This document shows positions 1 through 47,168 of a stretch of DNA of 47,168 nt, in pieces. The translations under genes and the position numbers were made by a program. Within the stretch, counting starts at the first letter, position 1; every line of letters begins with the position of its first letter. The DNA is from Acidobacteriota bacterium (GTDB lineage: Bacteria; Acidobacteriota; Thermoanaerobaculia; Thermoanaerobaculales; Sulfomarinibacteraceae). A model generated the notes under the pieces. That model made no database searches and was not told the DNA's origin. It was given only the letters and a program-made list of their open reading frames with translations. The stretch covers positions 1-47,168 of the forward strand of contig JAADFK010000199.1 in NCBI GenBank assembly GCA_013152925.1. The letters run 5' to 3'.

Positions 1-58
1 CTACCGCCGCACCCTGGAGCTCGGCGGGCGGCCACTCAAGCGCAACGGCGGGGCGTAA
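1..58 (+). CDS. C-terminal fragment of an unidentified protein
   Basis: The window opens inside an open frame that reads to a TAA at 56-58 and ends in the residues LKRNGGA. Only 18 residues are visible and they match no family I recognise. The frame is followed directly by the intergenic repeat block. It could equally be a chance open frame, since so little is visible. Confidence 0.35.
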   Translation, partial: YRRTLELGGRPLKRNGGA

Positions 59-116
59 GGGAAGCCGTTCGCCGCTCGCCGTCATCCCGACCCAGGCGGT
101 GCGAAGCCCACGCCCC

Positions 117-254
117 CTGTCATCCCGACCGGAGCGGTCCGGAGGACCGCGGAGTGGAGGGATCTCACCCGGCATTGCGGGCCCTGTCGAGCACCCCTTC
201 GGGGCCATTGCGCCGGGAGATTCCTCCACTCGCTTCGCTCGGTCGGAATGACAG
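117..254. repeat. Palindromic repeat cassette 1
   Basis: Head at 117-166, 50-nt variable centre at 167-216, inverted tail at 217-254. The head holds an inner hairpin, GCGGTCC-GGA-GGACCGC at 134-150. The centre can itself pair partly (CCCGGC near its start, GCCGGG at its end). In a transcript the cassette would form a long imperfect hairpin. Confidence 0.85.
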
Positions 255-443
255 GGGGAGCGTGTGGGTCGGGACGACCGCGGGGGAGTCGGTCGGAATG
301 ACAGAAGGGAGAGGTGAAGCGGGGTCGGGATGACAGAAGGAAGAGGTGGAGCGGGGTCGGGATGACAGAGGGGCCATCCCGACCGCAGCGGTGCGGAGCA
401 CACGCCCTCTGTCCGACCGGAGCGGTCCGGAAGACACGCCCCT

Positions 444-590
444 CCTGTCATCCCGACCGGAGCGGCATCGCCACCCCCCCCCTGTCATTCCGACCGGAGC
501 GGCATCGCCACCCCCCCCTGTCATTCCGACCGGAGCGGCATCGCCACCACCCCCCTGTCATTCCGACCGGAGCGGCACGGAGTGCCGCGG
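444..590. repeat. Four tandem copies of the repeat head, 36-37 bp period
   Basis: CCTGTCATYCCGACCGGAGC recurs at 444, 481, 517 and 554. The first three copies continue with a GGCATCGCCACC and poly-C segment; the fourth leads into cassette 2. The whole unit is repeated, not only a short repeat with differing spacers, so this is a simple tandem expansion and not CRISPR. Confidence 0.85.
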
Positions 591-687
591 AGTGGAGGAA
601 TCTCATGGGAGCCCCGACAACGCTCCGGGGAAGATGTTGTATTCCTGGGGAGATCCCTCCACTCGCTTCGCTCGGTCGGGATGACAG
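555..687. repeat. Palindromic repeat cassette 2
   Basis: Same plan as cassette 1: head 555-604, variable centre 605-649, inverted tail 650-687. The inner hairpin is GCGGCAC-GGA-GTGCCGC at 572-588. It differs from cassette 1 in sequence but keeps pairing and the GGA loop. Confidence 0.85.
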
Positions 688-743
688 GGGGAGGGAGTGG
701 TCGGGATGACAGGGGGAGGGAGCGGTCGGGATGACACCCCACC

Positions 744-878
744 CTGTCATCCCGAGCGAAGGCGCGAAGCGCCGGAGTCGAGGGATCTCCCCCATGACCA
801 CGAGCTCCCGGGAGAGCCCACTTGCATCACGATGCCGGGGAAGATCCCTCCACTCGCTTCGCTCGGTCGGGATGACAG
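744..878. repeat. Palindromic repeat cassette 3
   Basis: Head 744-789, centre 790-841, tail about 842-878. The inner hairpin here is GGCGC-GAA-GCGCC at 761-773, a third version of the same structural slot. It is followed by several tail fragments up to about 960. Confidence 0.85.
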
Positions 879-1013
879 GGGGAGGGAGCGGTCGGTATGA
901 CAGGGGGAGGGAGCGGTCGGGATGACCGGGAGGGAGCTGGTCGGGATGACAGGGGGAGTTGGTTGGCATTGGGACTTGACGGGTGATGGCGGTGTCTCGG
1001 GACGGGAACTGGC

Positions 1014-3110
1014 TCAGTTGACGGTGCCGCTGGACCCCTCCGGGTCGTCATCGTCCGGCGGGGCGTCTGTTTCCAGGAAGGCCGGGAGGTCGTAGCGGGA
1101 ACCCTGATGGAGGGCCGGGAGCTCCGCATCGCTCTCGGGCGGGTGGATCACGAGGTGCTCCATCAGGTCCCCGGGGAGCTCCAGGAGAAAGCGGGAGGGG
1201 TCGAGGAGGACGTCCACCCGGTAGCGATCACGGGCGGTCTCCGGATGGAGCAGGTGGAGAAGATCCCTGGCCCGGGTCGCCGCCACGTAGAAGAGGCGCC
1301 GCTCCTCCTCGTCGTCCTCGGCCCGGGCGGTTGGAAAGCGTCCCTCGGACAGCCAGATGATGAACACGATCTTCCACTCCAGTCCCTTGGCCTGGTGGAT
1401 GGTGGACAGGGTCAGCACCTCGTCCGGGGGACCACCGGCCACGTCCTCGCCGGAAAGCTCGTTGAGCAGGGTGACGTCAGCCAGGAAGGCGTCGGTGTCG
1501 GGGTAACCACTGGCGAAGAGCGCCAGCTGTTCCAGGTCCTGGAGGCGGGAACCGGGGTTGTCAAGGTTGTCGCGGGCCCAGCGGTCGTAGAACTGCTCCA
1601 CGACCCGGCGGATGGACTCACCGGGCTGGCCGCGCAGCCTGGGGGTCGACAGCTCGTCGAAGAGGGAGCGAAGCTCTTCCAGGGAGGTGCGGGCGTTTCG
1701 CGTCAGCCGGATTGCGGCAGGATCGAGGTCCAGGAGCGCTCGCAGGGCGTCTCCGCCGGCGACCCGTTGCCACACCCGGGCGGCCAGGCGTGCGCCGAAG
1801 CCCCGGCGGAGCTTGAGCAGCCGGGCGAAGGCCACCTCGTCCCGCGGGTTCTCGACGAAGCGGAGGTGGGCGAGCACGTCCTTGACGTGCCGCTGTTCGA
1901 AGAATCGGAGGCCCGAGCGGACCAGGAAGGGGATGTTACGCCGGGTCAGCTCCACCTGGAGCTCGAGGGAATGGGCGTGGTTGCGGTACAGCACCGCCAT
2001 GTCCTCGAGGCCGAAGCCCTCGTCGCGGAGCTCAAGAATCCTGTCGGCCACCCACGTGGCCTGGATCTCGGGCGTTGGCACCGAGACCCGCGCTGGACGG
2101 TCGCCGGCGTGCCGGATGGCCCGGAGCTCCTTGTGGAACTGCCGCTCGTTATGGAGTATCGAAGCGTTGGCCAGGTGCAGGATCTCCGGCACGGAACGGT
2201 AATTGAGCTCGAGCCGGAAGATCGTACACTCCGGGTGCCGCTCGGGGAAGCCGAGGATATTCTCGAAGTCGGCGCCCCGAAACGCGTAGATCGACTGTGC
2301 GTCGTCGCCGACAACCATCAGGTTCTTCTCCGGGCCCAGCAGGGAGTCGACGATGTCCGCCTGGAGCCGGTTGGTGTCCTGGTACTCGTCCACCAGGACG
2401 TGCCGGAAGCGGCGCGCGATCTCCCGCCGTACCTCGGGTTGCCGCCTCAGGAGCAGGAGCCAGTTGAGCAGCAGGTCGTCGAAGTCCATGAGATCGGCCG
2501 ACCGCTTGCGCTCCAGGTAGCGCTTGAAGATGGCCGCGATCAGCTCGTCCTGGTCCAGGTATTGCGGGGCGCGCTCGGCCAGGACCTTGTCCAGGGTCCG
2601 GCCGGTGTTGATGACGAAGCTGTACAGGTCCACCAGGAGGCGGGCGCGGGGCAAGCGGCGCGTGGGGAGCTCGGGGACGACCTCGGCGAGAGCGCTCCCC
2701 ATCAGCTCGGTGGCATCCTCGCGATCGAGAATGGAGAACCGGGGGGTGTAGCCCACCAGCTCGGCGTAGCGCCGCAGGAGCCGGTGGCCCACCGAGTGGA
2801 AGGTACCGCCCATGACCCGTCCGGCCCCGCCCTCCACCAGTTGCCCCACCCGGTCGAGCATCTCGCGGGCGGCCTTGTTGGTGAAGGTCAGGAGGAGGAT
2901 CTGGCCGGCCGGGACGCCGTCCTCGATCAGCCGGCAGACGCGGTAGACGAGGGTGCGGGTCTTGCCGGTGCCGGCGCCGGCCAGCACCAGCATCGGACCA
3001 CCTGGATGGAGCACCACCTCGAGCTGGCCCTCGTTGAGCTCCCGTTCATAGTCGACCCTGCGGCGCCTGGGCGCCGGGGGTGGTGCGCCGGGTAGCAGCT
3101 TTCCGGTCAC
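1014..3110 (-). CDS. UvrD/PcrA-type superfamily 1A DNA helicase
   Basis: A 698-residue ATP-dependent 3'-5' DNA helicase of the UvrD/PcrA/Rep type, expected to unwind DNA in repair or replication restart. Visible motifs in order: Walker A AGAGTGKT near residue 44, DEYQDT Walker B near 241, GDDAQSIYAFRGA near 268-280, LNYRS, then TIHQAKGLEW and RRLFYVAATRA near the C-terminus. The C-terminal tail is acidic (DAPPDDDD). The ORF track extends to 3794, but that part is out-of-frame reading of the upstream gene. I chose the GTG at 3110 because it overlaps the acetyltransferase stop as GTGA, a 4-bp coupling. It is the last gene of a minus-strand run starting at 4630. Which of PcrA, UvrD or Rep it corresponds to cannot be told. 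Confidence 0.95.
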   Translation of the reverse strand: MTGKLLPGAPPPAPRRRRVDYERELNEGQLEVVLHPGGPMLVLAGAGTGKTRTLVYRVCRLIEDGVPAGQILLLTFTNKAAREMLDRVGQLVEGGAGRVMGGTFHSVGHRLLRRYAELVGYTPRFSILDREDATELMGSALAEVVPELPTRRLPRARLLVDLYSFVINTGRTLDKVLAERAPQYLDQDELIAAIFKRYLERKRSADLMDFDDLLLNWLLLLRRQPEVRREIARRFRHVLVDEYQDTNRLQADIVDSLLGPEKNLMVVGDDAQSIYAFRGADFENILGFPERHPECTIFRLELNYRSVPEILHLANASILHNERQFHKELRAIRHAGDRPARVSVPTPEIQATWVADRILELRDEGFGLEDMAVLYRNHAHSLELQVELTRRNIPFLVRSGLRFFEQRHVKDVLAHLRFVENPRDEVAFARLLKLRRGFGARLAARVWQRVAGGDALRALLDLDPAAIRLTRNARTSLEELRSLFDELSTPRLRGQPGESIRRVVEQFYDRWARDNLDNPGSRLQDLEQLALFASGYPDTDAFLADVTLLNELSGEDVAGGPPDEVLTLSTIHQAKGLEWKIVFIIWLSEGRFPTARAEDDEEERRLFYVAATRARDLLHLLHPETARDRYRVDVLLDPSRFLLELPGDLMEHLVIHPPESDAELPALHQGSRYDLPAFLETDAPPDDDDPEGSSGTVN

Positions 3111-4033
3111 GGCAGGCAAGGGAGACCCGCGATGTACCGGTCCAGGTGCGGCCTCTCGCCCCGTACGTAAATCTGCACGCAGCACTCCACGAGACGGGCG
3201 CCGCCTTCCAGCAGGGCCTCGATGGCCGGCTCGAAGGCCGCGGGGACGCGAACGGTGAGAACCCGTTTCGGCGCCGCCGAGTGGGCCGAGGCGATGGCCT
3301 GGCCGAGGGCTGCCATGGCCGCCTCCTGGGTCGTGCCGGCCACCGGGCCCACCTGGGCGCGTCCGCCGTAGCCGTACGCCGCGGTCCGCGCCCCCTGGCG
3401 AATGAAGGAGACGTCGAGCCCCAGGCGCTTGAGCCAGAACACGTGGTCGATCTCGCGCGTCAGTCCGCGGGCCACCTTGTCGATCCGGTCGGCATCCGCC
3501 TGGCCGCGCCGCTCCAGCAATTCCTGGCTCTGATCGTGACCGGGGAGAAGGCGTGCGAGAGCCGGCGCCAGCTGCTCGGCCGCGGCGGGTGTCATCGCGA
3601 GGCTGTACAGTGGCATCAGGGGCCGGAAACCGTGAGAGAGGAGCAGGGCCGCGGCGGAGGGCTCGGGGGGAACGACAGCGAGATAGGAGCGCACGCCGGC
3701 ACGCTCTCCGTAGGCCAAGAGGCGCGTGATCAGGGCGCCGCCCGCCCCGCGGCCCCGGTGCTCCGGCAGGACAGCCAGCTCGGAGAGGATCCACTGGCGG
3801 GCCCGCACGTGGGCAATGCCGTAGCCCAGCGTGTTCTCGTGGTCGATGGCCGAGAAGAAGCCGTTGTTGTCGTGCGCCATCAGGTGGGCGAGGGTCGGAT
3901 CGATCTCCATGTCCAGGTCGAGGACCTGGCGATGATCCTGGTCCCGCCGCGCGACCAGGCCCATGGATTCCCTCAGCAGCGCAATGCCGGGGAGCTCCTC
4001 GCGGTGGGTCCGGCGGATCTTGATCCTACCCAT
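3107..4033 (-). CDS. GNAT-family N-acetyltransferase, probably tandem domain
   Basis: A 308-residue protein of the GCN5-related acetyltransferase superfamily. The acetyl-CoA-binding motif A is clear in the first half (LAVLPEHRGRGAGGALITRL, about residues 87-106). The second half has a weaker GNAT-like layout, so a tandem-GNAT architecture is likely but not proven. The substrate cannot be inferred. It overlaps the holin-like gene by 8 bp upstream and the helicase by 4 bp downstream, so the three are probably co-translated. No signal peptide or membrane segment is visible. Confidence 0.9.
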   Translation of the reverse strand: MGRIKIRRTHREELPGIALLRESMGLVARRDQDHRQVLDLDMEIDPTLAHLMAHDNNGFFSAIDHENTLGYGIAHVRARQWILSELAVLPEHRGRGAGGALITRLLAYGERAGVRSYLAVVPPEPSAAALLLSHGFRPLMPLYSLAMTPAAAEQLAPALARLLPGHDQSQELLERRGQADADRIDKVARGLTREIDHVFWLKRLGLDVSFIRQGARTAAYGYGGRAQVGPVAGTTQEAAMAALGQAIASAHSAAPKRVLTVRVPAAFEPAIEALLEGGARLVECCVQIYVRGERPHLDRYIAGLPCLP

Positions 4034-4373
4034 CGCTGACCCCCCGGCCGCCGACGAACCAGCAGATGACGCTGAAGCTGAACGCGCCGAGCACCGACCA
4101 ACCGAAGCTATCCACGCGGAAGCCGGGTACCAGGGCTGCGGCCAGCGCGAAGGCGAAGCCGTTGATGACGAGGTAGAACAGACCGAGGGTCACGATGGTG
4201 ATGGGGAGCGTCAGCAGGGTCATGACCGGCCGGATGACGGCGTTGACGAACCCGAGCGCCAGGGCTCCCACCAGGAGGGCCGGGGTGGAGCTCAGGTGGA
4301 CCCCCGGCAGAATCCACGCGGTCGCCCACAGGGCGAGCACCATGACCAGCCATCTCAGGAAAAAGCGACCCAC
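4026..4373 (-). CDS. Phage-holin-family (YvlD-like) small membrane protein
   Basis: A 115-residue integral membrane protein of the holin-4 superfamily/YvlD type. Such proteins are common on bacterial chromosomes, and despite the name most are not phage-derived. The pattern is four hydrophobic segments: WLVMVLALWATAWIL, then LLVGALALGFVNAVI followed by the family-typical RPVMTLLTLPIT, then LGLFYLVINGFAFALAAAL, and a final SVLGAFSFSVICWFVGG. I chose the GTG at 4373 because AGGAGG lies four bases upstream; the longer track ORF adds non-homologous sequence. It overlaps the GNAT gene start by 8 bp. Cellular role unknown. Confidence 0.88.
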   Translation of the reverse strand: MGRFFLRWLVMVLALWATAWILPGVHLSSTPALLVGALALGFVNAVIRPVMTLLTLPITIVTLGLFYLVINGFAFALAAALVPGFRVDSFGWSVLGAFSFSVICWFVGGRGVSDG

Positions 4374-4417
4374 CGTACCTCCTCGATTCGAAACCCCGGC
4401 TCCCCGGAACGGGCGGC

Positions 4418-4630
4418 TCAGCCGGACTCCTTCGCCTTCATCTTCTCGATGGCGGCCTGATGGTGAGCGCTCCCCTCGCGGAACATCGCCTTCCCGCAGT
4501 CGGGGCACCGTTCCTCCATGCAGGGAACGCCCGGCCGATGCGGGATCTTGGTGCCGCAGGCGACGCACACACAGTTGCCACCCGCTCCCATACCACCGAT
4601 ACCACCGCCGTGGCCATGCCGTCCAACCAT
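4418..4630 (-). CDS. Small double zinc-ribbon-like protein
   Basis: A 70-residue protein with two Cys pairs spaced like a zinc ribbon: CVACG, then HRPGVPC, then CPDCGKAM. A Gly-rich N-terminus (GHGGGIGGMGAGGN) precedes it and a Lys-rich helix (IEKMKAKESG) ends it. Short stand-alone proteins with the pattern CxxCGxxxPHxxGxPCxxxxCPxCG are widespread, and to my knowledge their function is unassigned. Metal binding is inferred from the Cys spacing. I chose the ATG at 4630 because GGGAGGT lies five bases upstream. It is the first gene of the minus-strand run that ends with the helicase, 44 bp before the holin-like gene. Confidence 0.8.
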   Translation of the reverse strand: MVGRHGHGGGIGGMGAGGNCVCVACGTKIPHRPGVPCMEERCPDCGKAMFREGSAHHQAAIEKMKAKESG

Positions 4631-4920
4631 CTCGACCTCCCCCGGGCCCCAGCGGCCCATCATCGGCTCCCGGCGCCGCAAGATGCAACGAGGCTCCGCA
4701 CACGGGCGGACACGCGCCTGGAACGTGCCGGCCGCCGGACCAGCTCCGACCCGAGCATGATAGCAGGCGGAGGTGGAGCATGTTGCGTTGTGCTCTGTGC
4801 CGGGCGCCACGCGGATGACGGCGGTCTGAGCATTGTCTCACGAGGCCATGCCCACGTCGCATTCGAAGGGGGCAATTGCCCCGAGGCGACGGGTAGCTGG
4901 AACGTGACGGCGCGCCGGGC

Positions 4921-4943
4921 TACACTCCACGGCGGAGGCTGGA
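4921..4943 (+). promoter_or_regulatory. Probable -10 element and ribosome binding site of the carboxylase gene
   Basis: TACACT at 4921-4926 is a plausible -10 hexamer. GGAGG at 4934-4938 lies five bases before the ATG at 4944. No good -35 was found. The rest of the 313-bp divergent gap 4631-4943 shows nothing I can assign, although it must also hold the promoter for the minus-strand run. Confidence 0.45.
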
Positions 4944-6611
4944 ATGCCGAGAACCCTACCGCACAGCATCGAGAAGGATGTCGCGTACCAGACCAACCGG
5001 GATCACTGGCACAACGAGCTGCGAATCTTGGAGGCCCAACGGGAGACCGTGCGCCAGGGCGGCGGCGAGCGGGCCGCCGAGCGCCAGAAGGCCAAGGGCA
5101 AGATGCTGGCCCGTGAACGAGTGGAGGCCCTGATCGATTCCGGCACACGGCTCCACGAGCTCGGCAGCTTCGCCGCGTGGAAGATGTACGAGGAGTGGGG
5201 CGGGGCGCCATCCGCCGGGGTTGTGATTGGCCTCGGCACGGTGCGCGGGCGGGAGTGCGTTATCGTCTCCAACGACGCCACCGTCAAGGCCGGAGCGTGG
5301 TTCCCCATGACCTGCAAGAAGGTTCTTCGCGCGCAGGAGATCGCCATGGAGAACCGGCTGCCGATCATCTACCTGGTGGACTCGGCCGGTGTCTTCTTGC
5401 CGTTGCAGGACCAGATCTTCCCCGACAAGGAGGATTTCGGAAGGGCCTTCTTCAACAATGCCCGGCTTTCGGCGGAGGGGATCTACCAGATCGCGGCCAT
5501 CATGGGTTCCTGCGTGGCTGGCGGGGCCTACCTTCCCATCATGTCCGACGAGGCCCTGATCGTGGAGGGAAACGGGACGATCTTCCTCGCCGGAGCCCAT
5601 CTGGTGCGGGCCGCCATCGGAGAACAGATCGACAATCAGTCGCTGGGCGGCGCGGAGGTCCAGGTGGACATCTCCGGGGTCGTGGACGACCGGTTTCCCG
5701 ACGACCTTTCGGCCATCGAGCACATCCGGGCGCGGATCGGCGAGCTGGCACACCCGGCGCCGGCGCCTTTCGACCGGATCGAGCCCGTGGAGCCCCTGGC
5801 CGATGCCGAAGACCTGCTCGGGATCCTGCCGGTGGACCGGAGCCGTCCCTACGACACCTACCGGCTCCTGGCCTGCCTCCTGGACGGCTCGGAGCTTACC
5901 GAGTACAAGGCCACCTACGGCAGGACGCTGATCTGCGGCACCGGCCGGATCGGAGGTTGGGCCGTTGGGGTCGTCGCCAACCAGCGCCTGATCGTCCACC
6001 GGCGGCGGGGCCTTGGGGCGAGCGAGAAGGAGATGCAGATCGGCGGTGTCATCTACCCGGACGCGGCGGACAAGGCGGCTCGCTTCGTCGAGCTGATGAA
6101 CCAGAAGGGCGTGCCGCTGCTCTTCCTCCAGGATGTGACGGGGTTCATGGTGGGCTCCACGGCCGAGCGGGAAGGAATCATCAAGGATGGCGCCAAGCTG
6201 GTCAACGTGGTGGCCAACTCGGTCGTGCCCAAGATCACCGTCTTCATCGGCAACTCCTTCGGCGCCGGGAACTACGCGATGTGTGGCCGAGCCTACGGGG
6301 CGCGCTTCTACTACGCCTGGCCCTCCGCGTCCATCGCCGTCATGGGGGGCGCGCAGGCCTCCAACACCCTGCTGTCGATCCAGCTGAAGAACCGGGGCGA
6401 TGACATCTCCCAGGAGGAGAGGGCTGCGTTGCTGGCCGAGATCCAGGCCCGGTACGACGCGGCGGCCAACCCGCGCTACGCGGCGGCGCGGCTGTGGGTC
6501 GACGAGATCATCGATCCACGTGCAACGCGCGAGATCGTGGCGCGCAGTCTGGCCGCGGCGGCTCACAACCCGGATCTCCCGCCGTTCCGCCAGGGCGTCC
6601 TCCAGACCTGA
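4944..6611 (+). CDS. Biotin-dependent acyl-CoA carboxylase, carboxyltransferase (beta) subunit
   Basis: A 555-residue carboxyltransferase subunit of the propionyl-/methylcrotonyl-CoA carboxylase family. It moves the carboxyl group from biotin to an acyl-CoA. The N-terminal half contains GSCVAGGAYLPIMSDE and the adjacent GTIFLAGAHLVRAA. The C-terminal half contains LFLQDVTGFMVGSTAEREG and SFGAGNYAMCGRAY. Both halves form the duplicated crotonase-like fold of this family. The GGAYLPxMSDE form and the length (about 535 is usual) point to the methylcrotonyl-CoA type, hence leucine or short branched-chain acid breakdown, but substrate is an inference. No biotin carboxylase or biotin-carrier gene is adjacent, so its partner must be encoded elsewhere. 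The ATG has a GGAGG five bases upstream. Confidence 0.92.
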   Translation: MPRTLPHSIEKDVAYQTNRDHWHNELRILEAQRETVRQGGGERAAERQKAKGKMLARERVEALIDSGTRLHELGSFAAWKMYEEWGGAPSAGVVIGLGTVRGRECVIVSNDATVKAGAWFPMTCKKVLRAQEIAMENRLPIIYLVDSAGVFLPLQDQIFPDKEDFGRAFFNNARLSAEGIYQIAAIMGSCVAGGAYLPIMSDEALIVEGNGTIFLAGAHLVRAAIGEQIDNQSLGGAEVQVDISGVVDDRFPDDLSAIEHIRARIGELAHPAPAPFDRIEPVEPLADAEDLLGILPVDRSRPYDTYRLLACLLDGSELTEYKATYGRTLICGTGRIGGWAVGVVANQRLIVHRRRGLGASEKEMQIGGVIYPDAADKAARFVELMNQKGVPLLFLQDVTGFMVGSTAEREGIIKDGAKLVNVVANSVVPKITVFIGNSFGAGNYAMCGRAYGARFYYAWPSASIAVMGGAQASNTLLSIQLKNRGDDISQEERAALLAEIQARYDAAANPRYAAARLWVDEIIDPRATREIVARSLAAAAHNPDLPPFRQGVLQT

Positions 6612-6668
6612 TGCGGCAGCCCCTGGGGCCAGCGAGGGTCCCGTTGCGAGTGAGCGCCCATCGAGGCG

Positions 6669-6844
6669 CCTGGATGGGAACAGCGTGGTTCCTGAGGTGA
6701 AAACGAGCGCTCTATCCCTGCAAGGTCAAGAGAGGCAGGGAATCCCGCGGAGCTGCGCTGTGGTACGCCGCCCAAGGGAATCCGCAGCATGACCTGTTTG
6801 CCTGCAGGTCATCCGCGCAGGCAGGCGCCGGGATTGCAAGAGAA
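6669..6844. repeat. Dispersed palindromic repeat, copy A
   Basis: The segment starting CTGGATGGGAACAGCGTGG and ending CGCCGGGATTGCAAGAGA aligns along its length with 32711-32848. Shared landmarks are GGAACAGCGTGG, GCAAG.TCAAG, GGAAT.CCGCGGAG, GGTACGCCGC, GGGGATCCGCAG-like and CGCCGRGATTGCRAGA. Copy A carries an extra perfect hairpin, TGACCTG-TTTGCCTG-CAGGTCA, near 6790-6811. It lies between convergent genes (carboxylase and PilZ protein). Confidence 0.75.
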
Positions 6845-6863
6845 CACGGTTTCTGGAGGGGAG

Positions 6864-7601
6864 CTAGTTGACTCGCCGGGACAGGAGCTCGAGGGAGGCT
6901 TTCAGGCTGGGCCCGGAGAAGGTGACCGCAAATCCGGCCATCTCCTCCCTTCCGGGGCGCGTGTGGCGCACCACTCGGGCGGGCAGGTTCAGCGGTTCCT
7001 CGAGGTCGGGGTGGGAGATCACCGTCTTGACCGTGGCGCCCAGCATGGGCCGGACGGGAGACCGGAGCAGGAGTCCACTGGCGGAGATGTTGACGACCCC
7101 CTCGGCGGGAATCAGCGAGCCGTCGGGGTTCCGGACCCGGACCTCGAGCCCGGAGCTCGGCGGGCAGCGTTCCGGAACGTCGAGGAGTCTCCGGAGGGCC
7201 TCCTCGAGCTGGGTCTGCGGCACCCAGCGGGGGAGGACGGCATTGGCGCCGTGACCGACGAAGCGGGAGGCCCCGCTGAGCAGCTCGGGTATCGCCAGGA
7301 CCACCATGGAGCAGTGCCGGCTGGCACAGGTCGCGTGCCGCAGGCGCTGCAGGAAGTGCCGGAGGAGCAGGTGGGGGAGCGGGTAATTGCACACGACCAG
7401 CGAGTGCTCATGGAGACAAAGGTCCTTGAGGGCCAGCGTTGCGTTGTCAGCCGTCACCAGGGTGCATCCCAGCCCGCCGAGCGCGGTCTCGACGCGAAGG
7501 AGCGTCTGGGTATCGAGGGCCACCACCATCGCGCGGTGCAACCCCACGCCGCGAGCCCTGCCCGGCCTCCTCGCCGTTCCCATCCAGCCGAAAACCATCA
7601 T
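6864..7601 (-). CDS. PilZ-domain protein with a degenerate receiver-like N-terminus
   Basis: A 245-residue protein. Residues about 25-130 (MVVALDTQTLLRVETALGGL, LVVCNYPLP, NAVLPRWVP) follow the beta/alpha layout of a response-regulator receiver. No clear phosphoacceptor Asp is visible where one would be expected. Residues about 145-245 look like a PilZ domain (VVNISASGLLLRS, ARVVRHTRPG, GFAVTFSGPS), which in other proteins binds cyclic di-GMP. The usual RxxxR at the domain start is weak here, so binding is uncertain. A GGDEF protein occurs in the same window. Start choice is uncertain: no clear ribosome binding site precedes the ATG at 7601. Confidence 0.75.
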   Translation of the reverse strand: MMVFGWMGTARRPGRARGVGLHRAMVVALDTQTLLRVETALGGLGCTLVTADNATLALKDLCLHEHSLVVCNYPLPHLLLRHFLQRLRHATCASRHCSMVVLAIPELLSGASRFVGHGANAVLPRWVPQTQLEEALRRLLDVPERCPPSSGLEVRVRNPDGSLIPAEGVVNISASGLLLRSPVRPMLGATVKTVISHPDLEEPLNLPARVVRHTRPGREEMAGFAVTFSGPSLKASLELLSRRVN

Positions 7602-7863
7602 CGCGCCCGTTTCTGCGGATCCGCTGGTCCGCCTTTGCAGACTGCCATGAAGTGACGAGGAACGAGTGTGATCCAGATCATCATCGCGGCGACAACGTTC
7701 GCATTCCTGGGCGTTTCCATCGCCAGGTGGCGTCCAGGTTGCTCGTGGGGCGGACTCGGGCAGGTTCCGCTGGCTTTCCCCGGCAGCCGGTTCGTGGCAG
7801 AATGCCGCTCACGCGGGACGCCCGGGGTCCTGAAACCCAACCTCGATTCTCCGTGAGGTACCG

Positions 7864-8313
7864 ATGACAGCACCCTCGTTCGATCTTCTGATCCGTCTCT
7901 TCGAATCCGTACCCTTCATGCAATACCTGGGCATGCGCTTCGAGACGCTGGAGAGCAGCCACGCCGTGATCCGGATTCCCTTCCGGCCGGAGCTCATCGG
8001 GAACCCGGAGCTTCCGGCCCTTCATGGGGGCGTCATATCGGCGCTGCTCGACACCTGCGGCGGGGCCGCCGTCTGGACGCGGATCGGCAGCCACGACAGG
8101 GTTTCCACGGTGGATCTTCGTGTGGACTATCTCAGGCCGGGGCGGCCGGAGGACCTGTTGGGGATGGCCCGGGTCATCCGGGCCGGAAACCGCGTGGGCG
8201 TGACCGAGCTTCGCGCCTACCACCCCGGCTCCAGGGAGGAGCCGATCGCCGTGGGGACCGGTGTGTACAACATCCACCGCCGCAGGGGACAGACCGCGCA
8301 GACTTCGCCGTGA
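7864..8313 (+). CDS. PaaI-like hotdog-fold thioesterase
   Basis: A 149-residue single-domain hotdog protein of the PaaI/YbgC-related group, expected to hydrolyse acyl-CoA or aryl-CoA thioesters. The signature LHGGVISALLDTCGGAAVW (about residues 55-73) and VDLRVDYLRP (about 82-91) match the family, including the HGG motif and an acidic residue on the following helix. GAGGTACCG precedes the ATG and includes a GAGG ribosome binding site. It is monocistronic and followed by a strong hairpin at 8322-8345. The true substrate cannot be inferred. Confidence 0.88.
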   Translation: MTAPSFDLLIRLFESVPFMQYLGMRFETLESSHAVIRIPFRPELIGNPELPALHGGVISALLDTCGGAAVWTRIGSHDRVSTVDLRVDYLRPGRPEDLLGMARVIRAGNRVGVTELRAYHPGSREEPIAVGTGVYNIHRRRGQTAQTSP

Positions 8314-8321
8314 TACACGAC

Positions 8322-8345
8322 GGCCCGGGCCGAGCGGCCCGGGCC
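8322..8345. terminator. Perfect GC-rich hairpin between convergent genes
   Basis: GGCCCGGGCC, loop GAGC, GGCCCGGGCC: a perfect 10-bp stem located 8 bp after the thioesterase stop and 26 bp after the pepD stop on the other strand. No T-run follows. The position suggests a bidirectional transcription terminator. Confidence 0.75.
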
Positions 8346-8371
8346 GGCATCGTTGAAACCGCGGAATGCGC

Positions 8372-9847
8372 TCAGGCCAGCTTGGCCAGGACGCCCTTGA
8401 CTGCTTCGTAGAAGCGTTGTACCGATGAGATCTGAACGCGCTCGTCCGGCGAGTGCGGGCTCCGGATCTCCGGTCCGATGGACACGATGTCCATGTCGGG
8501 GACCTTCTCGAGCAGGAGGCCGCACTCCAGGCCGGCGTGGATGGCCTTGAGCTCGGGTTTTCTTCCGAAGAGCTCCTCGTAGACCTCGACGGTGGTCTTG
8601 ACGATGGGAGAATCCGGGTTGGGCTTCCAACCGGGATAGGCGTCGTGGACCTCAACCGTGGCCCCTGCCAGGACGCAGATGGACCGCACCTGGCTCTGAA
8701 CGGCGAAGAGGGAGGGCATGACCGACGAGCGATGGGAGGTGGTCAATACAGCCCGTGTCTCCTCGGTATTGATGACGGCCAGGTTGTTGGAGGTCTCCAC
8801 CAGGCCCGGAACCTCCCGGGACATGGCCAAGACGCCGTGCGGAATACCGTTGAGCGCGTGCAACAGCCGGTCGCGGGCGTGGATGTTCATGGGTTTGCCG
8901 ACGGCCTCGCCGTCCTCGAGCTCCTCCAACACGATTTCCAGGTCCGGGTCCATGGTGCCCAGCTCATCCTTGAAATCGGTCAGACGGGTCTCGATGATAT
9001 CCCGCATGACCGGTACCGAGGCCTCGGGAAGCCGGAACTCCGCGAAGGCCTCCCGCGGGATGGCGTTGTGCTTGGATCCGCCGTTCATGGAGATCAGGTC
9101 GAGCTCCAACTCCTGGTCGAGGGCGGCCAGCAGCGTACGGACGGCGATCTTGATGGCATTGCCACGGTTTTCGTGTATGTCGACACCCGAGTGCCCGCCC
9201 TTGAGGCCTCGTACGGTCATCTTCAGTGGCACGGAGCCGATCAGGGCGGTGCGGCGGGAGATGGAGAACTCGGCGGTGGAGTCCGCCCCGCCGGCACAAC
9301 CGATATAGACCTGCCCGTCTTCCTCGGTGTCCAGGTTGAGCATGATGCGGCCCTTGAGCATCGAGCCGTCCAGGTCCATGGCACCGGTCAGCCCCGTCTC
9401 CTCGTCGACGGTCATGAGGAGCTCCAGGGGCCCGTGCACGGCCTCCGGATCATCGGCGATCGCCATGCCCGTGGCAACACCTATTCCGTTGTCGGCGCCC
9501 AAGGTTGTGCCGACCGAGCGCAGCCAGTCGCCGTCCACCACGACCTCGATGGGATCGTTCATGAAGTCGAACTCCACGTCGGAGTTCTTCTCGCAGACCA
9601 TGTCCAGGTGGCCCTGGAGCACCACGGTCGGCGCGTTCTCGTGTCCCGGTGTGGCCGGAATGCGGATCACCAGGTTGCCGATGCCGCCCGCCGTGTCCTG
9701 GAGGACCTCGAAACCCCGGTCCTTCGCCCAGCTCTTGATGGCCTCGACGATCTTTTCCTCGTGCTTGGATGGACGGGGAGTCTGCCGGATCATATCGAAA
9801 TGGCGCCACAGGTACCGCGGCTCCAGGTTTTCGAGTGGACTGCTCAT
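8372..9847 (-). CDS. pepD: Aminoacyl-histidine (cytosol nonspecific) dipeptidase, M20 family
   Basis: A 491-residue cytosolic metallodipeptidase of the PepD/M20C group, which cleaves dipeptides using two metal ions. Metal-ligand and catalytic motifs are intact: QGHLDMV (His and catalytic Asp), GADNGIG, VDEETGLTGA with the general-base Glu, GLKGGHSG and the final HAGLECG. Length matches the family (about 485). AAGGAGG lies just upstream of the ATG at 9847. It lies 73 bp after the Asd-like gene on the same strand and may be cotranscribed with the phospholipid genes, though the function is unrelated. Confidence 0.95.
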   Translation of the reverse strand: MSSPLENLEPRYLWRHFDMIRQTPRPSKHEEKIVEAIKSWAKDRGFEVLQDTAGGIGNLVIRIPATPGHENAPTVVLQGHLDMVCEKNSDVEFDFMNDPIEVVVDGDWLRSVGTTLGADNGIGVATGMAIADDPEAVHGPLELLMTVDEETGLTGAMDLDGSMLKGRIMLNLDTEEDGQVYIGCAGGADSTAEFSISRRTALIGSVPLKMTVRGLKGGHSGVDIHENRGNAIKIAVRTLLAALDQELELDLISMNGGSKHNAIPREAFAEFRLPEASVPVMRDIIETRLTDFKDELGTMDPDLEIVLEELEDGEAVGKPMNIHARDRLLHALNGIPHGVLAMSREVPGLVETSNNLAVINTEETRAVLTTSHRSSVMPSLFAVQSQVRSICVLAGATVEVHDAYPGWKPNPDSPIVKTTVEVYEELFGRKPELKAIHAGLECGLLLEKVPDMDIVSIGPEIRSPHSPDERVQISSVQRFYEAVKGVLAKLA

Positions 9848-9920
9848 GCGTGAACCTCCTTAATGGTTCGAAATGGTCCATGTGCGGGGCGGAGAATCCA
9901 CGCCCCACCGCCCGGGCATG

Positions 9921-10862
9921 TTAGAACAACGAATCCAACAACTCCAGTGCCGTGCGGGCGCCCCCGAAGAGGAGACCGTCCAAGGTGGCCGTCACCGTCA
10001 GCAGGCGGCCGCTCGAAGACACTGAAGGGGGACCGACGAGGATCGACCCGCTATCCGGGGCCTCCGCCATGTCCAGGCCAGCTGGGGCCATCCGAAGGCT
10101 CTCGGAAGAACGGCAGAGCGTCTCGAAGGTCTCCGCGGAGATTGCCTCGGGAAAGAGGAGGCTCAGGTGGACGACATGACCGTGGAACCGTCCCACGGCG
10201 GCCCGCGTGAGCGAGACCTCCACTGGTGCCAGGAGCGCTGAGGCCTCGGCGCCGGCCCCGTCGTCCGGCAGGCCGCGGAAGTTGAAGGCCAGCACCGCTC
10301 CGAGCTCCTCCGTGGGAGCCGGCTCGCCCTGGAGACGGGCTGCCGCCTGCCGTGCCAGGGCCTGCACTGCCCCCGGCCCGAGAACCGAGACGGGTTCCTC
10401 GCTGTGGATACCCGCCGCCAGGGGCCGCAGCCCGGAGACCGCCTCGAGAACATGGAGGGTGGCCACGACCGATGGATCCGGGACCCGGAAATGGAGAGGA
10501 AGCTCCTGGGTTTGGGCCGCCGGCGCCGCGACGCGCGTGGCGGCGCGCAGTACCGGAGCACGGGCGGCGTCCACCACGGGGAGCTCCTGCGGGAGCTCGT
10601 CGAGGGCCTCGGCCAGCGCCGTCATACGCGGCGTGGCCTCGCGGCCGGCGGTGAGGACGCCGTCGTAGCCCGCCAGGACCATGGGATCGTCCAGCGGCGC
10701 CACCAACGCCGCCCCGCCGCCGACCTCGGCGACCCGATGCTCCTCCTCCGTACCCGTGTGGAACGAGTCGACGGTGGGGGAGAGCCCCGGCCACGTGGGA
10801 AGCAACCTCGCGAGCTCCTTGCCCACGAGACTGGTTGGATCAATCAGGGCGATCTTCGTCAA
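9921..10862 (-). CDS. Aspartate-semialdehyde-dehydrogenase-like protein lacking the catalytic Cys
   Basis: A 313-residue protein with the fold order of aspartate-semialdehyde dehydrogenase. The NADP-binding start is MTKIALIDPTSLVGKELARL, and later segments (FRVPDPSVVATLHVL, FHGHVVHLSLLF) align with the active-site and C-terminal His regions. Where true enzymes have a Cys in an NPNCS-like motif, this protein has DPSVV, so it is unlikely to be the lysine/threonine pathway enzyme. It resembles the USG-1 type of inactive paralogue. The TTG start at 10862 is supported by GGAGG six bases upstream and overlaps pssA by 23 bp. It sits in the phosphatidylethanolamine operon; role unknown. Confidence 0.8.
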   Translation of the reverse strand: MTKIALIDPTSLVGKELARLLPTWPGLSPTVDSFHTGTEEEHRVAEVGGGAALVAPLDDPMVLAGYDGVLTAGREATPRMTALAEALDELPQELPVVDAARAPVLRAATRVAAPAAQTQELPLHFRVPDPSVVATLHVLEAVSGLRPLAAGIHSEEPVSVLGPGAVQALARQAAARLQGEPAPTEELGAVLAFNFRGLPDDGAGAEASALLAPVEVSLTRAAVGRFHGHVVHLSLLFPEAISAETFETLCRSSESLRMAPAGLDMAEAPDSGSILVGPPSVSSSGRLLTVTATLDGLLFGGARTALELLDSLF

Positions 10863-11673
10863 CGGGAACCTCCGTACGCTGGGGAGTCGCAGCCGGCGGG
10901 TCGGCGGGTGCTGCTCCCTCCGTCTCGGGACCGGAGCTCTTGCGAATCATGCCGCGAAGCACCTGGAAGGGGGCCGAGAGGATGTAGACGGTGAGCAGGC
11001 TGGCCAGGACGTATTTTGGAGCGAATGCCAGCAGCGAGAAGAAGAGGGCGATGAAGAACAGAGCGGTCGTCGGCTGGCGTTTCTTGAGGTCGATCCTCTT
11101 GAAGGACGGGTAGGGAAGGGTGGAGACCATCAGCGTTGCCACGCCGAGGACGAAGACCACAACCACAGGAAGAAAGGCGGAGTGCACGACGGGCTCCGGC
11201 GAGACCAGCACCAGCAGCGCCAGGGCGTTCGCGCCACCCGGGATGGGGAGGCCCGAGAACTCCGTCTCCTGGGAGGGTTGGATGTTGAACCGGGCCAGCC
11301 GGATCGATCCGGCCACCAGGAAGAGGAAGGCCACGGCCAGGCCGAGACGGGGCTTCTGCCACAGGCCCCACTGGAAGATCAAAAGGGCCGGCGCGATGCC
11401 GAAGGAAACCACGTCCGCCAGGGAGTCGTACTCCTTGCCGAACGCCGTCACGGTGTTGGTCATCCGGGCGATTCGGCCGTCCAGAAGGTCCGCAAAGGTG
11501 GCAACGATGATGAGGACGGCAGCCGTTTCCAGATTGCCACGGAGCGTCTCCACCATCGAGAAGAACCCGCAAAACATGTTGCCGACGGTGAAAAGCGACG
11601 GAAGGATGTAGATCCCCTTCCGAAGCCTCCTGCGGCTCCCCCGCCGGTCCCTGCGGCTCCTCCGCGCGCTCAC
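10840..11673 (-). CDS. pssA: CDP-diacylglycerol--serine O-phosphatidyltransferase
   Basis: A 277-residue inner-membrane enzyme that makes phosphatidylserine from CDP-diacylglycerol and serine. The CDP-alcohol phosphotransferase signature is complete: DGRIAR, then GKEYDSLAD with its two Asp residues, about residues 64-86. Around it are six to eight hydrophobic segments, beginning IYILPSLFTVGNMFCGFF. The N-terminus is strongly basic (RRSRRDRRGSRRRLRK) and the C-terminal tail is Pro/Ala-rich and soluble. The GTG start overlaps the psd stop as GTGA. Together with psd it supplies the two-step route to phosphatidylethanolamine. Confidence 0.95.
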   Translation of the reverse strand: MSARRSRRDRRGSRRRLRKGIYILPSLFTVGNMFCGFFSMVETLRGNLETAAVLIIVATFADLLDGRIARMTNTVTAFGKEYDSLADVVSFGIAPALLIFQWGLWQKPRLGLAVAFLFLVAGSIRLARFNIQPSQETEFSGLPIPGGANALALLVLVSPEPVVHSAFLPVVVVFVLGVATLMVSTLPYPSFKRIDLKKRQPTTALFFIALFFSLLAFAPKYVLASLLTVYILSAPFQVLRGMIRKSSGPETEGAAPADPPAATPQRTEVPVDEDRPD

Positions 11674-12311
11674 GATGGCATCGCTTCGCCCGAGTAACGG
11701 GCCAACAAAGACGCACCGGCGAGAACACGGTCTCCCCGTTGGACGAGGATCTCGGCATCGGACGGAAGAAAAACATCGACCCTCGATCCGTAACGGATCA
11801 GACCGATCCGATCACCCCGTGCCACGGAATCACCGACGGAGAGATCAAAGACGATGCGCCGGGCAATGCTCCCGGCGATCTGCTTGAAGGCGATCTTTCC
11901 CACGGGTGTTTCCCAAACGGAGAGGTTCTGCTCGTTGGCCAGGGAGGCCTTCTCCTTGAACGCAGAGACCTTCTTGCCCGGGTTGTAGTGGTACTCCACG
12001 AGTGTCCCGCCCAGCGGCGCCCGGTTGACGTGGACGTTGAAGACGGACATGAACACGCTGATCCGCCTGGGCAGGCCCCGTTCGGCAAGCTCGGCAGGGG
12101 CGTCGTCGACGGCAATGATCCTGCCGTCCGCCGGGGAACAGGCGACGTTGGCCGGCGCGGTGCACTGCCGCTCGGGATTCCGGAAGAAGAAGAGGCCGAA
12201 GACGCCCAGCCCCACCAGGAACCAGCCAAGAATAGCCCACCCGACAACGATGGCAGCGATTCCAAGGCACATGGGTATCAGAATGAAGGGCCAACCCTCC
12301 GGAGCGATCAT
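11670..12311 (-). CDS. psd: Phosphatidylserine decarboxylase proenzyme (short type)
   Basis: A 213-residue proenzyme that cleaves itself to form a pyruvoyl cofactor and decarboxylates phosphatidylserine to phosphatidylethanolamine. It is the short form common outside Proteobacteria. Two hydrophobic stretches (FILIPMCLGIAAIVVGWAIL and FLVGLGVFGLFFF) anchor it. SPADGRI and the FNVHVNRAP motif follow, and the cleavage site is GS within IRYGSRVDVF near residue 177. GGGAGG precedes the ATG. It overlaps pssA by 4 bp and follows the DUF465 gene by 22 bp. Confidence 0.95.
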   Translation of the reverse strand: MIAPEGWPFILIPMCLGIAAIVVGWAILGWFLVGLGVFGLFFFRNPERQCTAPANVACSPADGRIIAVDDAPAELAERGLPRRISVFMSVFNVHVNRAPLGGTLVEYHYNPGKKVSAFKEKASLANEQNLSVWETPVGKIAFKQIAGSIARRIVFDLSVGDSVARGDRIGLIRYGSRVDVFLPSDAEILVQRGDRVLAGASLLARYSGEAMPS

Positions 12312-12333
12312 GGTGTGGCCTCCCGGGCGCCTG

Positions 12334-12540
12334 TCAGGAGCTCGTACGCGAAAGGCGGGCGAGGCGGTCCTTGATCCTGAGTTTCATCTTCTTGATCTGT
12401 TTCTCCTCGAGCTCTTCGCCGGGCGTCAACCACGCCTTCTTGTTGAGCTCCTCCAACCGGCGTTCGTACTCCTGGTGTTGCTGGAGCAGAGCTTCGTAGC
12501 TGTTCTCGTTGGTCCCCGCCGACTGAGTTTCCGTGCCCAT
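12334..12540 (-). CDS. DUF465 (YdcH-like) small coiled-coil protein
   Basis: A 68-residue, charged, helical protein (HQEYERRLEELNKKAWLTPG, EEKQIKKMKLRIKDRLARL) with the typical DUF465 pattern of two helices linked around a TPGEE turn. Function of the family is unknown. I chose the ATG at 12540 because GGGAGG lies six bases upstream; the track adds 12 residues before it. It is first in the run leading to psd and pssA. The 237 bp up to miaB on the other strand hold the divergent promoters. Confidence 0.85.
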   Translation of the reverse strand: MGTETQSAGTNENSYEALLQQHQEYERRLEELNKKAWLTPGEELEEKQIKKMKLRIKDRLARLSRTSS

Positions 12541-12737
12541 TGGCAGCCTCCCTTGAAACCGGTTCAGCTTCATCATACCAGAACACGGACGGAGTGTTCA
12601 CGGGCATTTGACGGCCGGATTCGACCGCCGCCAGGACCCTCGAATCCAACCTGATGCCGCCTGGCGGCACCAGGTTTGACACAATCCCGCCGCCCGTTCC
12701 GGGCCCTCCGGACCGGCGGCGGCCGGCGGGCGAGCCG

Positions 12738-12746
12738 TGGTATAGT
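12738..12746 (+). promoter_or_regulatory. Extended -10 element upstream of miaB
   Basis: TGGTATAGT fits an extended -10 (TGn followed by TATAGT), 31 bp before the chosen miaB start. No matching -35 is seen, as expected for extended -10 promoters. Confidence 0.55.
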
Positions 12747-12777
12747 GAGCTGCGAATGGAGGCTACGGAGTCTCAGT

Positions 12778-14148
12778 ATGAGTATGACCTACACCATTGA
12801 AACGTGGGGTTGCCAGATGAACCACCACGACAGCGAGCGGCTCGCGGGAGCCTTCGAGCGGGCCGGGTTCCGGGCGGTCGACGACCCGCGGCAGGCGGGA
12901 ATCGTCGTTCTCAACACCTGCTCCGTCCGCGAAAAGCCCGTTCAGAAACTCCTCAGCCGCATCGGCGAGCTCTCCAACCTCGCCAACGGCCCGCGTATCG
13001 GCGTGTGCGGCTGCGTGGCCCAGCAGGAGGGCGAGGAGCTCCTCGCACGCGCGAAGGCGATCGCCTTCGTGCTCGGGCCGGGGCAGATCCACCGCCTTCC
13101 TGAAGCCCTCGACGCCATCGCCCGCGACCGCAGGGTCGTGCTGACCGGTTTCGATGCCGCCGCAGAACACAACGCCGGCGCCATCTTCCGCACGAGCTCC
13201 ACGCGCGGCATGATCACCGTCATCGAGGGGTGTAACGAGCACTGCACCTTCTGCGTCGTGCCCTACACCCGCGGGCCCGAGATCAGCCGGCCTCTCAAGG
13301 ACGTGGTGCAGGAGGCGAGCGGGCTCGCCGCCGCCGGCCTCAAGGAGATCGAGCTGCTGGGACAGACGATCAACGCCTACCGCTGCCCGGTGAGCGGCGC
13401 TGGCTTCGCCGAGCTTCTGGAAGAGATCGCCACCATCGAAGGGCCGAGCCGCATTCGCTTCATCACCTCCCATCCCCGTCTCTTCGACGATCGCCTGATC
13501 GACGTTCTCGCTCGGCATCCCAAGGTTTCACGGTACTTGCACCTTCCATTCCAATCGGGTTCCGACAGAATCCTCGCCAGGATGCGCCGCCGCTACACGC
13601 GGGCGGAGTATCTCGACCTGGTGCGGCGAATCCGCCGCGCCGTGCCCGACATCAATCTGTCCGCCGATGTCATCGTTGGTTTTCCCGGAGAGAGCGAGGA
13701 GGACTTCGCCGAGACCCTCTCCCTGCTGGAAGAGGTCCGTTTCGGCCAGGTCTTCGCGTTCGCGTACTCCCCGAGGCCTCGCACCCCTGCGGCGCGCTAC
13801 GGTGATCAGCTTCCCGGCGAGATCAAGAAGCGCCGCCTCGCCGCTCTCTTCGAGCGTACGGATGCGATCGCGACCGAGCTCAACCAGCGCCTCGTCGGTT
13901 CGGTCCTGCCCGTCCTGATCGACGGCGAGAGCCGCCGTTCCGCAAGCGACTGGCAGGGACGTTCCGAGGACAACCGCGTGGTCAACTTCCCCAAGGCCGG
14001 TGATTTCGGGGTGGGGGAGATCGTGAACGTGCGGATTGTCCGGGCCGGTGCCCACTCGCTCTATGGCCGGTGCGTCGAGGCAGTCCCCGCGCGGCTTCCT
14101 CTGGCCGAAACCGTCCCCGCCGGCCGGCCGGCAGACGACGCGCCTTGA
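12778..14148 (+). CDS. miaB: tRNA-2-methylthio-N6-dimethylallyladenosine synthase MiaB
   Basis: A 456-residue radical-SAM methylthiotransferase that adds a methylthio group to isopentenyl-adenosine-37 of tRNAs. Domain order: N-terminal UPF0004 domain with Cys12, Cys48 and Cys79 (GCQMN, NTCSVR, GVCGCVAQ) for one FeS cluster; radical-SAM core with CNEHCTFCVVPYTRG near residues 152-166; and a C-terminal TRAM domain ending near VRAGAHSLYGR. QEGEEL and YLHLPFQSGS are typical of MiaB rather than MtaB or RimO. I chose ATG 12778; a second ATG follows two codons later. It heads the miaB-bfn-parA-parB gene run. Confidence 0.95.
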   Translation: MSMTYTIETWGCQMNHHDSERLAGAFERAGFRAVDDPRQAGIVVLNTCSVREKPVQKLLSRIGELSNLANGPRIGVCGCVAQQEGEELLARAKAIAFVLGPGQIHRLPEALDAIARDRRVVLTGFDAAAEHNAGAIFRTSSTRGMITVIEGCNEHCTFCVVPYTRGPEISRPLKDVVQEASGLAAAGLKEIELLGQTINAYRCPVSGAGFAELLEEIATIEGPSRIRFITSHPRLFDDRLIDVLARHPKVSRYLHLPFQSGSDRILARMRRRYTRAEYLDLVRRIRRAVPDINLSADVIVGFPGESEEDFAETLSLLEEVRFGQVFAFAYSPRPRTPAARYGDQLPGEIKKRRLAALFERTDAIATELNQRLVGSVLPVLIDGESRRSASDWQGRSEDNRVVNFPKAGDFGVGEIVNVRIVRAGAHSLYGRCVEAVPARLPLAETVPAGRPADDAP

Positions 14149-14158
14149 CAAGCTGCCC

Positions 14159-14189
14159 TCTGGTCAACACATTACACATGTGGACCAGA
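14159..14189. repeat. Inverted repeat in the miaB-bfn gap
   Basis: TCTGGTCAACACAT, spacer TAC, ACATGTGGACCAGA: 11 of 14 positions pair. It occupies most of the gap after the miaB stop. It may be a hairpin acting on translation of the next gene, or an operator. It also overlaps an alternative GTG start at 14180. Confidence 0.6.
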
Positions 14190-14218
14190 AACATGACGAA
14201 CACGACGAGCTGATCCGG

Positions 14219-14686
14219 ATGGAGGTCAAGGGGTTGACCAATGACCCCGTGTCCAACACACCCATCGTGATCCTGGGGCGCGCTGACGGCGAGGCCTTTC
14301 TCCCCATCTGGATTGGCCTGTGCGAGGCCAACGCCATCGCCCTCGAGCTCGAGTCCATCACCACGCCCCGGCCGATGACCCATGACCTTCTGGCCGCCGT
14401 TCTTCGTGGGGCCCGCCATACCCTCGAGCGGGTGACGATCAACGCCCTTGAAGACAACGTCTTCCGGGCGGATCTCCAGTTCCGTGGGCCCGGCGGCGCC
14501 TCCTGGAGCCTCGACGCACGCCCCTCGGACGCCATTGCCCTCGCCCTCCGCACCAGGGCCGGCATTTTCGCCACTCCGGATGTTCTCAAGAAGGCCCAGC
14601 TGAGAGCGGCCGTGGATGAGGATCACGCTATCCGGCTTGTTCTCGAATGTTTACGACCGGAAGACCTTGGAAAGTACAAGATGTGA
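14219..14686 (+). CDS. Bifunctional-nuclease-family protein (DUF151)
   Basis: A protein of about 155 residues of the DUF151/BFN family. The conserved core is clear: VKGLTNDPVSNTPIVILG, LPIWIGLCEANAIALELE, RPMTHDLL, and LDARPSDAIALALRT, which carries the SRPSDAI-type motif. Some plant members have nuclease activity; the bacterial role is not settled. The start is uncertain. ATG 14219 gives MEVKGL, while GTG 14180 would add 13 residues and has no visible ribosome binding site. It lies 70 bp after miaB and has its own strong promoter for parA downstream, so it may end a transcription unit. Confidence 0.9.
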   Translation: MEVKGLTNDPVSNTPIVILGRADGEAFLPIWIGLCEANAIALELESITTPRPMTHDLLAAVLRGARHTLERVTINALEDNVFRADLQFRGPGGASWSLDARPSDAIALALRTRAGIFATPDVLKKAQLRAAVDEDHAIRLVLECLRPEDLGKYKM

Positions 14687-14695
14687 CTCCCGCGG

Positions 14696-14725
14696 TTGAC
14701 ACTCTCTCGAAGCCCCCCCTATAGT
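14696..14725 (+). promoter_or_regulatory. Sigma-70-type promoter of parAB
   Basis: TTGACA at 14696-14701 and TATAGT at 14720-14725 are separated by 18 bp. Both hexamers are close to consensus. This is the best conventional promoter I see in the window, 32 bp before the parA start. Confidence 0.8.
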
Positions 14726-14757
14726 GAACGGGCAGCGAGGGGAGGGGCGAAGATTCG

Positions 14758-15519
14758 ATGATCATCTCCATAACCAATCAAAAGGGCGGCGTGGGCAAGA
14801 CCACCACGGCCGTCAATCTGTCCGCGGGTCTCGCCGAAAAGGGACTCAAGACCCTGGTTGTCGACCTCGATCCCCAGGGGAACTCCACCATGTCGTTCAC
14901 CGATGTGACGCCGGAAGAGCCCAACATGTTCGATGTTCTCGCCCGGACGCTTCCCATGGACGAGATCATCCGTCAGAGCGCTGAAAGCCCCAACCTTTTC
15001 GTGGCGCCTTCCAGGATCTCCATGGCGAAATTCGAAGCTTCCCTGGTGGGGGAGTTGGACGCTCCCTACCGCCTCAAGGACTCCGTGGAGCTCGTTGCCG
15101 ACGAGTACGACGCCATCATCATCGACACCCCGCCGACGCTGGGGCTGACGACGGTGAACTCCCTGGTCGCTTCCACGCACGTTCTCATTCCTATCCAGGC
15201 CTCCTACTTTGCACTGGAAGGCACCGACGACCTCCTGGAGACCATCGACAAGATCAAGGCCCGTCCCAACCGAGAGCTCCGGATCCTTGGAGTTTTGGTC
15301 ACGCTTTTCGACAAGCGGACCATCCTCTCCCGGCAGGTCTTCGAGGAGATCAAGGGCGTTTTCGGGGACCTGGTTTTCGACAGTGTCATCAGCAAGTCCG
15401 TTCGCCTCGAGGAATCCCCCGCCCACCGTCAGAGTATCTTCACCTACGCTCCGAGCTCCTCCGGGGCCTTCGAGTACTACCAGCTGTGCGAGGAGGTTCT
15501 GCAACGTGTCGGCACCTAA
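14758..15519 (+). CDS. parA: ParA/Soj-type chromosome partitioning ATPase
   Basis: A 253-residue deviant-Walker-A ATPase of the ParA/Soj family, which with ParB and DNA drives chromosome or plasmid segregation. KGGVGKTT lies at residues 9-16, VDLDPQGN near 41, and IIDTPPTLGLTTVN (Walker B region) near 122. There is no N-terminal helix-turn-helix, as in chromosomal (type Ib-like or Soj) rather than P1-type ParA. AGGGG upstream of the ATG is a weak-to-moderate ribosome binding site. It is followed directly by parB with a 14-bp overlap, and both are served by the promoter at 14696-14725. Confidence 0.95.
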   Translation: MIISITNQKGGVGKTTTAVNLSAGLAEKGLKTLVVDLDPQGNSTMSFTDVTPEEPNMFDVLARTLPMDEIIRQSAESPNLFVAPSRISMAKFEASLVGELDAPYRLKDSVELVADEYDAIIIDTPPTLGLTTVNSLVASTHVLIPIQASYFALEGTDDLLETIDKIKARPNRELRILGVLVTLFDKRTILSRQVFEEIKGVFGDLVFDSVISKSVRLEESPAHRQSIFTYAPSSSGAFEYYQLCEEVLQRVGT

Positions 15520-16441
15520 ACGCGGCCTTCCAGAGAGACGCCGGATGCGCCACGACCGGCATTTCGTCGACGAGCTCACCGGTCGGATGGGGGAGGGGTT
15601 CGGCCTCATGGTCCCCATCACCTCCATCCGCAGCAACCACGACCAGCCCAGATCTTCTCTGGGCGATCTTTCGGACCTCGTCGACAGCATCCGCCGTCAC
15701 GGCATCCTCGAACCCCTCCTCGTTCGCCGGACCGAAGGCCGTTCGGAGTACGAGCTCGTTTCCGGGGAGCGGCGCTTTCACGCTGCCCTCGAGGCGGGCC
15801 TCCACGAGGTTCCCTGCATCGAGCTCGAGGTCACCGATCAGCACGCTCTCGAAATCGCCCTTATCGAGAACCTCCAGCGAAAGGACCTCGACCCCTTCGA
15901 GGAGGCGGAGGGCTTCCAGACGCTGATCGAAAAGTACGGCTACACCCACGCCCAGGTTGCCGAGGCCGTGGGACGATCCCGTGTCACCGTCACCGAGGCC
16001 CTCCGGATCCTCCGGCTTCCGCCCCCCGTCCGTGCCCGATGTCGGCATGCCGACATTCACGCCAAGGGCGTTCTCCTGGAGCTCGCACGTATCGACGATC
16101 CGGGTCTTCTCGAAGAAGCTCTCCAGGCCCTCGAAAAGGGCGACCTCGATCGTGCCGCACTGCGTCTCATGAGGAAAGACCCCGAGGATGGCGACGGAGC
16201 CACCACGAGCTCCGAAGAAGATGGAGCGGCACCCGAGGTGGCCAAAGCCTCCGGGCAGGGTGCACGCCGCCCCTTCGTCTTCCGCTTCCGCCATCCCGAG
16301 GAGCCGGTCACCATCTCGATCTCCTTCAAGGGCGCCGAGGAACAGCCCGAGCCCGGGCGCCTGATCCACATCCTCGAGGAGCTTCTCGATGACCTCAGGC
16401 GCCAGGCGGCGGAGAACGACTCCCCAGGCACAGACTCGTAG
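15506..16441 (+). CDS. parB: ParB/Spo0J-type partition protein
   Basis: A 311-residue ParB-family CTPase and DNA-binding protein. Near the N-terminus, VPITSIRSNHDQPRSSLGDL is the usual first strand region. SGERRFHAAL is the CTP-binding GERRxRA box and LIENLQRKDLDPFEEAEGF is the second conserved box. The helix-turn-helix is YTHAQVAEAVGRSRVTVTEA. A charged linker and a C-terminal dimerisation region follow. I chose GTG 15506, which has AGGAGG nine bases upstream and overlaps the parA end; the track's earlier start reads parA out of frame. No parS-like site was found nearby. The next feature downstream is a candidate dif site. Confidence 0.93.
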   Translation: MSAPKRGLPERRRMRHDRHFVDELTGRMGEGFGLMVPITSIRSNHDQPRSSLGDLSDLVDSIRRHGILEPLLVRRTEGRSEYELVSGERRFHAALEAGLHEVPCIELEVTDQHALEIALIENLQRKDLDPFEEAEGFQTLIEKYGYTHAQVAEAVGRSRVTVTEALRILRLPPPVRARCRHADIHAKGVLLELARIDDPGLLEEALQALEKGDLDRAALRLMRKDPEDGDGATTSSEEDGAAPEVAKASGQGARRPFVFRFRHPEEPVTISISFKGAEEQPEPGRLIHILEELLDDLRRQAAENDSPGTDS

Positions 16442-16570
16442 CTCCGTCAGCCCCAGGCACCCGCGCTGTGGTCTTCCAACCCCTGACCGACCGCCGGGCC
16501 CGATCAGCCCGCCCGGAAAGGTGGGAACCGACCCCTGGGATCCATCGGTCATGCCGCCAATGGGGGCGCA

Positions 16571-16740
16571 GCGTTGGGTATGTGCTCGTCGAACACGCCT
16601 CGGACGGCGAGCGTGGCCCCACCGGTCCGCCCATCGCAGCGGGAACGGGTATGTGCGGTGCGTTGGGTGCCGACCGGGACCCTTCGAGAAGCGAGCGTGG
16701 CCTTACCAGTCCGCCCATCGCAGCGGGAACGGGCATATTA
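16571..16740. repeat. Two direct repeats of about 85 bp next to the candidate dif site
   Basis: GCGTTGGGT starts both units (16571 and 16660). Within each is a 48-bp core, at 16607 and 16691, starting GCGAGCGTGGCC and ending GCAGCGGGAACGGG plus YATRT; the two cores match at 43 of 48 positions. The second unit runs straight into the palindrome at 16735. The 129 bp before the first unit show nothing recognisable. Confidence 0.8.
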
Positions 16741-16765
16741 TGTCAACCGCAGGTTGACATAATAT
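16735..16765. repeat. Perfect AT-rich inverted repeat, 14-bp arms
   Basis: ATATTATGTCAACC, spacer GCA, GGTTGACATAATAT. It is strikingly AT-rich in GC-rich surroundings. Each arm contains TTATGTCAACC, the XerD-type half of the adjacent dif candidate, so the inner half-site is present twice in opposite orientations. Confidence 0.95.
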
Positions 16766-16779
16766 ATCTTATCGGACGT
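16752..16779 (-). other. dif: Candidate dif site (XerC/XerD chromosome dimer resolution)
   Basis: On the minus strand the 28 bp read ACGTCCGATAA, central GATATA, then TTATGTCAACC. This is the 11-6-11 layout of bacterial dif sites. As I recall them, Firmicutes dif has an ACTT...A-rich XerC arm with TTATGTWAACT, and Actinobacteria dif has CCGATAA and TTATGTCAAGT. The candidate shares CCGATAA, a TA-rich centre and TTATGTCAA with these. It is intergenic, between parB and lptFG. The match is by eye from remembered consensus sequences. Confidence 0.75.
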
Positions 16780-16797
16780 TGAATATGGGAGCTTTCT

Positions 16798-16866
16798 TGT
16801 GGAAGCTCTCCTGGCCTGTGGAAAAGCTGTCGAGAAGCCCGCGACCTCCCCCGGCCCTGTGGAAAA
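16798..16866 (+). promoter_or_regulatory. Three TGTGGAA repeats resembling DnaA boxes
   Basis: TTGTGGAAG at 16798, TGTGGAAAA at 16817 and TGTGGAAAA at 16858 each differ by one or two bases from TGTGGATAA, the DnaA box. They fill the leader between the dif candidate and lptFG. They could be weak DnaA boxes or coincidence. Confidence 0.25.
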
Positions 16867-16887
16867 CCGTGTAAACTCTTCGGCGTC

Positions 16888-19368
16888 ATGACGACTCGCG
16901 TTCGCCGTTTCCTCGCCGCTCTGAAACCCTTTTCCCAGGTGGACCGCCTGGTGCTGCACGAGGTTCTCGGGCCCACCGCCCTGGGATTCGTCGTCTACAC
17001 GTTCTTCCTGATGATGCGAGCGATCTTCAGCCTGGTCGAAGAAGTTCTCGTCCGCGGGCTGTCCTTGATGGACGCCGGCCGTCTGCTCTACGTCACGGTG
17101 CCGCACGTGGTGGTCCTGACACTGCCCATGAGCTTTCTTTTTGGCGTCCTGATCGGGGTCGGACGGCTCCACGGAGACAACGAGGTCATCGCTCTTGAGG
17201 CTGGAGGGATTTCACTCGCACGGCTCCTCCGGCCGGTCCTCATGTTGTCCCTGATCCTGATGAGCTTCAACCTGTGGCTGACCACTGGTGTGATGCCCGA
17301 AGCCAACCGGGAGCTTCGGCAGCTCAAGGTACGGCTCTTCAAGTCCGCCAGTCTGATAGGCCGTATCGAGCCAAAGGTCTTCTACGAGGACTTCCCGGGG
17401 ATGCTTCTGTACGTTCGCAGCATCGACCCGGGAACGGGGATCTGGCGGGGCGTCTTGATTTTCCAGCGGGGAGACTCGGGACGGGGTTCACAGCTCGTGG
17501 TTGCTGAACGCGGGCGAATGGCCGAGCGGGCGCCGGAGGCTGGCGAAGCTCCGGGCGCCATTGAGAGACCCTGGCTGATGCTCAGTGGGGTGACCCGCTA
17601 CCAGTTCGACCCCAAGGACCCAGCGAAGCTTAGTATCAACAGCAGCGAGTCGGAGCTGGTTCAGCCCTCGCCGAAACACAGGGGTACGGTTACGATCAAT
17701 CTTGGCATGCGCGAGCGGTCCACCGGCGAGCTGCTGGGAATCGTCCGGAGGGCGGCTCATTCCCGCAAGGGTGGGCGTGGCGGGGCCGCATCGGGGAGTG
17801 TCAGCCGGCGCGATCTCGATTTCGCCAGGGTGGAGTTGCAGAAGCGGATTGCCATTCCGGCGGCGTGCTTCGTATTCGGGTTGATCGCCGTTCCCCTGGC
17901 CATCGGGTCCCGTGCCACCGGCCGCGGACGTGGTTTTCTGATCTCCGTCGGCGTCATCATCGTGTACTACGTCATCCTCAATAACGGGGAGTTTCTGGCA
18001 CGCCAGGGGAGAATCCCGGCCTTTGCCGGTGTCTGGGCCGCCAACCTGCTGGCGGCCGGCACCGCGCTGGTCCTTCTCCGCCGCAAGGGGCGTTGGCTCG
18101 GTGAACGGAGCCGTGGCAGTGGTTGGATGGCCGCGGCGATCCAGGCCGTCGCCGACTGGCTGCAAACCGTGCGGACGGCGTTGTCCGCGGGTGGAAGGAC
18201 GGATGTCGCAAGGCCTCCGCTGACGGGATCGATCCCTCTCGCGCTCCAGAGACAACGTTCGACCGTGCGCTTCCCCACCCTGCTGGACCGGTATCTCAGC
18301 CTGCGTTTCCTTGGCCCGGTGGCCTTCGTTCTGCTCAGCGTTTCGGCGCTCTACATCATCGTCGATCTTGCGGACAAGATCGATGAGATGGCCAAGCACA
18401 CCGCAACGGCGGTCATTTTCCTGCGGTACTACTGGAACATCATCCCGCAGATCGTCCTGGACGTTACACCGCTGGGGATGCTGATCGCGGTATTGCTGCT
18501 GTTCTCGCTTCTCGAGAAACACCTGGAGCTGACAGCTTTGAAAGCCGGCGGCATTTCGCTGTACCGCGTCATCGTGCCGATCTTGCTGGTCACACTTGCG
18601 GCCACCGCCGGCATTGCGGTCTTCCAGGAATCGGTGGCGCCCAGGGCCAATCGCAAGGCCCAACAGCTCCTCGACATTATCAAGGGCCGGAAGGCCCCAC
18701 ATGCCGTCATGGTCGCCGACCGGCAGTGGCTCTTTTCCCGTGACGGCACGACCTTGTTCAACTACCTCCGGTACGATCCCGAGCGGCAAACCCTGATCCG
18801 GTTCTCCATGTACCGCTTCGATGACACGGGCAAGCTCTCCTTCCAGCTCTTCGCCGAACGGGCGCAGTACGTGGACGGCGCCTGGGAGGTCGATTCCGGC
18901 TGGTTCCGGCAGATCCACCCCAACGGGAGGGACGAGTTCCACAAGGTGACCTCCCGCATGGCGCTCCAGGTGGCGGAGCCACCCGGTTATTTCGCCGCGA
19001 AGCGGCACGCCCCCTCCGAGATGTCCTACCGGGAGCTCCGGCGGCACATTGCCGACCTGGCGGCCTCCGGCTACCACTCCAGCCGGCTGGATGTCCGTCT
19101 CCAGCAGAAGCTGACCTATCCCCTCTCGGTCTTCATCATGGTCTTGCTCGGCCTGCCCTTCGGCCTCAACCGGAGCGGCGGCCGGCGCGCCTCGGCCATG
19201 CAGGGCGTCGCCGTGGGGCTGGCATTGGGTATCGGCTACTTTCTCCTGATGGCGTTGTTCGGCAAGATGGGAGAGGCCAATCTCCTCCCGCCGGTTCTCG
19301 GCGCCTGGGCTCCGGTGATCCTCGCCGGACTCTTCGGGATCAACCGGCTGACGACCCTGCGGACCTGA
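16888..19368 (+). CDS. Fused LptF-LptG lipopolysaccharide export permease
   Basis: An 826-residue inner-membrane permease. Two complete LptF/LptG-type modules are joined in one chain: residues 1 to about 410 and about 455 to 826. Each module starts with LDRY/VDRLVL-type sequence (VDRLVLHEVLGPTALGFVVY; LDRYLSLRFLGPVAFVLL). In each this is followed by paired transmembrane helices, a periplasmic beta-jellyroll region (YEDFPGMLLYV; RQWLFSRDGTTLFNYLRYD), and two or more closing helices including LxxPLAIGSRATGRG or LGLPFGLNRSGGR. In most bacteria these are two genes working with the ATPase LptB. No lptB is present here, but lptE is at 39555-40100. The ATG at 16888 lacks a clear ribosome binding site; TAAACT at 16872 may be a -10. 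The stop overlaps the convergent hydrolase gene. Confidence 0.92.
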   Translation: MTTRVRRFLAALKPFSQVDRLVLHEVLGPTALGFVVYTFFLMMRAIFSLVEEVLVRGLSLMDAGRLLYVTVPHVVVLTLPMSFLFGVLIGVGRLHGDNEVIALEAGGISLARLLRPVLMLSLILMSFNLWLTTGVMPEANRELRQLKVRLFKSASLIGRIEPKVFYEDFPGMLLYVRSIDPGTGIWRGVLIFQRGDSGRGSQLVVAERGRMAERAPEAGEAPGAIERPWLMLSGVTRYQFDPKDPAKLSINSSESELVQPSPKHRGTVTINLGMRERSTGELLGIVRRAAHSRKGGRGGAASGSVSRRDLDFARVELQKRIAIPAACFVFGLIAVPLAIGSRATGRGRGFLISVGVIIVYYVILNNGEFLARQGRIPAFAGVWAANLLAAGTALVLLRRKGRWLGERSRGSGWMAAAIQAVADWLQTVRTALSAGGRTDVARPPLTGSIPLALQRQRSTVRFPTLLDRYLSLRFLGPVAFVLLSVSALYIIVDLADKIDEMAKHTATAVIFLRYYWNIIPQIVLDVTPLGMLIAVLLLFSLLEKHLELTALKAGGISLYRVIVPILLVTLAATAGIAVFQESVAPRANRKAQQLLDIIKGRKAPHAVMVADRQWLFSRDGTTLFNYLRYDPERQTLIRFSMYRFDDTGKLSFQLFAERAQYVDGAWEVDSGWFRQIHPNGRDEFHKVTSRMALQVAEPPGYFAAKRHAPSEMSYRELRRHIADLAASGYHSSRLDVRLQQKLTYPLSVFIMVLLGLPFGLNRSGGRRASAMQGVAVGLALGIGYFLLMALFGKMGEANLLPPVLGAWAPVILAGLFGINRLTTLRT

Positions 19369-20479
19369 ACGTTTCAGCGACCGCCAGGGTGTGAAACCGC
19401 CGCCGCAAGGGATGGAGCTCCACACCGCGGTGCGCGGGATGGTGCCGGTTCGTCAGGAGAACGAACACCATCCGCCACCGCGGCTCGACCCAGACCGAGG
19501 TTCCGGTGAAACCCGTGTGCCCGAACGCCTCGCGGGAGAGGGCCGGACCCGCCGAGCAACCCGGCGTGGCGGCCAGTTGCCACCCCAGCCCCCGGGCCTG
19601 CTCCAGGCCCTCCGTGTGGTTGCAGGTCGCCAGGGCTGTCTCCTCGGCCTCGAGGAGCCGGCCCCCACCGGGGAGGTGCTCGGCCGCCAACACGGCCACG
19701 GCATGGGCCGTACCCCACAGGCCGGCATTGCCCGCAGCGCCGCCGAGGAAGCGGGTGTTCCCATCGTCGGGCAACCCCTCCCCTACCGGCGGCAAGTGGC
19801 GGCTCGATTCCTCGAGGCCCATGGTGCGAAGCAGCTCTTCCTCGATCCGTCCGTCTGCGGCCCCGCCGGCCAGCGGCAACCGGGTGGGATCCGGCGTGTA
19901 CAGAAGCTCGTGAGACAGACCGAGCGGCCGGCACACCAGCTCGCGAAACGCCACGGGCAGCGGCCGCTCCAGGACCCGTTCGAGGATCCAGCCAAGGAGC
20001 AGGAATCCCGGGCACGAGTAGATCACCTGGCCACCAGGAGGCCCCACCGGCTCAGTACCGAGGATCGCGCCCAGGGCAGCCCGCCGGCGTCCGCGGGCCA
20101 GAACATAGACCGGCAGCCAGCCCGGGAGCCCCGCCGTGTGGGTCAACAGCTGCACCATGGTGACATTCGCCCACGCCGTGCCGCCCGCCTCGTCGAGAAC
20201 CTCGCCGACCGTGGTCTCCAGGGCCAACAGTCCCTCCCGCCGGGCCAGCAGGAAGAGTGTCGCCGTGGCCAGGGGCTTGGTCAGGGAGGCCAGGTCGTAC
20301 AGCACGTCGCAGGACGTGCGCCGCGCCGAGGGTGCGACGCCGGCCTTTCCAACCGCGACGCACGAATCGCTCCCGCCAGGTCCCCTGACGTGAGCCACAG
20401 CGCCCGGTGCCAAACCCGCGGCCACGGCCCGGCCCAACAGTGTTGTTACGGCCTGCAAACGACGGGATGAGCCGTTCAC
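19340..20479 (-). CDS. Class C beta-lactamase-fold serine hydrolase
   Basis: A 379-residue serine hydrolase of the beta-lactamase/penicillin-binding-protein-like family (AmpC, EstB and related esterases). The nucleophile motif is SLTK at residues 65-68. YSCPGF supplies the YxN-like element with Cys in place of Asn. FGHTGFTG near residue 321 stands for the KTG/HTG box. No signal peptide is visible, so it is likely cytosolic and an esterase or peptidase rather than a resistance enzyme. The GTG start at 20479 overlaps the thioesterase stop as GTGA, so they form an operon. Its 3' end overlaps lptFG by 29 bp on the opposite strand. Confidence 0.88.
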   Translation of the reverse strand: MNGSSRRLQAVTTLLGRAVAAGLAPGAVAHVRGPGGSDSCVAVGKAGVAPSARRTSCDVLYDLASLTKPLATATLFLLARREGLLALETTVGEVLDEAGGTAWANVTMVQLLTHTAGLPGWLPVYVLARGRRRAALGAILGTEPVGPPGGQVIYSCPGFLLLGWILERVLERPLPVAFRELVCRPLGLSHELLYTPDPTRLPLAGGAADGRIEEELLRTMGLEESSRHLPPVGEGLPDDGNTRFLGGAAGNAGLWGTAHAVAVLAAEHLPGGGRLLEAEETALATCNHTEGLEQARGLGWQLAATPGCSAGPALSREAFGHTGFTGTSVWVEPRWRMVFVLLTNRHHPAHRGVELHPLRRRFHTLAVAETFRSAGSSAG

Positions 20480-20874
20480 AGGTGATCGGGCCGGGCGTTC
20501 GGGTTGAGGGGTGTCGGCCGGCTCTGTTCATCGAGGTTGACGTAGACGATCTCGGCGGTCGTCACCTCGGCCACCTCGTTCCGGTTCCAGCCCCGGGCCG
20601 CGTTGACCACCACGCGGACCGTCACCGAGGTCGTTCCGACCTTGATCAACGCCGTGTTGAACGAGACCAGGTCTCCCACGTACACCGGCTCCTGAAAGAC
20701 CACCTCCTTCATGGCCACGGTGGCGATCCGCCGGTCCATGCCGTGGAGCTTGGCCTCCTCGGCGCCGGCCTGGTCGATGTAGGACAGGATGACGCCGCCG
20801 AAGATCGTCCCGGCGGGATTCGTGTCCCTGGGCATCATCAGCACGCGGATTGCGGGTTCCTGCATTCGTTTCAT
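20476..20874 (-). CDS. YciA-type hotdog acyl-CoA thioesterase
   Basis: A 132-residue hotdog-fold acyl-CoA hydrolase. The family pattern is visible: MPRDTNPAGTIFGGVILSYI (with the NPxGxxFGG motif), DQAGAEEAK on the following helix, and VFQEPVYVGDLVSF. It hydrolyses acyl-CoA thioesters; chain-length preference is unknown. I chose ATG 20874 because AGGAGG lies six bases upstream; the track's 19 extra residues are not family-like. It is coupled to the downstream serine hydrolase by a 4-bp overlap. Confidence 0.9.
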   Translation of the reverse strand: MKRMQEPAIRVLMMPRDTNPAGTIFGGVILSYIDQAGAEEAKLHGMDRRIATVAMKEVVFQEPVYVGDLVSFNTALIKVGTTSVTVRVVVNAARGWNRNEVAEVTTAEIVYVNLDEQSRPTPLNPNARPDHL

Positions 20875-20941
20875 TACACCCTCCTGGTCCTGCGATCCGG
20901 ACCGGTCACCCAGCGCCGGCCTCCGGTTCACCGGTTCTGAC

Positions 20942-20947
20942 TATACT
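20942..20947 (+). promoter_or_regulatory. -10 element six bases before a start codon (leaderless)
   Basis: TATACT is followed by six bases and then ATG at 20954. A transcript from this -10 would begin at or next to the A of the ATG, and no ribosome binding site is present. No -35 is obvious. Confidence 0.55.
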
Positions 20948-20953
20948 CCAGGT

Positions 20954-21517
20954 ATGACGTTGTCCGGCTGGATCCCCGAGGAGGCTCGCAGAGTACCGTC
21001 GAGACCCATCGAGCTTCATTACATCGCCCTGACCCCCTCCCTGCCCTCCAACGCGGCGGCCCTCCTCGAGGAAGCGGCCGTGGCCGCTGGCCTGAGTATC
21101 CAGTCGGCAGCCGCTGCCTCGTGGGCTTTCGGCCTGCCGTGGCGGACCAAGGTCTACGGATTGATCGCCCGGGATGTGGTGGAGACGGTAACCGTGACAC
21201 TGGAATCTGACCCCATGCAGGGCGTCGGGCTTCGCCTCCGTTGTTTCCCGTCGCTCACCCACAACGCGCATGCCGCAGGCCTGGCGGGCGTGCTGGCCTT
21301 CGCCGTCGCCGGATGGCTCCTCGGGGGCCTGGTCGGTGGCATACCGGTCGGCATGACCGCGCTCGCAGGCGGCTGGCTGTGGGTCACCTTCACACGGCAG
21401 CTGGCCCTTCAGTCCTTGGAGGCTCGGCTGCGGCATGTGGCCGCGCTCCTGGGATCGGCCGTCTGGCCAGGAATACCGGCCCAGCTCTTGCCCCCTCCCC
21501 GTCCCCTGGGCCGTTGA
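20954..21517 (+). CDS. Small membrane protein of unknown function
   Basis: A 187-residue protein that I do not recognise. Residues 1-105 are soluble and could form an alpha/beta domain (IELHYIALTPSLPSNAAALL, VYGLIARDVVETVTVTLES). Residues about 113-150 form two hydrophobic segments, HAAGLAGVLAFAVAGWLLGG and IPVGMTALAGGWLWVTF. A helix (LALQSLEARLRHVAALL) and a Pro-rich end follow. It is alone on the plus strand between thioesterase and scpB. The TATACT six bases upstream of ATG suggests a leaderless mRNA. Confidence 0.65.
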   Translation: MTLSGWIPEEARRVPSRPIELHYIALTPSLPSNAAALLEEAAVAAGLSIQSAAAASWAFGLPWRTKVYGLIARDVVETVTVTLESDPMQGVGLRLRCFPSLTHNAHAAGLAGVLAFAVAGWLLGGLVGGIPVGMTALAGGWLWVTFTRQLALQSLEARLRHVAALLGSAVWPGIPAQLLPPPRPLGR

Positions 21518-21551
21518 GGGGCGCCGCGTCCGGCGCTCGCTCCGGCTGTCC

Positions 21552-22097
21552 TCAGTCCGCTGGCTCCGCGCTGGGGACCAGCTCTTCGGGATCCGGCAGG
21601 TCCTCGGGTTTTTCCAGGCCGAAGTGCACCAGGAACTCCTTGCTCGTCCGGTAGAGAAAGGGCTTCCCGACAACCTGCTTCCGCCCGGAGACGCGAATCA
21701 GCTTGCGATCCAGGAGGGTCTTGAGAACGCCCGCCGAGTTGGTGCCACGGACGAAGTTGATCTCGGGCAGCGTCACCGGTTGCCGGAAGGCGACGATGGA
21801 GAGCACTTCGAGCGCCGCCTGGGAGAGCCGTTGCCTGGAGGCCGCACCGTGGAAGGCCTTGAGGTACGGCTCCAACTGCGGGGGCGTCGCGCATCTCCAC
21901 CCCCCCGCCACGGGCTCGACGCGCAGGCCCCGGTCGGGCGCGTCGGTTTCCCGCCGCAGCTCCTCGAAAACGGCCTCGACACGTTCCTCGGTGACGTCGT
22001 CCTCCCCCACCGCATCCACCACCTGGAGGGCCCGCACCGGAGATCTCGATGTTATCAAAATTCCTTCAATAATAGCCTTGATTGTCGCGTTATCCAC
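21552..22097 (-). CDS. scpB: Segregation and condensation protein ScpB
   Basis: A 181-residue ScpB, the winged-helix partner that with ScpA and SMC forms the chromosome condensin. Family segments are clear: ATIKAIIEGILITSRSPV at the start, GWRCATPPQLEPYL, LSQAALEVLSIVAFRQPVT and INFVRGTNSAGVLKTLLDR, then LYRTSKEFLVHFGLEKPEDL. I chose GTG 22097, with AGGA five bases upstream and an 8-bp overlap with scpA; the track's TTG at 22115 has no binding site. It is last in the minus-strand run from 25058. Confidence 0.95.
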   Translation of the reverse strand: MDNATIKAIIEGILITSRSPVRALQVVDAVGEDDVTEERVEAVFEELRRETDAPDRGLRVEPVAGGWRCATPPQLEPYLKAFHGAASRQRLSQAALEVLSIVAFRQPVTLPEINFVRGTNSAGVLKTLLDRKLIRVSGRKQVVGKPFLYRTSKEFLVHFGLEKPEDLPDPEELVPSAEPAD

Positions 22098-22875
22098 TGG
22101 TGTCCTGCTCCACAAAGAGTTGTTCGGGCCGCAGTTGCCGTTCCCCGGGCCGGAGGTAGATTTCGGCGAAGGGGCGGCGCTGTTCCGCGTGGACTCCCCC
22201 GAGCCGCGCCAGCTCCAAGGTGGCCACGACGGCCGTCACCACCTCCTCCGGGTCCTCCGCGGAGTGGAGGTGACGCAGCAGCGGCAGCGACCCTTCCTCC
22301 AGGACCCGGCCGTAAAGCTCCCGCATGGTCCGTTCGACGGTGAAGCGCAGGGGCTGCACCCTCAGCGGGGGCGGATGGGCAGCCGCGAACCGTTCCATGG
22401 CCTCCGTGTAGGCCTGGCAGATGACGTTGAGATCCACCTCCTCCCAGTCGAGCTCGACCTCCTCCTCACCGCCGAGATCGAGAGTGACCGAGGCCGGCCA
22501 CATGCCACGCCGCACCACGTGGATCTCCGAGAGGATTCCGGCAAGCTCCTTGACTCGCCGGTACTCCAGCAGCCGTTCCACAAGCTCGGTCCTCGGATCC
22601 TCGCCGGACTCTGCGACCCTGGGCAGGAGCATCCGGGATTTCAGGTGCAGGAGCCAGGCGGCCATCCAGAGGAACTCTCCCGCCACCTCGAGGTCGAGAT
22701 CTGCCATGGCGGCCAGGTACCCGTGGTACTGGTCGCAGATCCTGGCGATCGGGATGTCGTAGATGGACACCTCTTCCTTCTGGATCAGATGAAGCAGCAG
22801 GTCCAGCGGACCGGAAAAGGCCGGCAGCTCCACCGCCGGCCCGGCGATCCCTCCACCGGCCCCCGGACCGCTCAC
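22090..22875 (-). CDS. scpA: Segregation and condensation protein ScpA
   Basis: A 261-residue kleisin that bridges the SMC heads. Signature FSGPLDLLLHLIQKEEVSIY is followed by DIPIARICDQY and the long helix with GEFLWMAAWLLHLKSRMLLP. The C-terminal winged-helix segment ends near VVATLELARLGGV and FAEIYL. I chose GTG 22875 because it overlaps the upstream protease stop as GTGA; the track's longer ORF reads the protease out of frame. scpA and scpB overlap by 8 bp. No smc is in the window. Confidence 0.95.
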   Translation of the reverse strand: MSGPGAGGGIAGPAVELPAFSGPLDLLLHLIQKEEVSIYDIPIARICDQYHGYLAAMADLDLEVAGEFLWMAAWLLHLKSRMLLPRVAESGEDPRTELVERLLEYRRVKELAGILSEIHVVRRGMWPASVTLDLGGEEEVELDWEEVDLNVICQAYTEAMERFAAAHPPPLRVQPLRFTVERTMRELYGRVLEEGSLPLLRHLHSAEDPEEVVTAVVATLELARLGGVHAEQRRPFAEIYLRPGERQLRPEQLFVEQDTSG

Positions 22876-23558
22876 TGGACCACCAGGCGCACGATGAGAA
22901 TCATGATAGGGCGAAATACCAGGTCGAAGGCGCCGAGCCACAGGAGCCCCAGCACGATCAGGAAGCCGAAGCGGCCCAGCCGCCGGTAGGAATCGGCCAT
23001 ATGGGGAGGGAGCAATCCCTCGACGATTCCGGCCCCGTCCAGCGGCGGGATGGGCACCATGTTGAAGACCGCCAGGATGACGTTGATGATCAGTGTGAAG
23101 GTCAGAATGGTGACAACGAGACCGAGCAGGCCGCCGCCGAAAAAGGTCTCCGAGGTGAGGGCGCCGAGCACCAGTCGCGGCACACCGGGTGCCATGGCCC
23201 GCAGCACCCGCAGCCCGATCAGAGCACCGACCGCCAATAGCAGGTTGGCCGCTGGTCCGGCCACCGAAACCTGCATCATCGCACGCCGCGGATCCCGGAG
23301 CCGAAGCGGGTTGACGGGGACCGGCTTGGCCCAGCCAAAGACCGGCATGCCGCTGATGGCCAGCATGGCCGGCACCAACAGCGAGCCGAAGAGGTCGATA
23401 TGCTTGATTGGATTGAGGGTGATCCGGCCAAGATCCCGCGCGGTCGTGTCGCCAAAGCGCTCGGCAACCCAACCGTGGGCCGACTCGTGGGCCGATACGG
23501 CAATCAGCAGCACCGCAATCTCCACGACCACCGAGACGAGGCGTTCGATAATCGGCAT
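22872..23558 (-). CDS. Site-2-protease-family (M50) membrane metalloprotease
   Basis: A 228-residue integral membrane zinc protease of the S2P/M50 family, short form without a PDZ domain. The zinc motif is HESAH (HExxH) inside the first helix (LIAVSAHESAHGWVAERFG). The third ligand motif is NMVPIPPLDGAGIV, and GWAKPVPVNP is family-typical. Such genes often sit just before scpA, as here. The start could be ATG 23558 or GTG 23573; neither has a clear binding site, and the CDF stop lies only 7 bp before the latter, so coupling is likely. Substrate unknown. Confidence 0.92.
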   Translation of the reverse strand: MPIIERLVSVVVEIAVLLIAVSAHESAHGWVAERFGDTTARDLGRITLNPIKHIDLFGSLLVPAMLAISGMPVFGWAKPVPVNPLRLRDPRRAMMQVSVAGPAANLLLAVGALIGLRVLRAMAPGVPRLVLGALTSETFFGGGLLGLVVTILTFTLIINVILAVFNMVPIPPLDGAGIVEGLLPPHMADSYRRLGRFGFLIVLGLLWLGAFDLVFRPIMILIVRLVVQ

Positions 23559-23580
23559 GGGCGCATGGTACACGATCCAA

Positions 23581-24444
23581 CTACGCCGGATCGGTATCGA
23601 CCATGACCTCCGTGCCTTCCCCGAAGCGGGCCCGCAGCCTGCCGATCAGCTCCTCCGTCAGCTCGTGGGAGCGTTCGAAGCTGACCTCGCGGTCCAGGTG
23701 CAGGCGCAGCTCGATGAAGAGGGTCTTGCCCGCCCGGCGCGTGCGCAAGCGGCGGTATCCCCGCACCTCGGGTCCCAGCTCGTGGACCGTTCGCGCGACC
23801 TCGGCCTCCAGCTCCTTGGGGAGGCCGCGGTCCAGCAGCTCGTCCGCACCCTCGCGCAGGATGTCAACGGACTGCCAGACGATGTAGACGGAAATGACCA
23901 GGGAGCCGATGGGGTCCCACCAGTGCTGTCCCGTCAGCCGCACTGCCATCAGCGCCGCGATGGCCGTCCCGTTGGTGAAAACATCCGTCAGGTAGTGGAA
24001 GGCGTCGGCCTTGAGCGCCACCGAGCGGTACCGCCGGGCCTGGAAGCGCAGGTAGAGACCGAGGAGCAGCGAGATGACCAGGGAGGCGCCGGCGACAATC
24101 AGCCCCGGCAGCGTCGCGTGAATCTCGCCGCCCACACCCAGCTCCCAGATGGACCGGCCCAGGAGAACGAGGCCGCCCGTGGCGATGATGGTCGCCTGGA
24201 TCACGCCCGACAGTGCCTCAGCCTTGCCGTGGCCGAAGGGGTGCTCCTCGTCCGGCGGTTTCCGGGCCACACCGAGGAAGAACACATTGAGCCCCGAACA
24301 GGCCACGTCCAGCAGGTTGTCCGCAGCGGCGGCAATAACCGCCAGTGACCCCGTCAACAGGCCGACCACCAGCTTTGAAGACGCCAGGACCAACGCCGTC
24401 ACCACCGCCACGACCGCCGGCCCGCGGGGAACGGGGCCGTTCAC
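23581..24444 (-). CDS. Cation diffusion facilitator family transporter
   Basis: A 287-residue CDF antiporter exporting divalent metal such as Zn, Co, Fe or Mn. Six transmembrane segments precede a cytosolic domain. Helix 2 carries AAADNLLDVACSG, with Asn at the position usually SxxxD or HxxxD, and helix 5 carries KADAFHYLTDVFTNG with the HxxxD metal site. HPFGHGKAEAL follows helix 2. The C-terminal domain (RRAGKTLFIELRLHLDREVS) is the dimer part. The GTG start at 24444 overlaps the previous stop as GTGA. The DNLLD site variant makes metal choice hard to predict. Confidence 0.92.
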   Translation of the reverse strand: MNGPVPRGPAVVAVVTALVLASSKLVVGLLTGSLAVIAAAADNLLDVACSGLNVFFLGVARKPPDEEHPFGHGKAEALSGVIQATIIATGGLVLLGRSIWELGVGGEIHATLPGLIVAGASLVISLLLGLYLRFQARRYRSVALKADAFHYLTDVFTNGTAIAALMAVRLTGQHWWDPIGSLVISVYIVWQSVDILREGADELLDRGLPKELEAEVARTVHELGPEVRGYRRLRTRRAGKTLFIELRLHLDREVSFERSHELTEELIGRLRARFGEGTEVMVDTDPA

Positions 24445-25058
24445 GTTCGGCCGCCTCCCCGAACGGGCCCCCGCACCATCTCGTCCCACAGCGCCGGCCC
24501 GCGAAGCGTGACCCCCGCAGGCACCAGCACGATCCCCAGGGACGTGCTCCGGATGCTGGATCCGTCCAGTGGCACGGCGAGCTCCTCGAACCCGCCCCCG
24601 ACCTTGGCCAGCGCGCCGGCCAGCTCCTCCGCCATGGCGCCGCGGCTCTCCCCGGCCGACATCCGGTACTGGATCTCCGGTCTCAAGGAGCTCAACACCC
24701 GAGAGCGGAACGCCGCCAGCGGCTCGCCGAGATGGGACACGGCCCCGAGGGCCTCCGAACGGTAGAACCGCAGCTCGAGCCCAAGAAGCGCCGCGGCCAG
24801 CAGCTCGCCGGCGTCCGCCGGAAGCTCCGGTCCCCCGTCCCATGTTTCGAAGGGATGGGACGCCACGTCCACCACCAGCCACGGCTCGCCGGCGCGGGCC
24901 GCGGTCTCGGTGGCCATCAGGTGCAGGTGGCCCCGCACCCTCTCCTCCCAGACAACCGGCTCCAGCCATAGGGTGGCATGCAGGTAGGATGTCCAAGGCC
25001 CGGCGGGATGGTCCGGGGGCGGCAGCAGACGGGAGGGAGGAACGGTCTTCCATCGCAT
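24441..25058 (-). CDS. Unrecognised 205-residue protein
   Basis: I do not recognise this protein. It is soluble, with alpha/beta-like alternation (PWLVVDVASHPFETWDGG, AALLGLELRFYRSEALGAVS, SLGIVLVPAGVTL) and no signal peptide, membrane segment or Cys motif. It heads the run with the CDF transporter, M50 protease, ScpA and ScpB, and overlaps the CDF gene by 4 bp. TAGCAT lies six bases before its ATG on its own strand, suggesting a leaderless start. High GC makes chance ORFs common here. The exact GTGA junction with the next gene and the following operon argue that it is real. Confidence 0.7.
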   Translation of the reverse strand: MRWKTVPPSRLLPPPDHPAGPWTSYLHATLWLEPVVWEERVRGHLHLMATETAARAGEPWLVVDVASHPFETWDGGPELPADAGELLAAALLGLELRFYRSEALGAVSHLGEPLAAFRSRVLSSLRPEIQYRMSAGESRGAMAEELAGALAKVGGGFEELAVPLDGSSIRSTSLGIVLVPAGVTLRGPALWDEMVRGPVRGGGRT

Positions 25059-25064
25059 GGCCCC

Positions 25065-25073
25065 ATGCTACAC
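25065..25073. promoter_or_regulatory. Overlapping divergent -10 elements
   Basis: On the minus strand TAGCAT (25070-25065) is followed by six bases and the ATG at 25058. On the plus strand TACACT (25068-25073) could serve the exonuclease gene 75 bp away. The two hexamers overlap, so the promoters would compete. Confidence 0.4.
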
Positions 25074-25148
25074 TCGCCGCGCCCCGGGCGGGGGCTGCGG
25101 CGCCTCCGGCGCACGGCCGGCCCGATCACGGGCGGACGGAGGATCTTC

Positions 25149-25745
25149 ATGGAAACCTGGGACGGGCAGATGGGTCTGTTCGACGACAACCCGGCACGTG
25201 AGGTGCCGCGCGACCGGCTGGTGGTCGTCTTCGACCTGGAGACGCAGCGGTCCTTCGACGAGGTCGGCGGCCGGAGCCAGATGCACAAGCTCGGCGTCTC
25301 GGTCGGCGTCGCCTACCGCTATGACACCGACCAGTTTCTCTCCTACTCCGAGGAAAACATCCGCGACCTGATCGCCCTGCTCCGGCAGGCCGACCTGGTG
25401 GTCGGATACAACATCAAGGGCTTCGACTACGAGGTGCTCCGGGGTTACGAGGACCTGGACTACGCAGCACTCCCCACCATGGACCTGATGTACGACCTCC
25501 AGGAGAGGCTGGGCTTCCGTCCCAAGCTGGAGAGCGTCGCCTCGGCGACCCTCGGGACGGGCAAGTCGGCCGACGGCCTCCAGGCCCTCGAGTGGTGGCG
25601 GCGCGGCGAGATCGAGAAGATCGAGCGCTACTGCCGCGACGACGTCCGGGTCACCCGGGACCTCTACAACTTCGGCAAGCGCAACCGCTTCGTCCTCGTC
25701 TCCCGTTTCGGCGGCAAGCCCCGGCGCGTGGAGGTCGATTGGTAG
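25149..25745 (+). CDS. YprB-like ribonuclease H-fold 3'-5' exonuclease
   Basis: A 198-residue protein of the DEDD exonuclease superfamily, YprB/RNase H-like domain 2 type. The first acidic pair is in VVFDLETQRSF, the second in VVGYNIKGFDYEVLRGYE, a third Asp in TMDLMYDLQ, and the last in YCRDDVRVTRDLY, giving a DEDDy-like set. The protein is expected to degrade DNA or RNA from the 3' end; substrate unknown. GGAGG precedes the ATG. The next gene's TTG overlaps its stop by 7 bp. Confidence 0.88.
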   Translation: METWDGQMGLFDDNPAREVPRDRLVVVFDLETQRSFDEVGGRSQMHKLGVSVGVAYRYDTDQFLSYSEENIRDLIALLRQADLVVGYNIKGFDYEVLRGYEDLDYAALPTMDLMYDLQERLGFRPKLESVASATLGTGKSADGLQALEWWRRGEIEKIERYCRDDVRVTRDLYNFGKRNRFVLVSRFGGKPRRVEVDW

Positions 25746-26503
25746 GAGCCGCTTCCGACGGCCCACTGGCCAGGCTGCCACGAGGTGCCTGGCTCGTCAC
25801 AGGCGCCAACGGTCTCCTGAGCTCCACCATTGCGGCCCGGCTCGACGCCGAGGGCCTGCCGTTGCTTCTCCACCTCCACCACCATACGAACCGCGTGACC
25901 GGCCTGAAGCAGCGTCATCCAGCCGTCGAGGCCGACCTCGCCACCGCGGCGGGCCGGGCCCGGCTGGTCCAGGCGGTCTCCCGCCTGGGGCTCCTCGGCG
26001 GCCTCCTCCTCGGCGCCTCCAACTTCCGGGCCACGCCCCCCAGCGGCGCTCCCGGGGTCTCCCCGATCCTCAGGCTGGACCTCGAAGCGCCCCTCGACCT
26101 GGCCCTGCGGCTGGCTCCTCGACTGGCCCCCGGCGGCCGGATCATCCTCTTCTCCGACGCCGGAGCCACCTTGGGGTGGCCCTCCTACCCGGTCTATCTC
26201 GCCGCCAAGGGAGGCCTCGAGGCGGCCACGCGCTCCCTGGCCCGCCGCCTGGGCCCGCGCCTCGTGGTCCTCTGCGCCGCGCCGGGCGCCCTGGAAGGTG
26301 CCCCTCCCCCACCGGACCCCGTCGTCCTCCACCTCACCCCACTGGCCCGCCTCGGCACGCCCGCCGAGGCCGCCGAGGCCATCCTCCGATTCGCCGCCCT
26401 CCCGCCATCCGTGTGCCACGGCGCCTGCCTCCCCATCGATGGCGGCCGCCGCCTGACCCCTGATCTTCCGCCGGCGGACTGGACGCCGGTTGTGTTCCCG
26501 TGA
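25739..26503 (+). CDS. Short-chain dehydrogenase/reductase (pteridine-reductase-like)
   Basis: A 254-residue Rossmann-fold SDR. The cofactor loop is TGANGLLSSTIAARL, where the classical TGxxxGIG is altered. The active-site YxxxK is YLAAKGGLEAATRSLARRL, preceded by FSDAG at the Ser position. LPIDGGR is the family's closing motif. These features and HHHTNR after strand 2 are reminiscent of FolM/pteridine reductases, but the substrate is not certain. The TTG start at 25739 has GGAGG four bases upstream, inside the end of the exonuclease gene. Confidence 0.85.
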   Translation: MVGAASDGPLARLPRGAWLVTGANGLLSSTIAARLDAEGLPLLLHLHHHTNRVTGLKQRHPAVEADLATAAGRARLVQAVSRLGLLGGLLLGASNFRATPPSGAPGVSPILRLDLEAPLDLALRLAPRLAPGGRIILFSDAGATLGWPSYPVYLAAKGGLEAATRSLARRLGPRLVVLCAAPGALEGAPPPPDPVVLHLTPLARLGTPAEAAEAILRFAALPPSVCHGACLPIDGGRRLTPDLPPADWTPVVFP

Positions 26504-26736
26504 GATCCCTCCACTCCGCGACCCTCCGGGTCGCTCCGGTCGGGATGACAAAAGCAGGCGTGCCCGCAGCGCTTCACGGGGATGACATTGACATTCGGCT
26601 GCGCGAGCGGGAGCTCGCTGGCTGATGGGGGCTGACTCGGCCATTGTTTGGAGGCTTCAGGGTGCCGGCTTCGTTGGAGAGATCCCTCCGCTCCGGTCGG
26701 GATGACATTCGGCTGCGCGAGCGGGAGCTCGCTGCC
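26504..26736. repeat. Second block of dispersed palindromic repeats and a 31-bp direct repeat
   Basis: Between the SDR stop and the acyl-CoA dehydrogenase stop (convergent) are two tails of the 59-1013 family: 26500-26550 with inner hairpin GCGACCC-TCC-GGGTCGC at 26518-26534, and a shorter one at about 26680-26706. A 31-bp sequence beginning GACATTCGGCTGCGCGAGCG is present identically at 26590-26620 and 26704-26734. No gene is supported. Confidence 0.85.
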
Positions 26737-27885
26737 TCATGTCACTTCGGTGGTGAGGGCGCGGGCGATGACCATCTTTTGGACTTCGGATGTGCCCTCG
26801 TAGATGGTGGTCACGCGGGCCTCGCGGTAGAGGCGCTCGACGGTGTATTCGCGGGAGAAGCCGTAGCCGCCATGGATCTGGACGGCCCAGGCCACCAGGC
26901 GGTTGACCATCTCCGAGGCGTAGAGCTTGGCGCGGGCGGACTCCCGCGAATGGCGGCCAGGGCGCCCGGCGGCCCAGGCGGCATGGTGGAGGAGCTGCCG
27001 GGCCGCGGTAAGCTCGGTATCCATCTCGGCCAGGCGGAAGGCGATGGCCTGGTGCTCGATCAGCGGGCGGCCGAACTGCCGGCGATCGCGAGCGTAGCGG
27101 ACGGACTCTTCCAGGGCCGCCTGGGCGATGCCAATGGCCTGGGCGGCGATGCCGAGCCGGGAATGGTCGAGGGTGGCCAGGGCGATCTTGAAACCCTGTC
27201 CCCTCTCGCCGAGCATGGCATCGAGGGGAACCTCGGCCCCTTCCAGGGTCACCATGGAGGTCTTGGAGGAGCGCAGCCCCATCTTCTCCTCGGGACGGCT
27301 GACGATGACCCCGGGCTGCTCGGCGTCGAGGATGAAGGCCGAGATGCCGTGGGCCCTCTTGGAGGGATCCTCGGTGGCCAGGCAGACGAAGTAGCGCCCG
27401 ACGCCGGCGTTGGTGATCCAGGCCTTGGAGCCGTTCAGCACGTACCGGTCGTCCTCCTGACGGAACCTGGTCGTGAGACTCGCGGCGTCGGAGCCTGCGG
27501 AGGGCTCGGTCAGCATGAAGCCGCCAATGACCTCGCCGGAAGCCAGGGGCCGGAGGTAGCGCTCTTTCTGCTTTTCGGTGCCGAAGGTGAGAATCGGCCA
27601 GCAGCAGACGGAGTTGGTCACGGACATGGTGACGGCCACGGAGGCGTCCACGCGGGCCAGCTCTTCGACCGCCAGGAGGTAGGAGAGCACGTCCATGTCC
27701 GCACCGCCGTACGCCTCGGGAACCATCATGCCCAGCAGACCGAGCTCCCCCATCTCGCGGATGATGTCGAAGGGGAACTCGCCGCTGACATCGCGCTCGC
27801 CGGCGCCCGGACGAATCCGGTCCTCGGCAAAGGAACGCACCATGTCCCGGACCATTTCCTGGTGTTCGTTCAGCGAAAAGTCCAT
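26737..27885 (-). CDS. Acyl-CoA dehydrogenase
   Basis: A 382-residue FAD-dependent acyl-CoA dehydrogenase of the short/medium-chain group, catalysing the first oxidation of acyl-CoA beta-oxidation. Typical segments are all present: FMLTEPSAGSDAASL (FAD and substrate loop), YVLNGSKAWITNAG, RRQFGRPLIEHQAI, VQIHGGYGFSREY and IYEGTSEVQKMVIAR, which holds the catalytic Glu. GGAGG lies seven bases before the chosen ATG at 27885. A crotonase-like gene lies 30 bp upstream on the same strand, fitting a fatty-acid or branched-chain acid module. Confidence 0.95.
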   Translation of the reverse strand: MDFSLNEHQEMVRDMVRSFAEDRIRPGAGERDVSGEFPFDIIREMGELGLLGMMVPEAYGGADMDVLSYLLAVEELARVDASVAVTMSVTNSVCCWPILTFGTEKQKERYLRPLASGEVIGGFMLTEPSAGSDAASLTTRFRQEDDRYVLNGSKAWITNAGVGRYFVCLATEDPSKRAHGISAFILDAEQPGVIVSRPEEKMGLRSSKTSMVTLEGAEVPLDAMLGERGQGFKIALATLDHSRLGIAAQAIGIAQAALEESVRYARDRRQFGRPLIEHQAIAFRLAEMDTELTAARQLLHHAAWAAGRPGRHSRESARAKLYASEMVNRLVAWAVQIHGGYGFSREYTVERLYREARVTTIYEGTSEVQKMVIARALTTEVT

Positions 27886-27915
27886 CGTCCAACCTCCATC
27901 CAAGGGTCTCGTTCG

Positions 27916-28548
27916 TCAGCCGGAGCTGTCGCCGAAATCGGGTTTCCGGTGCTCCAGGAAGGCCGTGGCACCCTCCTCCGGATCGCCCACGGCGAAGAGC
28001 AACCGGAATACCGCCGACTCGAGGGCCAGGGCGCCGGCCCCGGCGGCGTTGCTGCGAAGGAGGTCCCTGGCGGCGGTCAGGGCCGGCAGCGAACCTCCCA
28101 GTGGAAGGGGGAGCGGGTCCCCCGGGTCAAGAACGCCGTGGATCAGGCCCAGCGCAACGGCCTCCTGGGGCGGAAGCTCTCCCCCACCCAGGAGGACACG
28201 GCGCAGCGCGCGCGGCCCCGCCCGTCCGGCGGCGAGGATCAGGGCCGGCGGCGGCAGATCTCGGGGCGAGGGCAGCTCGAGACGGGCCCCGGCGCGCAGA
28301 TAGACCAGGTCGGCGCAGAGAGCGAAGCCGAGCGCGGGCCCTTCCACGCGGGCGGCGATATCGGCGACAGTGACCGCGCGGCTCGCCGTCCAGGCCTCGA
28401 GCTCCCGGCGGCCGATCGCGACGCCGGCGCTCCGGGGTTCCTCAAATCGCACCACGAAGACGCCGGGTCGGCATGCCGACTCGGCGAGCCGCTCGAGGAT
28501 ATCCACCGGATCCTCCCGGAAGCTCCACCGCTCCACCCTCACGGGCAC
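27916..28548 (-). CDS. Crotonase-like (enoyl-CoA hydratase/isomerase family) protein, divergent
   Basis: A 210-residue protein, shorter than the usual 255-260 residues of enoyl-CoA hydratases. The fold is suggested by GPALGFALCADLVYLRAGAR (the oxyanion and substrate region) and by the closing GDPEEGATAFLEHRKPDF, a hallmark of crotonases. The N-terminal third is poorly conserved and the usual catalytic Glu positions are not obvious, so hydratase activity is doubtful. It is translated 30 bp before the acyl-CoA dehydrogenase and probably cotranscribed with it. Confidence 0.75.
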   Translation of the reverse strand: MPVRVERWSFREDPVDILERLAESACRPGVFVVRFEEPRSAGVAIGRRELEAWTASRAVTVADIAARVEGPALGFALCADLVYLRAGARLELPSPRDLPPPALILAAGRAGPRALRRVLLGGGELPPQEAVALGLIHGVLDPGDPLPLPLGGSLPALTAARDLLRSNAAGAGALALESAVFRLLFAVGDPEEGATAFLEHRKPDFGDSSG

Positions 28549-28602
28549 AGTGTACCCGTGTTTCTCTCCGGAATGGAGGGACGGCGCCGGGGCGCACCCG
28601 CC

Positions 28603-31600
28603 TCACAGGGGCCAGTCCGTCTCCAGCTCCCTGGAGGAGACGACCCGGTTGCCGCCATGTTCCTTCGCCCGGTAGAGGCAACGGTCGGCCAGCTCCAGGA
28701 GCTCCTGGTGCACCGACATGGTGGGCAGGGCGGCGGCGACGCCGCAACTGACCGTCGGACAACCGCCACCCCTGGCAACGGCCCAATGTTTGCGGATCTT
28801 CTCGGCCTGCGCCCGGATCTCCTCCGCCAACACCACCCCTCCCTCCACCGGGCTTCCCGGGAGGAGAACGGCGAACTCGTCCCCACCGATGCGCGCCGCG
28901 AGATCGCTGGCCCGGGCGGTGACGCCGGTCAGGATCTTTGCCAGCTCCCTGAGGTAGTCGTCCCCCGCCGGGTGGCCGTGGCTGTCGTTCCACGCCTTGA
29001 ACCCGTCGATGTCCACGATGATGAGGCCCAGGGCCTGGCCGGCTCTGAGGGCACGCCGCCATTCGGCCTCGAGGGCCTGGTCGAAGGCCCTCCGGTTGGC
29101 CAACCCCGTCAGAGGGTCTTCCCGCGCCAGCTCCTCCAGGCGTGCGTTGGCCTCCGCCAGCTCGCGGGTCCGATCCTCCACCAGGGAGGCCAGGCGGCTC
29201 TCGCGATCCCGGATGGCCCGGGTTCTCAGACCGAAAGCCAGCCAGATCAGCGCTGCAAGACCGAGGAGCATCAGCAGGCGCGCCCACCAGGTCTGCCAGG
29301 GCGCAGGCTCAATCTCGAAGGGAAACTCGACTGGCCCGGAAACGTTGCCCGCATAGTCCCGGCCCCAGACCCGGAAGGTGTAGAAACCGTGGGGCAGGTT
29401 GCGATACTCTTGCGTCCCCAGGACATGCCACTCCGAGGGCTCCGCGTCGAACCCGGCCAACTCTGTCCGGTAGCGGGTGTCCCACCCGCGAAACAGGCTG
29501 AGAAGCGTCGCGCGAAACACGATGTGCTTGTCGTTATACGCCAGCCGGCAGCCCGGCTCGAGCTTCACCGGCTTGGCTCCCTCGCGGTACACGTCGAGGA
29601 GCAACCTCTTGGCGGTCCTGTCCGGCAGCACCGATTCCGGATCCAGGAGGGCGGCCCCGCCGGCCGTTCCAACCAGGATTCTCCCGGAACGATCGAAGAG
29701 ACCGGCACCCCGGCTCCCCTGGTTGGAGGGAAGGCCGTCCTCGGCCGTGAATACCGTCAGGTCGTAGTCCGAGGCGGCCTCTGGCATCTTCACCCTTGGG
29801 GTGAGCCGGGAAACGCCCCGGTTCGTCAGGACGTAGATCCGGCCCCGGTGGTCCTCGCCGATCCAGTAGACCACGTCGTTGGAGAGGCTGCCGGATACCG
29901 TCGTGCCAAACGTGAACAGCGTGCGGGGAGCTCCCGAGACGTCCAGGACGGTGATGCCGCCGCCGTCGGTGCCAACCCACAACCGCCGGCCGCTGCCCGT
30001 CTCCTGGAGCATCAAACACTGGACGGGAGCGTTGTAAAGGCCCGAGCTTGGCGGAAAGACCGCCCAGCGTCCCGAAGCCCGCCGCGCCAGCCGCCCCCCG
30101 ACGCCGGCCCACAGGATCGGGTCTCCGTCTCCGGTACCCGCTGGCAGGAGCACGGCGACGGACTGTTCCACGGCCTCATCCACCCGTTGCAACGGCCCGG
30201 CTTTCCCGTGGCGCATCGTGTACAGGCCCCGCCGCGTCCCGATCCACAGTGTGGCTCCGCCGTCGCCTCCGGGGGTCTCGGCCAGCGCCTGGATCATGTC
30301 GCAATCCAGGAAAGAGCTCTTCTTTGAATGGAATCGGACCCTTCCTCTGTGGATTTCGGCCAGGCCGGCGGTCCGCGTGCCGGCCCAAACGGTTCCATCA
30401 CCCCCCGCCAGGAGGCACTGGATGGTGCGTCCGCGCAGCTGCGGCACATCGCTCCAAGTCCCGCCCACATGGTGGAAGAGACCCAAGCCGTCGGTCCCGA
30501 TCCAGTACTCGCTGCAACCCCGGCGAGAACGGGTCTCGGCGACGGACAGTACGGGCACGACACGGCCGGCAGGGCCCGGCCACACCCGCTGCCACTTGCC
30601 CTCCATCAGGCGAAGCAAGCCGCCGTTCCGCGTCCCGATCCAGACCGCTCTGGCCCCCTGGGCCTCCGTGGTCGTCAGCAGGGAGTAGGCAGCGTTCGAC
30701 GGCAGGCCGTCGGCCAGCCCGAATACCCGGATCTTCCCCCCGGAAATCCGAGCAACCCCGCCACCGTCCGTGCCGGCCCAGATGGTCAGACGGCCCTCAG
30801 GATCCCGGGAGGTGGCCAGACTGGTCAGGAAGTTGCTTCCCAGACCGTCGTGGCGCGTCAGGTGGGTCCACGTTCCGTTTTCGAAGCGGTACAGGCCGGA
30901 GCCGTAGGTGCCGGCCCAAAGGACCTCCCGCCCGCTGTCGGGCTCAGGGATGGCCAGGAAACTGTTGACCGAAGCTCGCGGGAAACCGGCGCCACGCTCG
31001 AAGCGGGCGGCGCCGGACGGCAGACGAACGAGCCCCTTGGAGGTTCCCGCCCAGACCGTCACGCCGCCACCGGGCTCCGTGGTGGCTCCAAGCCCCCACA
31101 GCTGATTGCTGGGAAGGCCTTCAGCCCGTGTAAACCACCTCCATACACCGTGTTGAAACCGGGCGATGCCGCCGCTGTGGGTCGCCACCCAGAGGACCGG
31201 CTGGCCCTCCGGCGACAGCGTCTCCAGCAGCGCGTTGACCCGACTGTGGCCGGAGCCGACGAATTCCCTGCGGAACCACGTCCACCGGCCGTTGTCATAG
31301 CGGTAGAGGCCGTTGGAACGGGTTCCAAGCCACACGCTCCCATCCGAGGCGCCCAGGACGCACCGGATGAAGCCGTCCTCAATCGCTCGTTCCGGAAGGG
31401 GTACGGCGGTCCACAGGCGGCCGTCGTAGTAGGCCGCACCGTCCTGGGTCGCCGCCCAGAGGAATCCCCTGGCATCCAGGCTCACGGACTGCACGGTGTC
31501 CTGCGGCAGGCCATCGGTATCTCGGAACACCCGTAACGAGAAGCTGCCGTCCGACGCGGGGTCCGGGCACGATGGCTGCCGATCCCCGGGCACAGCCCCC

Positions 31601-31665
31601 ACGGGCCACGCCAGCGAGGCCAGTGCGAGCACGCAGCACGTGCGGATCAGTTGTTTCGCGTTCAA
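28603..31665 (-). CDS. Two-component-propeller sensor with a GGDEF diguanylate cyclase output
   Basis: An about 1020-residue transmembrane sensor expected to make cyclic di-GMP. A signal peptide (VLALASLAWPVGA) precedes a long periplasmic beta-propeller of repeats like VWAGTDGGGVARISGG and GLYRFENGTWTHLTRHDGL. These are followed by a Y_Y_Y domain (GFYTFRVWGRDYAGNVSGP), one membrane helix (LLMLLGLAALIWLAF), a coiled coil and a GGDEF domain. The GGDEF motif is intact, and RASD five residues before it is a product-inhibition site. The usual partner of this sensor type is a histidine kinase. The start is uncertain: TTG 31665 fits the signal peptide, while GTG 31752 extends it. Confidence 0.92.
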   Translation of the reverse strand: MNAKQLIRTCCVLALASLAWPVGAVPGDRQPSCPDPASDGSFSLRVFRDTDGLPQDTVQSVSLDARGFLWAATQDGAAYYDGRLWTAVPLPERAIEDGFIRCVLGASDGSVWLGTRSNGLYRYDNGRWTWFRREFVGSGHSRVNALLETLSPEGQPVLWVATHSGGIARFQHGVWRWFTRAEGLPSNQLWGLGATTEPGGGVTVWAGTSKGLVRLPSGAARFERGAGFPRASVNSFLAIPEPDSGREVLWAGTYGSGLYRFENGTWTHLTRHDGLGSNFLTSLATSRDPEGRLTIWAGTDGGGVARISGGKIRVFGLADGLPSNAAYSLLTTTEAQGARAVWIGTRNGGLLRLMEGKWQRVWPGPAGRVVPVLSVAETRSRRGCSEYWIGTDGLGLFHHVGGTWSDVPQLRGRTIQCLLAGGDGTVWAGTRTAGLAEIHRGRVRFHSKKSSFLDCDMIQALAETPGGDGGATLWIGTRRGLYTMRHGKAGPLQRVDEAVEQSVAVLLPAGTGDGDPILWAGVGGRLARRASGRWAVFPPSSGLYNAPVQCLMLQETGSGRRLWVGTDGGGITVLDVSGAPRTLFTFGTTVSGSLSNDVVYWIGEDHRGRIYVLTNRGVSRLTPRVKMPEAASDYDLTVFTAEDGLPSNQGSRGAGLFDRSGRILVGTAGGAALLDPESVLPDRTAKRLLLDVYREGAKPVKLEPGCRLAYNDKHIVFRATLLSLFRGWDTRYRTELAGFDAEPSEWHVLGTQEYRNLPHGFYTFRVWGRDYAGNVSGPVEFPFEIEPAPWQTWWARLLMLLGLAALIWLAFGLRTRAIRDRESRLASLVEDRTRELAEANARLEELAREDPLTGLANRRAFDQALEAEWRRALRAGQALGLIIVDIDGFKAWNDSHGHPAGDDYLRELAKILTGVTARASDLAARIGGDEFAVLLPGSPVEGGVVLAEEIRAQAEKIRKHWAVARGGGCPTVSCGVAAALPTMSVHQELLELADRCLYRAKEHGGNRVVSSRELETDWPL

Positions 31666-31808
31666 CGGCTCAGGTCGACCTTTCGCACACGCCGCCAACG
31701 AAGCGGAGATTTTGAGAGCTTCGTTTCGGCACCAGGAATGTACAGGAACCACTCCTCCTTTCGCAAGCCTCTCGCCGTGCTCCCGTGGGAGAAGTACACT
31801 CCCTCACC

Positions 31809-32666
31809 ATGAAGCGGTGGATGGCGACCCTGGGTCTCCTGGGCGTGACCATGGTCTGGGGATGGACCTTCGTCCTGGTTCGCGAGGCGGTGGCCGCGTA
31901 CAGCGTCATGGGCTTTCTCGCCATCCGTTTCGCCATTGCCGCGGTGGCCGTTCTGGTGGTCGCCGGTCCACGGCTGAGCCGCCTGGCGTTCAGGACCGGC
32001 CTGGGCATCGGCCTGATCCTGGCCGCCGGCTACCTGCTCCAGACCTGGGGCCTGACGCTGACGACCGCAACGAGCTCGGGCCTGATCACCGGCCTCTTCG
32101 TCGTCGTAGGACCGCTGGCCGACCGGCTGTTCTTCGGCGCCCGCCTGCGCCGTGAGGCGCTGGCCGCGGTGGTGCTCAGCCTGGCCGGCATGGCGCTGTT
32201 GACCGGTGGAGCCCCCGCCGGCCTGGCCTTCGGCGACCTGTTGACCCTCGGGTGCGCAGTGGCCTTCGGCGTTCACATCGCCCTGCTCTCCCACGCCTCG
32301 CCCCGCCACGACGCCCTCGCCCTGACGGCGGCGCAGATGATCTCGGTGGCGGCGGTCTTCCTGGTCCTGTGGCCGCTCAGCGGACCCATCACGGCACCGC
32401 CCAAAGAGGTGTGGCTCGCCCTGGGCCTGACCGGGATCGTGGCGTCGGCACTGGCCTACTTCATCCAGACCTTCGCCCAGCAGCATCTCTCGACTGCGCG
32501 CACGGCGGTGATCCTCACCATGGAGCCGGTGTTCGCCGGGATGTTCGGTTACCTGCTGGCGGGTGAACGGCTGGCCCCCGTGCAGTGGCTCGGCGCCGTC
32601 CTGATCCTCGGCGCCGTCTTCGTCAGCGAAATCCTTCCCGTCATGCGACCGGTCCGGGAGAGATGA
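31809..32666 (+). CDS. EamA/DMT-family transporter
   Basis: A 285-residue ten-helix membrane protein of the drug/metabolite transporter superfamily with two EamA repeats. The first repeat has WGWTFVLVREAV and FLAIRFAIAAVAV, and the second ends with LTMEPVFAGMFGYLLAGERL and LGAVLILGAVFVSE. Substrates range from amino acids to metabolites and cannot be predicted. The ATG at 31809 has no ribosome binding site, and TACACT lies at 31795-31800, so a short or absent leader is possible. It is divergent from the GGDEF sensor. Confidence 0.9.
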   Translation: MKRWMATLGLLGVTMVWGWTFVLVREAVAAYSVMGFLAIRFAIAAVAVLVVAGPRLSRLAFRTGLGIGLILAAGYLLQTWGLTLTTATSSGLITGLFVVVGPLADRLFFGARLRREALAAVVLSLAGMALLTGGAPAGLAFGDLLTLGCAVAFGVHIALLSHASPRHDALALTAAQMISVAAVFLVLWPLSGPITAPPKEVWLALGLTGIVASALAYFIQTFAQQHLSTARTAVILTMEPVFAGMFGYLLAGERLAPVQWLGAVLILGAVFVSEILPVMRPVRER

Positions 32667-32710
32667 GCCGTTCCCGACGAAACAGGCTCGCGTGCTCCCA
32701 TACCAGGAAA

Positions 32711-32848
32711 CTGGATCGGAACAGCGTGGCTCCCGGGGCAGAAGCGAGCGGTTTTTCTGCAAGATCAAGGAAGTCCAGGAATTCCGCGGAGGCGTAACCC
32801 GGTACGCCGCACGAGGGGATCCGCAGCCTGACGCCGAGATTGCGAGAA
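32711..32848. repeat. Dispersed palindromic repeat, copy B
   Basis: Aligns with 6669-6844. The core 32755-32844 is an imperfect palindrome about its centre: GGCGTA-ACCCGG-TACGCC forms the apex (32791-32808), and the ends read TTCTGCAAGATC and GATTGCGAGAA. It lies 45 bp after the EamA stop and ends about 27 bp before a TACAAT -10-like hexamer (32875-32880) of the next gene. Confidence 0.8.
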
Positions 32849-32932
32849 GGCGCCGTATTGGGCCGGAGCTGGCGTACAATTCCTGTGATCCGGCGCAGCA
32901 CCGCCGCGCCGCCTGAGATCCTGGGAGGCAGC

Positions 32933-35098
32933 ATGCGCACCGATTCCGTCCGTAACCTGATCCTGACAGCCGGCCTTCTCACCCTGACTGCCTGTGGCGT
33001 CCTGAGCGGCGGGAAGCTGCACTACCCAGCCGCTCGCATCGACTCCGTGGTCGACGAGTACAACGGTGTCAGGGTCGCCGACCCCTACCGGTGGCTGGAG
33101 GATACGGACTCTCAGGAAACGCGCCGCTGGATCGAGGCGGAGAACGCCCTGACCTCCTCCTACCTCAAGTCCATTCCTGCGCGCACGCTCATCCACGAGC
33201 GCTTGGAGAAGCTGTGGAATTACGAACGCTACGGGGTCCCCTTCGTTCGGGGGGGGCACTACTTCTTCACGAAGAATGACGGCCTGCAACCCCAGAGCGT
33301 TCTCTATGTGGCGAGCTCCATCGACGCCGAGCCGAGGGTCTTGCTCGACCCGAACACCTTCTCCAAGGACGGCACCATCGCTCTTTCGGGGCTCTCGGTC
33401 TCCTGGGACGGCCGGCTTCTCGCCTACGCCACCTCGGACGGCGGCTCCGACTGGCAGGACTGGCACGTGCGCGATGTGGAGACCGGGCGTGATCTGCCGG
33501 ACCACATCCGGTGGAGCAAGTTCTCGGACGCTTCCTGGACCCGCGACGGCCGGGGCTTCTATTACGAGCGCTTCGTCGCTCCCAGGCCGGGCGAGGAGCT
33601 CAAGGAGGCCAACTACAACCAGATGGTCTTCTACCACCGCATCGGCAGCCCGCCGGAAAAGGACACACTGGTGTACCAGCGTCCGGACCACAAGGACTGG
33701 ACCTTCGGCGCCGAGGTCAGTGAGGACGGCCGCTGGCTGATTCTCACGGTCTACAGGGGAACGGACAGCCGGAACCTGCTGTTCTACGAGGACCTCAAGG
33801 CTTCCAAACCGGTGATCCGGGAGCTGGTGCGGGATTTCGTGGCCGGACACCGCTTCGTCGCCGACGCCGGGAACGTGTTCTACCTGTGGACCGACCGCGA
33901 CGCACCCCACGGACGGCTGGTGGCCGTCGACCTGAGGCATCCGGAGCCCGCCAACTGGAAGGACGTGATCCCCGAGGGCACGGACACGCTTGAGGGCGTC
34001 AGCCTCGTCCATGACACCTTCATCGCGCGATACCTTCACGATGCCCACTCACGCGTCGCCTTCTACGCCCCCGACGGCACCCCCCGGGGCGGTCTCGCGC
34101 TGCCCGGCATCGGCAGCGTCCGGGGCTTCGCCGGACGGCGCGCCGACACGGAGACCTTCTACGCCTTTTCCGGTTTCACGACGCCAACGACCATCTACCG
34201 GGTCGACCTGGCCACCGGGCAGAACACCGTTTTCAAGAGGCCAAAGGTCCCCTTCGATCCCTCCCGTTTCGAGACCCGGCAGGTCTTCTTCACCAGCCGG
34301 GACGGTACCCGGGTCCCCATGTTCATCACCGCGCGCAAGGGTCTGCGTGCCGGCGGGCTCAACCCGACGCTCCTCTACGGCTACGGCGGCTTCGACATCT
34401 CGCTGACGCCCCGCTTCTCGGTCAGTCGCATGGTCTGGATGGAGATGGGCGGCGTTTACGCCGTGGCCAACCTCCGGGGTGGTGGCGAGTACGGCGAGGC
34501 ATGGCACCGGGCCGGCATGCTGAAGAACAAGCAGCACGTGTTCGACGACTTCATCGCGGCGGCTCAGTGGCTGATCGATAACGGCATCACCTCTCCCCGC
34601 AAGCTCGCCATCGAGGGTGGCTCCAACGGCGGGCTCCTCGTCGGCGCCGTCCTCAACCAGCGTCCCGACCTCTTCGGCGCCGCCGTGGCCCAGGTGGGCG
34701 TCATGGACATGCTGCGGTTCAACAAGTGGACCATCGGATGGGCGTGGCAGTCGGAATACGGATCGCCCCAGGATCCCGAGATGTTCGAGGTGCTCCGCGC
34801 CTACTCTCCATACCACAACATCCACCGAGGTACCCATTACCCTGCGACGCTGATCACCACGGCCGACCACGACGACCGGGTGTTCCCGGCCCATTCCTTC
34901 AAGTACGCCGCCCGCCTCCAGGCGGCCCAGGGCGGCCCGGCGCCCATCCTGATCCGTATCGAGACCCGGGCGGGCCACGGCGCTGGCATGCCCACACAGA
35001 AACGCATGGACGAGGCCGCCGACATCATGGCCTTCCTGAGCAAGAACCTTGGCGTGGGCGTGCCGTCGTCCTGGAGCAAGACGAAAGGCGGCGAGTAA
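32933..35098 (+). CDS. Prolyl oligopeptidase (S9A), predicted lipoprotein
   Basis: A 721-residue prolyl oligopeptidase cleaving small peptides after proline. The N-terminus is a lipoprotein signal with lipobox LTAC (Cys about residue 21), so it is probably periplasmic or outer-membrane anchored. The propeller domain begins at ADPYRWLEDTDS. The hydrolase domain has the nucleophile Ser in EGGSNGGLLVGA, Asp in TADHDDRVFP and His in RAGHGAGMP. RGGGEYGEAWH and SPYHNI are also typical. Length matches the family. GGGAGG precedes the ATG. TACAAT at 32875 may be the -10. Confidence 0.95.
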   Translation: MRTDSVRNLILTAGLLTLTACGVLSGGKLHYPAARIDSVVDEYNGVRVADPYRWLEDTDSQETRRWIEAENALTSSYLKSIPARTLIHERLEKLWNYERYGVPFVRGGHYFFTKNDGLQPQSVLYVASSIDAEPRVLLDPNTFSKDGTIALSGLSVSWDGRLLAYATSDGGSDWQDWHVRDVETGRDLPDHIRWSKFSDASWTRDGRGFYYERFVAPRPGEELKEANYNQMVFYHRIGSPPEKDTLVYQRPDHKDWTFGAEVSEDGRWLILTVYRGTDSRNLLFYEDLKASKPVIRELVRDFVAGHRFVADAGNVFYLWTDRDAPHGRLVAVDLRHPEPANWKDVIPEGTDTLEGVSLVHDTFIARYLHDAHSRVAFYAPDGTPRGGLALPGIGSVRGFAGRRADTETFYAFSGFTTPTTIYRVDLATGQNTVFKRPKVPFDPSRFETRQVFFTSRDGTRVPMFITARKGLRAGGLNPTLLYGYGGFDISLTPRFSVSRMVWMEMGGVYAVANLRGGGEYGEAWHRAGMLKNKQHVFDDFIAAAQWLIDNGITSPRKLAIEGGSNGGLLVGAVLNQRPDLFGAAVAQVGVMDMLRFNKWTIGWAWQSEYGSPQDPEMFEVLRAYSPYHNIHRGTHYPATLITTADHDDRVFPAHSFKYAARLQAAQGGPAPILIRIETRAGHGAGMPTQKRMDEAADIMAFLSKNLGVGVPSSWSKTKGGE

Positions 35099-35194
35099 CA
35101 CCTCGACATTCTCAAGGCGCCCGTCGCCACCGGGTCTCGACCGGCCGCACAGGGCGGTGCTATCCTGTGCCACCAGTTCGGTGCTGGAGGGGGC

Positions 35195-37120
35195 ATGCGC
35201 GATACCTACTACATCACTACGCCTATCTACTATGTCAACGACCTGCCCCACATCGGTCACATCTACACCACGGTGATGGCCGACATACTCGCTCGCTACC
35301 ACCGGATGGCCGGCCGGGACGTCCGCTTCCTCACCGGCACCGACGAACACGGCCAGAAGATCGAGCGGGCGGCCGCCGCCCAGGGGATTCGGCCCATCGA
35401 GCTTGCCGACCGGGTCGTCGCCAGGTACCACCACCTCTGGGAGCAGCTGGAGATCTCTCACGATGATTTTATCCGTACGACGGAGCCCCGGCACCAGCGG
35501 GGCGTCACGGAGATCATTCGCAGGATCCAGGCCAAGGGAGACATCTACAAGGGGGAATACTCCGGCTGGTACTGCGCCGGCTGCGAGGCCTTCTTCCCGG
35601 AAACGCAACTGGTCGAGGGCCGCTGTCCCGATCAGGGCCATCCCGTGGAGCTCCTCTCCGAGCCCAGCTACTTCTTCCGCCTCTCCGCGTACCAGGAACG
35701 TCTTCTGGAGTGGTACCGCGACCACCCAGGGTGCGTCGAGCCGAGATCCCGCTACAACGAGGTGCTGCGCTTCGTGGAGGGCGGGTTGCGTGATCTCTCC
35801 ATCTCACGCCGCTCGCTCAGCTGGGGTATCCCCTTTCCGGGCGACGAAGACCACGTGGTGTACGTCTGGCTGGACGCCCTGACCAACTACCTCTCGGCCC
35901 TGGGCTTCGGATCGGCTGACGACACCCTCTTCCAGCGCTACTGGCCGGCCCAGCTCCACCTGGTTGGCAAGGACATCCTCCGCTTTCACTGCGTCTACTG
36001 GCCAGCCTTCCTGATGTCGGCGGGACTGCCGCTTCCCGAGAAGGTGTTCGGCCACGGCTGGTGGATGCGCGACGAGGCCAAGATGTCCAAGTCGCTGGGC
36101 AACGTCGTTCGCCCCGACCACCTTCTGGAACGCTTCGGGCCCGACGCCTTGCGCTACTTCCTGGCGCGGGAGATGGCCTTCGGCCAGGACGCAACCTTCT
36201 CCGACGAGGCGTTCCTGGAACGGTACAACGCCGACCTGGCCAACAACCTGGGCAACACAACTTCCAGGACCCTCTCCATGACCCACCGCTACCTGGAGGG
36301 CCGGGTCCCGGTCCCCGGAGGAGGTGGCCAGGTGGCCGCCGCCGCCGGCCAGGCCACGGCCGCCTACCTCGGCGCCATGGACCGCCTGGAGCCGCACCGT
36401 GCCCTGGAGGCGGTCTGGCAGCTGCTCGCTGCCATCAACGGGTTCATCCAGGAGAGCCAACCCTGGGCGCTCGCCAAGGCCGGCGCCCAGTCCCAGGACC
36501 ACCTGGAAGAGGTGCTGGGAAGCTCGCTGGAAGGGCTGCGCATCGTCACCCTGATGATCGCTCCCTTCATGCCGGGCGTAGCCCTCAGGCTCGGGTTGCA
36601 GCTCGGCCTCCCGGAGCCGCGGCGCGAGTTGTCACGAGAGATTGCATGGGACGCCGGCCCGCGGGGCCGGAAGCTCGGCGAAAGCCAACCCCTCTTTCCC
36701 CGTGTGGACATCAAGGCCTACCTCAAGGAGGTTGCCATGGAAGCCGAGAAGCAACAGGAAGTCAAGCCGGCGGAGACACCGGCCAAGGAATCCACCATCA
36801 GCATCGACGAATTCGCCAGGATTCAACTGAAGGTCGGTACAGTGCGGGAGGCCGAGAGGATCCCGAAGTCCAAGAAGCTGCTGCGGCTGATGGTCGATCT
36901 CGGCGAAGACGAGCTGCGGCAGGTCGTCGCCGGGATCGCCGAACGGTACGATCCCGAGGAGCTTCTCGGCCGGCGAATCGTCATCGTCGCCAACCTCGAG
37001 CCGGCCCGGCTCATGGGTGTCGAGTCCCGCGGCATGATCCTGGCGGCCACCGACGCCGACGGCCACCCCTACATCCTCTCCCCCGACGGCGACGTGCCGC
37101 CCGGGTCCGAGGTCCGCTAG
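35195..37120 (+). CDS. metG: Methionyl-tRNA synthetase with fused tRNA-binding domain
   Basis: A 641-residue class I synthetase charging tRNA-Met. The ATP-binding HIGH motif is in LPHIGHIYTT and the second is KMSKSLGNV. The CP domain has CAGCEAFF with a following CPDQGHP, a single zinc-type knuckle. VWLDALTNYLSALG and LRFHCVYWPAFLM are family motifs. The C-terminal Trbp111/EMAP-like domain (about 535-641) contains VGTVREAERIPKSKKLLRL and ESRGMILAATD. GGAGGGGGC precedes the ATG. The thyX-like gene follows after 9 bp. Confidence 0.97.
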   Translation: MRDTYYITTPIYYVNDLPHIGHIYTTVMADILARYHRMAGRDVRFLTGTDEHGQKIERAAAAQGIRPIELADRVVARYHHLWEQLEISHDDFIRTTEPRHQRGVTEIIRRIQAKGDIYKGEYSGWYCAGCEAFFPETQLVEGRCPDQGHPVELLSEPSYFFRLSAYQERLLEWYRDHPGCVEPRSRYNEVLRFVEGGLRDLSISRRSLSWGIPFPGDEDHVVYVWLDALTNYLSALGFGSADDTLFQRYWPAQLHLVGKDILRFHCVYWPAFLMSAGLPLPEKVFGHGWWMRDEAKMSKSLGNVVRPDHLLERFGPDALRYFLAREMAFGQDATFSDEAFLERYNADLANNLGNTTSRTLSMTHRYLEGRVPVPGGGGQVAAAAGQATAAYLGAMDRLEPHRALEAVWQLLAAINGFIQESQPWALAKAGAQSQDHLEEVLGSSLEGLRIVTLMIAPFMPGVALRLGLQLGLPEPRRELSREIAWDAGPRGRKLGESQPLFPRVDIKAYLKEVAMEAEKQQEVKPAETPAKESTISIDEFARIQLKVGTVREAERIPKSKKLLRLMVDLGEDELRQVVAGIAERYDPEELLGRRIVIVANLEPARLMGVESRGMILAATDADGHPYILSPDGDVPPGSEVR

Positions 37121-37129
37121 GAACGCACG

Positions 37130-38722
37130 GTGGGAGGATTGGCCTTCAAGGCATCCAAGGGCGGCCTCAAGGTCGCTCTGGTCAACGCCTTCGACCGTCC
37201 GTTCGACAACGTGGTCGCTGCCGCCAGGAGCTGCTACTCGCCCACGCCCGTGACGGCAGAGATGGCTTCGGGCGAGCTGATCGACGATCCTCAGAAACGG
37301 CAGCAGGCGCAGCTCCGAAGGGATGAGCTCGCCTACTCCATCTACGAGGCCGGTCACCACACGACGTACCAGCACGCACACTTCCAGTTCGTCATTCAGG
37401 GAATCAGCAGGCTGGCCCTGTGGAGCTTCCTGCACGCCCATCAGTTCTACAACTCCGAGCAGGGCTCCCAGCGGTACGTGCCGGTCAGCGCCTCGGCCGT
37501 TCACATCCCGCCGGCCTTGGGCGGCCAGGCCAGGACCTTCTTCCTCAACGCGGTCAGGCGGGCCCACGCCGCCTACCTCTCCCTGGCCAAACGCCTCGAA
37601 CCCGTGGCACGGGCGGCGGTCCTCCGCCAGTTTCCCTCCCTTGCCAAGGCCGCCCACGCCCGCCGCCTGGAGCGGCTCGTCCGCCACCGTGTCCAGGAAA
37701 CGGCACGCTACGTGCTGCCACTGGCGACAACAGCCCACTTGCACCACACCATCTCGGTCCTGACGCTATTCCGCTACTACCGTGCCTGCCGCCAGCCCGA
37801 CGCGCCGGAGGAGCTGAGCGCGCTGGCCGGCACCATGATCAAGCTCGTCCTCGAGCTCGATCCCAACTTCCGGAAGGTGCTGGAGGAACCGCTGGAGGGC
37901 CTCCCGGTCGGCCTGTCCCTGACCGTGCCCGAAGCGACCCCCGGACAGGTCGCCGCCTACCGCCGCGAGTTCGACGGGCGGCTCGGACCCCTGAGCTCCC
38001 TCCTCCTCAGCGACCCCTTCCAGCTTCGGCCCGGGGTCGCCGCCGGCGTGCGCGCCGTGCTCAGCCAGCCGCAGACGATGCTGAGCGACGAGGACGCCAT
38101 CCGGCGTGTTCTCGATCCTGCGAGGAACCCGCTCCTGGCGGAAACGCTCAACCTGACAACGGTGGATCCCCTCAGCCGCTCCTTGCACCATGCCACCGTC
38201 ACCTTCGCCACCAAGCTGTCCCACACGGCGGACAGCCAGAACCAGCGCCACCGCATGGTTCCCGGCGCCCGTCCCGTTCTCGCCGCTGCTGTCGACGACC
38301 AGCCGGATTACATCGTCCCCGGCCTGGTTCAGCGGGACGAATCCCTGCTCTCCTCATACCGGGCGTTGATGGACCAGACCTGGGCCGCGGTCACCTGGAT
38401 GCGGCGGAACGGCCCCGACCCCGCGCTGGCCAGCTACCTCCTTCCCAACGCCGTCGCCGTCCGCCTCGTGGAGACCGGGGACCTGCTCCATTTCCACCAC
38501 AAGATGCGGATGCGCCTGTGCTGGAACGCCCAGGAGGAAATCCGGCGCGCCGCCTGGCAACAGGCGATGCAGATCGCCCAGGCTGATCCCCTGATGGGGA
38601 GCTTCCTCCTGCCGCCCTGCGGTGTCCGCCGTGCCGCCGGCCGGACCCCATACTGCCCCGAGGGTGAGCGGTTCTGTGGCACCCCCGTCTGGAAGCTCTC
38701 TCTCGGCGAGCAGAAACCCTGA
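37130..38722 (+). CDS. Double-domain ThyX-like (FAD-dependent thymidylate synthase) protein
   Basis: A 530-residue protein, about twice the length of a ThyX subunit (220-260). Each half looks like one ThyX fold. In the first half, HAHQFYNSEQGSQRY (residues 102-116) stands where the RHRxxSxNExSxRY signature should be, with HAH replacing RHR, and QETARYVLPLATTAHLHH follows. In the second half, NQRHRMVPGARP (about 371-382) keeps RHR but lacks the SxNE part, and YLLPNAVAVRLVETGDLLHF follows. It may be an active pseudodimer or a divergent relative; this cannot be settled by reading. It is translationally close to metG, 9 bp after its stop. Confidence 0.8.
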   Translation: MGGLAFKASKGGLKVALVNAFDRPFDNVVAAARSCYSPTPVTAEMASGELIDDPQKRQQAQLRRDELAYSIYEAGHHTTYQHAHFQFVIQGISRLALWSFLHAHQFYNSEQGSQRYVPVSASAVHIPPALGGQARTFFLNAVRRAHAAYLSLAKRLEPVARAAVLRQFPSLAKAAHARRLERLVRHRVQETARYVLPLATTAHLHHTISVLTLFRYYRACRQPDAPEELSALAGTMIKLVLELDPNFRKVLEEPLEGLPVGLSLTVPEATPGQVAAYRREFDGRLGPLSSLLLSDPFQLRPGVAAGVRAVLSQPQTMLSDEDAIRRVLDPARNPLLAETLNLTTVDPLSRSLHHATVTFATKLSHTADSQNQRHRMVPGARPVLAAAVDDQPDYIVPGLVQRDESLLSSYRALMDQTWAAVTWMRRNGPDPALASYLLPNAVAVRLVETGDLLHFHHKMRMRLCWNAQEEIRRAAWQQAMQIAQADPLMGSFLLPPCGVRRAAGRTPYCPEGERFCGTPVWKLSLGEQKP

Positions 38723-38772
38723 GGACGCCAGCCTTCACAACGGAGCATCTGGACGCGCAACCCCGAGCGGTC

Positions 38773-38778
38773 TAAGAT
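38773..38778 (+). promoter_or_regulatory. -10 element six bases before the kdsC start (leaderless)
   Basis: TAAGAT is followed by six bases and ATG 38785. No ribosome binding site is present. Confidence 0.5.
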
Positions 38779-38784
38779 GCTTCC

Positions 38785-39339
38785 ATGCCCAGCCACCTGC
38801 CCACCGAGGTTCGCCGCCGGCTGCAGCCCATACGGCTGCTCGTTCTCGACGTGGATGGTGTGCTGACCGATGCGATCCTGATCTACGGCTCCGCCGGAGA
38901 GGCGTTGAAACGATTCAACGTCCGGGACGGCCTGGCCCTGCACCTGCTCCGCCGCGCGGGAATCGATGTCGCCGTCATCTCGGGGCGAAGGAGCGAGGCC
39001 GTCGCCATACGCTGCCGGGAGTTGGGCCTGAGGGAGGAGCTGGTCATCCAGGGATCACGCGACAAGTCCGCCGACCTCGATACGCTGACGGGAATCCTGG
39101 AAATCGGTGACGACGCCGTTGCGGCCATGGGGGACGACCTGCCCGACCTGCCGCTGCTGCGCCGTGCGGGCTTCGCCGCCTGTCCGGCCGACGCCGCACC
39201 GGAGGTTGTCGCCGTGTGCCACCACATCTGCGGCGCCGAGGGTGGCCGCGGCGCCGTCCGCGAGGTGGCCGAGCTCATTCTCAAGGCGCAGGGCCGATGG
39301 CAGGGTCTGACCTCGCACTGGAGCGAACCCGTCGGGTAG
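38785..39339 (+). CDS. kdsC: 3-deoxy-D-manno-octulosonate-8-phosphate phosphatase
   Basis: A 184-residue C0-type HAD phosphatase that removes phosphate from KDO-8-phosphate in lipid A core synthesis. LVLDVDGVLTDA holds the nucleophile and acid Asp, FNVRDGLAL follows, VISGRRSEA has motif II Ser, QGSRDKSAD holds the Lys, and MGDDLPDLPLL is motif III. GRGAVREVAELIL at the C-terminus is the usual tail. No KdsD, KdsA or KdsB gene is adjacent. It ends just before the 182-bp palindrome. Confidence 0.93.
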   Translation: MPSHLPTEVRRRLQPIRLLVLDVDGVLTDAILIYGSAGEALKRFNVRDGLALHLLRRAGIDVAVISGRRSEAVAIRCRELGLREELVIQGSRDKSADLDTLTGILEIGDDAVAAMGDDLPDLPLLRRAGFAACPADAAPEVVAVCHHICGAEGGRGAVREVAELILKAQGRWQGLTSHWSEPVG

Positions 39340-39373
39340 CTGCCGCCGGCTGGCTCGGCTCTTGTTCTCATCC

Positions 39374-39555
39374 GGCCCGGGGTCTTCGGGAGACTTTCGT
39401 CGCGAGACCGGGGAGTCGCCCGTCAGTGTGGTGTTGAGGCCAAGGCGCCGCCGAGGCGTACTCCCTGTACGCCGCAGGCGCCGCCGCCGACTGAAACGCC
39501 GCAATGACGGGCGAATCCCCGGTCGCAGCAGAAAGTCTCCCGAAGACCCCGGGCC
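39374..39555. repeat. 182-bp palindromic element between convergent genes
   Basis: The first 25 bases (GGCCCGGGGTCTTCGGGAGA then CTTTC) are the exact reverse complement of the last 25. Further matching blocks (CCGGGGA, TCGCCCGTCA) continue inward to the apex GGCGTAC-TCCCT-GTACGCC at 39455-39473, the exact centre. The right end touches the lptE stop codon. It may be a mobile palindrome that also terminates both transcripts. Confidence 0.9.
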
Positions 39556-40100
39556 TAGAAGCCCTCGAGAATCGTGCTCACCAGGGAGCGGGCATACTCC
39601 TCAGAGAGCACGTCCATCGCCTGAGTCTGGCGGTCGAAATAGTCGGCTGCCCGGGGGTCCACCACGTAGGATGTCCTCCTGGAAAACGACTTGTCCTGCC
39701 ACAGCAGCTTGGGTTTTTCCCCACGAACGTCGTACAGCGCCATGGAGGCGATCAGCGTCATCTGGTACTTGCTGGCGCGCCCGGTTTCATCGAACTGAAC
39801 CGGCGACACGACCACCGCCGTGATCCGTCCCTCCAGGGAAAGGTCGGCCTTCTTTTTGTCGTCGACCAGTTGAAAACGGCGGCGGCGCACCCATTCCCTG
39901 GTGACCGCCTCCGTCAGGCGCTGACCCATGTCCGACCACTGGGTCTGGTTGCTGAATGTGGAAACGTACAGCGTCTGGAGCTCGGGCCCGAGGTAGCTCC
40001 CCGAGGTCCCCACGAGGTGGTAGCCGCAGGCGCTGGAAAGGACGATCATGAGAAACAGCAGCAACCCAACACCGAGGTACGAACCGTCGTGCTCATCCAT
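39555..40100 (-). CDS. lptE: LPS-assembly lipoprotein LptE
   Basis: A 181-residue outer-membrane lipoprotein that plugs the LptD translocon and helps insert LPS. The signal peptide (LGVGLLLFLMIVL) ends in lipobox SSAC with Cys25, then GYHLVGTSGSYLGPELQTLY, the usual LptE beginning. TFSNQTQWSDMGQRLTEAVT and ADLSLEGRITAVVVSPV are typical of the beta/alpha fold. The ATG at 40100 has TAGTGT nine bases upstream. No lptD is in the window. Confidence 0.9.
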   Translation of the reverse strand: MDEHDGSYLGVGLLLFLMIVLSSACGYHLVGTSGSYLGPELQTLYVSTFSNQTQWSDMGQRLTEAVTREWVRRRRFQLVDDKKKADLSLEGRITAVVVSPVQFDETGRASKYQMTLIASMALYDVRGEKPKLLWQDKSFSRRTSYVVDPRAADYFDRQTQAMDVLSEEYARSLVSTILEGF

Positions 40101-40299
40101 GGCGAAGACACACTACCATGGACCCTGGCGGCCCCCAAGATCCCCACCAGCTTGAGCTCTCGTCCGGTAACGGCGCGGCAGCGCGCCCTCGGTGCAGACC
40201 TTCGCAGCTCCCCGAGCACCCGGGGGCGAACGCCATGCGCTCCGCGTGGAGACATGGGGAGCCGGCTTGTTGCTTCGGGAACCTTCGGGAAAACCACGT

Positions 40300-40305
40300 T
40301 ACAAT
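40300..40305 (+). promoter_or_regulatory. -10 element six bases before the glycosyltransferase start (leaderless)
   Basis: TACAAT is followed by six bases and ATG 40312, again without a ribosome binding site. Confidence 0.55.
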
Positions 40306-40311
40306 CCCCGC

Positions 40312-41886
40312 ATGGCTCCCATCCGCGCCCTGATCACCGTCGTCGTCATCATCGTGATCGTCGCCACGGTATGGACGGCCGTGCACCGTGCGCCATGGGA
40401 CCCAGACGAGACCCGCTACCTGGAGGTCAGCCAGGAGATGCTGCAGACGGGGAATCCGTTTTTCCTCATGTTCAACGGTGAGCCGTACCCGCACAAGCCG
40501 CCCCTCTTTTTCTGGCTCCTGACGCTCTCCGTCGCCCTCCTTGGGCCGACGGCCCTGGCGGGCGCCATTCCCAGCGTGGTGGGCTGGATCCTGCTCGGGG
40601 TCGGTGCCCGGCGCCTGGCCCGAACGGCCGACCTGCCGGTCGCCGTGATCGAATGGGCGCCGGCCCTGACCATGACCGCCGTCCTTCCCCTCCTGCTGAC
40701 CGTGGCCTGTCGCATGGACCTCCTCTTCGCCGCACTGTGCACGCTGGCCCTGGATCGGCTGGTCGCCCTGGCGGATCCACGGTATCCAGGCCGCTCGGAC
40801 CACCTCATGCTCTGGGTCTGGATGGCACTGGCCGTACTGACCAAAGGACCCATCGCCCTGGTGTTCGTGTTCCTGCCGCCGCTCTTTCTCGGGCGCGGGG
40901 GTCTGGAGGTCCTCGGGAGGGCCTTTCGGGGTCCCGGGCTCTTCATGGCCATGGCGATCGTCGGACTCTGGCTCGTCCCGGCAGCCATCCACGGCGGCTG
41001 GGGCTGGCTTGAGGACGTGGTCATTCACCAGAGCGCTGGCCGCGCGGTCGCCTCGTTCGCCCACCGCGAGCCATGGTGGTATCACCTGGCCGTCGTCCCG
41101 CTGACGCTCCTGCCCTGGTCGTTGGTGGCCCTTGCCGCGACCGTCGCTGTCTTCGGCCAGCGCCACGTGCTGGACCGGCGCGGACGGCTGATCGCCATCT
41201 ATCCGGTGGTTGGCCTGCTCTTCCTGACCCTGCTCTCGGGCAAGACGCTCCTCTATCCCCTGCCCCTCTTCCCGGCGGCCTGCGTGATCGCCGCGTGGTG
41301 GCTCGAACGGCATCCGGACGGCCACTATCAGCGGATAGCCCTGGGCGTGATGACGGTCTGCATCGCCGTCATCGGCGTGGCTATGGGCTACCTGGCCGTG
41401 CACCGCCCCGAGCTTGCGCTCTCCAGACCCTGGGCCGTCCTGCTGGGAGCGACCCTCGTCGTGCCGGCTCTGATCGCTCTCACCATGGTGATGATCGGTG
41501 CCATGAGGCCAGCCGTGGCGGCCCTGAGCCTGGCCTTCCCGCTCTTCATGCTGCTGGGTCTGACGCAGATCATTCCGCCGGCCAACCGCCTGCTCTCGCT
41601 GAAGCCCTTCGGTACGGCGTACAACGCGGCGGACGCGGCGACCGGCGGAGGGCCTGGACTGGTGTGGCAACATCTCAATCCGGGCTATGTTTTCTACACC
41701 CATCGCCGCTTCCGGACGATCAAGAAGGTTGAAGAGCTTGAGGCGGCCCTGGAACGTGGACGCGCGGTGGCCCTCAACCTCAAGGCTTCCCAGCGGTTGC
41801 GCCGGAAGTCTCAGGTGAAATGGCGTGAGGCGGCCCGGATCCCCTACCGGCATACCGAGATCCTGATCGTCGTGGCGCCCCGGTAA
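40312..41886 (+). CDS. ArnT/GT39-family membrane glycosyltransferase
   Basis: A 524-residue polytopic membrane protein of the GT-C dolichyl-phosphate-mannose/ArnT class. It transfers a sugar from a polyprenyl-phosphate donor to lipid A, protein or another periplasmic acceptor. The catalytic loop is WDPDETRYLEVSQEML (about residues 31-46), and GEPYPHKPPLFFWLLTLS, with the family PHKPPL motif, follows. About eleven further hydrophobic segments follow, then a soluble C-terminal domain (RFRTIKKVEELEAALERG). With lptE on the other strand and kdsC nearby, an LPS role is plausible but unproven. The ATG is preceded by TACAAT at six bases. Confidence 0.9.
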   Translation: MAPIRALITVVVIIVIVATVWTAVHRAPWDPDETRYLEVSQEMLQTGNPFFLMFNGEPYPHKPPLFFWLLTLSVALLGPTALAGAIPSVVGWILLGVGARRLARTADLPVAVIEWAPALTMTAVLPLLLTVACRMDLLFAALCTLALDRLVALADPRYPGRSDHLMLWVWMALAVLTKGPIALVFVFLPPLFLGRGGLEVLGRAFRGPGLFMAMAIVGLWLVPAAIHGGWGWLEDVVIHQSAGRAVASFAHREPWWYHLAVVPLTLLPWSLVALAATVAVFGQRHVLDRRGRLIAIYPVVGLLFLTLLSGKTLLYPLPLFPAACVIAAWWLERHPDGHYQRIALGVMTVCIAVIGVAMGYLAVHRPELALSRPWAVLLGATLVVPALIALTMVMIGAMRPAVAALSLAFPLFMLLGLTQIIPPANRLLSLKPFGTAYNAADAATGGGPGLVWQHLNPGYVFYTHRRFRTIKKVEELEAALERGRAVALNLKASQRLRRKSQVKWREAARIPYRHTEILIVVAPR

Positions 41887-42145
41887 GCCGGCTGCGGAAG
41901 GGATGCCGGGATTGTCTCTCTCGATCGCCTTGTAACCTTTTTCTTGCGCCGGCGTATCAACGAATGCGACCCGAGATCCGTATATGGAATGAGGGTCGCC
42001 AAGAACGACCCAACCTCCTCCTTCCTTCGGCTCCCATACGGGAGCCACTTTTTTGCTCCATGCTCGCCACCCGCTCCCCGCTGCGACCGGATGTCCGGCG
42101 CCCTTGCGGGATGCCAGACGAAGCTCTCGCTGGTACCCTTGGATC
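41887..42145. other. Intergenic stretch before the aroD-aroE fusion
   Basis: 259 bp with no gene or repeat that I can support. Near its end, TGGTACCCT at 42131-42139 has the form of an extended -10 (TGn plus TACCCT) and is followed by six bases and ATG 42146. Confidence 0.5.
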
Positions 42146-43642
42146 ATGGAGATGATCGCAACCTTGACGCCGGAATGTGCCGGCGAGCCACTTGAATCCC
42201 TGGCCCGGCCGCCGGAGGGCGTGGGTGTCGTCGAGCTCCGTGCCGACCTTTTCCCCGGCCTCGACCCCGGCGCCGCTGCGGCGGCCTGTCCCCTGCCGTT
42301 GATGTACACCTTGCGATCGACCGCCGAAGGGGGACGTGGCCCCGGGGACGCGGCGACCCGGGAACCCCTGCTCCGGAGGGGCTGGGAGAGCGGGTGCGCC
42401 TTCGTCGACCTGGAGGCGGAGCGGGACGGCCAGCTCCTCTCCGGCGGTGGTTTGGATCCACAGCGTGTGGTCCTCTCGTGGCACGATCCGCAGGGAACGC
42501 CCGAGGATCTTGAGGACCGCGCGGCGACCCTCCTGGCGACCGGTGCCCGGTGGGTCAAGGTCGTGCCGGCGGCGCGGTCTCTCGCCGATCTGCGGAGGAT
42601 CCTGGCCCTGCACCAGCGCTTCAATCGCGCGGCACCAGCCCGCCGCCGCCTGCTCGCCTTCGCCATGGGCCCTGCGGGTCAGGCGAGCCGGTTTCTGGCG
42701 CCGTTGCTCGGCCCTCCCATGACCTACGTCGCATGGGATGCATCGGCGCCCGCCGCGCCCGGACAGATCACGGCCGCCGATCTGGCCGCCGTCGTCGGCC
42801 ACTTGCCGGGGCCTCCACGGAGGCTTTTCGGCGTGGTTGGGCGGGACGTCACCGGGAGCCGGAGCCCACGGCTTCACGGAGCCGCCTTCACCGCTCTCGG
42901 TCTCCCCTGGGCGCTTCTGCCGTTCAGCGTATCGGAAGCACAGGAGCTCGAGCTCTTGTTTCAGCCCCAGGGCGAGACGATGCTGGATCAGCTTGGTCTG
43001 TCCACCGGGGGGTGGGCCGTCACCGCGCCATACAAGGAGAACGCCGCCGAGGCGGCGACGGTGGCCGCCCCGCGGGTCCGGCGCGCTCGCTCGGCCAACA
43101 CGCTGCTGCTTCGGCCGGGGCAGATCCTCGCCGACACCACCGATGCCGACGGCATCGTCGGCGCGCTGAAGGCTGCCGGCATGGACCCCTGCGGGCTCGA
43201 GGTTGTCATCCAGGGAACCGGAGGCGCTGCCAGGGCTGCCGCGGTCGGTCTCGATCTGGCCGGCGCCACCGTCTTTCTTCGAGGCCGGGATGCTCCGCGG
43301 ACACACCGGGTGGCCGAGCTGACCGGCGTCACGGCACTGCCGCCGGGCCAGTTGCCGCCGGGACGGCCGATCCTGGTCAACGGAACACCCCTGGGGAGCC
43401 GGAGTGGGGACCCCAGTCCCTTTCCACCCGAAGAGGTGGCCCATGCTGCGGCGGTGGTCGACATGGTGTACGGCCCCGGCGCCTCCTTGATGCAGTCGGC
43501 CGCGGAGGAGGCCGGCGTGGCCTACGTCGATGGGCTCTCCGTTCTCCTGCACCAGGGGATCGCACAGATCGCGGCCTTCACGGGCAAGATCCCGCCCAAG
43601 GAGGTACTCGCCGCGGCCCTGGAGTCAAACCCAGTCGCCTGA
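42146..43642 (+). CDS. Fused type I 3-dehydroquinate dehydratase / shikimate dehydrogenase
   Basis: A 498-residue bifunctional shikimate-pathway enzyme. Residues 1 to about 222 are type I dehydroquinase: VGVVELRADLFPG, VLSWHDPQGTP with the catalytic His, and RWVKVVPAA with the Schiff-base Lys. Residues about 232-498 are shikimate dehydrogenase: GSRSPRLHGAAF for substrate, VTAPYKENA with the catalytic Lys, TTDADGIVGAL with Asp, IQGTGGAARAAAVGL for NADP, VNGTPLG, and LLHQGIAQIAAF. This order (AroD then AroE) is also found in plant enzymes. ATG 42146 gives the natural MEMIATL beginning. The gene stands alone. Confidence 0.93.
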   Translation: MEMIATLTPECAGEPLESLARPPEGVGVVELRADLFPGLDPGAAAAACPLPLMYTLRSTAEGGRGPGDAATREPLLRRGWESGCAFVDLEAERDGQLLSGGGLDPQRVVLSWHDPQGTPEDLEDRAATLLATGARWVKVVPAARSLADLRRILALHQRFNRAAPARRRLLAFAMGPAGQASRFLAPLLGPPMTYVAWDASAPAAPGQITAADLAAVVGHLPGPPRRLFGVVGRDVTGSRSPRLHGAAFTALGLPWALLPFSVSEAQELELLFQPQGETMLDQLGLSTGGWAVTAPYKENAAEAATVAAPRVRRARSANTLLLRPGQILADTTDADGIVGALKAAGMDPCGLEVVIQGTGGAARAAAVGLDLAGATVFLRGRDAPRTHRVAELTGVTALPPGQLPPGRPILVNGTPLGSRSGDPSPFPPEEVAHAAAVVDMVYGPGASLMQSAAEEAGVAYVDGLSVLLHQGIAQIAAFTGKIPPKEVLAAALESNPVA

Positions 43643-44351
43643 TGAGGTTGTTCCGTTGTGCCCCGGCGTTGGAGGTAGCCAGCATGGAGTGCGGGTTTCG
43701 GCCCGCATCCTGTTGAGCCACAATGAGATGAAGATGAAAACGAACAACGCCCTCTAAGGACTGAAGTCCGCGCTCCGGGGCGGCGCCGTGACGGCGTGCA
43801 TTGAGCTCGCACCTTGGGGCGAGGCGCTCATCGGCGTCCCCGTATCTTCCGCTGTCGCGAACGTTTGCAGCGGCGCAACAACCTCACCCGGGAACAGCGG
43901 TTCGAACCAATCCGGCTTTGCCGCGCCGCCGGCGCGCCGCCTCTTTCCTCTGCGTTCCCGGCGATCCCTGCGCGAAACATTTCCGGGTGGGGGCGGAGAG
44001 AAGAGAGTTTCGCGCAGAGAACGCAGAGAACGCGGAGAACGGAGAATGTATTCGTGTGGCTTTTTCCCCCTCAGCGCGAACTTCCCGGCCCAGCGCTGTA
44101 CCCAGAGGCTGCTGCGCTGCGCCCAAGCTTCGGGAGTGTCCGGGATGGAGCGCGGGCTTGAGCCCACATCGTGGTGAGCCACGGTGGGATGCAAGCGAAT
44201 GACGGTTTATGCGGACTGAAGTCCGCGCTCCGGGGCGGCGCCGTGACGGCGTGCATTGAGCTCGCACCTTGGGGCGAGGCGCTCATCGGCGTCACCCTAT
44301 CTCCCGCTATCACGAACCTCCACCGGTCGCGCTGGAGAGCTCTCGGCTTCC
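43643..44351. repeat. Duplicated intergenic repeat region
   Basis: 709 bp without a credible gene. An 81-bp sequence beginning GGACTGAAGTCCGCGCTCCG is identical at 43758-43838 and 44213-44293. Each copy is preceded by a related unit (GGAGYGCGGGYTT, then CCACATC or CCGCATC, then TGAGCCAC) at 43686 and 44147. Between the copies, at about 43940-44060, is an inverted repeat of the type TTTCGCGCAGAGAACGCAGA with its opposite arm (CTCTGCGTTCCCGGCGATCC then CTGCGCGAAAC). The ORF-track proteins here are translations of these repeats. Confidence 0.85.
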
Positions 44352-45317
44352 TCAGCGCAGGCCGACCCGCCGCCGGACCTTCTCCATTAGTGGCGCCACC
44401 ACCTGGCGAGCCCGGTTGGCACCGTCCTGGAGGATCTCCTCCACCTGGCCGGGGTCGGCGCTCAGCTTCTCGTAACGGCGCCGAGCCTCGCCGAAGGTTT
44501 CCAGGTACCAGCCGAAGAGCCGCTTCTTCATGTCGCCGTACCCGACGCCGCCCTCGTCGAAGGCCCGTTCCACCCAGGCCTTCTCCCCCGGCGGAGCAAA
44601 GAGCTTGAGCAGGGCGTACAGGCCGTTGCCCTCACGCGGTTTCGGCGACTCCACGGGAGTCGAGTCGGTCACCATGGACATGATCCGTTTCCTGATGGCC
44701 TTCTCCGGACCAAAGATGTCGATGGTGTTGCCGTAGGACTTGCTCATCTTGCGGCCGTCGATCCCGGGGACCACCGCCACCTCGTCCAGGATGATCGGTT
44801 CCGGGAGTGTGAACACGCCGTCACCGTAGCGGGCGTGGAAGGAAGCGGCGATGTCCCGGGTCACCTCCAGGTGTTGCTTCTGGTCCTTCCCGACGGGAAC
44901 CAGGTCGGACCTGACGATCAGGATGTCGGCAGCCATCAGGACTGGATAGGCGAAAAGCCCGTGACTCGGCACGATACCCTGGGACACCTTGTCCTTGTAG
45001 GAGTGGCACCGTTGCAGAAGCCCCATGGAGGTTACGGTCGAGAGGATCCAGGTCAGCTCGGGGATCTCCACAAGGTCCGACTGGCGGTAGAGCACCGCCT
45101 TTGCGGGATCGAGGCCCAGCGCCAGGAAGGCCGTGGCGAGCTCCCACGTGTTCCTTCGAAGCGCCTCCGGATCGTGGACCGTGGTCAGGGCATGAAGGTC
45201 CGCCAGGAAGTAGAAGCAGTCGTTCTCCTCCTGCAGCTCGATGAACTGGCGGATCGCCCCGAAGTAGTTCCCGATGTGCAGCGTCCCCGAAGGCTGAACG
45301 CCGGAAAGAACCCTCAT
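44352..45317 (-). CDS. trpS: Tryptophanyl-tRNA synthetase
   Basis: A 321-residue class I synthetase charging tRNA-Trp, in the normal bacterial size range (about 325-340). SGVQPSGTLHIGNYFGAI holds the HIGH-like motif, YPVLMAADIL is typical, and KMSKSYGNTIDIF is the KMSKS loop. The start at 45317 is chosen because GGAGGTTTGGGC precedes the ATG; the track adds 19 residues. It follows the ferredoxin gene on the same strand across a terminator-like hairpin. The 34 bp after the start codon side show no other promoter signal. Confidence 0.96.
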   Translation of the reverse strand: MRVLSGVQPSGTLHIGNYFGAIRQFIELQEENDCFYFLADLHALTTVHDPEALRRNTWELATAFLALGLDPAKAVLYRQSDLVEIPELTWILSTVTSMGLLQRCHSYKDKVSQGIVPSHGLFAYPVLMAADILIVRSDLVPVGKDQKQHLEVTRDIAASFHARYGDGVFTLPEPIILDEVAVVPGIDGRKMSKSYGNTIDIFGPEKAIRKRIMSMVTDSTPVESPKPREGNGLYALLKLFAPPGEKAWVERAFDEGGVGYGDMKKRLFGWYLETFGEARRRYEKLSADPGQVEEILQDGANRARQVVAPLMEKVRRRVGLR

Positions 45318-45347
45318 GCCCAAACCTCCATCGCCGGTTCGACAAGA

Positions 45348-45369
45348 GGCCGGCTCCGCAAAGCCGGCC
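45348..45369 (-). terminator. Hairpin after the ferredoxin gene
   Basis: GGCCGGCT, loop CCGCAA, AGCCGGCC: a perfect 8-bp stem 40 bp downstream of the ferredoxin stop on the minus strand and 31 bp upstream of the trpS start. It lacks a T-run, so it may reduce rather than abolish read-through into trpS. Confidence 0.6.
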
Positions 45370-45409
45370 CCCACATGGTTTCTGTTGTCGCCTCGCTATG
45401 CCGGAGCGT

Positions 45410-45649
45410 TCAGCAATCCTCGCCGTCGTCGCCGATGGCCTCGACGGGGCAGGACTCCATGGCCTCCTGGCACTGGGCCTCTTCCTCGTCGTTCTCTGGT
45501 TGCTTGCTGACGTAGGAATACCCTTCGTCCTCGTTGGCCGCGAAGTTGTTGGGTGCCGTGGTACGGCAAACGTCGCAATCGATGCAGTTGCTGTCCACGT
45601 AGTACTTGCCCGGAGCGTTCCCCTCTACCTTGTCGTTACAATCCGCCAT
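45410..45649 (-). CDS. Small ferredoxin (single [4Fe-4S] or [3Fe-4S] cluster)
   Basis: A 79-residue acidic electron carrier. CIDCDVC near residues 22-28 and CPVEAI near the C-terminus give four cluster ligands in the single-cluster pattern. An additional Cys (QCQEAMESC) could form a disulphide, as in Desulfovibrio-type ferredoxins. The protein ends DDGEDC with a further Cys. AGGAG precedes the ATG. Partner enzymes cannot be inferred from the neighbours. Confidence 0.92.
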   Translation of the reverse strand: MADCNDKVEGNAPGKYYVDSNCIDCDVCRTTAPNNFAANEDEGYSYVSKQPENDEEEAQCQEAMESCPVEAIGDDGEDC

Positions 45650-45741
45650 TGCCGTTTCTCCTTTCCCCCGGCCCCCCGGGGCGTGTCGGGGCGCATGCTA
45701 ACACACGCCCCGGCGATGTCAATTCCGTCAAGAGTTAGGTT

Positions 45742-46920
45742 TCAGCGCCGGGGGGGAATCCTCAAAGGCTCCCGCCGGCCGGCCGGCAGGATGTCGTTTC
45801 CGTGGATCCTGATCGAGCGGCTCGAGGCCGCCGCGGCTGGTGTTGGCGTTGGTGTGGGTGTCGGCGTCGGTGTGGGTGTCGGTGTGCTCCTGCCCCACAT
45901 GCAGTCGATGTCGTAGGGAAAATCGAAGGACGGCAGCACGGCCGTCGGATCGTTGCTCCGGTTGTCCACAATCGATCCGTAGCAGGTAAAGCTTGGGACG
46001 ACCTTGTCGGGAGGCGCCGAGGAGGACCAGCTCTGGAAGGTGACGATGATGGTGATGTCGCTGACGTCCTTGATGCCGAAGAGACTCTCGAGGATTCCGT
46101 TGTACTGGATGTGTCCCAAGGGACCCAGGGTCACGGTACGGAACACCTCCTGGTCGTTGCTGTCGATGAACGGCGTTCCGTCGGAGTGAAACGGCTGGAT
46201 GTTCAGCCGGATAGAGGTCTGGAGGTCCGAGGTGTTGAAGATCCCCACGTTGTACCGGAAAGTGTCGTCCTGCCGTCCACCGATCAGTACCTGGTAGGAC
46301 AAGTCCTTCTCACCATCGACCGCCCCCGCATCGGCGGAGTTGTACCAGGCCACACCCGGAAGGACCATGCCGTAGGTGGCGTCCTTCTCGATGAAGCTCC
46401 CCTCGTTGTCGGGGTCCGGCACCCAGATCGTCGTTGCGTTGTAGGTCCTGGAGGTGACCGTGATGTTGCGCGGCGTGCTGGTGCCATCATCCTGCAAGGT
46501 CCCCGACTCCCAGGCGAAGATGACGAAGGCGCCGATCTCGCTTACCGGCCCGAGATCGGCCGCCCAGTACTGGCCGATGATGTCCTCGATGGTGACGCTT
46601 CCGGCCGGGGGAATGTCGGCGAGCCGGCTATCCACCTTGCCCCAGCCGTCCTCCTCACGTCCGCCCAGGCCCTTGTCCCGGTTGCGGAGATAGCCCGAGT
46701 TGTCGCTCACACCGGAAGGCACAAAGTACACGGCCACGTCGACGTTGGTGGTATCGGCGTTGGCGATGGTCAGGTCCGTGCGCCAGTGGCTGCCGTTGAG
46801 CCCATCGTTATGGGCACCGGCGGGCACGAAGATCAGGTGGGACGCGTTGAACTGCGCCGCTGCCGGCAAGGCCAGCCCGATAGCCGCCATCACGGCCAAC
46901 GCAAGGGCGAATCGCTTCAT
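45742..46920 (-). CDS. Secreted protein with a Thr-Pro repeat near its C-terminus
   Basis: A 392-residue exported protein of unknown function. The signal peptide is MKRFALALAVMAAIGLALPA with cleavage at AAA-QF. The mature part is beta-rich (HLIFVPAGAHNDGLNGSHWR, DLTIANADTTNVDVAVYF, IVTFQSWSSSAPP), resembling Ig-like or surface domains, but I cannot name the family. Near the end (TP)8 forms a linker, followed by a basic tail. The linker is encoded by an almost perfect hexanucleotide repeat at about 45838-45890, which could slip. GGAGGAAAGA precedes the ATG, which overlaps the kinase stop as ATGA. Confidence 0.85.
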   Translation of the reverse strand: MKRFALALAVMAAIGLALPAAAQFNASHLIFVPAGAHNDGLNGSHWRTDLTIANADTTNVDVAVYFVPSGVSDNSGYLRNRDKGLGGREEDGWGKVDSRLADIPPAGSVTIEDIIGQYWAADLGPVSEIGAFVIFAWESGTLQDDGTSTPRNITVTSRTYNATTIWVPDPDNEGSFIEKDATYGMVLPGVAWYNSADAGAVDGEKDLSYQVLIGGRQDDTFRYNVGIFNTSDLQTSIRLNIQPFHSDGTPFIDSNDQEVFRTVTLGPLGHIQYNGILESLFGIKDVSDITIIVTFQSWSSSAPPDKVVPSFTCYGSIVDNRSNDPTAVLPSFDFPYDIDCMWGRSTPTPTPTPTPTPTPTPAAAASSRSIRIHGNDILPAGRREPLRIPPRR

Positions 46921-47168
46921 TCTTTCCTCCCCCGGCCGCCGTCCGCCGGCGCCGGTTGCTCCATCTTGCCATTGCCCATGGACCAAGGCAAGACGACCCG
47001 GGCTTCGAAGCCCCGGGGATCCAGGTTTTTCAACTCGATCCATCCACCATGATTCCGGGCGACGCGTTCGGCAATCGCCAGTCCAAGACCGGTTCCGCCC
47101 GGACGCTTGGTGTAGAAGGCCGTGGTGATTTTCCGGAGCTCCTCCTGAGGAACGCCCCTTCCCCTGTC
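46917..47168 (-). CDS. Histidine kinase C-terminus (partial)
   Basis: The last 83 residues of a sensor histidine kinase; the start lies beyond the window. The HATPase nucleotide-binding domain is seen from the G1 box (DRGRGVP) on: FYTKRPGGTGLGLAIAERVA is the G2 box region and NHGGWIELKNLDPRGFEARV follows. The gene stops at 46917, overlapping the secreted protein start by 4 bp. It has no visible response regulator. Confidence 0.9.
   Translation of the reverse strand, partial: DRGRGVPQEELRKITTAFYTKRPGGTGLGLAIAERVARNHGGWIELKNLDPRGFEARVVLPWSMGNGKMEQPAPADGGRGRKE

Follow-up and report, generated by a model that had tools for sequence, protein, structure and literature searches.

Chromosomal ParABS systems are regarded as machines that partition the replication origin, and the handling of the terminus is assigned to FtsK, XerCD, MatP and ZapT. 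To our knowledge, MatP and ZapT do not belong to the ParB family and have no ParA ATPase. As described previously (PMC7333895) and in part generally known, ParB forms a CTP clamp that slides from parS, and ParA is stimulated by the ParB N-terminus. Six parS-contacting residues (Q162, G170, K171, S172, N178 and R204) are conserved in ParB and in Noc, the nucleoid occlusion protein of Firmicutes, which has no ParA partner and whose sites occur genome-wide except at the terminus (PMC7383237). With respect to dif, the target of XerCD, sites were predicted in three Acidobacteria by a logic similar to ours (Kono et al. 2011, PMC3025954), so that a dif site was to be expected in the genome studied here. 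A ParABS system at the terminus, or any ParABS system in Acidobacteriota, was not found described in the open-licence papers searched, which by itself does not prove novelty.

Here, we analysed a window of 47,168 nucleotides from an Acidobacteriota bacterium of the class Thermoanaerobaculia. We consider it rather likely that the dif site in this window belongs to a terminus locus with a complete second ParABS system, made up of ParA2, ParB2 and the candidate parS2 ATGTCGGCNNGCCGACAT.

The dif site and the replication terminus

The dif site is located on the minus strand at 16752-16779 and shows exactly the 11-6-11 layout that a preliminary description of the window had claimed, with the XerC arm ACGTCCGATAA, the centre GATATA and the XerD arm TTATGTCAACC. 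With up to one mismatch, the XerD arm occurs twice in the window, both times at the dif locus, compared to 0.08 expected occurrences. The 28-bp site is present as a single copy in the 3.67-Mb genome, even when three mismatches are allowed. A survey of 148 genomes of the class, carried out with a degenerate form of the site, detected dif in 131 of them, nearly always once, with a reversed-pattern control close to zero. The named relatives of the gene neighbouring dif are Thermoanaerobaculia MAGs, i.e. Acidobacteriota. Genes for both XerC and XerD were found in the genome of the window, together with a gene for FtsK; here, XerD scores 371 bits, above the cut-off of its model, and XerC scores 332 bits, just below its cut-off of 335. 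The single copy per chromosome, the conservation in relatives and the xerC/xerD genes, all of which the preliminary description had proposed to look for, were thus found. We are nearly certain that 16752-16779 represents the chromosomal dif, at which recombination by XerCD is predicted. The expectation that the locus gives the dif sequence of the lineage holds for the 28-bp site, which is conserved class-wide, but not for the inverted XerD half, which is no part of the lineage's dif. The dif sequence of the class Thermoanaerobaculia is now provided.

Beyond XerC and XerD, the genome encodes two additional XerD-like tyrosine recombinases (G000:C188:3455-4321 and G000:C110:244-1104). The 10.2-Mb genome G096 contains six dif-like matches on several contigs (C15, C25, C41, C43 and C44), which possibly correspond to Xer-using integrated elements or extra replicons.

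The genome of the window is a fragmented assembly, and the position of dif at the skew switch was judged from the contigs of relatives. In the 3.88-Mb contig of G045, the cumulative GC-skew maximum (1914035) lies 55 bp from dif (1913967-1913991), with one arm positive and the other negative over the sampled contig, except for its first end. The distance between the skew maximum and dif amounts to 3-18 kb in G109, G014, G010 and G107, and G053 shows no clear skew turning point. Within the window, the peak of the cumulative skew is at 11.6 kb and lies 5 kb away from dif. In G066, which consists of a single 4.63-Mb contig, dnaA and dif are 2.33 Mb apart and hence opposite each other. In line with these data, the site marks the terminus as claimed and coincides with a skew turning point in relatives; with the usual sign, however, this turning point is a maximum and not the minimum that had been anticipated. 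A reading of the locus as oriC, suggested by the ParAB genes, DnaA-box words and AT-rich DNA beside the site, was considered first and then rejected, since dnaA with its own boxes is located on another contig, the dnaA loci of relatives carry canonical parS and the sign of the skew is of the terminus type. With regard to KOPS, the skewed octamers in G045 are generic G-rich words only, which barely replicate in G010.

Like the XerCD/dif systems of E. coli, B. subtilis and Actinobacteria, the site combines an 11-6-11 layout and a single copy at the skew switch with the presence of xerC, xerD and ftsK. Unlike in those systems, dif of the present lineage is flanked by a ParABS locus, in families f1 and f2 additionally by DnaA-box-like repeats, and the copy in the window carries an inverted XerD half.

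The ParA2-ParB2 genes and the candidate parS2

On one side of dif, all on the plus strand, lie miaB (12676-14148), encoding a MiaB-like radical SAM methylthiotransferase, BFN (14036-14686), encoding a bifunctional nuclease domain protein whose true start is probably after 14148, parA2 (14758-15519) and parB2 (15518-16441, with a provisional start codon slightly upstream). The parA2-parB2 pair ends 0.3 kb from dif, and on the far side of dif follows lptF (16888-19368, plus strand), which encodes an LptF/LptG-type permease; miaB, BFN and lptF are conserved neighbours. The gene order miaB-BFN-parA2-parB2-dif-lptF is shared by many families of the class, and in genus g47 of family f13 (G090, G101), where miaB and BFN lie across dif, parA2-parB2-dif are still together. 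All 24 genomes checked contain two ParBs, one of the origin type and one 0.3-1.3 kb from dif; in family f6, outside these 24 genomes, ParB2 is found 2.5-6.5 kb from dif. Whenever the gene of the origin-type ParB shares a contig with dnaA, the two are no more than about 20 kb apart; in the genome of the window and in G004, they are on separate contigs because these assemblies are fragmented.

The miaB-BFN-parA2-parB2 cluster is also seen, whole or mostly, in other classes of Acidobacteriota (X050-X059, L050-L059). The distance between ParB2 and dif is 3-5 kb in two such loci (Terriglobia-like, where seen).

ParA2 carries the Walker motif KGGVGKT expected for the ATPase of a ParABS system. ParB2 possesses CTP-binding motifs, with the CTPase motifs GERR and ENLQRKDL retained, an N-terminal RGLP..MRHD motif, an HTH and a C-terminal domain, as expected for a ParB/Noc-type CTPase. 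Its predicted model comprises an N-terminal CTPase domain, an HTH domain, a disordered linker and a C-terminal beta-beta-alpha domain, and the predicted fold matches ParB, Spo0J and Noc structures. In a phylogenetic tree, all 40 ParB2 rows form one clade (100/100) apart from the origin ParBs, which spans several Acidobacteriota lineages. When we placed the residue numbers of the parS contacts on the ParB2 alignment, three of the six were found to be replaced: Q162 is H, N178 is E, and the GHAR stretch with R204 is lost. Hence, a different target site would be expected for ParB2. Within the class, the dnaA loci carry canonical parS (TGTTNCACGTGNAACA type), which was not found near dif. The dif locus shows neither the parS type nor the origin-proximal location of a canonical origin ParABS. 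Against the NCBIfam Noc model, ParB2 scores 146.8 bits, below the cut-off of 315. Similar to Noc, ParB2 is a second ParB-family protein with an apparently changed DNA specificity; unlike Noc, its locus includes a ParA, and its candidate sites are at the terminus.

A blind search for palindromes common to dif regions, made with no prior assumption, returned TGTCGGCNNGCCGACA far above shuffled controls. Extended, it becomes the 18-bp ATGTCGGCNNGCCGACAT, which in the window lies at 16039-16056 as the palindrome ATGTCGGCATGCCGACAT inside parB2 and which, classed by sequence only, represents a candidate palindromic centromere near the ParABS genes. At up to one mismatch, it is the sole copy in the genome of the window, compared to 0.07 expected, and is present in 108 of the 148 class genomes; about half of the 40 genomes lacking it belong to genus g21. 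At up to two mismatches, none was detected in 286 kb of origin loci or in the rest of long contigs. Among the matches listed, 36 genomes have parS2 and dif on one contig, and in 32 of these the two are at most 5 kb apart (median 2.1 kb); in the other four, all from f6 (G040, G043, G049 and G055), parS2 is 47-59 kb away on the same contig, and a few single-mismatch matches occur elsewhere (G093:C54, G069, G140 and G060). In the collection of viral contigs, 13 matches were found, which by a rough estimate is about chance level.

In f1, f2, f4 and f10 as well as in three of the four Blastocatellia-like loci, the palindrome lies inside parB2; elsewhere, it is located within parA2 or BFN or upstream of them. 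Multiple copies are present in f12. In 11 of 12 aligned parB2 genes of f1/f2, its codons are TGT CGG CAT GCC GAC, and the twelfth differs only at CAC; TGT and CAT are thus used at parS2 even though the codons preferred are TGC and CAC. The putative parS2 is codon-constrained inside parB2 and relocates beside parAB2 in other families. Alternatively, the palindrome could mainly serve the transcriptional control of parAB2, as an operator for ParB2 or for a different regulator. Such a function would fit its location upstream of parA2 in many families as well as the autoregulation that is common among partition genes. We nevertheless regard it as improbable, since the palindrome is placed deep inside parB2 in f1, f2, f4 and f10, a second copy is found 3 kb away beyond lptF in G010 and G014, and G096 and G107 contain several copies each.

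Judged by these features, ParA2, ParB2 and parS2 very probably constitute a real partition system. Compared to the canonical chromosomal ParABS systems (Spo0J/Soj, Caulobacter, Myxococcus), it shares the ParA Walker ATPase, the ParB CTPase fold with HTH and C-terminal domain, the RGL-type motif at the N-terminus and a palindromic site near the genes. It differs from them in being located at dif instead of oriC, in its palindrome, in three of the six parS contacts and in its coexistence with a normal origin ParABS.

A possible function at the terminus

Given what is established for ParB proteins (PMC7333895, and in part generally known), parS2 would be the loading site from which ParB2 would spread across dif. 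In the mechanism that we propose, ParB2 dimers would occupy parS2, at a distance of about 2 kb from dif, form a clamp loaded with CTP and then slide along the terminus, across dif as well. Nucleoid-bound ParA2, stimulated by the N-terminal motif of ParB2, would move or position this complex, and sister termini could thereby be placed or separated while FtsK and XerCD are active at the septum. In its proposed role, the system would resemble MatP/matS and ZapT, which bind specific sites at the terminus and organise it (PMC8242196, PMC7858052), while representing a ParABS-based solution. The chances that the ParABS system at dif has a dedicated role at the terminus appear about even to us. We are evenly divided as well on the broader proposal that, in much of the Acidobacteriota, the dif region is positioned or segregated by a second ParABS that has a parS of its own, with origin and terminus being partitioned separately. 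The data suggest that these Acidobacteriota possess a 'centromere' at the replication terminus in addition to the usual one at the origin.

Genus g21 of family f7 is informative with respect to the parts of the system. Here, ParB2 is still encoded beside dif, while no ParA-like gene was found within 200 kb in G045 and no parS2 near dif in the genus. Moreover, the N-terminal motif RGLP..MRHD..HFVEEL, present in nearly every ParB2 outside g21, is missing from ParB2 of the three g21 members examined. That ParA2, palindrome and motif were lost together is what would be expected of a motif that contacts ParA2 and of a palindrome that serves as the partition site.

Several observations count against a second ParABS system stationed at the terminus, i.e. 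the distances in f6, the presence of ParB2 beside dif in g21 without ParA2 and parS2, the 40 class genomes without the palindrome at up to one mismatch, and the Terriglobia-like loci (X054-X059), in which no parS2-like palindrome was found although ParA2 and ParB2 are present. The adjacency of ParB2 and dif may in part be inherited gene order. Taken further, dif could be ordinary and parAB2-parS2 a real system that resides at the terminus merely because of ancient gene order and serves a purpose unconnected with dif, e.g. additional SMC loading or chromosome organisation in general. This is in agreement with miaB, BFN and lptF being equally syntenic without a known terminus role, with the in-place inversion of dif against its gene neighbours in f7 g21, f10, f14, f15 and f17, and with parS2 being 47-59 kb from dif in f6. 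The terminus, though, is usually a much rearranged region, and the link between parAB2 and dif survives across many families in spite of this, and the two are still linked in G090 and G101, where other neighbours have moved. We therefore consider old gene order a serious but rather unlikely explanation.

If the proposed terminus function holds true, a conserved ParABS system with a changed centromere at dif would represent a new way of managing the terminus and, at the same time, a natural case of ParB specificity change in a large, little-studied phylum. It makes testable predictions, among them a specified binding site of 18 bp, a motif for ParA binding and a genus that lost all three parts.

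The inverted XerD half and DnaA-box-like words

The perfect 14-nt inverted repeat that had been described beside dif was confirmed. It is formed by an extra XerD half on the plus strand (16735-16748), which matches 16752-16765 of dif at 14 of 14 positions across a 3-nt loop; the probability of such a 14-mer occurring by chance within 150 nt is about 3e-8. The extra half is private to the genome of the window and was found in none of its family members. Among 63 distinct dif sites, an inverted XerD half within 150 nt is restricted to the window and to genus g45, of which two members have one (13/14 and 12/14 matches, 42-nt spacing from dif). A reading of the repeat as a promoter or operator was dropped because the repeat is private whereas the dif arms are conserved.

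At 16607-16652 and 16691-16736 lie the two copies of a 46-nt direct repeat with 91% identity, the second of which abuts the inverted XerD half. This suggests that the half is the product of a local copying event. The intergenic DNA around dif of the window is unique in the genome. Inversion of dif in place, with flanking genes keeping their order, is seen in several families (loci G109, G045, G066, G069, G097, G116 and G050). In view of this, one may speculate that the inverted half-copies are traces of a dif-flipping process. An early idea that the flips prove a functional linkage of dif to its neighbours was withdrawn, because dif alone inverts while the order of the flanking genes stays.

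The inverted half could also be functional, e.g. as an extra XerD-binding site like those for SMC unloading in B. subtilis, where XerD unloads SMC at the terminus (Karaboja et al. 2021, as cited in PMC8242196). A similar inverted half having arisen independently in g45 would be compatible with this. Its absence from dif of every relative outside g45, the lack of enrichment of XerD-half words around dif in long contigs and the adjoining 46-nt direct repeat, which suggests local copying, make a function of the half very doubtful.

Another conceivable origin of the whole locus is a domesticated plasmid or mobile-element remnant that entered at dif via XerCD and brought along its own ParABS. Elements that use XerCD are known to enter at dif, and the inverted half-dif copies beside dif in the window and in g45 could be taken as a hint in this direction. 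Plasmid ParBs among the matches listed, however, are at most about 43% identical to ParB2 over part of its length, the ParB2 tree broadly follows the host families, and the neighbours are core genes with intergenic DNA that occurs nowhere else in the genome, which renders such a remnant quite unlikely; moreover, it would concern the origin of the locus and not its present function.

Beyond dif, the window contains an array of DnaA-box-like words, starting with TGTGGAA on the plus strand (16798-16804) and followed on the minus strand by two copies of TTTTCCACA (16817-16825 and 16858-16866), a word identical to the boxes beside dnaA in the same genome, where they directly follow dnaA (L161 5376-5436). 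In f1/f2 (window 16798-16866; L020-L034, L036 and L047), two to three TGTGGAA(AA) words follow dif, at 18 nt and then about 18 nt further. At least two such words within 70 nt were counted at 17 of 33 dif sites, compared to 0.03-0.05 expected. In f5/f6, a TGTGGAA(AA) word is often placed directly against the XerC arm.

Follow-up and report, generated by a model that had tools for sequence, protein, structure and literature searches.

The two repeats named here copy A (6654-6864) and copy B (32694-32869) of the window, by which we mean the whole 47,168-nucleotide stretch analyzed, are very probably decayed members of a 176-bp MITE family, moved in trans by an ISNCY-type transposase into TAGCYN sites. 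They represent a new family of a well-known kind of element: short (176 bp), noncoding and present in many dispersed copies, with terminal inverted repeats (GTTCCCRTCCRGAAAC), a 6-bp target site duplication and ends common to a transposase-coding autonomous element in a relative. Alignment confirmed the similarity that the original prediction had seen between 6669-6844 and 32711-32848, and both of these intervals lie within the true elements. The features of the two copies and their surroundings are as follows.

6654..6864, + strand: MITE copy A, a 211-bp subtype with a side block; E value 2e-15 in the search with copy B, 126 bits against the family model
6793..6825, + strand: 33-nt hairpin block that copy A has in addition; the L023 and L026 copies carry a similar one in the same place
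6648..6653, no strand: left flank hexamer of copy A, GAGTGA, a decayed duplication matching the right flank at 3/6 positions
6865..6870, no strand: right flank hexamer of copy A, TAGTTG, from the flank comparison
32694..32869, + strand: MITE copy B, 176 bp, with sharp ends in the alignment of 28 genome copies and a model match of 177 bits; its degenerate terminal repeats read GCTCCCATACC... and ...GGGCCGGAGC
32694..32722, + strand: 5′ terminal hairpin of copy B, the terminal repeat followed by its own inverse, from the consensus fold
32730..32869, + strand: long imperfect hairpin of copy B, pairing the internal terminal-repeat copy with the 3′ terminal repeat, from the consensus fold and compensatory pairs
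32784..32811, + strand: apex module of copy B, CCGCGGAGGCGTAACCCGGTACGCCGCA, common to the 182-bp family
32688..32693, no strand: left target duplication of copy B, TCGCGT, a 5/6 match to the right one; the six-position duplication is family-wide
32870..32875, no strand: right target duplication of copy B, TGGCGT, from the flank comparison
32875..32880, + strand: hexamer TACAAT, resembling a -10 box and sharing its first base with the end of the right duplication of copy B; it lies upstream of the next gene
39448..39476, + strand: apex of the 182-bp palindrome, related to that of copies A and B, in an element that is otherwise unrelated to them

Copies A and B align at 77% over the first 47 bases, and A carries the 33-nt insert at 6793-6825, a side-block subtype shared by the L023 and L026 copies. 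Their membership of a dispersed palindromic repeat family, as predicted, holds far beyond chance. With copy B as query we found 34 other places in its own genome at E ≤ 1 (31 at E < 1e-7), and a genome search with a family model recovered about 50 copies with E values below 1e-9 as well as partial copies with weaker scores. The family is present in 10 of the 19 same-family genomes searched, weakly present in one other genome of the same class and matched in one more family of the phylum (E value 4e-17); the named records containing it are Acidobacteriota metagenome-assembled genomes. A strict pattern scan of the genome collection returned three loci only, the pattern being too strict for judging wider spread. 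Neither the element nor its end had a match in the plasmids, phages and viral contigs searched.

When turned one way, the copies share the layout GTTCCCATCCAGGAACCTGGATGGGAAC-GGCGTGG-CTCCCGAGGCAGAAACG...apex...CGTTTCTGGACGGGAAC over 176 bp with sharp ends, and their termini in alignments read GTTCCCRTCC.../...GGAYGGGAAC. In the fold of the consensus (-89.6 kcal/mol, z -7.6), a terminal hairpin of 28 bp is separated by a short spacer from a single long hairpin. Each element thus laid out holds three copies of the terminal repeat, the internal one pairing with the 3′ terminal repeat in the long hairpin. A subtype of 244-246 bp in G006 has about 70 nt of small hairpins inside the apex (L062:1326-1571, L065:1307-1550 and L184), and solo 28-bp hairpins consist of two terminal repeats back to back (L155:359-386, L158, L159:342-369 and L202). 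Some of the solos have target-like flanks, the one in L202 lying between TAGTCA and TAGTCT; they are either the smallest mobile units of the family or what is left of elements that lost the long hairpin.

Comparing the two flanks copy by copy, we observed an excess of direct matching only in the length-8 register (z 8.2), and none for inverted matching or the other tested lengths. The first reading, an 8-bp duplication, was dropped when the per-position test placed the excess at positions 2-7 only (z 3.6, 3.2, 4.4, 4.4, 4.5 and 6.6); positions 1 and 8 show no copy-specific matching and are the fixed G and C of the element ends. As copy-specific matching is confined to six positions, the duplication is 6 bp long. 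The duplicated target is TAGCYN, within a wider target consensus of about YTAGCYNR, and several copies have perfect duplications (e.g. L012, L052, L053 and L062). CTAG is extremely rare, with 3 occurrences in the 47-kb window, and YTAGCYNR targets are therefore few.

HUH transposons leave no target duplication. This bears directly on the idea that the repeats are REP-like elements moved by a RAYT (Y1/HUH) transposase, which we regard as extremely improbable. The present elements resemble REP elements in being palindromic and intergenic, some copies are cut down to the 28-bp hairpin alone, and the genome holds three Y1_Tnp matches. REP elements, however, depend on HUH chemistry, whereas the MITE has a DDE partner to which the matching ends belong and copy-specific 6-bp duplications, which refute RAYT for the main family; the Y1_Tnp regions L171 and L172 also lack an element cluster, bar one copy about 5 kb off. 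The two Y1 (RAYT-like) transposase genes themselves lie at L171:1429-2400 and L172:96-1307 and have no obvious link to the MITE.

The DDE element in question, located among the DDE_Tnp_1 matches in six relatives, is a 1697-bp insertion sequence of G011 (L226:450-2146). Its ends, GTTCCCATCCAGGAA and TTTCCGGATGGGAAC, are the same as those of the MITE, and it is bordered on both sides by a perfect GGGCTA duplication, which is TAGCCC on the other strand and thus the same target. The insertion sequence codes for an intact DDE transposase of 453 aa, which scores 410 bits against the NCBIfam ISNCY model NF033593 (cut-off 325). Ends, duplication and target together tie the MITE to the ISNCY transposase group, and the G011 insertion sequence is likely its autonomous partner. 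Only some 15-16 terminal bases are shared between the two, so the MITE is no simple deletion derivative of this insertion sequence. We found no autonomous copy in the own genome, where the sites listed by an end-pattern search include no two ends spaced by about 1.7 kb, and the other DDE_Tnp_1 and rve loci fetched had no paired ends. Long-span candidates in L045 and L057 were rejected for having no matching duplication.

On plasmids, the nearest named relatives are ISRle10 and ISRm17, the transposase of ISRle10 being 41% identical to that of G011. An inverted-repeat search gave these elements the ends GTGCCCRTCCATAAACRG with TAGTCTA duplications, and the 3′ end of the MITE agrees with them at 15-16 of the 21 end bases. 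The systems are alike in these ends, in a TAG-containing duplication and in the NF033593 equivalog transposase; they differ in that ISRle10 and ISRm17 (Rhizobium and Sinorhizobium) are autonomous, belong to Alphaproteobacteria and duplicate about 7 bp, while the MITE is a 176-bp noncoding element that duplicates 6 bp. The literature searched held no link between a MITE and the ISNCY (NF033593) group. The IS1202 family, formerly placed in ISNCY and filed there in ISfinder, resembles the partner in the length of its DDE transposases (441-457 aa in members from Acinetobacter), but its ends are 5′-TGT...ACA-3′ and its duplications measure 3-5, over 15 or 0 bp (PMC10132070); with ends of GTTCCC...GGGAAC and a 6-bp duplication, the present elements fall outside it. 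The Chunjie MITE of Geobacter uraniireducens is noncoding, 178-235 bp long and mostly intergenic, occurs in tens of full and partial copies and has conserved terminal repeats and direct repeats (PMC10969869). By this description it is like the present MITE, and no common transposon is shown.

Gene calling by codon usage, trained on the window, placed all 32 copies tested between genes. The flanking genes follow no fixed orientation (9 ++, 8 --, 7 -+ and 6 +-), and six copies directly adjoin the stop codon of a gene lying 3′ of them; copy A is among these, its last base plus TA making up the stop codon of gene 6864-7529 on the minus strand. Hexamers resembling -10 boxes start at the outer two duplication bases in roughly 12 of the 49 copies, 8 times on the left and 4 times on the right, compared with about 0-3 per side at other registers, and this register suggests a preference of the insertions for -10 boxes. 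At copy B, TACAAT at 32875-32880 may serve as the promoter of the next gene, judging from its sequence and position. The neighbors of this copy, an "EamA-like transporter" and a "peptidase-like" gene, the latter being the one downstream of TACAAT, are named by inspection only. The same pair of flanking genes is kept in G007 with the element absent and the gap about 170 bp shorter, in an empty-site comparison that runs across genera with a loose intergenic alignment.

The original prediction also had copy B fold about its apex. The arms are there, GGCGTA (32791-32796) and TACGCC (32803-32808) around ACCCGG, but the fold is no better than that of shuffled sequences (z 0.13, and -0.36 for the full element). 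With z near 0 against -7.6 for the consensus and down to -9.5 for young copies, copy B is a decayed copy, and the hairpin belongs to the consensus and to the young copies in relatives. The copies in G011, G012, G019, G006 and G002 have fold z values of about -6 to -9.5 and differ by 12-23% from the consensus of the own genome, where the mean is -2.1. In its own genome the family thus gives the impression of being old and is probably inactive, and in G011, G012, G006 and G002 it looks younger. Between lineages, 17 pairs were altered on both sides, compared with 10.1 ± 2.1 in shuffled and 4-13 in slid controls, and doubly changed cells numbered 44 compared with 16.4 in shuffles; the shuffle control may be inflated by relatedness, and the slid control, in which 33-50% of cells were paired compared with 88% in the actual alignment, agrees in direction. 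These compensatory changes, along with the weak folds in the own genome, indicate that the hairpin is kept in source elements while the resident copies are decaying.

A consensus of two stable hairpins, with changes that compensate each other from lineage to lineage, in tested copies that are all intergenic, could also point to functional structured RNAs or transcription terminators under site-by-site selection. We consider this highly unlikely. The copies of the own genome have lost much of their fold, copy B nearly all of it, and they have no fixed orientation to the neighboring genes; the window gave no meaningful Rfam match even at E values up to 10, and the 6-bp target duplications and the ends shared with a transposon argue for mobility.

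The apex connects these MITEs to the 182-bp palindrome of the window. The consensus of nine copies of the latter shares CCGC-GAGGCGTACTC-GGTACGCCGCA with the MITE at 26 of 28 nt, and the shared-apex score of 41 exceeds the maximum of 30 reached in 2000 hairpin-preserving shuffles; the equivalent apex that had been predicted is thus real. The similar right flank claimed along with it (CTGAAACGCCGCAATGACGG against CTGACGCCGAGATTGCGAGA) is absent, as the best local alignment ends at the 28-nt apex. Across 297 genomes of the phylum, the exact apex pattern matched only the 182-bp copy itself. The proposal of a three-member superfamily with TACGCCGC as its landmark is supported by the shared apex and not by the ends, the core and the flank type: A and B end in GTTCCC...GGGAAC with 6-bp direct repeats, whereas the 182-bp family has another core, other ends and inverted-repeat flanks (on average 12.7 of 18 positions complementary, compared with 8.6 ± 0.8 in shuffles). 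By sequence, TACGCCGC marks the shared apex module only and not whole elements. Descent of A, B and the 182-bp element from one ancestor would be compatible with A and B being MITEs, and the near-identity of the apex speaks for it; given that nothing is alike outside the apex and that an exchange of apex modules between two palindromes accounts for the likeness equally well, we hold it to be possible but doubtful.

The 182-bp family itself numbers about 25 copies with a conserved core of about 140 bp, surrounded by copy-specific inverted repeats of 18-20 bp that are often near perfect. Its loci include 39365-39557 of the window and L031-L039, several copies lying 240-275 bp apart on one contig. 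The window copy is situated between two convergent genes, and terminator hairpins might offer, in their loops, the sites where the family inserts. The window contains further repeats: arrays of GTCATTCCGACCGGAGCG-type repeats at 1-970, found in inverted orientation at 26496-26550, and a 130-bp direct repeat, 88% identical, at 43733-43862 and 44188-44317, 455 bp apart and between called genes.

Under the preferred explanation, movement of the MITEs in trans by an ISNCY-type transposase, the enzyme of G011, or a relative of it lost from or undetected in the own genome, would bind the terminal repeats of the MITE, excise or copy the element and then insert it at TAGCYN sites. The stop codon TAG is part of the target, and the opposite strand reads GCTA, which also occurs in GCTANAAT -10 boxes; this may explain why the copies land between genes, in many cases directly at a stop codon or immediately upstream of a -10 box. 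A near-perfect hairpin would persist in the source elements, and the copies would drift once inserted. The folded hairpin could in addition be part of the transposition substrate itself or recruit a host factor via its apex; the two-hairpin layout, the three terminal repeats, the compensatory changes, the 28-bp solos with duplications and the shared apex all lead to this idea, which we think unlikely; if true, it would set the element apart from what is usual among DDE insertion sequences.

Movement by an ISNCY-type transposase accounts for about 50 intergenic repeats in one genome and for similar ones across an uncultured Acidobacteriota family, and it connects these repeats with one specific transposase, for which the ends and a target rule (TAGCYN with a 6-bp duplication) are defined. 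This rule may account for the location of the MITEs at gene ends and promoters without disruption of genes.
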